Source: an uncultured Lachnospiraceae bacterium (GTDB lineage: Bacteria; Bacillota; Clostridia; Lachnospirales; Lachnospiraceae). From it: DNA of 36,977 nt. Positions 1 through 36,977 of the stretch are shown here, one piece after another. The notes beneath the pieces are model-generated. The model made no database searches. It had not been told where the DNA came from and saw only the letters and a program-made list of their open reading frames with translations. Position numbers and translations under genes: made by a program. Within the stretch, counting starts at the first letter, position 1. Every line of letters begins with the position of its first letter. Location: assembly GCA_946618155.1 (NCBI GenBank), contig CAMOKZ010000002.1:1-36977 (forward strand), written 5' to 3'.

Positions 1-57
1 CCGCAGGTCGAGGTGCCGGATACATTCTCGGCAAAGCTTCTTTCCCTGATTTCCTGA
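1..57 (+). CDS. possible 3' end of an unidentified gene
   Basis: Frame 1 is open from the window edge to a TGA at 55-57 and would encode the last 18 residues of a protein ending in SAKLLSLIS. The stop lies 29 bp before a hairpin that could terminate it, which fits a gene converging on rsmG. The piece is too short to assign to a family, and other frames are also open here, so this is only a tentative partial CDS. Confidence 0.3.
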   Translation, partial: PQVEVPDTFSAKLLSLIS

Positions 58-86
58 TCTCTGCAGCAATAGAAGAGAAGAAAAGA

Positions 87-143
87 AAGGCCCTTGCCCG
101 CCGGATACAGGTTTTGCCTGACTGCCCGGTGAGCAAGGGTCTT
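87..143 (-). terminator. terminator of the rpmH-to-rsmG operon, possibly bidirectional
   Basis: Bases 87-97 and 133-143 form an 11-bp stem with one G-U pair around a long loop. The loop contains a small inner hairpin (cagg/cctg). On the minus strand the stem is followed by a pyrimidine-rich tract with many T residues (complement of 66-86), as expected for intrinsic termination after rsmG. On the plus strand the tail (cttatcgtttgttta) is only moderately T-rich, so it may also stop the convergent transcript from the left edge. Confidence 0.7.
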
Positions 144-170
144 ATCGTTTGTTTATAGTTGTTTGGTGTT

Positions 171-905
171 TTACAGCGGTTTTTTGGAAGGCGTTCCTGC
201 TTTCCTCGGATATACCGCAGGCGTATCCTTTTCTTTCCGGATGCAGACCAGTGTTCTGGGAATATCTGTACCGGGAAGATCGTAATGGACCACTGTTTCC
301 AGTTTTCCTCCGCAAAGGCTGATCGCCTTTCCGGCATTGGTGATCTCTTCATCGATGCTATTCGATTTGTAGGAGATGAAGGCACCGCCTTTTTTCACAA
401 AGGGCAGACAATATTCCGCCAGTATATTCAAGGGAGCCACCGCCCTGGACAGGCAGTATGTATACTGCTGCCGGTACTGCGCCTGTCTGGCCAGATCCTC
501 CGCGCGGCCATGAACAGCCTGAATATCCTCCAGACCGCACGCCCCGATCACCTCCTGCAGGAAGTTCACCCGTTTATTCAGTGAGTCAGCAAGGGTAAAT
601 GAACATGCGGGGAAAAGGATCTTCAGCGGGACGCCGGGAAATCCTGCCCCTGTTCCAAGGTCGAGAAAGCTTTCCTTTTCCTCGGGCCGAAGGAGATTGA
701 CCAGGCAGAAGCTGTCCAGATAGTGGAGGAGCAGTACATCCTGAAATTCGGTGACGGCGGTCAGATTCATTACCTTATTCTTTTCCACCAGCATTTCATA
801 GTAGAGCAGCAGCTGCTCCTTCTGCTTTTCGGAAAGGACCAGGCCAAGCTCGCTGCAGTCCTCGTCAAACCGGGAAAGATCATATTTTTCTGCCAGGTTT
901 CCCAT
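171..905 (-). CDS. rsmG: 16S rRNA (guanine-N7) methyltransferase RsmG (GidB)
   Basis: This cytosolic enzyme uses SAM to methylate N7 of the guanine equivalent to E. coli 16S rRNA G527. The 244-residue protein has the class I methyltransferase glycine motif LDLGTGAGFPG in its first half, followed by an acidic LAD strand end. It ends in the family-typical tail YPRKAGTPSKKPL. Length is normal for the family. The ATG at 905 follows an AGGAG ribosome-binding site. It is the last gene of the left-arm operon, 54 bp behind mnmG and upstream of a terminator. Loss of RsmG gives low-level streptomycin resistance in several bacteria (known for the family). Confidence 0.96.
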   Translation of the reverse strand: MGNLAEKYDLSRFDEDCSELGLVLSEKQKEQLLLYYEMLVEKNKVMNLTAVTEFQDVLLLHYLDSFCLVNLLRPEEKESFLDLGTGAGFPGVPLKILFPACSFTLADSLNKRVNFLQEVIGACGLEDIQAVHGRAEDLARQAQYRQQYTYCLSRAVAPLNILAEYCLPFVKKGGAFISYKSNSIDEEITNAGKAISLCGGKLETVVHYDLPGTDIPRTLVCIRKEKDTPAVYPRKAGTPSKKPL

Positions 906-959
906 CTGTATCTCCTGCTTTCTCTGTGTTTCTGTACTACTATTTTCTATTTTCAGCTT

Positions 960-2891
960 TTATTCCTTCCCCGCTGTCTCGCCCCGCCTTGCCGCTGCCT
1001 GCAGCCAGACAAGCAGGACGGAGATATCAGCCGGGGATACGCCGGAAATGCGGGATGCCTGGCCGACGGAAGACGGACGGAACTTTTCCAGTTTCTGTCT
1101 GGCCTCGATGCGCAGGCCTGCGATCTCTTCATAGCGGATGTTCTCCGGGATCAGGCGCTTCTCCAGTTTTTTGAACTGTTCGACCTGACGCTTCTGTCTC
1201 TCGATATAACCCTCATATTTGATGTTGATATTGACCTGTTCCCGCACATCAACAGGAAGCTCCGGTCTTTCCGGATCGAGGGGAGAGAGGGTATCGTAGT
1301 CGAGTTCCGGGCGGCGGATCAGCTCGCCGATCGTCGTGCCGCTCTTCAGTCTCTGGCTGCCATGCTCTTCCAGGAAGGTCTGTACGGTTTCAGACCCGCC
1401 AATGACGGTATGCTCCACGCGATCGATCTCTGCCTCGATCTGCTCTTTCTTTCTGCAGAGCTTCTGCCAGCGCTCCTCGCTGATCAATCCCACCCGGTAT
1501 CCCTTCTCGGTAAGCCTAAGATCCGCATTGTCCTGGCGGAGCAGGAGACGGTATTCCGCCCGGGAGGTCATCATCCGGTATGGTTCTCTGTTTTCTTTCG
1601 TCACCAGGTCGTCGACCAGAACGCCGATATAGCCTTCGGAACGGTCGATCACGAGAGGCTCTTTCCCGAGCACATACATGGCCGCGTTTATTCCGGCAAG
1701 CAGTCCCTGGGCGGCGGCCTCCTCATATCCGGAGCTGCCGTTGATCTGTCCGCCGCCGAAAAGGCCGGCGATATTCTTAAACTCCAGCGTCTCTTTCAGC
1801 TGCGCGGGATCGATGCAGTCATATTCAATGGCGTAGGCGTTCTTGACGATCTCCATATGCTCGAGTCCGGGCACCGTCCTGTACATGGCCACCTGGACAT
1901 CGTCCGGGAGAGAACTGGACATTCCGCCGATATACATTTCGTTTGTGGAAAGACCTTCCGGCTCGATGAAGACCTGGTGCCTGTCCTTATCGGCAAAGCG
2001 CACGACCTTATCCTCGATGGAAGGGCAGTAACGGGGACCTGTTCCCTCGATCACGCCCGAGAAGAGGGGAGAGCGGTCGAGATTTGCCCGGATGATCCGG
2101 TGCGTCTCTTCATTTGTATAGGTAAGCCAGCAGGATACCTGCTCTTTCTGCACGCTCTCCGGATCGGTCTCAAAGGAGAAGGGCACGACGCGCCGGTCGC
2201 CCTTCTGCTCCGTCATCTTGGAGTAGTCGATCGTTCTTCCGTCCGCGCGGGCCGGCGTCCCGGTCTTGAAACGCATCATCCTGATACCGTGGTCAAGCAG
2301 TGACGCGGTGAGGTGATTTGCCGCCTCCAGTCCGTTCGGTCCGGTATAGATCTCGACATCGCCGTAGATGCATTTTGCCTGCAGATAGGTCCCGGTACAG
2401 AGAATGCAGGCACGGCAGGGCAGGATCATCCCGGACCTTATCCTGACGCCCGTGATCTTTCCTTCCTCCGTGATGATCTCCATCACTTCCGACTGCCGGA
2501 TCCGCAGGTTCGGCGTGTTCTCCAGAACCTGGCGCATGGTGCGGGAATAGGCGGCTTTATCCGCCTGGGCGCGCAGGGAATGGACGGCCGGTCCCTTTGA
2601 GACATTGAGCATTCTTGACTGAATGAATGTCTGATCGATCACCTTTCCCATTTCTCCGCCCAGCGCATCCACCTCGCGCACGAGATGTCCCTTGGAGCTT
2701 CCGCCCACACTGGGATTGCAGGGCATCAGCGCAATGCTGTCCACGCTCATGGTAAAGATCACGGTCTTCAGGCCAAGGCGCGCGCAGGCAAGGGCTGCCT
2801 CACACCCGGCGTGTCCCGCGCCGATGACCGCAACGTCGACCTGATCTTCGATCACTTTATCTCTCTGGATGTTTTCCGTTCTCTCTGCCAT
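960..2891 (-). CDS. mnmG: tRNA uridine-34 carboxymethylaminomethyl modification enzyme MnmG (GidA)
   Basis: MnmG is the FAD-binding partner of MnmE. Together they install the (carboxymethyl)aminomethyl group on C5 of the wobble uridine of several tRNAs, using methylenetetrahydrofolate. The 643-residue protein starts with a Rossmann FAD motif, [10 protein letters not shown] at about residues 24-33. It carries the conserved PCNPSVGG segment and the [18 protein letters not shown] block typical of GidA. The C-terminal helical region ([31 protein letters not shown]) binds MnmE and tRNA in the family. The ATG at 2891 is preceded only by a weak A-rich Shine-Dalgarno sequence. It lies 79 bp after mnmE. 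Confidence 0.98.
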
Positions 2892-2970
2892 TTCTTTTCA
2901 CTCACCCTGTTTTATGTCCGCTTACTTATTTAGCTTATTCAGCTCATTTCGCTCACGCAGCCTGCCCGGC

Positions 2971-4371
2971 TTACTTGCCCATGCAGAATTTGGAGAAGAT
3001 CTCGTTGATCAGATCCTCCCCGGCCTGCTCGCCGGTGATAGCGCCGAGGGCGTCGCAGGCATCCATCAGATCGATGGTAAGAAAGTCCTCGGGCATATTC
3101 ATTTCGATGCTTGTCGATACTTTTTCCAGGCTGCCGGCCGCCTGGACCAGCAGGTTTTTCTGTCTCACACTGGTGATCGTCAGGCCCTCCGATACGGAAA
3201 GACGGCCGCCGTACACGATCTCGATGATCTTGTCCTCGGCCTGCCCGAGGCCGCTTCCTCCTGTCACGGAGACCGGCAGGACCGGAAGAGAGGAGAGGCC
3301 ATAGCGGCCGAGTTCTTCCCGCAGCGCTTCTTCCGTGGTCACAGGGACAAGATCCGTTTTGTTGAGCAGGATCAACGCGGGCTTTTTTTCTGTCCGCAGC
3401 AGATCCATGATTTCTTGATCACTCTCATCCAGGGAAACGGAGGAGTCCACCACATATAAAATGAAGTCCGCCCCGCGCGCATTTTCCCTCGCCCGCTCTA
3501 CGCCGATCTTTTCCACCTTGTCGACAGCCCGGCGGATACCTGCCGTATCCGTAAGCAAGAGGGTAACGCCCCGAAGGTTGATGGTCTGGGTCAGCACATC
3601 CCTCGTTGTTCCGGCGATCTCGGTCACAATAGAAAGATCCGCGCCGGCCAGGTAATTCATCAGCGAGGATTTCCCGGCGTTCGGTCTTCCGACGATGACT
3701 GTCCGCACGCCCTCCGTGATCATCCGCCCGTCCTGGGCCGAGTCGATCAGCTTCCGGATCTGCCGCTGCCATCCGCCGACATTTTCCCGCAGGCGGTCCG
3801 CCATCTCCTCAGCGCTGTAATGTTCAGGATCGTCAAGGGCCGCCTCAATGCCCGCCACCACATGCAGGATCTCCCCGCGCAGTCTGCTTATCGCTTCCAG
3901 CACGGAACCTTTAAGCTGGCTGACGGAATTGCGCAGCGCATACTCATTTTTCGCCCCGATCAGCAGACCTACCGCCTCCGCCTGGGAAAGGTCGATCCGC
4001 CCGTTCAGGAAGGCTCGCCTGGTAAATTCTCCCGGCTCGGCTGCCCGCACGCCGCAGGCCAGTACAGTCTCCAGCACACGGCGCGTTGAGAGGATGCCGC
4101 CGTGACAGTTGATCTCCACGATATCTTCAGCGGTAAAACTGCGGGGCGCGCGCATCACGCTCACGAGTACCTCGTCGACGGTCTCTTCCCCGTCCACGAT
4201 ATACCCGTAGTGGATGGTATGCGTGGGAACCTCCTTAAGGATCCGGTTCCCCTTCGGCGTGCGGAAGATCCGGTCTGCGGCGGATACCGCTTCCGGTCCG
4301 CTGATGCGGATAATGCTGATGCCGGCTTCGCTTACCGCCGTAGATATAGCGGCGATCGTATCGTCAAACAT
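2971..4371 (-). CDS. mnmE: tRNA modification GTPase MnmE (TrmE)
   Basis: MnmE is a dimeric GTPase that works with MnmG on wobble uridine 34 of tRNA. The 466-residue protein has the N-terminal folate-binding domain (residues 1-120) and a helical domain. An inserted G domain shows G1 GRPNAGKS (228-235), G2 IAGTTRD (252-258), G3 DTAG (275-278) and G4 NKTD (337-340). The C-terminal CMGK (463-466) is the family's C-x-G-K motif, whose Cys is needed for modification. The ATG at 4371 has an AGGAG about 11 nt upstream. It sits between jag and mnmG, the usual order in Firmicutes. Confidence 0.98.
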   Translation of the reverse strand: MFDDTIAAISTAVSEAGISIIRISGPEAVSAADRIFRTPKGNRILKEVPTHTIHYGYIVDGEETVDEVLVSVMRAPRSFTAEDIVEINCHGGILSTRRVLETVLACGVRAAEPGEFTRRAFLNGRIDLSQAEAVGLLIGAKNEYALRNSVSQLKGSVLEAISRLRGEILHVVAGIEAALDDPEHYSAEEMADRLRENVGGWQRQIRKLIDSAQDGRMITEGVRTVIVGRPNAGKSSLMNYLAGADLSIVTEIAGTTRDVLTQTINLRGVTLLLTDTAGIRRAVDKVEKIGVERARENARGADFILYVVDSSVSLDESDQEIMDLLRTEKKPALILLNKTDLVPVTTEEALREELGRYGLSSLPVLPVSVTGGSGLGQAEDKIIEIVYGGRLSVSEGLTITSVRQKNLLVQAAGSLEKVSTSIEMNMPEDFLTIDLMDACDALGAITGEQAGEDLINEIFSKFCMGK

Positions 4372-4407
4372 ATTTCTGTTAACTCCTGTAGTTTTGCTTT
4401 ACGCGCA

Positions 4408-4453
4408 GGAAGGCTGCCGCATCCGGTTTCCGGCGCAGCAGCCTTCCCTTTTT
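4408..4453 (+). terminator. hairpin with T-run between jag and mnmE, oriented against the operon
   Basis: Bases 4408-4417 (ggaaggctgc) pair perfectly with 4438-4447 (gcagccttcc). Extra pairing through CCGG/CCGG brackets a TTT loop. Five T residues at 4449-4453 follow on the plus strand, so as an intrinsic terminator it would act on plus-strand, antisense transcription. On the minus strand, where the genes lie, no T-run follows, and there it would be an mRNA hairpin between the jag stop and the mnmE start. Confidence 0.5.
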
Positions 4454-4456
4454 CTA

Positions 4457-5671
4457 TCAGACCAGTTCGTCCGTAACGGCCTTTTCTTCTCTCGCGATCC
4501 TGTCGCTCCGCTCTGTGCGTTCCCTCTTTTTCATGGTTACGACAACTTTGCGGTTCGGTTCCTCACCTTCACTGTGCGTGGTCACGAAGGGATCGTTCTG
4601 CAGAGCCGAGTGGATGATCCGTCTCTCATAGGGGTTCATCGGCTCGAGGTACACCGGCCTGCGGGTCTTCTTGACCTTGAAGGCGATGTTTTTCGCCAGG
4701 TTCTCCAGCGTGGCCTTTCTTCTGTTCCGGTAATCCTCCGTGTCCAGCTTGACGCGCACGTAGGAGGCTTTGCCCTTATTGACCACAAGGCTTGTCAGGT
4801 ACTGCAGGGAGTCGAGGGTCTGACCGCGCTTGCCGATCAGCATGCCCATGTCGTCGCCGATCAGGTCGACAGAAAGGACGTCGTCCTCAAACCTTGTCTC
4901 AATATCCACATGCAGGCCCATCGCTTCGAAGGTCTGGGTAAGGAAGGTCTTTGCCCTTTCCTTTGCCACTTCCGGATCTGCCGGAACGCGGTTGCTCTTT
5001 GCCGGCTTCGCCGCGGGCGCCGCCTCGCCGTTCTCAGACGACTCTGCAGCTGCTTTTTCCGGGCTCTCCTGGGTCTTCTTCGGTCCGCGCTCACCGCGCT
5101 GTCCTCTGCCCTGTCCGCGGTTTCTCTGTCCGTTCCTGCTTCTTCTTTCCGGACGGCCTTCCTTTCCTTCGCCCTCACCGGCGACGGTAGTGGTCTGTGC
5201 TGCCGCCTCAGCTGCTTCGCCGGCCGCTTTCACAGTCTCTTTTGCCGTTTCTTTCACGGCTTCTTTTGCCTTCGGCGCTTCCTTCGCCGCAGCCTGCTCA
5301 GCCGGGCGCTTTGCCTTCGTGGCTGCCGCCTCGCTCACTGCGCTGCCGGCTGCTCCATCCTGGGGAGCTTTTTCCGCCGGCGCGGGGGCGCTCTTCTTTA
5401 CGCTGCCCTCAGTGCTCTTTGCTTTGCCGGCCCCTTTTGCTTTTTTCGTACCGCCCTTGCGCTCAGAAAACAGTTCGGAGATAAACTCCTCATCCGTTTT
5501 CTTGATCTTCGCCTCGATCACGGCTTTCTTTGCGCCGAGGCCGAAAAATCCCTTTGTCTCATGTTCGATTACGACATACTCGATATTGTCGCTGGTCGTA
5601 CCAAGCCGGATCGACGCTTCGATCACTGCGTCCGCAACGGTCTTAGCGCTGATTCTGATTTTCTCTCCCAT
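4457..5671 (-). CDS. khpB: RNA-binding protein KhpB (Jag/SpoIIIJ-associated) with long low-complexity linker
   Basis: Jag proteins bind RNA and in several Firmicutes act with KhpA in control of cell division and envelope growth. The 404-residue product begins with a Jag_N domain (about 1-60, including KGFFGLGAKKAVIEA). It ends with a KH domain (about 245-320, GxxG loop GKRG) and an R3H domain (about 325-395, core ERRIIH). Between them lies about 170 residues rich in Ala, Glu, Lys and Pro with no predicted fold. That makes it about twice the usual length. The ATG at 5671 follows GAGGAG, and the gene is 13 bp after yidC, its usual partner. Confidence 0.95.
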   Translation of the reverse strand: MGEKIRISAKTVADAVIEASIRLGTTSDNIEYVVIEHETKGFFGLGAKKAVIEAKIKKTDEEFISELFSERKGGTKKAKGAGKAKSTEGSVKKSAPAPAEKAPQDGAAGSAVSEAAATKAKRPAEQAAAKEAPKAKEAVKETAKETVKAAGEAAEAAAQTTTVAGEGEGKEGRPERRSRNGQRNRGQGRGQRGERGPKKTQESPEKAAAESSENGEAAPAAKPAKSNRVPADPEVAKERAKTFLTQTFEAMGLHVDIETRFEDDVLSVDLIGDDMGMLIGKRGQTLDSLQYLTSLVVNKGKASYVRVKLDTEDYRNRRKATLENLAKNIAFKVKKTRRPVYLEPMNPYERRIIHSALQNDPFVTTHSEGEEPNRKVVVTMKKRERTERSDRIAREEKAVTDELV

Positions 5672-5684
5672 ATCTGATCACTCC

Positions 5685-6920
5685 TCACTTCTTACCGTGC
5701 GAACTGTTATATTTTTCCACCATTCTCGCCTTGTCGGCCAGGCTGCCGGGCTTTGCCTCGGATTTTGCCGCGTCCGTATCGGACAGGGTCCTTGCCTTTT
5801 TCATGATGGAGTCAGCACCGATCGAGCGGGTGTTCACCGTCGCGTTGCTTGTCATCTGTTCGGCGGTAATTCCGCGCTTTTCTCTCTTTTTCTCTGCCTT
5901 TTCCTGGTTTTTCCTGATCATCTCGTCCATTCCGACTTTGTCGAAGCGGCGGTTGATCACGACCTGCAGGATGCTTCTGACCACGGCACCCGCGATCCAG
6001 TAGATACCGAGACCGACAGGAAGCGTCAGGCAGAATACCGCGGACATGATCGGCATGACCGTATTCATGGTCTTCATGCTGTTCGCGACCGCATTCTCCT
6101 CATCGCCTGTCTGCGTATCCGTCACCATCAGCTTGGAATTGAGCCACTGCGTGACAGCCGCGAGGACCGGAACAAGAACAGCCAGGATGACCAGAAGGAT
6201 CTTCCCGTCTTTGAACGACTCCATGATGATATTCATGGGGTTGTTCGCGATATTCAGGCCGAGGAAATGGTTAAAGTGATCGATCTTAGTCTGCGTGGAC
6301 GTGATCAGTTCGGACAGATCCGGAAATTTCTCCGCCAGGCCAGCCCAGTTTTCCGGTTTGAATTTATAGAGGGTGTCGATGACCTTAAGATCAGTAAGTT
6401 CCGTGACCTTTACGCCGACCTTCGTCCCGACCTCAGAGAGATATTCCAGGGCGCCGTCCGCCTGCGTCAGTTTCTGTGCAAGGGGCATGAACGCGTCCTT
6501 GACGATCGTGACATAAGCCGGAATGTTCCAGATCACGCGGTAAAGAGCGAACAGGATGGGCATCTGGATGACCAGCTGCAGACAGCTGCCCATCGGATTT
6601 ACGCCGTACTTCGCGTAGACAGCCTGAGTCTCTTCCTGCATTTTCTGCATGGAGACCTGGTCCTGCTTGCCTTTGTACTTTTTCTGTACCGCCTGCAGTT
6701 CAGGGCTCATCTTTGACTGCAGTTTAGAAAACTTCTGCTGCTGCACGGTAAGCGGCAGCATCAGCACGTAAATGACAATGGTAAAGAAGATAATACACAG
6801 ACCGATGTTCTCCAGACCGATTTTGGACTGGAGCCAGAAAATACCGTTCATGATGTAGCCAAGCAGGGACGCCACCTGGCCGATGATCGGCGTAGTATCT
6901 TTCGTCAATAACAACAACAT
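5685..6920 (-). CDS. yidC: membrane protein insertase YidC/Oxa1
   Basis: YidC inserts and folds inner-membrane proteins, alone or with SecYEG; F0 subunits are classic clients. The 411-residue protein opens with a hydrophobic segment without a lipobox. It has the family core: TM at GLCIIFFTIVIYVLMLPLT, the charged hairpin loop KFSKLQSKMSPELQAVQKKY, and TM segments around MGSCLQLVIQMPILFALYRVIW and the C-terminal PVGLGIYWIAGAVV. A periplasm-side insert of about 90 residues separates the second and third core helices. The tail is basic, then Ser/Ala/Lys-rich, as in ribosome-contacting YidC tails. GGGAGGA precedes the ATG at 6920. Confidence 0.97.
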   Translation of the reverse strand: MLLLLTKDTTPIIGQVASLLGYIMNGIFWLQSKIGLENIGLCIIFFTIVIYVLMLPLTVQQQKFSKLQSKMSPELQAVQKKYKGKQDQVSMQKMQEETQAVYAKYGVNPMGSCLQLVIQMPILFALYRVIWNIPAYVTIVKDAFMPLAQKLTQADGALEYLSEVGTKVGVKVTELTDLKVIDTLYKFKPENWAGLAEKFPDLSELITSTQTKIDHFNHFLGLNIANNPMNIIMESFKDGKILLVILAVLVPVLAAVTQWLNSKLMVTDTQTGDEENAVANSMKTMNTVMPIMSAVFCLTLPVGLGIYWIAGAVVRSILQVVINRRFDKVGMDEMIRKNQEKAEKKREKRGITAEQMTSNATVNTRSIGADSIMKKARTLSDTDAAKSEAKPGSLADKARMVEKYNSSHGKK

Positions 6921-6943
6921 ATGCTTTTAGTTCCTCCCGACAG

Positions 6944-7159
6944 TTATGGTACGGGATCATAGCCGCCCTTTGAGAAAGGATTGCAGCGGATGATCCTCCA
7001 TGCTGCTAGCGCGCCGCCTTTGATCACGCCGTATTTTTCCACTGCCTCAAGGCCGTAGCCGGAGCAGCTGGGAAAATAAGGACATTTTGTTGATTTGAGC
7101 GGCGAAAGGTAACGCTGATACATCTTTATGGATCTGATTACGATCTTTTTTGCTTTCAT
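6944..7159 (-). CDS. yidD: membrane protein insertion efficiency factor YidD
   Basis: YidD is a small membrane-associated protein that assists YidC-dependent insertion in E. coli and is almost always encoded between rnpA and yidC. The 71-residue protein has the family signature: YQRYLSPLK, CPYFPSCSGYGLEAVEKYG, GGALAAWRIIRCNPFSKGGYDPVP. The N-terminal amphipathic basic helix and conserved Cys residues are visible. It starts 15 bp after the rnpA stop with a weak Shine-Dalgarno (AAGAG), so translation may be coupled to rnpA. Confidence 0.95.
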   Translation of the reverse strand: MKAKKIVIRSIKMYQRYLSPLKSTKCPYFPSCSGYGLEAVEKYGVIKGGALAAWRIIRCNPFSKGGYDPVP

Positions 7160-7174
7160 GTATCGTTTTTCTCT

Positions 7175-7528
7175 TCATTTCATGGTTTCTTCATCCAGCA
7201 GGATCTTATGGTGCCTGGCCAGATGAAGCAGTGCGCTCTCGACTTCAGGGAAACCTTTTCCCTTCGCACCAGGCCTTGCGATCACAACAATGTCAAGGCC
7301 GCCAACGAATCTGTGTTCATTTAAACGATAACTTTCGCGGATGAGTCTGGTAATGTGGTGTCTCACAACGCTGTTTCCGACTTTTTTACTGACCGATATC
7401 CCGACGCGGTTTTTCTCCGTGCCGTTCCTTACGATGATCATTACCAGATATCTGTTTCCGAATGATTTTCCGTTTCGATAGACAAACTGAAAATCTTTGT
7501 TTTTCTTCAGGGACGGGATACAAGTCAT
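7175..7528 (-). CDS. rnpA: ribonuclease P protein component RnpA
   Basis: RnpA is the protein cofactor of RNase P, which cleaves the 5' leader from tRNA precursors. The 117-residue protein has the N-terminal LKKNKDFQFVYRNGKSFGNRYLVM region that forms the leader-binding cleft. The signature helix VGISVSKKVGNSVVRHHITRL follows. The usual RNR element (RNRxKR) reads RHHITR here. The start at 7528 has GAGGT about 5 nt upstream. It lies 92 bp behind rpmH, with a hairpin in the gap. Confidence 0.95.
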   Translation of the reverse strand: MTCIPSLKKNKDFQFVYRNGKSFGNRYLVMIIVRNGTEKNRVGISVSKKVGNSVVRHHITRLIRESYRLNEHRFVGGLDIVVIARPGAKGKGFPEVESALLHLARHHKILLDEETMK

Positions 7529-7558
7529 GGCTTACCTCACCGGCCGAAAGATAAGAAT

Positions 7559-7598
7559 AGGTTTTGATATGCCGGCAGAGGCCGGAATATCAAAACCT
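7559..7598 (-). other. hairpin in the rpmH-rnpA intergenic space
   Basis: Bases 7559-7570 (aggttttgatat) and 7587-7598 (atatcaaaacct) form a perfect 12-bp stem. Inside it CCGG/CCGG (7572-7575 with 7582-7585) adds four more pairs after one mismatch. On the minus strand the hairpin is followed by ATTCTTATCTTT, a weak U-rich tail. It could be a leaky terminator or an RNA processing site that lowers rnpA expression relative to rpmH. Confidence 0.65.
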
Positions 7599-7620
7599 GT
7601 TTTATCATCCACTCTGTGGT

Positions 7621-7755
7621 TTACGCGGATAATACTTTTCTTCCCTTGGCTCTTCTCGCGGCTAAAACTTTTCTTCCGCCAGCCGTGCTCATTCTGGCAC
7701 GGAAGCCATGAACTCTCGCATGAGACCTCTTCTTAGGCTGAAATGTCATTTTCAT
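7621..7755 (-). CDS. rpmH: 50S ribosomal protein L34
   Basis: This 44-residue ribosomal protein of the large subunit is read from an ATG at 7755 to a TAA at 7621. It begins [19 protein letters not shown] and continues [24 protein letters not shown], a clear match to L34. A strong AAGGAGGTG lies about 8 nt before the start. It is the first gene of the left-arm operon, directly behind a near-consensus promoter, and abuts oriC as in most bacteria. Confidence 0.97.
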
Positions 7756-7837
7756 ATGTCCGGCACCTCCTTTTCCGACCAGCGGACTATCATGAACTGA
7801 TCAATTTTTTCTTCTTTCAGCAGAGAACACCGCTCTT

Positions 7838-7866
7838 ATTATATGCATAAAAAAAAACGCCGTCAA
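7838..7866 (-). promoter_or_regulatory. sigma-A promoter of rpmH and the left-arm operon
   Basis: On the minus strand TTGACG (7866-7861) and TATAAT (7843-7838) are separated by exactly 17 bp, including a run of nine T. Transcription should start near 7830, giving an rpmH leader of about 75 nt. This is among the strongest promoter matches in the window, fitting a ribosomal protein gene. Confidence 0.85.
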
Positions 7867-8042
7867 GTGCAACATTCCTTTATTTATGCGGGTTTTCGCA
7901 TGTTTTATCAACAATTTGTCGACAAAATGTGGATAAAATTGTTAATAATCCCGGCCGGGAATAGTGGTCGGGAATAAAAACATTGCAGAATGAAGTTGTT
8001 TGTTTTATTATTATTGTAGGGAAATTATGTGAAGGAGCGACT
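7867..8042. other. oriC, upstream part: DnaA boxes next to dnaA
   Basis: The AT-rich space before dnaA holds TTATCAACA (7905-7913, one mismatch to TTATCCACA) and TGTGGATAA (7928-7936, a perfect box on the minus strand). They face each other around the palindrome TTTGTCGACAAA (7915-7926). A weaker box-like TGTTAATAA lies at 7940-7948. Genes diverge from this point, minus to the left and plus to the right, as expected at a replication origin. The boxes may serve both initiation and dnaA autoregulation. Confidence 0.8.
7983..8011 (+). promoter_or_regulatory. probable dnaA promoter
   Basis: TTGCAG (7983-7988) and TATTAT (8006-8011) are spaced by 17 bp, placing the start of transcription near 8018, about 25 nt before the dnaA ATG. 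The promoter lies 47 bp downstream of the perfect DnaA box, so DnaA binding could modulate it. Confidence 0.6.
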
Positions 8043-9428
8043 ATGGACACCTTAGAAATGATCCGGGATAAATGGGATGAGATTCTGCTTACTGTAAAGG
8101 AAGAGCATGATCTTTCCGATATCTCGTACAAGACCTGGCTTCGGCCGCTGACGGTCTACAGTGTCAGTGATACCAAAATCACTATTCTGGTTCCGTCCGA
8201 GCAGATGGCCGTGGATTATATCAACAAAAAGTATATGTTTCCGCTGAAGGTTGCCATCGCGGAGATCATGAAAACGGAATATGACATTGAGTTCATCCTG
8301 CCCGAGGAAGCCAAGAGCAGGGAGGATGATTCTGCCCAGAAAAGCGGTTCGAGCCGCAGCAATGTCGTCCGCTCCGCCCTGGAGAGGGCTAATCTCAACC
8401 CGAGATATACCTTTGAGACCTTCGTCGTCGGCAGCAACAACAAGTTTGCCCACGCCTGCGCCCTGGCTGTCGCGGAGTCCCCGGCCAGGATGTACAACCC
8501 TCTTTTTATTTACGGCGGTCCCGGACTGGGCAAGACGCATCTGATGCACTCGATCGCGCACTTTATCCTGGAACAGGATCCCTACAAGAAGGTCATCTAT
8601 GTGACCAGTGAGCAGTTCACGAATGAACTGATCGACGCTATCCGTCACGGAAACATGGTCTCCAACAATACCGCCATCAGTTCCTTCCGCGAAAAGTACA
8701 GAAATGTGGATGTTCTCCTCATCGACGATATCCAGTTTATTATAGGAAAGGATGCGACACAGGAGGAGTTTTTCCACACTTTCAACGAACTGCACAATAA
8801 CAATAAGCAGATCATTATCTCCAGTGATAAGCCCCCCAAGGAGATCGATACCCTGGAGGAGCGTTTCCGCTCCAGGTTCGAGAGCGGCATCCTCGCGGAT
8901 ATCTCTTCTCCGGACTATGAGACGAGGGTCGCCATCCTGCGCAAGAAGGAGGAACTGGACGGCTACAACATCAGCGCGGAAGTCATCGACTACATTGCTT
9001 CCAATATAAAGTCCAACATCCGTGAGCTGGAGGGCGCCTTCAACAAGCTGATCGCCCTGAGCCGGCTGGAGCACAAGGAGATCACGCTGGAGCTGGCCGA
9101 GCTTGCCCTTCGGGACATTATCTCCCCCGATGAGTCAAGGCCCATCACGCCGCAGGTCATCATCGATACGGTCGCCGAGCACTTCGGCATCACCTCCGCG
9201 GATATCTGCAGCAACAAGCGCAGCAGCGAGATCGTTATCCCCAGGCAGATCGTGATGTATCTGTGCCGCCATCTGCTGGACATCCCGCTGAAATCCATCG
9301 GGACCTACATCGGCAAACGCGATCACTCCACGGTGATCTACGGTGTAAAAAAGATTGAAACAGACCTGCAGACGTCGGAAACTCTGCGTACGGCTGTGGA
9401 TATCATCAGGAAAAAACTGAATCCGTGA
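8043..9428 (+). CDS. dnaA: chromosomal replication initiator protein DnaA
   Basis: DnaA binds oriC boxes as an ATP-bound filament and melts the DNA unwinding element. The 461-residue protein has domain I (1-80, WDEILLTVKEE, SYKTWLRPL), a short polar linker, and the AAA+ domain. That domain shows Walker A GGPGLGKT (158-165), Walker B LLIDDIQF and sensor I IISSDKPP. Domain IV contains the box-binding helix-turn-helix, ending KSIGTYIGKRDHSTVIYG. The ATG at 8043 was chosen because GAAGGAG lies 5 nt upstream. An in-frame TTG 60 bp earlier overlaps the promoter -35 element. Confidence 0.98.
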   Translation: MDTLEMIRDKWDEILLTVKEEHDLSDISYKTWLRPLTVYSVSDTKITILVPSEQMAVDYINKKYMFPLKVAIAEIMKTEYDIEFILPEEAKSREDDSAQKSGSSRSNVVRSALERANLNPRYTFETFVVGSNNKFAHACALAVAESPARMYNPLFIYGGPGLGKTHLMHSIAHFILEQDPYKKVIYVTSEQFTNELIDAIRHGNMVSNNTAISSFREKYRNVDVLLIDDIQFIIGKDATQEEFFHTFNELHNNNKQIIISSDKPPKEIDTLEERFRSRFESGILADISSPDYETRVAILRKKEELDGYNISAEVIDYIASNIKSNIRELEGAFNKLIALSRLEHKEITLELAELALRDIISPDESRPITPQVIIDTVAEHFGITSADICSNKRSSEIVIPRQIVMYLCRHLLDIPLKSIGTYIGKRDHSTVIYGVKKIETDLQTSETLRTAVDIIRKKLNP

Positions 9429-9610
9429 AATTCGCCCTCAACTTTATCCACTGCTTCAGGCGGATCCTCCCCCGGCGGCAAACATGCTTCCGGACGGGAT
9501 CTTTCCTTTGCCTGTGCGGCGTCGGAGGGTTTTTCACATCTTAACAGCCCCTATTATGACGATTACTGATTATTTTATTTCTTTATTGTTTTGAAAGGAC
9601 CCGCTGCGGT
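9429..9610. other. oriC, downstream part: DnaA box and AT-rich tract between dnaA and dnaN
   Basis: This 182-bp gap holds TTATCCACT (9444-9452, one mismatch to the DnaA consensus). Near its end is a strongly AT-rich, T-rich stretch (about 9561-9594, five G/C in 34). In Bacillus the unwinding element lies in the same place, between dnaA and dnaN, so this is a plausible DNA unwinding element. No convincing dnaN promoter or dnaA terminator was found here. Confidence 0.55.
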
Positions 9611-10711
9611 ATGAAAATCATCTGTTCAAAAAGTGAACTGCTGAAGAAGATCAGTATTGTAATCAAAGCTGTACCGGCCAAGACCACCATGCCTGTTCTG
9701 GAGTGCATCCTCATCCGGGCTGAAGGCGGTGAGATCAGGTTTACGGCTAACGATATGGAACTCGGTATTGAAACGGTCGTGGAAGGCGTTATCCTGGAGG
9801 TCGGTCAGGCTGCCCTGGAGGCAAAGCTGTTCTCCGATATCGTGCGCAAGCTTCCCGAAGCTGATGTCTCGATCGAGGCGGATGCGGCCGGCAAGGCTGT
9901 GATCAGCTGTGAGAAGGCGATCTTCCGGATCACCGGCAGGGACGCGGACGAATTCTCCGCCATCCCCGTTGTGGAAAAAGAGCATCCTGTTACGGTATCG
10001 CAGTTCTCCCTGCGCGAAGCGATCCAGCAGACGATCTTTTCCATTGCGCCCAACGACACCAACAAAATGATGGCCGGCGAGCTCTTTGAGATCGAAGGAG
10101 ACAGGTGGAAGATCGTTTCCCTGGACGGTCACCGCATCTCCATCCGCCAGATCACCCTGCGCGAATCCTACGATCCGGTGAAGGTCATCGTCCCGGGCAA
10201 GACCCTGGGCGAGATCGCGAAGATCCTCACGGGCGACGCGCAGGACGACGTGTACATGTATTTCACGAAGAACCACGTCATGTTCGAGTTCGACAAGACG
10301 ACGGTGGTCTCCCGCCTGATCGAGGGCAACTATTTCCGCATCGACCAGATGCTGACGACGGATTACCTGACCAAGGTGATGATCAGCAAGAGAGAACTGC
10401 TCGACTGTATCGACAGGGCGACGCTCCTGGTCAAGGAGAGCGACAAAAAGCCCATCATCATGGACATCAAGGAAGACAGCATGGAGCTGAAGATCGATTC
10501 CCAGATCGGTTCCATGGATGAAGAGATCGCAATCGAAAAAGAAGGCCGCGACATGATGATCGGCTTCAATCCGCGCTACCTGATCGACGCGCTGCGCGTC
10601 ATCGACGATGAGACCGTAGGCCTCTACTTCGTCAACACCAAGGCGCCGTGCTTCATCCGCGACGAGCAGCTGTCGTATATCTATCTGATCCTGCCCGTAA
10701 ACTTTGTATAA
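9611..10711 (+). CDS. dnaN: DNA polymerase III subunit beta (sliding clamp)
   Basis: The beta clamp is a ring-shaped dimer that tethers DNA polymerase III and other enzymes to DNA. The 366-residue protein has the three-domain clamp layout. Family motifs visible are MKIICSKSELLKKISIV at the start, TMPVLECILIRAEGGEIRFTANDMELGIE, and the C-terminal YIYLILPVNFV, which ends in the usual LP(V/M)R-like position. AAAGGA lies 13 nt before the ATG, a rather long spacer. It follows dnaA across the AT-rich gap. Confidence 0.97.
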   Translation: MKIICSKSELLKKISIVIKAVPAKTTMPVLECILIRAEGGEIRFTANDMELGIETVVEGVILEVGQAALEAKLFSDIVRKLPEADVSIEADAAGKAVISCEKAIFRITGRDADEFSAIPVVEKEHPVTVSQFSLREAIQQTIFSIAPNDTNKMMAGELFEIEGDRWKIVSLDGHRISIRQITLRESYDPVKVIVPGKTLGEIAKILTGDAQDDVYMYFTKNHVMFEFDKTTVVSRLIEGNYFRIDQMLTTDYLTKVMISKRELLDCIDRATLLVKESDKKPIIMDIKEDSMELKIDSQIGSMDEEIAIEKEGRDMMIGFNPRYLIDALRVIDDETVGLYFVNTKAPCFIRDEQLSYIYLILPVNFV

Positions 10712-10759
10712 AGGCGCCCGGTACAGGATTATCAATTTTTGTTGAAAAGAAGGAATAAT

Positions 10760-10975
10760 ATGTCTCAGATTTTTATCAGGGATGAGTTTATCAAGCTCGG
10801 CCAGCTGCTTAAGCTTGCCGGCCTTTGCGATACCGGCGCGGACGCCAAAGAGGTCATTCTGGAGGGTCTTGTCCAGGTGAACGGGGAGACCGCCCTGCAG
10901 AGGGGCAAAAAGGTCGTCCCCGGCGATACGGTCACCTTTGACGGGCAGACGGTCACGGTGGAAAAGAGACAGTAA
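10760..10975 (+). CDS. yaaA: S4-domain RNA-binding protein YaaA (RlbA)
   Basis: This 71-residue protein is a single S4-like RNA-binding fold: FIKLGQLLKLAGLCDTGADAK, then VQVNGE and RGKKVVPGDTV. It is the small protein found between dnaN and recF in Firmicutes; in Bacillus it has been linked to ribosome assembly. The ATG at 10760 is preferred because AAGGA lies just before it. Upstream in-frame TTG codons would place the ribosome-binding site inside the gene. It ends 9 bp before recF. Confidence 0.9.
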   Translation: MSQIFIRDEFIKLGQLLKLAGLCDTGADAKEVILEGLVQVNGETALQRGKKVVPGDTVTFDGQTVTVEKRQ

Positions 10976-10984
10976 AGCGCTGGT

Positions 10985-12067
10985 ATGAGAATCGATTCGG
11001 TCAGACTGGATAATTTCCGCAATTATGAGACCCTGGAACTTCATCCCGACCCGGGGATCAATCTGTTTTACGGCGATAACGCGCAGGGGAAGACGAATAT
11101 CCTCGAGGCCGTCTATGTGTGCGGCACGACGCGTTCCCACCGGGGCGGGAAGGATAAAGAGATGATCCGGTTCGGATGTGAGGAATCCCACATCCGGATG
11201 GAAGTGACAAAAAAGGAGATTCCCTGGCGCATCGATATGCACCTGAAAAAGAGCAGGGCTAAGGGAATTGCGGTGAACGGCGCCCCCATCCGGCGGGCGG
11301 GGGAGCTGCTGGGCATCTGCAATTTTGTTTTTTTCTCTCCGGAGGATCTGGGCATCATCAAGAACGGCCCCGCCCAGCGGCGCCGGTTCATGGACATGGA
11401 GCTGTGCCAGCTCGACGCCCTCTATGTGCGGGATCTTTCCGCCTACAGCAGGGTCCTCATGCAGAGGGGATCGCTGCTGCGCGACCTGCCCTTCCATCCG
11501 GAACTGGAGGATACCATCGGCGTCTGGGACCTGCAGCTTGAGCAGTACGGGACCAGGCTGATCCGCGCGAGGGAACGGTTCGTGGAAGAACTCAACGCAC
11601 TGACCGGTCCCATCCACGAGCGCATCTCCGGCGGCAGAGAGTCTCTGACCATCATTTACGAGAAAAATACAGAGCCGGATAATTTTGCTGCCCAGATCAG
11701 GGAAAACGCGAAGCGGGACAGGAAGCTCAAGCTTACCCATACCGGACCGCACCGCGATGATCTGGGACTCTTCATCGGCGGCGAGGACATCCGCCGTTTC
11801 GGTTCCCAGGGGCAGCAGAGGACGGCAGCCCTTTCGCTCAAGCTCGCGGAGATCGAGCTGGTCAGGAAACGGAGCGGGGAAGGGCCTGTGCTCCTGCTTG
11901 ACGACGTGCTCTCGGAACTTGACCGGGCACGGCAGCGGGATCTTTTGGACAGCATCGGCGACATACAGACTTTGATCACAGGTACGGGCACGGACGCTTT
12001 TCTCGAGAGCGGCTTCCACATCGACCGCCTGTACCAGGTGAAAGCGGGAAAGCTTGCACAGATCTGA
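10985..12067 (+). CDS. recF: DNA replication and repair protein RecF
   Basis: RecF is an SMC-like ATPase that, with RecO and RecR, loads RecA at single-strand gaps. The 360-residue protein shows Walker A GDNAQGKT (30-37), the TRSHR segment, and the signature FGSQGQQRTAALSLKLAEIEL. Walker B is LLLDDVLSELD. It begins 9 bp after yaaA with no strong Shine-Dalgarno, so translation is probably coupled, and it ends 24 bp before the preferred gyrB start. Confidence 0.97.
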   Translation: MRIDSVRLDNFRNYETLELHPDPGINLFYGDNAQGKTNILEAVYVCGTTRSHRGGKDKEMIRFGCEESHIRMEVTKKEIPWRIDMHLKKSRAKGIAVNGAPIRRAGELLGICNFVFFSPEDLGIIKNGPAQRRRFMDMELCQLDALYVRDLSAYSRVLMQRGSLLRDLPFHPELEDTIGVWDLQLEQYGTRLIRARERFVEELNALTGPIHERISGGRESLTIIYEKNTEPDNFAAQIRENAKRDRKLKLTHTGPHRDDLGLFIGGEDIRRFGSQGQQRTAALSLKLAEIELVRKRSGEGPVLLLDDVLSELDRARQRDLLDSIGDIQTLITGTGTDAFLESGFHIDRLYQVKAGKLAQI

Positions 12068-14008
<1,941 letters not shown>

Positions 14009-14037
14009 AATCTATCAGAACATGCGAGGACAGACTT

Positions 14038-16602
14038 TTGGAAGATACGATTTTTGATCAGATTCAGGAAGTAGATCTGCAAAAGACCATGGAGGAGTCC
14101 TACATTGATTACGCGATGAGCGTAATTGCCTCCAGGGCCCTGCCGGACGCGAGGGACGGTCTTAAGCCCGTGCAGCGCAGAGTCCTGTACTCCATGATCG
14201 AACTGAATAACGGTCCCGACAAGCCGCACCGCAAATGCGCGCGTATCGTCGGCGATACGATGGGTAAATACCATCCCCACGGGGACAGCTCGATCTACGG
14301 GGCGCTGGTCAACATGGCGCAGCCCTGGTCGACGCGCTACCCGCTCGTGGACGGTCACGGCAATTTCGGTTCCGTGGACGGCGACGGCGCGGCTGCCATG
14401 CGTTACACGGAGGCGCGCCTGAGCAGGATCTCCATGGAGATGCTCGCGGACATCGGCAAGGATACCGTGGACTTTGTCCCGAACTTTGATGAGACCGAAA
14501 AGGAACCGGTGGTCCTGCCCTCCCGTTTCCCCAACCTTCTGGTGAACGGGACGACGGGCATCGCGGTGGGTATGGCGACGAACATCCCGCCGCACAATCT
14601 GCGGGAGGTCATCGCGGCCTTAAACCGCATTATCGAGGATAAGATCGAGGACAGGGAGCCCACCTCCCTGGAGGAGATCATGACGATCATCAAGGGGCCG
14701 GATTTCCCGACCGGCGCGATGATCATGGGCAGAAGGGGCATCGAGGAGGCCTACCGCACCGGACGCGGAAAGATCCGGGTGCGCGCCGTCACGGATATCG
14801 AGACCCTGCCCAACGGAAAGAGCAAGATCGTGGTGACGGAGCTGCCGTACCTGGTCAACAAGGCCCGCCTGATCGAGAAGATGGCGGAGCTGGTCAGGGA
14901 CCGCAGGATAGAGGGCATCACGGGAATCACGGACGAGTCCAGCCGCGAGGGGATGCGGATCAGCATCGACGTGCGGCGCGACGCCAACGCGAACGTGATC
15001 CTGAACCAGCTTTTCCGGCATACCCAGCTGCAGGATACCTTCGGCGTCATCATGCTGGCCCTCGACGGGAACCGGCCGAAGGTGATGAATCTCCTGGAGA
15101 TGCTGAACATCTACCTGCGGCACCAGGAGGACGTCGTCACCAGACGGACGAAGTACGACCTGAACCGCGCGCAGGAACGCGCGCATATCCTGGAAGGCCT
15201 GCTGAAGGCCCTCGATTTTATCGATGAAGTGATCGCCATCATCCGCGGCAGCCGGACGACGCCGGAAGCCAAGGAAGGGCTGATCGCCCGCTTCGAGCTC
15301 TCCGACGTCCAGGCCCAGGCGATCGTGGACATGCGTCTGCGCACCCTGACCGGTCTGGAAAGAGAGAAGCTGGAGAACGAGTACAAGGAGCTGATGGCAA
15401 AGATCAGAGAGCTGCAGGCCATCCTGGGCGATGAAAAGCTGCTGCTCGGCGTCATCCGCGACGAGCTGACCATCGTCAGCGAGAAGTACGGGGACGAGAG
15501 AAGGACCCAGTTCGGGCATGATGTCTTCGATTTTACCACCGAGGAGCTCATCCCGAAGGAGACCGTCGTGATCACGCGGACGCGCCTGGGCTACATCAAG
15601 CGGATGTCTGAGGACACCTTCCACAGCCAGGGCCGCGGCGGCAAGGGCGTGAAGGGACTCCAGACGCTGGAGGATGACTACATCGAGGACATCCTCATGA
15701 CCGGCACCCACCACTACCTGATGTTCTTTACGAACCTGGGCAGGGTATACCGGCTCAAGGCCTACGAGATCCCGGAGGCGGGCAGGACGGCGAGGGGCGT
15801 TGCCCTGATCAACCTGCTGCAGCTGATGCCGGACGAGAAGATCTCCGCGGTCATTCCGGTGCGGCGGTTTGAGGAAGGCAGATACATGTTTATGGTCACC
15901 CGCATGGGGATCATCAAAAAGACGCCGCTGATGCAGTACGCGAACGTGCGCAAAAACGGCCTTGCGGCGATCAGCCTGCGGGACGGCGACGAGCTGGTCG
16001 GCGTGCGCGTGGTCCACGGGGACAGCCATGTGTTCCTTGTCTCCCGCTTCGGCCAGTGCATCCGCTTTGACCTGACCGAGGTGCGCAGCATCGGCCGCTC
16101 CTCCATGGGCGTGACGGGCATGCGCCTGGCGAAAGGCGATGAGGTCGTCTCCCTGCAGACGGATTACGACGGCGACCATCTGCTCGTGGTATCGGAAAAG
16201 GGCATGGGCAAGCTGGTGCCGATCGCGTCCTTTGACCCGCATCACCGCGGCGGCAAGGGCATCCGGTGCTATAACGTGACAGAGCGCTCGGGGAAGGTAT
16301 TTACCTCGATGATTCTGTATCCGGACAATGAGATCATGCTGATCAACAGCTCCGGCACGGTCATCCGGCTCCTGTGCGAGGAGATCTCCATCCAGGGACG
16401 GACGAGCACGGGCGTGCGCCTGATGAACCTGAAGGAAGGCGAGAGCATTGCCGGCCTGACCAGAGTCCCGGAGGAGCATTCCGTCGAGACCACGACGGAT
16501 ACCGAGGAAGAGGATCCGGAGGAATACCTGGAAGAAGAGCAGGATGTCTACGGGGATGAGGACACGCCCGAGGATCCTGAGGACGGAGAAGACGACGAGT
16601 AA
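14038..16602 (+). CDS. gyrA: DNA gyrase subunit A
   Basis: GyrA carries the DNA-cleaving tyrosine and the DNA-wrapping C-terminal domain of gyrase. The 854-residue protein starts at TTG 14038, seven nt after AGGA. No ATG is available nearby. The active-site Tyr lies in [10 protein letters not shown], and the GyrA box QGRGGKG marks the wrapping domain. The quinolone region reads [12 protein letters not shown]. Ser84 matches E. coli Ser83, but Gly88 replaces the usual Asp/Glu87. The last 40 residues are extremely acidic, a known feature of GyrA tails that tunes wrapping. No clear terminator follows. Confidence 0.98.
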
Positions 16603-16714
16603 GCTGCCTGCCGCACCTTAGGCGGCGCTCCGGCGCTTTTCATGGGAATAGGCGGTAAGAGGGGGGACTGCTGCTGTCCGTGGCGGTCTTCTCTCACGTT
16701 CATGAAGGACGGAT
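16603..16714. other. intergenic gap after gyrA
   Basis: These 112 bp hold a weak GC-rich hairpin (16610-16626, five pairs) and a GCGC/GCGC pair ending before TTTT at about 16637-16640. Either could slow transcription after gyrA but neither is a convincing terminator. No strong promoter was found for the next gene. Confidence 0.3.
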
Positions 16715-18559
16715 GTGAGAATGAAAGCAAAAGACAATACGCTCCTTTACGTGATTATTTTTGTGCTCCTGTTCGTGATCGGGGTCATGAGCTTTTTCCT
16801 GATGCGGGCCTATCGGAGCCGCGATCTTAAGCGGAGCGCGGCCGGGGAGGCGGCCACTGTCAGCGAACAGGACGCCAGTCTGCACGCCGGGGACGGCCCG
16901 GAGAGCTTCGGGACGGAATCGGTCTTTGCCGGTGAGGAGACCGGGATGACCGAGGACCTTACCGAGGCGGCGGAGGAATCGGTGTTCGGCGAAGGGGAAG
17001 AGGCGATGACCGAAGCCCTTACCGAACAGGCGGCTCCCGAGACGGAGACCGAGCCGGTGAAGAACGGCTTTAAGGTCTGCCTGGATCCCGGACATCAGGG
17101 ATCGGACATCGACATGAGCGAGCCGGAACCGATCGGACCGGGCGCGGAGGAGACGAAGGCGAAGGCCACCACCGGGACCCAGGGGAATTACACCGGCGTT
17201 CCCGAATACCGGCTGAACCTGGATATCGCCATCGAAGTGCGCGACCTGCTGGAAGCGCGCGGCTACGAAGTGGTGATGACCAGGACCATCCACGAGGCGG
17301 CGATCAGCAACAGCGAAAGAGCGCAGCTGGCTGCGGCAGAGGGCTGCGATATCTCGGTGCGCATCCACGCGAACAGCTCGGAGGATACGTCGATCAGCGG
17401 CGCCCTTGCCATGTGCGTGACGCCCGAAAACCCCTACGCCCCGCAGATCTACGAGGAGAGCCGCAGGCTGTCCGAGACGGTGCTGGGCGCCTACTGCGCA
17501 CAGACGGGCATGAACAACCTGGGCATCCAGGAGACGGACGGGATGACGGGGCTCAACTGGAGCACCATCCCGGTGACCATTCTGGAGATGGGCTTTATGA
17601 GCAATGAGAGCGACGATACCAGGATGCAGGAGGAAAGCTTCCGGGAGAAGATGGTCCTCGGCATCGCGGACGGCATCGACGCCTATTTCGGCCTGACCGG
17701 CGAGACGGCGGGCGAAGAGGAAGCCGGCACGGAAGGCGCCGGACAGGAAGAGGTCCCTGAGGACGAAGGGCCCGCGGGCGAAGCCGCCAGCCAGGTCTTT
17801 GCGGGCAGGGAGGCGATGGGCGAGCGCTGGAGCCTCTGCGTCATCGACCTTGCCGGAGATAAGACCTACCAGCACGGGGCGAACCTGAAGATGCAGTCGG
17901 CCAGCGTGATCAAGTGCTTCATCATGGGCGCGGTCTATGACCGGATCTGCTACCCCGCCTCCGAGGAGACCGCGATCACCTATCCGGAGTCCTACGAAGG
18001 AGAGCTGCGCTCCCTTCTCGAGCAGATGATCTCGGTCAGCGACAACGCCGCGGCGAACCGCCTGATCGAAATTCTGGGCAAGGATGATTTTGCCGCCGGC
18101 GCAGAGATCGTCAATCAGTTCTGCGTTGAGCACGGCTACACCGGGAGCAGCGTGGGCAGACGGTTCCTGGAGGAAAATCCCTCCGGCGACAATTATACCT
18201 GCGCGGCGGACTGCGCAAAGATCCTTGCGGATATCTACCGGGGCGAACTGGTGAGCCCCGAGGCTTCGGAAAAAATGCTGGGCCTGCTGAAAATGCAGAC
18301 CAACCTCTCCAAGATCCCGTCCGGCCTGCCGGAGGGGACGCAGACGGCCAACAAGACCGGCGAGATGCCCGAGGGCTACGGCCTCGGCTGCATCGAGAAC
18401 GACATGGCGATCGTCTACGGACCGGAGGGGGACTACGCGATCGCGGTGCTCTCCAATGAGCTCGCGGGCAGAAATGACGAAGCAGTCTCCGCCATCCGCC
18501 GGGTCTCCACCATCGTGTGGAACTGGTTCGGCGGCGTAACAGAGGAGGCCGCGGCGTAA
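16715..18559 (+). CDS. membrane-anchored N-acetylmuramoyl-L-alanine amidase fused to a serine beta-lactamase-like domain
   Basis: The 614-residue protein has an N-terminal membrane anchor (about 10-30) and an acidic Glu/Thr-rich linker (41-115). Next is an Amidase_3 domain (about 118-328) with zinc ligands His127 (LDPGHQG), Glu164 and His218 (RIHAN), and catalytic Glu291 (ILEMGF). After a second Glu/Gly-rich linker (330-368) comes a class A beta-lactamase/PBP-type domain with SVIK (397-400), SDN (442-444) and KTG (547-549). The amidase half should cut between MurNAc and L-Ala outside the cell. The second half may be a DD-peptidase, a beta-lactamase or a binding module, because no clear omega-loop Glu can be assigned. 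The start is GTG 16715 (AAGGA 5 nt upstream) or ATG 16721. Confidence 0.9.
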   Translation: MRMKAKDNTLLYVIIFVLLFVIGVMSFFLMRAYRSRDLKRSAAGEAATVSEQDASLHAGDGPESFGTESVFAGEETGMTEDLTEAAEESVFGEGEEAMTEALTEQAAPETETEPVKNGFKVCLDPGHQGSDIDMSEPEPIGPGAEETKAKATTGTQGNYTGVPEYRLNLDIAIEVRDLLEARGYEVVMTRTIHEAAISNSERAQLAAAEGCDISVRIHANSSEDTSISGALAMCVTPENPYAPQIYEESRRLSETVLGAYCAQTGMNNLGIQETDGMTGLNWSTIPVTILEMGFMSNESDDTRMQEESFREKMVLGIADGIDAYFGLTGETAGEEEAGTEGAGQEEVPEDEGPAGEAASQVFAGREAMGERWSLCVIDLAGDKTYQHGANLKMQSASVIKCFIMGAVYDRICYPASEETAITYPESYEGELRSLLEQMISVSDNAAANRLIEILGKDDFAAGAEIVNQFCVEHGYTGSSVGRRFLEENPSGDNYTCAADCAKILADIYRGELVSPEASEKMLGLLKMQTNLSKIPSGLPEGTQTANKTGEMPEGYGLGCIENDMAIVYGPEGDYAIAVLSNELAGRNDEAVSAIRRVSTIVWNWFGGVTEEAAA

Positions 18560-18581
18560 GGGCCCGGCCGGACTGCCTGCC

Positions 18582-18609
18582 TACACCGGACTACTTACAC
18601 CGGATTACG
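18582..18609 (+). repeat. short tandem repeat before murT
   Basis: Two adjacent 14-bp units (TACACCGGACTACT and TACACCGGATTACG) differ at two positions. They lie in the 72-bp gap between the amidase fusion gene and murT, just before the murT ribosome-binding site. No function is evident. Confidence 0.5.
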
Positions 18610-18631
18610 TACAGAGGGAGTGAACAGATAC

Positions 18632-19969
18632 ATGGGAGTGCGCACATCTGCCGCCATCGCGGCGGCAAAGATCATGAGCGCCGCCTGCAGGCTGATCGGA
18701 AAGCAGGGCGTGACGTACGCCGGCAAGCTGGCCATGCGGATCGATCCCGGCATCCTGAAAAAGCTTTCGGGACAGGTGGAAAAGAAGATCCTCGTGGTGT
18801 GCGGGACGAACGGAAAGACAACGACGAACAATCTGCTCTGCGCCGCCCTGGAGGGTGAGGGGAACCGCGTGGTGTGCAACCGCACGGGCTCCAACATGCT
18901 GATGGGCGTGGCGGCCGCCTTTGTGCTGGCGGCTGACCTGCGCGGCAGGCTGCGCGCCGACTATGCCTGCATCGAGATCGACGAGGCGTCGGCGGTGCGT
19001 GTGTTCCCGCATATGAAACCGGATCTGATGATCCTGACCAACCTGTTCCGGGATCAGCTCGACCGCTACGGCGAGATCGACCTGACCATGGAAAAGCTTT
19101 CCGACGCGATCAAGCTCGTTCCCGACCTGGAGATCGCGGTGAACGCGGACGATCCGCTGTGCACCTGGCTTGCGCAGGAGAGCGGCAGGAAGACGGTCAC
19201 CTTCGGCATCAGCCGGCAGGTCTACACTGAGCAGTCTTCGCGGGAGATCCGGGAGGGCCAGTTCTGCAAATGCTGCGGGACCGCGCTCGAATACAGCTTT
19301 TACCATTACAGCCAGATGGGCGACTACCGCTGCCCGAAGTGCGGGTTCGCGCGTCCCCCCATCCGGTATGACGCCGCGGAGGTCTCGCTGTCGGACGGCC
19401 TTGCCTTTACGGTGGACGGCCGGCGGATCAGCGTGGATTACCGGGGATTTTACAACATCTACAACATCCTCGCTGCCTATGCGGGCGCGACGGAGGCGGG
19501 GGAAGCCCTTCCCCATCTGGACGGTGTCCTCAAAGGGTACGATCCGGCCTTCGGCCGCAACGAGCTGTTTTCCATCGGCGGCGCCAGGGTACTGCTGAAC
19601 CTGGCCAAGAATCCGGCGGGATTTAACCAGAATATTTCTTCCGTCATGACGGATACATCGCCCAAAGACCTGATCATCGTGATCAACGACAATGCCCAGG
19701 ACGGCACCGATGTTTCCTGGCTGTGGGACGTGGACTTCGACCGCCTCGCGGATGAGTCGGTCCGCTCGGTCACGGTCAGCGGCATCCGCGGACGGGACAT
19801 GCAGCTGCGGCTCAAGTATGTGGATATCCCCTCGACGCTGGAGGAGAGCGTGGAGGAGGCCATCCGCAAACGCCTCGCGGACGGATGCGGCAATCTCTAC
19901 GTGCTGGTCAACTATACGGCGCTGTACCACACGCATCAGATCCTGAAGGAGATGGAGAAGCGAAAGTGA
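18632..19969 (+). CDS. murT: lipid II isoglutaminyl synthase, glutamine-dependent, subunit MurT
   Basis: MurT is the Mur-ligase-like subunit that, with the glutaminase GatD, amidates the alpha-carboxyl of D-Glu in lipid II to D-isoglutamine, using ATP. The 445-residue protein has the P-loop GTNGKTTT (58-65) and the Mur middle domain (EIDEAS, TNLFRDQLDRYGE). A Cys4 zinc ribbon uses C212, C215, C234 and C237. The C-terminal DUF1727 domain includes NDNAQDGTDVSWLWDVDF, where a catalytic Asp is expected. The ATG at 18632 is preferred, since GAGGGAG lies 11 nt upstream and an earlier in-frame GTG overlaps that site. Its stop overlaps the gatD start. Confidence 0.95.
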   Translation: MGVRTSAAIAAAKIMSAACRLIGKQGVTYAGKLAMRIDPGILKKLSGQVEKKILVVCGTNGKTTTNNLLCAALEGEGNRVVCNRTGSNMLMGVAAAFVLAADLRGRLRADYACIEIDEASAVRVFPHMKPDLMILTNLFRDQLDRYGEIDLTMEKLSDAIKLVPDLEIAVNADDPLCTWLAQESGRKTVTFGISRQVYTEQSSREIREGQFCKCCGTALEYSFYHYSQMGDYRCPKCGFARPPIRYDAAEVSLSDGLAFTVDGRRISVDYRGFYNIYNILAAYAGATEAGEALPHLDGVLKGYDPAFGRNELFSIGGARVLLNLAKNPAGFNQNISSVMTDTSPKDLIIVINDNAQDGTDVSWLWDVDFDRLADESVRSVTVSGIRGRDMQLRLKYVDIPSTLEESVEEAIRKRLADGCGNLYVLVNYTALYHTHQILKEMEKRK

Positions 19970-20697
19970 AAAAGGGACTGACCATCGGGCATCTTTATCC
20001 CGATCTGCTTAATCTGTACGGCGACAGGGGCAACATCCAGTGCCTGAGAAAGCGCCTTGAATGGCGCGGCTATGAGGCGGATGTCCTGGAATTTACGCTG
20101 GATGACAAGATCGACTTCAACCGGCTCGACCTTGTCCTGCTGGGCGGCGGCTCGGACCGGGAGCAGATGATCGTCTGCAAAAAGCTGCGGGATATCCGGA
20201 AGGATTTTTCCGCCTTTGTGGAGGACGGCGGCGCTGTGCTGGCCGTCTGCGGCGGCTATCAGCTGCTGGGCCACTACTACGACACCCAGGAGGGACGGAT
20301 CGAGGGGCTCTCCCTCGTGGACCTCTACACGGAGCAGGGCAGCCCGAGGCTGATCTCCAACGAGGTGATCATCGGACCGGATTTCTCAATGCCGATCGTG
20401 GGGTTTGAGAACCACGGCGGCAGGACCTTCATCGGGGAGAACCGGCCGCTGGGACAGGTAAAGTTCGGTTTCGGCAACAACGGACAGGACGGACAGGAGG
20501 GCGTGCTCTACCGCAACGTGGTGGGCACCTACCTGCACGGGCCGCTCCTGCCGAAAAATCCGCACGTGTGCGACTATCTTCTCTCCAGAGCCCTGGAGAG
20601 AAAGTACGGGGAAGCTTCCCTTGAACCTCTGGACGATACCCAGGAGGAGGAGGCGAACCGCAGCATCGTAAAACGCTTTGCGGGAGGAAACGCATGA
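19966..20697 (+). CDS. gatD: lipid II isoglutaminyl synthase, glutaminase subunit GatD
   Basis: GatD is the class I glutamine amidotransferase that feeds ammonia to MurT for lipid II amidation. The 243-residue protein has the nucleophile elbow AVCGGYQ with Cys95 and the catalytic His191 in GTYLHGP, matching the CobB/CobQ-like glutaminase family. The GTG start at 19966 overlaps the murT stop (GTGA), with GGAG 8 nt upstream, so the two subunits are translationally coupled. The 3' end overlaps the next gene by ATGA, linking amidation to carboxypeptidase expression. Confidence 0.94.
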   Translation: MKKGLTIGHLYPDLLNLYGDRGNIQCLRKRLEWRGYEADVLEFTLDDKIDFNRLDLVLLGGGSDREQMIVCKKLRDIRKDFSAFVEDGGAVLAVCGGYQLLGHYYDTQEGRIEGLSLVDLYTEQGSPRLISNEVIIGPDFSMPIVGFENHGGRTFIGENRPLGQVKFGFGNNGQDGQEGVLYRNVVGTYLHGPLLPKNPHVCDYLLSRALERKYGEASLEPLDDTQEEEANRSIVKRFAGGNA

Positions 20698-22412
20698 AAA
20701 AGAAAGTGCTGTATCTGCTGACCCTCGCCCTGCTCGCGGCGGTGCCCGCTTTGCAGGCATACGCCGAGGAAGAGTATTACGAAGAAGAGTACGAGGAGGA
20801 CGGGGAAGAGGAGGAGGAGACGGAGTATATTCCGGAATACCTCTACGATCCCATCCAGTCCAACGAGATCGAGGGATGGCCCCAGGGCCCCGCGGTGCGG
20901 GCCGCATCCGCCCTTGTGATGGATCTTGATACCGGCGCGCAGCTCTACGCGAAGGGCATCTACGACAAGCGCTATCCGGCCAGCATCACCAAGATCATGA
21001 CCGGCATGATCATCGTGGAAAACTGCGACCTCGATGATGAGATCACCTTCTCCAACCACGTCTATGAGCTTGAGGAGAACGCGAGCAACGTCGCCCTTGA
21101 AGAAGGGGAGACGATGACCATCGGCGACGCGGTCTACGCCCTGATGCTGGAGTCCGCCAACGACGCGGGCAACGGCCTGGCGGAGTACTACTCCGGCAGC
21201 AACAGCAGCTTTGCCGATGTGATGAACGCGAAGGCGGCGGAGCTGGGCTGCGTGAATACGCACTTTACGAACCCCCACGGCCTGCACAATGACGACCATT
21301 ACACCTGCGCCTACGATATGGCGCTGATCGCGCGGGCGGCCTGGCAGATCCCGAAGATGCGGGAGATCCTGCAGACGACCCTCTACCACTGCCCGGAGAC
21401 GAACAAGGTGGAAGAGCGCTACTTCGTCATGCACCACAAGATGATCCAGGAGGAGAGCGACTACTACCGGGACTGGTGCAGGGGCGGCAAGACGGGTTTC
21501 ACCTCGGACGCCTGGGCGACGCTGGTCACCTACGGGGAAAAGGACGGACAGAACCTGGTCTGCGTGGTGATGCGCGAGCTGAACATGGACTGGTGCTACG
21601 AGGAAACGATCCAGCTGATGAACTACGGCTTTGACGAGTTCGAGAACATCAGCCTCGGCTACGATGCTTCGGGAAAAAGCTTCTACGGCCTGATGGGCCT
21701 GGACTACCTGGGCACCGGAAAGAATCTTTCCCATGTGTCCTGGCTGGAGCAGCCGGTCATCTCTTCGACGCAGGCCGGGACGGTAACGGTCCCCAACGGC
21801 TGGTCGGGACAGGAGCTTTCCACCGAGGGATCCCTCTCGGAGGGACTTGAGGGCACGCTCACCTACACCCGCGGCGACCAGGTGCTCGGCACCTCCTCCA
21901 TGCGCTTTACCCCGGTCAATTTCGCGGTGAGCCTGCCCTACCAGCGGGAGCTGGACATGGAGAAGATCCTCGCCTCCTCGGAGACGGTGAGGAAATCCCG
22001 CGAGGTGCAGGAGGTCGCGGATGCGGCCCTGGAGAATATCCGGACCGCGGTGGACAAAAATGCAGCGCGGATCTCCGGGTTCATCGAGGAGAACCGCCTG
22101 GCCGTGCTGATCGCCGGCGGCGGACTGCTGCTCCTGGTCCTTGCCCTGATCTTTATCCTGCTGGCCCGGTGCTCGACCGACGCCCGGCTGCAGAAAAAGA
22201 AGAGGCAGGAGGAGAGAGCGAGACTGCGCCGCGAGGAGGAGATCGACCGGCAGACCACCGAGGAGATCGAGCAGGAGCTGAGGGCGGCCATGGAGGAAGA
22301 GGCGAAGAAACGCGCCGAAGAGGAAGCCCGCCGCAGGGCGCAGGAAGAGGAAGAGGCACAGCTTCGCGAGACCGAGCAGATCATCGAGGAACTCTCGGGC
22401 AAAAAAAAGTAA
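20694..22412 (+). CDS. D-alanyl-D-alanine carboxypeptidase (PBP5/DacF type), type I membrane protein
   Basis: This penicillin-binding protein should remove the terminal D-Ala from peptidoglycan stem peptides outside the membrane. The 572-residue protein has a signal peptide (1-24, ending AYA) and a very acidic segment (25-46). The S11 peptidase domain shows SITK (97-100), SAN (154-156) and KTG (266-268). A beta-rich PBP5-like C-terminal domain follows. A transmembrane helix (about 469-491) precedes an 80-residue cytoplasmic tail of alternating Glu and Arg/Lys, likely a coiled coil. Most relatives end in an amphipathic helix, so the true TM plus long tail is notable. The ATG overlaps the gatD stop. 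Confidence 0.93.
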   Translation: MKKKVLYLLTLALLAAVPALQAYAEEEYYEEEYEEDGEEEEETEYIPEYLYDPIQSNEIEGWPQGPAVRAASALVMDLDTGAQLYAKGIYDKRYPASITKIMTGMIIVENCDLDDEITFSNHVYELEENASNVALEEGETMTIGDAVYALMLESANDAGNGLAEYYSGSNSSFADVMNAKAAELGCVNTHFTNPHGLHNDDHYTCAYDMALIARAAWQIPKMREILQTTLYHCPETNKVEERYFVMHHKMIQEESDYYRDWCRGGKTGFTSDAWATLVTYGEKDGQNLVCVVMRELNMDWCYEETIQLMNYGFDEFENISLGYDASGKSFYGLMGLDYLGTGKNLSHVSWLEQPVISSTQAGTVTVPNGWSGQELSTEGSLSEGLEGTLTYTRGDQVLGTSSMRFTPVNFAVSLPYQRELDMEKILASSETVRKSREVQEVADAALENIRTAVDKNAARISGFIEENRLAVLIAGGGLLLLVLALIFILLARCSTDARLQKKKRQEERARLRREEEIDRQTTEEIEQELRAAMEEEAKKRAEEEARRRAQEEEEAQLRETEQIIEELSGKKK

Positions 22413-22508
22413 GGCAGGAAAGAAACAGGAGAAGGAAGGAAAAGTCTTCAATTACGGAAACCCTATCACAGCAGATTGCGTATGCAACAGGAAAGGAAGC
22501 GACAGAGT

Positions 22509-23246
22509 ATGAATTGGGTAGCTCCGATCAAGGACGAAAAGACATTTAAGGACTTTGAGGAACGACTTCGTATGATGGGCAGCAAGTACTACATCATGTT
22601 CGAGATCGGCGTGGGTACCGGCCTTCAGCTGCAGGATGTGCTGAAGCTGCGGGTGCGTGACGTGAAAGACAAAGAATTCCTGGAGGTCTTTATCGGGACG
22701 AGGAGAGTGCGGCGGGTATTCCGCTTTTCCGACGAGCTTCGCGAGGCGATCGCGGCGTATACGGCGGATATGGATCCGGACGGTTATCTGATCGTTGGAC
22801 ACGCCGGATCGAAAACGCCGCTCTCAAGGGAACAGGCTTACCGGGCGCTGCGCCATGCCGGCGCGAGCATCGGCCTGACGTCCATCGGCGCGCAGACCAT
22901 GAGAAAGACTTTTGCCTGGCGGTATTACCATGCGACGGGGGATATCTACTATCTGCAGAATCTCCTGAACCACGCGTCAGCCGCCATTACCTACCGCTAT
23001 ATCGGCGAGGAGCCTGTCGACCCCGGCCAGGTCAAGAGCTTTACCCGGGCGGATCCCGCCCAGAGCCGCCGGGAGCTGCTCTGCCAGGAGGGCGGCAAGA
23101 AGAGGATCGGACAGATCAGCGCCTTCCTGGAGAAGGTGAACGCCCGCCTGGAGGATGATCTCGACGACGAGACCTGCTCCAGGATATACAGCATGCTGCT
23201 GGAGATGGAAGATGCGGTCAGCAATTATGAAGAAGGCCGGCGTTAA
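22509..23246 (+). CDS. degenerate tyrosine-recombinase-like protein, catalytic domain only
   Basis: The 245-residue protein resembles the catalytic domain of XerC/D-type recombinases: GVGTGLQLQDVLKLRVRDV, MRKTFAWRYY, LLNHAS and TYRYIGEEP. Arg132, His155 and the nucleophile Tyr164 align well. The first catalytic Arg (TGLR in the family) is Gln40 and the His of HxxR is Gln129. The N-terminal core-binding domain is absent. A 70-residue helical C-terminal extension follows (KKRIGQISAFLEKVNARLEDDL). It may therefore bind DNA without normal strand cleavage. ATG 22509 has AAGGAAG upstream; an ATG at 22482 is possible. It is 96 bp after the carboxypeptidase with no clear terminator, and no integration signs surround it. 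Confidence 0.8.
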   Translation: MNWVAPIKDEKTFKDFEERLRMMGSKYYIMFEIGVGTGLQLQDVLKLRVRDVKDKEFLEVFIGTRRVRRVFRFSDELREAIAAYTADMDPDGYLIVGHAGSKTPLSREQAYRALRHAGASIGLTSIGAQTMRKTFAWRYYHATGDIYYLQNLLNHASAAITYRYIGEEPVDPGQVKSFTRADPAQSRRELLCQEGGKKRIGQISAFLEKVNARLEDDLDDETCSRIYSMLLEMEDAVSNYEEGRR

Positions 23247-23256
23247 TCGCCGGCCT
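23234..23256 (-). terminator. hairpin shared by two convergent genes, stops in the loop
   Basis: A perfect 9-bp stem (AGGCCGGCG, 23234-23242, with CGCCGGCCT, 23248-23256) encloses the loop TTAAT. Both stop codons lie in that loop: TAA of the plus-strand recombinase-like gene (23244-23246) and TAA of the minus-strand exonuclease (23245-23243). On the minus strand TTCTTCATAATT follows, so it looks like a terminator for the exonuclease. The plus side lacks a T-run. Confidence 0.6.
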
Positions 23257-24193
23257 GTCTGCGGATCCTGCGCTTAACGCGCAGGATCTCCTGTTTTTCC
23301 CGGATATCCAGGGCTTCTTCGGGGGTGATGAGCTTGAGCGTCTTGACGACGTAGGTGCGTCCCTCCCTGTCCTGGCGCATGCGGGCCTTGCCCTTGAGCC
23401 AGCCGTGTTCCTCGCACCAGGCCAGACACTGATAGTTTCGTCCGCTGGAAAACCAGCGGATTTTTTTTCGCGCGTTCTGCCCGCAGACGATGCAGCGGGT
23501 AGAGGCGACGACGCGGTCCCGGATGGCCTCGTGCCGGTCGCGGAAGGGCCTGGAGATAAACTTGCGGTAGCCCGGGTACTGGACCGAGATCTCCTCTTTG
23601 CGCGTCTGCGGCGTCCGGTAGTAGTCGATGGAGGAGTTCTCCCGGATGACCTCGGGCGGGATCTTCTGCAGGATCCGGGCCGTGTAGAAGGCGTCCGCGA
23701 AGGCGTCGTGGAATTCCTCCTCCTCCGGGAGGGAGAGGTAATGGGCGGCCCACTCCAGGGAGCGCCTGGTCTTCCTGTCCTCATAGACGATGCTGAACAG
23801 CTTCTGGACGTCGTAGTAGAAGAAGGGCCAGGGGAAGGGCGCCTCCATCCCGTGCCAGGCGATGTTGCGCTGCAGCTCGGTCAGGTCGGAGCTTCCCCAG
23901 ATGCAGAAGGCCGGGTCCGGCCCGCACCAGTCGAGGAAGGCGGAAAAGACCTCCGGAAAGGTGCGCTTCCCGGCAAAATCCGTCTCCCGCAGATGCACGA
24001 CCTGGCGGGTGCGGAAATGCAGGGTGGTATAGACCTGCGGACGCACGATCTCCCGGAAGGTATCCGTGATCTCAAGATCCTCAGAGAGGCGCACCGCGCC
24101 GAATTCGATAATTTCAAAGGGCAGCCGGGGATCCTCCCCGCGTTTTCCCTGGGGACACTGGTTCCATTCCAGGTCCAGTACGATATAATTCAT
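23243..24193 (-). CDS. DEDDh-family 3'-5' exonuclease (KapD-like)
   Basis: The 316-residue protein starts with the exonuclease I motif VLDLEW (Asp7, Glu9), has motif II at SSDLTEL (Asp103), and motif III at FHDAFADAFY (His162, Asp167). This gives a complete DEDDh set, so it should hydrolyse DNA or RNA from the 3' end with two metal ions. A C-terminal extension of about 140 residues holds CIVCG and CLAWC (C234, C237, C256, C260), which may bind zinc. The ATG at 24193 is chosen because AAGGAG lies 9 nt upstream; upstream in-frame codons lack a ribosome-binding site. It is the only gene right of the origin facing the replication fork. The substrate is unknown. Confidence 0.87.
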   Translation of the reverse strand: MNYIVLDLEWNQCPQGKRGEDPRLPFEIIEFGAVRLSEDLEITDTFREIVRPQVYTTLHFRTRQVVHLRETDFAGKRTFPEVFSAFLDWCGPDPAFCIWGSSDLTELQRNIAWHGMEAPFPWPFFYYDVQKLFSIVYEDRKTRRSLEWAAHYLSLPEEEEFHDAFADAFYTARILQKIPPEVIRENSSIDYYRTPQTRKEEISVQYPGYRKFISRPFRDRHEAIRDRVVASTRCIVCGQNARKKIRWFSSGRNYQCLAWCEEHGWLKGKARMRQDREGRTYVVKTLKLITPEEALDIREKQEILRVKRRIRRQAGD

Positions 24194-24290
24194 CCTGTTG
24201 CTCCTTACCGGTAATACCGACAGTGTATCATTCCCGGAGCAAAAAGTACATAAGTGAGGAAAAATCCCTGTTTTTCCCGCAAAGAGGGGC

Positions 24291-24319
24291 TTGACGGCGG
24301 GCAGATTTAGCAGTATGGT
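24291..24319 (+). promoter_or_regulatory. sigma-A promoter of metK
   Basis: TTGACG (24291-24296) and TATGGT (24314-24319) are separated by 17 bp, so transcription should start near 24326, about 40 nt before the riboswitch aptamer. Between this promoter and the exonuclease start (24194-24290) no further gene is visible. A weak extended -10 (TGATACACT) on the minus strand could serve the exonuclease. Confidence 0.75.
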
Positions 24320-24362
24320 ATTCCCCGTACATAACACTTTTTACAATTTTATATTTGCTTTT

Positions 24363-24510
24363 CTCTTATTCAGAGTGGCGGAGGTACATAGGACCGGTGA
24401 AACCACGGCAACCCCAGCATGCTGGAAGGTGCCAACCTGAGCGAGTGATCTCGAACAATAAGGGGATTTGACCGACCAGGCCCCCTCATTTTCGAATGAG
24501 GGGTTTTTTG
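24363..24510 (+). ncRNA. SAM-I (S-box) riboswitch controlling metK
   Basis: The leader shows the S-box layout. P1 is formed by CTTATT (24365-24370) and AATAAG (24457-24462). The core GAGTGGCGGAGG, GAAACCACGGCAACC, AAGGTGCCAACCTGAG and GAACAATAAG elements follow in order, with a P3 stem CCAGCATGCTGG. SAM binding should stabilise P1 and allow the terminator at 24482-24509. Without SAM, AATAAGGGG (24457-24465) can pair with CCCCTCATT (24482-24490) as an antiterminator. This makes metK transcription fall when its product is plentiful. Confidence 0.95.
24482..24509 (+). terminator. riboswitch-controlled intrinsic terminator
   Basis: A perfect 9-bp stem (CCCCTCATT, 24482-24490; AATGAGGGG, 24495-24503) is closed by a stable TTCG tetraloop and followed by six T (24504-24509). 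It is the expression platform of the SAM riboswitch. Confidence 0.95.
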
Positions 24511-24536
24511 ATTAGAAAAGCAAGGAAAGGAAGAAC

Positions 24537-25724
24537 ATGGCAGAAAAAGTATTGTTTACCTCAGAATCCGTTACCGAGGGGCATCCGGATAAGGTCTGCG
24601 ACCAGATCTCCGACGCGGTACTGGACGCGCTGGTCGCACAGGACCCGATGAGCCGCGTGGCCTGCGAGACGGCCTGCACCACGGGCATGGTCCTGCTGAT
24701 GGGCGAGATCACCTCCACGGCCCAGGTGGATTACCAGAAGATCGTGCGGGACACGGTGCGCGAGATCGGGTACACGAAGAGCGAGTACGGCTTTGACGCG
24801 GACACCTGCGCCGTCCTCACCGCCCTTGACAGACAGTCCGGCGATATCGCGATGGGCGTTGACAAGGCGCTGGAGGCGAAGAGCGGCGAGATGAGCGACG
24901 ACGAGATCGAAGCGATCGGCGCCGGCGACCAGGGCATGATGTTCGGCTTCGCCTGCGACGAGACCGACGACTATATGCCCTATCCGATCTGGCTGGCCCA
25001 CAAGCTGTCCCTCCGCCTGACGAAGGTGAGAAAGGACGGCACCATCCCGTACCTGCGTCCCGACGGAAAGACCCAGGTCTCCGTGGAATACGTGGACGGG
25101 CGTCCCGCCCGCCTCGACGCGGTGGTCCTCTCCACCCAGCACGACGCTGACGTGACCCAGGAGCAGATCCACGAGGATATCCGCAGGCACGTGTTCGACG
25201 CGGTGCTTCCGGAGAACATGACGGACGCGGACACGAAGTATTTCGTGAACCCGACGGGCCGCTTCGTCATCGGCGGACCCCACGGCGACAGCGGACTGAC
25301 CGGCAGAAAGATCATCGTCGACACCTACGGCGGATACGCCAGACACGGCGGCGGCGCCTTCTCCGGCAAGGACTGCACGAAGGTGGACCGCAGCGCGGCC
25401 TACGCTGCCCGCTATGCGGCGAAGAACCTGGTGGCCGCCGGTCTTGCCTCCCGCTGCGAGATCCAGCTCTCCTACGCGATCGGCGTGGCGAGACCGACCT
25501 CTGTGATGGTCAACACCTTCGGCACCGGCAAGCTCTCCGATGAGAAGCTCACGGACATCGTCCGCGACACCTTCGACCTTCGCCCGGCCGGCATCATCCG
25601 CATGCTGGACCTTCGCCGTCCGATCTACAAGCAGACGGCCTCCTACGGCCACTTCGGCAGAAACGATCTGGACCTGCCCTGGGAGCGTCTGGACAAGGCG
25701 GACGCGCTGCGCGCGTATCTTTGA
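24537..25724 (+). CDS. metK: S-adenosylmethionine synthetase
   Basis: MetK makes SAM from methionine and ATP in the cytosol. The 395-residue protein has all family signatures: the N-terminal [13 protein letters not shown] (His for ATP), [12 protein letters not shown] in the substrate-binding part, and the C-terminal-half [22 protein letters not shown]. Length is typical. AAAGGAAG precedes the ATG at 24537. Expression is controlled by the SAM-I riboswitch directly upstream, and the gene is a single transcription unit with its own terminator. Confidence 0.99.
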
Positions 25725-25742
25725 TAACTGAAATACCGGTGG

Positions 25743-25775
25743 GGGGCGCCGCTTAACGCGGCGCCCCTCTTTTTT
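25743..25775 (+). terminator. metK terminator
   Basis: Ten G-C-rich pairs (GGGGCGCCGC, 25743-25752, with GCGGCGCCCC, 25758-25767) close a TTAAC loop and are followed by TCTTTTTTT-type sequence to 25775. This is a strong intrinsic terminator. Confidence 0.93.
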
Positions 25776-25817
25776 AAACGGAGCTTTCATTTATGTGATT
25801 TGGTGTCCTCTTATGTC

Positions 25818-25865
25818 GGAAGCACCCGCCAAACTCAAGAAAATTCGTTTGTCTGGGTGCATTCC
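25818..25865. other. hairpin A upstream of the two-component operon
   Basis: GGAAGCACCC (25818-25827) pairs with GGGTGC-A-TTCC (25855-25865), ten pairs with one bulged A. After a 3-by-4 internal loop, AAAC (25831-25834) pairs with GTTT (25847-25850) around a 12-nt loop. No T-run follows on either strand, so it is not a standard terminator. Confidence 0.6.
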
Positions 25866-25903
25866 GCCATTTCGAGGCCACTTGGCATGTTCTTATTATG
25901 TAC

Positions 25904-25959
25904 GGCGCAGGCATCCTCAGCAAACGATAGGTTTTGTGTTTGCGGGGGATGCCTGCGCC
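25904..25959. other. hairpin B upstream of the two-component operon
   Basis: GGCGCAGGCATCC (25904-25916) and GGATGCCTGCGCC (25947-25959) form a perfect 13-bp stem. After a symmetric 3-by-3 internal loop, GCAAAC (25920-25925) pairs with GTTTGC (25938-25943) around a 12-nt loop. A competing pair ACTTGGC/GCCAAGT (25880-25886 with 25957-25963) could extend or rearrange it. Confidence 0.65.
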
Positions 25960-25997
25960 AAGTTTACAAAATATTTAGATTGCCCCCCGCCGCGCTG

Positions 25998-26006
25998 TGG
26001 TATAGT
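25998..26006 (+). promoter_or_regulatory. extended -10 promoter of the histidine kinase operon
   Basis: TGGTATAGT (25998-26006) is an extended -10 element with a good hexamer, TATAGT. The -35 region is poor (TTGCCC at 25980-25985 with only 15-bp spacing), so an activator such as the operon's own response regulator may be needed. Transcription would start near 26013. Confidence 0.5.
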
Positions 26007-26065
26007 TAAGCAGAGCCCCCGGGGCGCGGCGCAAGAAGCGCCTCTCGGGCAGACGGAGGTATGAC

Positions 26066-27559
26066 ATGAAACTGAGGACGAGGCTGATCATCTCCTTCGG
26101 CGCGGTGATTCTTATTCCGCTGCTGCTGTTCGGGACGATGATCACGGTGTTTTCGCGCATCCAGATCCGCGCCATCGAGCAGACCTACGGGATCTCCTTT
26201 CCGAACGGTCTGTTTTCCGGCTCGGCGATGATCCTCAGCCGGACGGTGGAGGAGTCGGTGCGCGGGATCGAAAAGACGGCGCAGGAGGATCCTGATTCGC
26301 TGCTCTCCTACCAGACCCTGCAGGAGATCGACGAGGAGCTGGAGAAAAAGCACTCGTTCCTGCTGGTGCGCAGCGGCAGCGACGGCAGCGAGGTCTACTA
26401 CTGCAGCCGCGCGGACGACGCGGAGCAGATCGCGGATCAGCTTCCGCCCTTCGGGGACGAGGCGGCCGCGGGCAGTACCGGCGTGTTTATCGGGGAGGAA
26501 AAGCAGCTTCTGGTGCGCCAGGTGGACGTGACCTTTACCGACGGGAGCCGGGCGAGCGTGTTCGTCCTGTCCCCCTCGGGCATCCTGCTTCCGGAGATGC
26601 GCGCCCTCCTGGTGGAGGCCTTTGCGTTTACTATTCTTATCCTTATCATCACCGCCGTCTTTCTGAGCATCTGGATCTACACCGGCATCAACGCGCCGAT
26701 CGGGAAGCTGCGGGACGCGACCCGCAGGATCGCGGACGGGGACCTGGACTTTTCCCTCGAGGCGGAGGGCGAGAGTGAGATCAGCTATCTCTTCCGGGAT
26801 TTCGAGGCGATGCGCAAAAAGCTGAAGGAGTCGGAGGAGACCAAGGAGCGCTACGACCGGGAGAACCGGGAACTGATCAGCAATATTTCCCACGACCTGA
26901 AGACGCCGATCACGACGGTCAAGGGCTACGTGGAGGGCATCATGGACGGGGTCGCGGACACGCCGGAGAAGATGGACCGCTACATCAAGACCATCTACAG
27001 CAAGGCCTGCGACATGGAGCGCCTGGTGAACGAGCTGACCTTCTACTCCAAGATCGACACCAACCGCATCCCCTACACCTTCCACAAGATCAATGTGGCG
27101 GAGTATTTTGAGGACTGTGCCGAGGAGGTCGGCATGGAGATGGAGGAGAAGGGCATCCGCTTCTCCTACAGCAACACCGTGGATCCCTCCGTCGTCGTCA
27201 TCGCCGACGCGGAACAGATGAAGCGCGTGATCAATAATATCATCGGCAACAGCGTCAAGTACATGGACAAGCCGGACAAGCACATCCAGCTGCGCATCCG
27301 GGACGCGGGCGACTTTATCCAGGTGGAGATCGAGGATAACGGGAAGGGAATCGCGGTGAAGGACCTGCCCAGCATCTTCGACCGCTTCTACCGCACCGAC
27401 GCATCGCGCAGCAGCGCCCAGGGCGGCAGCGGGATCGGCCTTTCCATCGTGCGCAAGATCGTGGAGGATCACGGCGGCAGGATTTGGGCGAGCAGCACCC
27501 TGGGCCGGGGCACGACCATGACCTTTGTACTGAGAAAATACCAGGAGGTACCGGCATGA
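26066..27559 (+). CDS. two-component sensor histidine kinase, HAMP type
   Basis: The 497-residue membrane kinase has TM1 (about 7-29), an extracytoplasmic sensor region of about 150 residues, and TM2 (about 183-207). A HAMP linker (208-260) and a dimerisation domain follow, with the phospho-accepting His276 in ISHDLKTP. The ATPase domain shows an N box (NNIIGNSVKY, 390-399), G1 DNGKG (424-428) and G2 GGSGIG (453-458). It should phosphorylate the regulator encoded immediately downstream. GGAGG lies 6 nt before the ATG at 26066. The ligand cannot be told from sequence; no transporter or target gene is adjacent. Confidence 0.94.
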   Translation: MKLRTRLIISFGAVILIPLLLFGTMITVFSRIQIRAIEQTYGISFPNGLFSGSAMILSRTVEESVRGIEKTAQEDPDSLLSYQTLQEIDEELEKKHSFLLVRSGSDGSEVYYCSRADDAEQIADQLPPFGDEAAAGSTGVFIGEEKQLLVRQVDVTFTDGSRASVFVLSPSGILLPEMRALLVEAFAFTILILIITAVFLSIWIYTGINAPIGKLRDATRRIADGDLDFSLEAEGESEISYLFRDFEAMRKKLKESEETKERYDRENRELISNISHDLKTPITTVKGYVEGIMDGVADTPEKMDRYIKTIYSKACDMERLVNELTFYSKIDTNRIPYTFHKINVAEYFEDCAEEVGMEMEEKGIRFSYSNTVDPSVVVIADAEQMKRVINNIIGNSVKYMDKPDKHIQLRIRDAGDFIQVEIEDNGKGIAVKDLPSIFDRFYRTDASRSSAQGGSGIGLSIVRKIVEDHGGRIWASSTLGRGTTMTFVLRKYQEVPA

Positions 27560-28245
27560 GCAGAATTCTGATCGTCGAGGACGAGGTGAGCATCGCTGAC
27601 CTGGAAAAAGATTACCTGGAACTGGCAGGCTTTGAGGTGGAGATCGAGACGGACGGGGAAAAGGGTCTTGCCCGCGCCCTGGAGGGGGATATCGACCTGC
27701 TGATCCTGGACCTGATGCTGCCGTCCTTAAGCGGCTTTGAGATCTGCCGTCAGGTGCGGGAAAAGAAGGACATTCCGATCATCCTGATCTCGGCGAAAAA
27801 GGATGACATCGACAAGATCCGCGGCCTGGGCCTTGGCGCGGACGACTATATGACCAAGCCCTTCAGCCCCAGCGAGATGGTGGCCAGGGTGAAGGCCCAT
27901 CTTGCCCGGTACGAGCGGCTGGTGAGCAGCAGCGCGCCGGTAGGCGACATCATCGAGATCCGGGGCCTGAAGATCGACAAGACCGCGCGGCGGGTCTGGG
28001 TGAACGGCACGGAAAAGCCCTTTACCACCAAGGAGTTCGACCTGCTCACCTTCCTCGCCCAGAACCCCGACCACGTCTTTACCAAGGACGAGCTGTTCCG
28101 GGAGATCTGGGACATGGAATCCATCGGGGACATCGCGACGGTGACCGTGCACATCAAGAAGATCCGCGAGAAAATCGAAGAAAATACGTCCAAGCCCCAG
28201 TACATCGAGACGATCTGGGGCGTGGGCTACCGGTTCCGCAGATGA
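27556..28245 (+). CDS. OmpR/PhoB-family response regulator
   Basis: The 229-residue regulator has a receiver domain (1-115) with the acidic pair Glu8/Asp9, phospho-acceptor Asp52 (LILDLMLP), Ser79 and Lys101 (MTKPF). A C-terminal winged helix follows (about 130-228; KEFDLLTFLAQNPDHVFTK and VTVHIKKIREKIE). It should bind DNA as a dimer when phosphorylated. The ATG at 27556 overlaps the kinase stop (ATGA) and follows AGGAGG, so the pair is co-translated. Its 3' end overlaps the pseudouridine synthase gene in the same way. Confidence 0.95.
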   Translation: MSRILIVEDEVSIADLEKDYLELAGFEVEIETDGEKGLARALEGDIDLLILDLMLPSLSGFEICRQVREKKDIPIILISAKKDDIDKIRGLGLGADDYMTKPFSPSEMVARVKAHLARYERLVSSSAPVGDIIEIRGLKIDKTARRVWVNGTEKPFTTKEFDLLTFLAQNPDHVFTKDELFREIWDMESIGDIATVTVHIKKIREKIEENTSKPQYIETIWGVGYRFRR

Positions 28246-28994
28246 GCGCGCAGGAGATGGCCCCCGTATACCTGACGGGGCGGGAGGACGGCCCCGCGGT
28301 CCTGTTTGAGGACGCGGACATCCTGGTCTGCGAAAAGCCGGCGGGCCTTGCCACCGAAAGCGGTCTGACGGGCGGCGCGGACCTGGCGGGGATGCTGCGC
28401 CTCTACCTGAAGGAGAAAAACGGCGGCGCAGGCGCGCCCTATCTCGGTCTCGTGCACCGGCTCGACCAGCCCGTGCGCGGCCTGCTGGTCTTCGCGAAGA
28501 CGAAACGCGCCGCGGCGGACCTCGGCGCCCAGGTCACGGACGGGCGCATGGAGAAGACCTATCTGGCGATGGTCCGCCTCCCGGAGGATAAGCCTGACGA
28601 GGCGAGGCTTGAAGACTATCTGGCGCGGGACAGGGGCGGCAGCCGGATAGCCGCGCCGGGGGAGGCGGAGGCAAAACGGGCCGTCCTTTCCTACCGCGTG
28701 CTGGAGCGGACGGGGGATACCGGGCTGCTCATGGTGCGCCTTGAGACCGGCAGGCGCCACCAGATCCGCGTGCAGCTGTCCGCGGCGGGCATGCCCATCC
28801 TGGGGGACCGGCGCTACGGCAGCGGCGGGGACTATCCCTTCCCGGCCCTGTGCTCCGCGCGCCTCTGCTTTGACCACCCGTGCACCCGCAGAAGGATGGC
28901 GTTCGAAAAACTGCCCTCGGGCGGCGCCTGGGCGGAGAGCCCGCTCCTGAAGGCGGCCCCGGCGGCCGGAAGCTCCTCTTTCTTTTCCGCGTAA
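28242..28994 (+). CDS. RluA-family pseudouridine synthase
   Basis: The 250-residue protein contains the RluA catalytic block VHRLDQPVRGLLVFAKT with the catalytic Asp75, and later GRRHQIRVQLSAAGMPILGDRRYG, both hallmarks of the family. The usual HRLD-x-x-TSG is HRLDQPVRG here, so it belongs to a diverged branch. No N-terminal S4 domain is present. The target, rRNA or tRNA uridine, cannot be assigned. The ATG overlaps the response regulator stop by 4 nt, an unusual operon partner for a two-component system. Confidence 0.88.
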   Translation: MSAQEMAPVYLTGREDGPAVLFEDADILVCEKPAGLATESGLTGGADLAGMLRLYLKEKNGGAGAPYLGLVHRLDQPVRGLLVFAKTKRAAADLGAQVTDGRMEKTYLAMVRLPEDKPDEARLEDYLARDRGGSRIAAPGEAEAKRAVLSYRVLERTGDTGLLMVRLETGRRHQIRVQLSAAGMPILGDRRYGSGGDYPFPALCSARLCFDHPCTRRRMAFEKLPSGGAWAESPLLKAAPAAGSSSFFSA

Positions 28995-28998
28995 AAGG

Positions 28999-29007
28999 TG
29001 ATATAAT
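28999..29007 (+). promoter_or_regulatory. extended -10 promoter of the TetR-family gene
   Basis: TGATATAAT (28999-29007) is a perfect -10 hexamer with the extended TG motif; the -35 region is T-rich but poor. Transcription should begin near 29014, giving a leader of only about 18 nt that starts right at the AGGAG (29016-29020). Autorepression by the encoded regulator would be typical, but no clear palindromic operator was found. Confidence 0.6.
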
Positions 29008-29031
29008 GCGTGGTCAGGAGCGTGTGGGCAT

Positions 29032-29598
29032 ATGCAGGAAAAAAGGGATGTCAGGAGCGCGCTGGCTGCCAGTTTCCGCGAACTCGTGCTGGAGAAGCCG
29101 GTGGAAAAGATCACGATCAAGGAGATCACGGATCGCACAGGAGTGATCCGTGTGACTTTTTATAACCATTTTCAGGATAAATATGAGGTCCTGGAATGGA
29201 TCTGCCGTCAGGAACTGCTGCTCCCGGCCCGCGCCCTTCTCGAAAACCGCATGGAGACCGAGGCGGTCACCTTCCTGTTCACCGCCCTGGCCAACCACAG
29301 GGAATTCTATCTCCACGCGGCAAAGCTGGAGGGGCAGAACTCCTTCGCGCGCATCCTGAAGGAGGGCATCGCCTCCCTGGTGGAGGCCTATACGCAGACG
29401 TACGGCAGGGAGGGAAGCGGAAAATTCGCCTGGCTCACGCCCGCGCGCAGTGCCGGCTATATCGCCCAGAGCCTGACCTACATCATCCTGGAATGGATCG
29501 CGGACGGCATGAAGGAGCCGCCGGCGCGGATGGCGCAGATCTATCTGTACCTGTCGGGCTGGCAGCAGCGGACCGCGGACGGAGGGAAAAAAGAATAA
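29032..29598 (+). CDS. TetR/AcrR-family transcriptional regulator
   Basis: The 188-residue protein has an N-terminal TetR helix-turn-helix (about 5-52; ITIKEITDRTGVIRVTFYNHFQDKYEVLEWI). An all-helical ligand and dimerisation domain follows, resembling the DhaS-like branch with a C-terminal LTYIILEWIADGM helix. It should bind DNA as a dimer and respond to an unknown small molecule or partner. The ATG at 29032 follows AGGAG at an 11-nt spacer. It is a single-gene unit with its own promoter and a strong terminator. The target could be itself or the neighbouring ATP synthase operon, but nothing here proves that. Confidence 0.88.
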   Translation: MQEKRDVRSALAASFRELVLEKPVEKITIKEITDRTGVIRVTFYNHFQDKYEVLEWICRQELLLPARALLENRMETEAVTFLFTALANHREFYLHAAKLEGQNSFARILKEGIASLVEAYTQTYGREGSGKFAWLTPARSAGYIAQSLTYIILEWIADGMKEPPARMAQIYLYLSGWQQRTADGGKKE

Positions 29599-29609
29599 TG
29601 CAGCTTAAG

Positions 29610-29657
29610 GCGGAGCCTGCCGCGCGGCCCCACGGGGCCGCGGGGGGCTCCGCTTTT
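29610..29657 (+). terminator. terminator between the TetR gene and the ATP synthase operon
   Basis: GCGGAGCC (29610-29617) pairs with GGCTCCGC (29646-29653), and a second GC-rich stem (GCGGCCCC with GGGGCCGC, 29624-29641) stacks inside. TTTTGTT follows from 29654. This isolates the ATP synthase operon from upstream transcription. Confidence 0.85.
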
Positions 29658-29661
29658 GTTC

Positions 29662-29690
29662 TGGACAAGCAGGAGGAAATACCGTAAAAT
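29662..29690 (+). promoter_or_regulatory. sigma-A promoter of the ATP synthase operon
   Basis: TGGACA (29662-29667) and TAAAAT (29685-29690) are separated by 17 bp, each one mismatch from consensus. Transcription should start near 29697, about 60 nt before the first small gene and only about 40 bp after the preceding terminator. Confidence 0.7.
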
Positions 29691-29756
29691 AAATACAATC
29701 CGGCCATTATGCGCCGCCGGCATTTTCAGCAGAAGAAGCGATAAAGGAGCGACAGG

Positions 29757-30023
29757 ATGAAGGATTGGATGAAGCTTGCGAGGGGAATCGCCCTCCTTAC
29801 CCAGTTCGGCCTTTCCCTGGTCACGCCGCTGCTTTTGTGCGTCGGGATCTGCTGGTGGCTGACCGTGCGCCGGGGCGCTCCGGGCTGGGTCTTTATCCCC
29901 GGCTTTTTCCTTGGCCTGGGCGGGTCCTTCGCGACCGCGCGCCGGCTCTACCTGTCGGTGACACAGAAGGAAAAGGAAAGCAGGAAAAAGAAACGGGGCA
30001 TCTCGTTTAATTCCCATGACTGA
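29757..30023 (+). CDS. AtpZ/AtpI-family small membrane protein
   Basis: The 88-residue protein has two hydrophobic helices (about 10-36 and 44-64), with LTQFGLSLVTPLLLCVGICWWL and PGWVFIPGFFLGLGGSFATARRLY, and a basic tail. This is the AtpZ layout of small proteins encoded first in Firmicute atp operons. Relatives assist F0 assembly or Mg2+/Ca2+ handling. AAAGGAG precedes the ATG. It is followed after 15 bp by the AtpI-like gene. Confidence 0.8.
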   Translation: MKDWMKLARGIALLTQFGLSLVTPLLLCVGICWWLTVRRGAPGWVFIPGFFLGLGGSFATARRLYLSVTQKEKESRKKKRGISFNSHD

Positions 30024-30038
30024 AAGGAAGCGGGCAAG

Positions 30039-30452
30039 ATGAACATACAACCTGCGGTGAAACGGGAGACCATGCGCGTGGCGGCGTTTACCGCTGCCGG
30101 GACAGTGGTCATGATCGCGCTGTTCGCGCTGGGCAGGGCCATCTGGCCGGACTACGTTCCCTTCGACTGGCGGGTCATTCTCGGCGGCGCAGGGGGCTGC
30201 ATCGTGGCCATCCTCAATTTCTTCCTGATGGGGCTTACCGTGCAGAAGGTCGCGGCCCAGGAGGACGAGGAGAGGGCAAGGCTGATCATGAAGTCCAGCT
30301 ATTCACGGCGCACGCTCATGCAGCTGCTCTGGATCATCCTGGCGATCGCGCTGCCCTGTTTCCAGTTCGCGGCCGGGATCATCCCGCTGTTTTTCCCGAG
30401 TCTCGGCATCAAGCTGACCGGCATTATACCGGGCCTTCGCCCGAAAGATTAA
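30039..30452 (+). CDS. atpI: ATP synthase subunit I-like protein (AtpI)
   Basis: The 137-residue protein is predicted to have four transmembrane helices (roughly 14-32, 45-66, 92-112 and 115-130), the usual shape of the ATP synthase I family. That family is thought to help assemble the c-ring. The second and third helices flank a charged cytoplasmic loop (AQEDEERARLIMK). It lies 15 bp after the AtpZ-like gene and 22 bp before atpB. Sequence identity to AtpI is low, so the call rests on topology and position. Confidence 0.75.
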   Translation: MNIQPAVKRETMRVAAFTAAGTVVMIALFALGRAIWPDYVPFDWRVILGGAGGCIVAILNFFLMGLTVQKVAAQEDEERARLIMKSSYSRRTLMQLLWIILAIALPCFQFAAGIIPLFFPSLGIKLTGIIPGLRPKD

Positions 30453-30474
30453 GCAGTAAAGGAGGTGAGAGCGG

Positions 30475-31233
30475 ATGAATATAGATATCACCGGTGCGAG
30501 GATATTTTATACCTTTCCCTTCGATTTCCCGATCCTCGGAAAGTTCTCCATCACAGAGACCCTGGTCGTCAGCTGGATCGTCATGGCGGTCATCACGGGC
30601 CTGTGCATCTGGCTGACCCGCGACCTTAAGGTCGAGAATATCTCTAAGCGGCAGGCCTTTGCGGAGATGCTCGTGGAGACGGCGAACAATTTCGTGGTGG
30701 GCAACGCGGGGGAGAAATTCCGCGGTCTCGTGCCCTTTGTGGCGGCGCTGTTCGCGACCAGCGTGTTCTCGAACCTGATCAGCCTGCTGGGCCTTCGCAG
30801 CCCCACGGCGGATCTGTCGACGGAGGCGGCCTGGGCGGGCCTTGTCTTCGTGATGATCACGCACCAGAAGATCAAGACCAGCGGCATCGGCGGCTACCTG
30901 AAGGGATATACGGAGCCGATCTTCATCATGACCCCGTTCAACGTGCTGTCTGAGCTGGCAACGCCGATCAGTCTGGCCTGCCGTCATTTCGGCAACATTC
31001 TTTCCGGCATCGTCATCAATGCCCTGATCTACGGATCCCTGGCCGCGGCGAGCGCGGCGCTGTTCAGGCTGATCCCGGGGGCGGTGGGGGAGATCCTCTC
31101 GCATATACCGGTGCTTTCCGTCGGCGTGCCGGCGGTCCTGTCAGTCTATTTCGACTGGTTCACAGGCGTCATGCAGGCGTTCATCTTCTGCATGCTGACC
31201 ATCATGTATCTGGCCAACGCGGCCGAGGAATAA
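30475..31233 (+). CDS. atpB: ATP synthase F0 subunit a
   Basis: Subunit a forms the ion half-channels next to the c-ring in the membrane. The 252-residue protein has five to six hydrophobic helices. The essential Arg170 lies in TPISLACRHFGNILSG, equivalent to E. coli Arg210. PFVAALFATSVFSNLISLLG and the C-terminal VMQAFIFCMLTIMYLANA match the family. A strong AAAGGAGGTGA precedes the ATG at 30475. It is the first structural F0 gene of the operon. Confidence 0.96.
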   Translation: MNIDITGARIFYTFPFDFPILGKFSITETLVVSWIVMAVITGLCIWLTRDLKVENISKRQAFAEMLVETANNFVVGNAGEKFRGLVPFVAALFATSVFSNLISLLGLRSPTADLSTEAAWAGLVFVMITHQKIKTSGIGGYLKGYTEPIFIMTPFNVLSELATPISLACRHFGNILSGIVINALIYGSLAAASAALFRLIPGAVGEILSHIPVLSVGVPAVLSVYFDWFTGVMQAFIFCMLTIMYLANAAEE

Positions 31234-31257
31234 GGTTTCACGATCAACAGATCTTAA

Positions 31258-31563
<306 letters not shown>

Positions 31564-31606
31564 TGCCGGAGAGAGGGAACAGGACCGGCAGACAGGAGGG
31601 ATAAGG

Positions 31607-32110
31607 ATGAAGGTACAGGATTTAGTTACCCTCGTTCCCTGGACGATCGTCGCCCAGCTTTGCAATCTGTTCATTCAGCTTCTGCTGATCAAGCGTTTTC
31701 TGTTCAAGCCGATCGGCGAGATCCTGGAAAAACGCAGGCAGAAGGCCGACGAGCAGATCCGCGAGGCCGAGGAGGCAAAGGCGCAGGCGCAGGCCATGAA
31801 GGAATCCTACGAGAAGGATATGGCCGAGGCGCGGCAGAAGGCGGGAGAGATCCTGGCCACCGCGCAGAAGAACGCCGCTGACCAGAGCGAGCGCATGCTG
31901 CAGGAGGCGGCGGGCGAAGCCGCGGCCATCCGTGCCCGCGCGCAGAGCGAGGTCGCGCAGGAGCGCCGCAAGGCCGTGAACGAGGCAAAGAATGAGATCG
32001 GCGGCATCGCGATGGAGATCGCGGGCAAAGTGATCGAGCGCGAGATCAGCGAGGAAGATCACCGGAAGCTCATTGAGGAATTTATCGAGAATGTAGGTGA
32101 GGCATCATGA
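31607..32110 (+). CDS. atpF: ATP synthase F0 subunit b
   Basis: Subunit b is the peripheral stalk that holds F1 against rotation. The 167-residue protein has one N-terminal transmembrane helix (about 9-30, LVPWTIVAQLCNLFIQLLLI) followed by FKPIGEILEKRR. A long charged, Ala/Glu/Lys/Arg-rich helix (40-150) forms the dimeric coiled coil. CAGGAGGGATAAGG lies before the ATG. The gene overlaps atpH by ATGA. Confidence 0.96.
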   Translation: MKVQDLVTLVPWTIVAQLCNLFIQLLLIKRFLFKPIGEILEKRRQKADEQIREAEEAKAQAQAMKESYEKDMAEARQKAGEILATAQKNAADQSERMLQEAAGEAAAIRARAQSEVAQERRKAVNEAKNEIGGIAMEIAGKVIEREISEEDHRKLIEEFIENVGEAS

Positions 32111-32646
32111 CAAAGACCGCCCTGCTTTACGGAGGCAGTTTATATGATCTTGCCGCGGAGGAGAATCTGGAGGAAAAGCTGCTCGAGGAGAGCAGCCAGA
32201 TCCGGAAGCTCTTCTGGGAGAACCCCGAGTATGTGCGTCTTCTGTCGGAGCCTTCCGTCGCCATTAAGGAGCGGCTGGACATGATCGAGGAAGCCTTCGG
32301 GGAGAGCGCGGACCGCTACCTGGTGAATTTCCTGAAGCTTCTCTGTGAACGCGGACTGCTGGGGGAATTCGGCGGCTGCTGCGAGGCGTTCGCGCGCAGG
32401 TTCAACGCGGACCGCGGGATCGCCGAGGCGCTGGTGACCAGCGCGGTGGAGCTGACGCAGGCGCAGAAGGATGCGCTTACGGCCAGACTCGAGAAGATGA
32501 GCGGAAAAAGCGTGCGTCTTGTCTGCCGCACCGATCCTTCCGTCCTGGGCGGCCTTCGGGTCGAGCTGGAGGGGAAGGAGCTGGACGGCACGGTGAAGGG
32601 CAGGCTGACCGGCATCGGCAGAAAGCTGAAGGAAACGACGGTGTGA
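32107..32646 (+). CDS. atpH: ATP synthase F1 subunit delta
   Basis: Delta joins the peripheral stalk to the top of F1. The 179-residue protein has the N-terminal helical domain (YGGSLYDLAAEE, LLSEPSVAIKERLDMIEEAF, LVNFLKLLCERG) and a C-terminal part with the family motif DPSVLGGLRVELEGKELDGTVKGRL. The ATG overlaps the atpF stop by 4 nt, so the stalk subunits are translationally coupled. atpA follows after 57 bp. Confidence 0.96.
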   Translation: MTKTALLYGGSLYDLAAEENLEEKLLEESSQIRKLFWENPEYVRLLSEPSVAIKERLDMIEEAFGESADRYLVNFLKLLCERGLLGEFGGCCEAFARRFNADRGIAEALVTSAVELTQAQKDALTARLEKMSGKSVRLVCRTDPSVLGGLRVELEGKELDGTVKGRLTGIGRKLKETTV

Positions 32647-32703
32647 GCGCTCATTTCGCGCGAGGCACACGGATTTAAATACGGATAAGGATGGGACTCT
32701 AAC

Positions 32704-34236
<1,533 letters not shown>

Positions 34237-34249
34237 AGGAGGAGCGTAA

Positions 34250-35131
34250 ATGGCTTCAAACATGAAGGCGGTGAAGCTGCGGATCAAGAGCGTGCAGAGC
34301 ACGATGCAGATCACCAAGGCCATGGAACTTGTGGCTTCCTCCAAGCTGCGCAAGGCAAAAGACCGCGCCGAGACCTGCCGCCCCTACTACAGGGAGCTGC
34401 ACCGCACGCTGCGGGAGATCGCCGTCAACAATACGGATTTTTCCTCCGTATACGCCAAAGAGGCTGCCGGCGACAAGACCTGCTACGTGCTGATCGCGGG
34501 CGACCGCGGACTGGCCGGCGGCTACAACAGCAATCTCTTCAAAAAGCTTGAGGCCGAGACCGGCGGACGCGACTACGTGGCGGTGCCGGTGGGCAAGAAG
34601 GCGGTGGAGTACCTGAAGCGGAAGAAGACCGAGATCCTTACCGAGGACTTCGGCCAGATCGCCCTGGTCTCCGTATCGGACTGCTTCGAGATCGCCAGGC
34701 TCCTGTGCAGGGAGTTCAGGGAAGGAAAGTTCGCGCACATCAACGTGTGCTATACGACCTTTGTTTCCATGCTGAGCCAGCAGGCGGGGACGATGCCCCT
34801 CCTGCCCCTCCAGGACCTGAAGACCGACGAGCCCGAGGCGTGGGAGCAGGAGACTGAGACCGGGAACGGGAAACGCCAGCAGATCTGGTACGAACCGGAG
34901 GCGTCGGAGGTATTCGACGCGATCGTGCCGGAGTATCTTGCGGGCGTCCTCTACGGCTGCATCTGCGACAGCCTGGCGAGCGAGCTCGCCGCGCGGCGGA
35001 TGGCCATGGACGCGGCCACCAAGAACGCGGGCGAGATGATCGACCAGCTCAACCTGTACTACAACCGCGCGAGACAGGCGAGCATCACGCAGGAGATCAC
35101 GGAGATCGTTGCCGGCGCTGAAGGCGTATAA
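34250..35131 (+). CDS. atpG: ATP synthase F1 subunit gamma
   Basis: Gamma is the rotating central shaft. The 293-residue protein starts with the first shaft helix (KAVKLRIKSVQSTMQITKAMELVASSKLRKAK). It has the Rossmann-like middle domain (ITGDRGLAG-type VLIAGDRGLAGGYNSN) and ends with the second shaft helix (SRRMAM-type ARRMAMDAATKNAGEMIDQL NLYYNRARQASITQEITEI). AAAGGAGGAG lies before the ATG, 13 bp after atpA. Confidence 0.97.
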   Translation: MASNMKAVKLRIKSVQSTMQITKAMELVASSKLRKAKDRAETCRPYYRELHRTLREIAVNNTDFSSVYAKEAAGDKTCYVLIAGDRGLAGGYNSNLFKKLEAETGGRDYVAVPVGKKAVEYLKRKKTEILTEDFGQIALVSVSDCFEIARLLCREFREGKFAHINVCYTTFVSMLSQQAGTMPLLPLQDLKTDEPEAWEQETETGNGKRQQIWYEPEASEVFDAIVPEYLAGVLYGCICDSLASELAARRMAMDAATKNAGEMIDQLNLYYNRARQASITQEITEIVAGAEGV

Positions 35132-35137
35132 GCATAA

Positions 35138-36565
<1,428 letters not shown>

Positions 36566-36576
36566 GGAGGAGGCCC

Positions 36577-36977
36577 ATGAACACCTTCCCATTGCGGATT
36601 GGAACGCCCGACGGCATGCTGTTTGAAGGCAATGTCCAGCGGGTGGTGTGCCGTACGATCACCGGGGACCTGGCGGTCCTGGCGGGGCACTGCAACATGT
36701 GCACCGCGGTCGGCATGGGGGAAGCGCATATCGTGCTGGAGGACGGCACGGTGCGTCCTGCAGCCTGCATCGGCGGCATGCTCATCGTCATGAACGGAAC
36801 CTGCCGGCTCCTGGCGACGACCTGGGAGTGGAAGGAGGACATTGACGAGGCGAGGGCTGCGGCGGCAAAAGAGCGGGCGGAAAAGACGCTCGCGCAGGGC
36901 GGCCTGAGCGAACGGGACTACCGGATCGCGCAGGCGAGGCTCAACCGGGCGCTGGTGCGCCTAAGCGTGAAACAATA
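36577..36977 (+). CDS. atpC: ATP synthase F1 subunit epsilon, cut one base before its end
   Basis: Epsilon binds the foot of gamma and can inhibit ATP hydrolysis. The reading frame from ATG 36577 gives 133 residues and ends in the first two bases of the next codon, TA, at the window edge. That codon is probably a stop, which would make the protein essentially complete. The N-terminal beta-sandwich (LRIGTPDGMLFEGNVQRVVCRT, GDLAVLAGH) and the C-terminal two-helix part (IDEARAAAAKERAEKTL, IAQARLNRALVRLSV) fit the family. A strong AAGGAGGAGG lies before the start. Confidence 0.94.
   Translation, partial: MNTFPLRIGTPDGMLFEGNVQRVVCRTITGDLAVLAGHCNMCTAVGMGEAHIVLEDGTVRPAACIGGMLIVMNGTCRLLATTWEWKEDIDEARAAAAKERAEKTLAQGGLSERDYRIAQARLNRALVRLSVKQ

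Follow-up and report, generated by a model that had tools for sequence, protein, structure and literature searches.

What a peptidoglycan amidase gains from carrying a serine hydrolase of the class A beta-lactamase fold on the same chain, and whether the pair acts on the stem peptide that MurT-GatD modifies, is the question raised by a gene of an uncultured Lachnospiraceae bacterium (GCA_946618155.1, contig CAMOKZ010000002.1). The window, by which we mean the whole 36,977-nucleotide stretch of DNA that was analysed, holds this fusion gene directly upstream of murT and gatD. On balance, the chances being a little better than even, we consider the product to be a bifunctional wall hydrolase in which an amidase and a PBP-A-like DD-carboxypeptidase/endopeptidase serve one stem peptide, with amidated peptidoglycan as the target.

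The fusion matches two Pfam families far beyond chance, Amidase_3 (PF01520; 122 bits against a cut-off of 27, E 3.5e-35) and Beta-lactamase2 (126.7 bits against a cut-off of 22, E 1.1e-36), and has a single strong hydrophobic segment, at the N-terminus (Table 1). The zinc ligands and catalytic glutamate of the amidase half and all three motifs of the serine half are present, and in an alignment of the 21 fused loci found in Lachnospiraceae, several of which are near-identical MAG pairs, these catalytic residues are invariant. The earlier note had read the gene as a zinc amidase with all ligands and a serine hydrolase with intact SVIK, SDN and KTG motifs sharing one anchored chain, and this description is confirmed throughout. 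The anchors of the fused orthologues differ, being a transmembrane segment, a lipobox or signal-peptide-like; such variety suits an enzyme that needs an outside location and is flexible in the type of tether. In structure searches the closest folds to the amidase half were those of mycobacterial Rv3717/Ami1 (PDB 4M6G, 4LQ6, 7AGO; PMC3852659), which share with it the Amidase_3 fold and an extra N-terminal segment after the first zinc histidine but are single-domain proteins with no serine hydrolase partner. The match to the NCBIfam model of Rv3717-type amidases (NF038140) was 74.4 bits against a cut-off of 335, which was not reached and denotes a related fold only. A search of the source genome with PF00144 gave no match, this being the wrong beta-lactamase Pfam for the serine domain. 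PADLOC found no defence-system match for the fusion, PHROGs matched the amidase half only, as an endolysin, and a plasmid search found no fused copy. In a promoter scan the vicinity of the gene had no sigma-70 site on the forward strand, and counts were at background level.

Table 1. Features of the fusion gene and its neighbours, in window coordinates.
Feature	Position	Strand	Details
gyrA, upstream neighbour of the fusion	14038..16602	+	
Fused amidase / PBP-A-like serine hydrolase gene (predicted), 612 aa	16721..18559	+	ATG start; alternative GTG start at 16715
N-terminal membrane anchor, residues 8-26	16742..16798	+	mean hydropathy 2.95
Amidase_3 domain, residues 119-320	17075..17680	+	Pfam; zinc ligands H125 (17093), E162 (17204), H216 (17366); catalytic E289 (17585)
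Acidic low-confidence interdomain linker, residues 328-344	17702..17752	+	pLDDT <50 over model residues 225-241
PBP-A-like serine hydrolase domain (predicted), residues 372-577	17834..18451	+	Pfam Beta-lactamase2; S395-V-I-K398, S440-D-N442, K545-T-G-E548
Omega-loop equivalent GRRFLEENPSGDNY, residues 479-492	18155..18196	+	G, R, N conserved; class A E166 position without conserved Glu
murT, lipid II isoglutaminyl synthase ligase subunit	18620..19969	+	same direction as the fusion
gatD, glutaminase subunit	19945..20697	+	
S11 D-Ala-D-Ala carboxypeptidase (DacF/PBP5-type)	20694..22412	+	

The search for the same domain pair in other genomes that the earlier note had called for yielded those 21 fused loci, and with them its reservation of a fusion found nowhere else, or of an assembly error, is excluded: the loci lie in many assemblies, including that of a named, non-MAG strain, Blautia sp. 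Marseille-P3087, where the fusion (L005) sits on a 3.3-Mb sequence. A tree of 69 serine domains contained one clade of 31 members, comprising 19 fused to the amidase, ten with the amidase in the adjoining gene and two alone, while at least 36 other paralogues had no link to this amidase in the DNA examined. Part of this clade was collected with the fused protein as query; among the 15 members recovered solely by searching genomes with a serine-domain profile, seven were fused, six adjacent and two alone. This mixture of fused, adjacent and solitary forms indicates that the link arose or was lost on several occasions and has been retained. The two domains are recurrently joined, physically and with invariant catalytic residues. 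The open-access literature that was searched held nothing relevant on the pair of amidase and serine domain, nor were its recurrence, the PBP-A-like nature of the serine domain or its dependence on MurT found there, which is weak evidence. Taken singly, both domains are members of known fold families.

The gene order in the window is dnaA-dnaN-recF-gyrB-gyrA-fusion-murT-gatD-S11 carboxypeptidase-xer. Only 60 bp separate the fusion from murT, and gatD and the S11 gene each overlap the gene before them. MurT carries GTNGKTT and DNAQD, GatD carries CGG and LHGP, and the S11 carboxypeptidase carries SITK, SAN and KTG; murT and gatD pass their Pfam cut-offs and have MurT and GatD as their best NCBIfam models, yet the equivalog cut-offs of these are not reached. 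The order from gyrB to xer recurs in close relatives (loci L001, L002/L003, L006 and L014) and, as far as gatD, at L013, which is the same locus on a shorter contig. By their coordinates, many other relatives (for example G027, G152, G121 and G140) have murT directly after gyrA with no fusion between, and many fusions in other relatives sit elsewhere, away from murT. It follows that gyrA-murT is the older linkage, which the fusion entered only in the sub-clade of the window, and that the neighbourhood alone is weak evidence. The assertion that the fusion heads a murT-gatD-carboxypeptidase cluster accordingly holds for the window but describes a local arrangement. In one relative (G069, contig C25; loci L048/L082) the slot between gyrA and murT is occupied by a serine domain alone, in a lipoprotein-like protein of 444 aa without an amidase. 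Outside the Lachnospiraceae, four genomes (G467, G400, G409 and G445) have a serine-domain gene at a distance of 4-15 kb from murT; the neighbours there look generic (RecD helicase, clostripain, GlmS), so this proximity was not used as evidence. The origin-type order dnaA-dnaN-recF-gyrB-gyrA spans 7983-16602 of the window, and a SAM riboswitch (24363-24464, forward strand) lies upstream of metK (24537-25724).

In the mechanism that we propose, a membrane-tethered extracytoplasmic chain would hold the two activities close to the membrane, as at sites of division. The N-terminal zinc amidase would cut the bond between MurNAc and L-Ala and release the stem peptide, and the C-terminal serine DD-peptidase would trim D-Ala5 from that same peptide or open its 4-3 crosslink, so that together they may trim, uncross-link and release stem peptides when the wall is turned over or cells separate. 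The serine domain has probably evolved for stem peptides whose D-Glu is amidated to D-isoglutamine by MurT-GatD. Both catalytic activities, the preference for amidated peptides and the cooperation of the two active sites are what we infer here; the two-step wall-remodelling enzyme that had been suggested is supported as the likely reading, and so is the presence of both domains, intact, on a single anchored chain. Rv3717 converts MurNAc-L-Ala-D-isoGln to L-Ala-D-isoGln (PMC3852659), and MurT-GatD amidates the D-Glu of the stem peptide, giving D-isoglutamine (PMC6113224). MurT-GatD, encoded directly downstream of the fusion, acts on the stem peptide in cytoplasmic synthesis, whereas the fusion is predicted to act in extracytoplasmic hydrolysis. 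Atl of Staphylococcus aureus, an amidase/glucosaminidase, resembles the fusion in that two wall-cutting activities, one of them an amidase, come from one gene (PMC6262408), but its second activity cuts glycan rather than D-Ala peptide bonds and its second domain is unrelated.

The likeness that would tie the serine domain to D-isoglutamine is that to PBP-A of Thermosynechococcus elongatus (TLL2115; PDB 2J7V). This was the best single-protein sequence match, came second after 4ewf in the profile search, and was among the best folds. The enzyme acts as a DD-carboxypeptidase/endopeptidase and is highly selective for stem peptides that carry an amidated D-Glu (PMC11189452). It shares with the family of the window domain the class A fold, SxxK, SxN and KTG motifs and the lack of a conserved omega-loop glutamate, and the window domain is a probable DD-peptidase. 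PBP-A enzymes are described as confined to cyanobacteria and are stand-alone proteins, and Glu96 at the entry of the active site is the proposed discriminator of D-iGln (PMC11189452); the window family, in contrast, belongs to Clostridia and Lachnospiraceae and is linked to an amidase, and the Glu96 loop is an insertion relative to its profile; other acidic residues lie close to this place in the window copy. Specificity can thus not be read from the residues and, if present, must use others. We take the serine domain as one that may work like PBP-A without classing it as a PBP-A member.

Genome-wide distribution provided a test of the connection to amidation. In a sample of 299 Lachnospiraceae genomes from 298 genera, the serine domain was present in 27 (profile E <1e-40, a threshold picked after the score distribution had been seen) and MurT_C in 62. 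MurT was found in 26 of the 27 carriers against 36 of the 272 non-carriers (Fisher 2.6e-19), the sole MurT-negative carrier being a 94% complete MAG (G287), while none of the 12 genomes with only a distant serine-domain subfamily was MurT-positive. Across the class, MurT occurred in 20 of 22 carriers and 88 of 174 others (p 1.8e-4), and one of the exceptions is a 65% complete genome. The amidase type, present in 279 of the 299 Lachnospiraceae genomes, is so nearly universal as to give no MurT signal in its own right. When independent and dependent two-trait models were fitted on a gyrB tree built from 129 genomes, of which 26 were carriers and 57 MurT-positive, dependent evolution of serine domain and MurT was preferred (LR 29.1, p 7e-6), with domain gain estimated to be about 25 times faster where MurT is present and MurT loss near zero in carriers. 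This test used a single-gene tree and a sample enriched in positives, and two-trait tests of this kind are known to be over-confident. The serine domain depends on MurT genome-wide. Its near-restriction to MurT carriers suggests action on amidated walls, and the co-occurrence lends support to the idea, raised from the neighbourhood, of a substrate shared with MurT-GatD.

The same bifunctional amidase/DD-peptidase might have no special tie to D-Glu amidation, the correlation with MurT being one of shared ancestry or habitat. We regard this as unlikely, though the most serious of the alternatives. It would agree with the age of the gyrA-murT adjacency, which precedes the insertion of the fusion, with the absence of the Glu96 loop from the clostridial family, and with the 36 MurT-positive genomes that lack the serine domain; also, the stricter independent-pairs test (three same, none opposite, six uninformative), which is underpowered, was not significant alone. 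Shared ancestry sits poorly, however, with a distribution that has changed about 12 times on the gyrB tree while nearly all carriers are MurT-positive, and the likelihood-ratio result, the recurrence of the pattern across the class and the absence of MurT from genomes with the distant subfamily speak against it as well. A hydrolase tied to amidated peptidoglycan remains the reading that we prefer. The stricter statement, that clostridial PBP-A-like DD-peptidases hydrolyse only D-Glu-amidated peptidoglycan, are kept only with MurT-GatD and have repeatedly been coupled to an amidase, is put forward tentatively, as falling somewhat short of an even chance.

The serine domain could instead be a genuine beta-lactamase that guards the site of wall remodelling, as its class A fold and motifs would allow. 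The class A model NF033103 aligns with it, at 74.9-78.5 bits, but this is far under the equivalog cut-off of 200. In 27 homologues SxxK, SxN and KTG are invariant, followed by an invariant glutamate after KTG and by G-R...N of the omega loop, while the position of the class A Glu166 is not conserved: the two omega positions vary among fused homologues as E/A/D and E/S/F/G, and some homologues have no omega-loop glutamate at all. The window copy has E484 and E485 in this region, one of which might act like E166. AlphaFold modelled the serine domain alone with confidence (pLDDT 92, pTM 0.91), and a fold search with this model was led by LRA-5, 4ewf and PBP-A, with all class A structures close behind at similar scores. 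The top match, the class A 'precursor' LRA-5 (PDB 8EO5), is a stand-alone metagenomic protein for which the record of a Y69Q/V166E mutant implies V166, and so no omega glutamate, in the wild type; PBP-A lacks this glutamate as well (PMC11189452). Since the omega glutamate is unconserved, the curated class A cut-offs failed and the top structures PBP-A and LRA-5 are without that residue, the domain is probably not a beta-lactamase but a peptide trimmer of the PBP/DD-peptidase type. A beta-lactamase role, which the earlier note had left room for, is not borne out, and the recurrent link to a wall amidase adds to what makes it improbable.

Serine beta-lactamase folds support varied catalysis and sequence does not reveal the substrate, so the domain might act on something else, such as a surface D-amino-acid ester or amide. 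With a DD-peptidase as the closest characterised relative, and with wall hydrolases or wall-binding repeats as the partner domains, we find this very improbable. That the domain is a BlaR-like sensor, whose acylation by a beta-lactam or muropeptide gates the amidase, is scarcely credible: a penicillin-binding fold does share the chain with a hydrolase of the Rv3717 fold, which carries an occluding hairpin (PMC3852659), but the linker is disordered and 21-186 residues long among fused homologues, the AF2 inter-domain orientation is unreliable (pTM 0.58) so that no gating interface is inferred, fused and unfused forms interchange, the two domains being encoded by separate neighbouring genes in 10 of the 31 clade members, and the full catalytic triad is retained, which leaves the gating proposed earlier unsupported.

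If a wall DD-peptidase trimming amidated stem peptides is what the serine domain represents, current annotation calls such an enzyme a class A beta-lactamase or serine hydrolase in common gut bacteria, and the mislabelling could inflate resistance-gene counts. D-Glu amidation would then have a testable role, as a mark that particular hydrolases recognise, and an amidase and a DD-peptidase sharing an anchor would set free stem peptides with D-isoglutamine, a kind that bears on muropeptide signalling in the gut. Should hydrolysis be restricted to amidated peptidoglycan, these enzymes would be amidation-reading hydrolases outside the cyanobacteria, tying a modification of lipid II to selective wall turnover.

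The source genome has four serine-domain copies in total. One of them (L101, contig C6), like L106, has the serine domain joined to cell-wall repeats of the choline-binding/glucan-binding type. Another (L102, contig C44) belongs to a recurring paralogue that lacks the SxxK lysine and KTG and is predicted to be dead; L103, L105, L084/L273, L262, L265 and L266 are further examples, and L260 and L270 probably belong here also. This paralogue occurs in several clostridial families and adjoins an intact copy in all cases but L102, and it is possibly an inactive partner or regulator.
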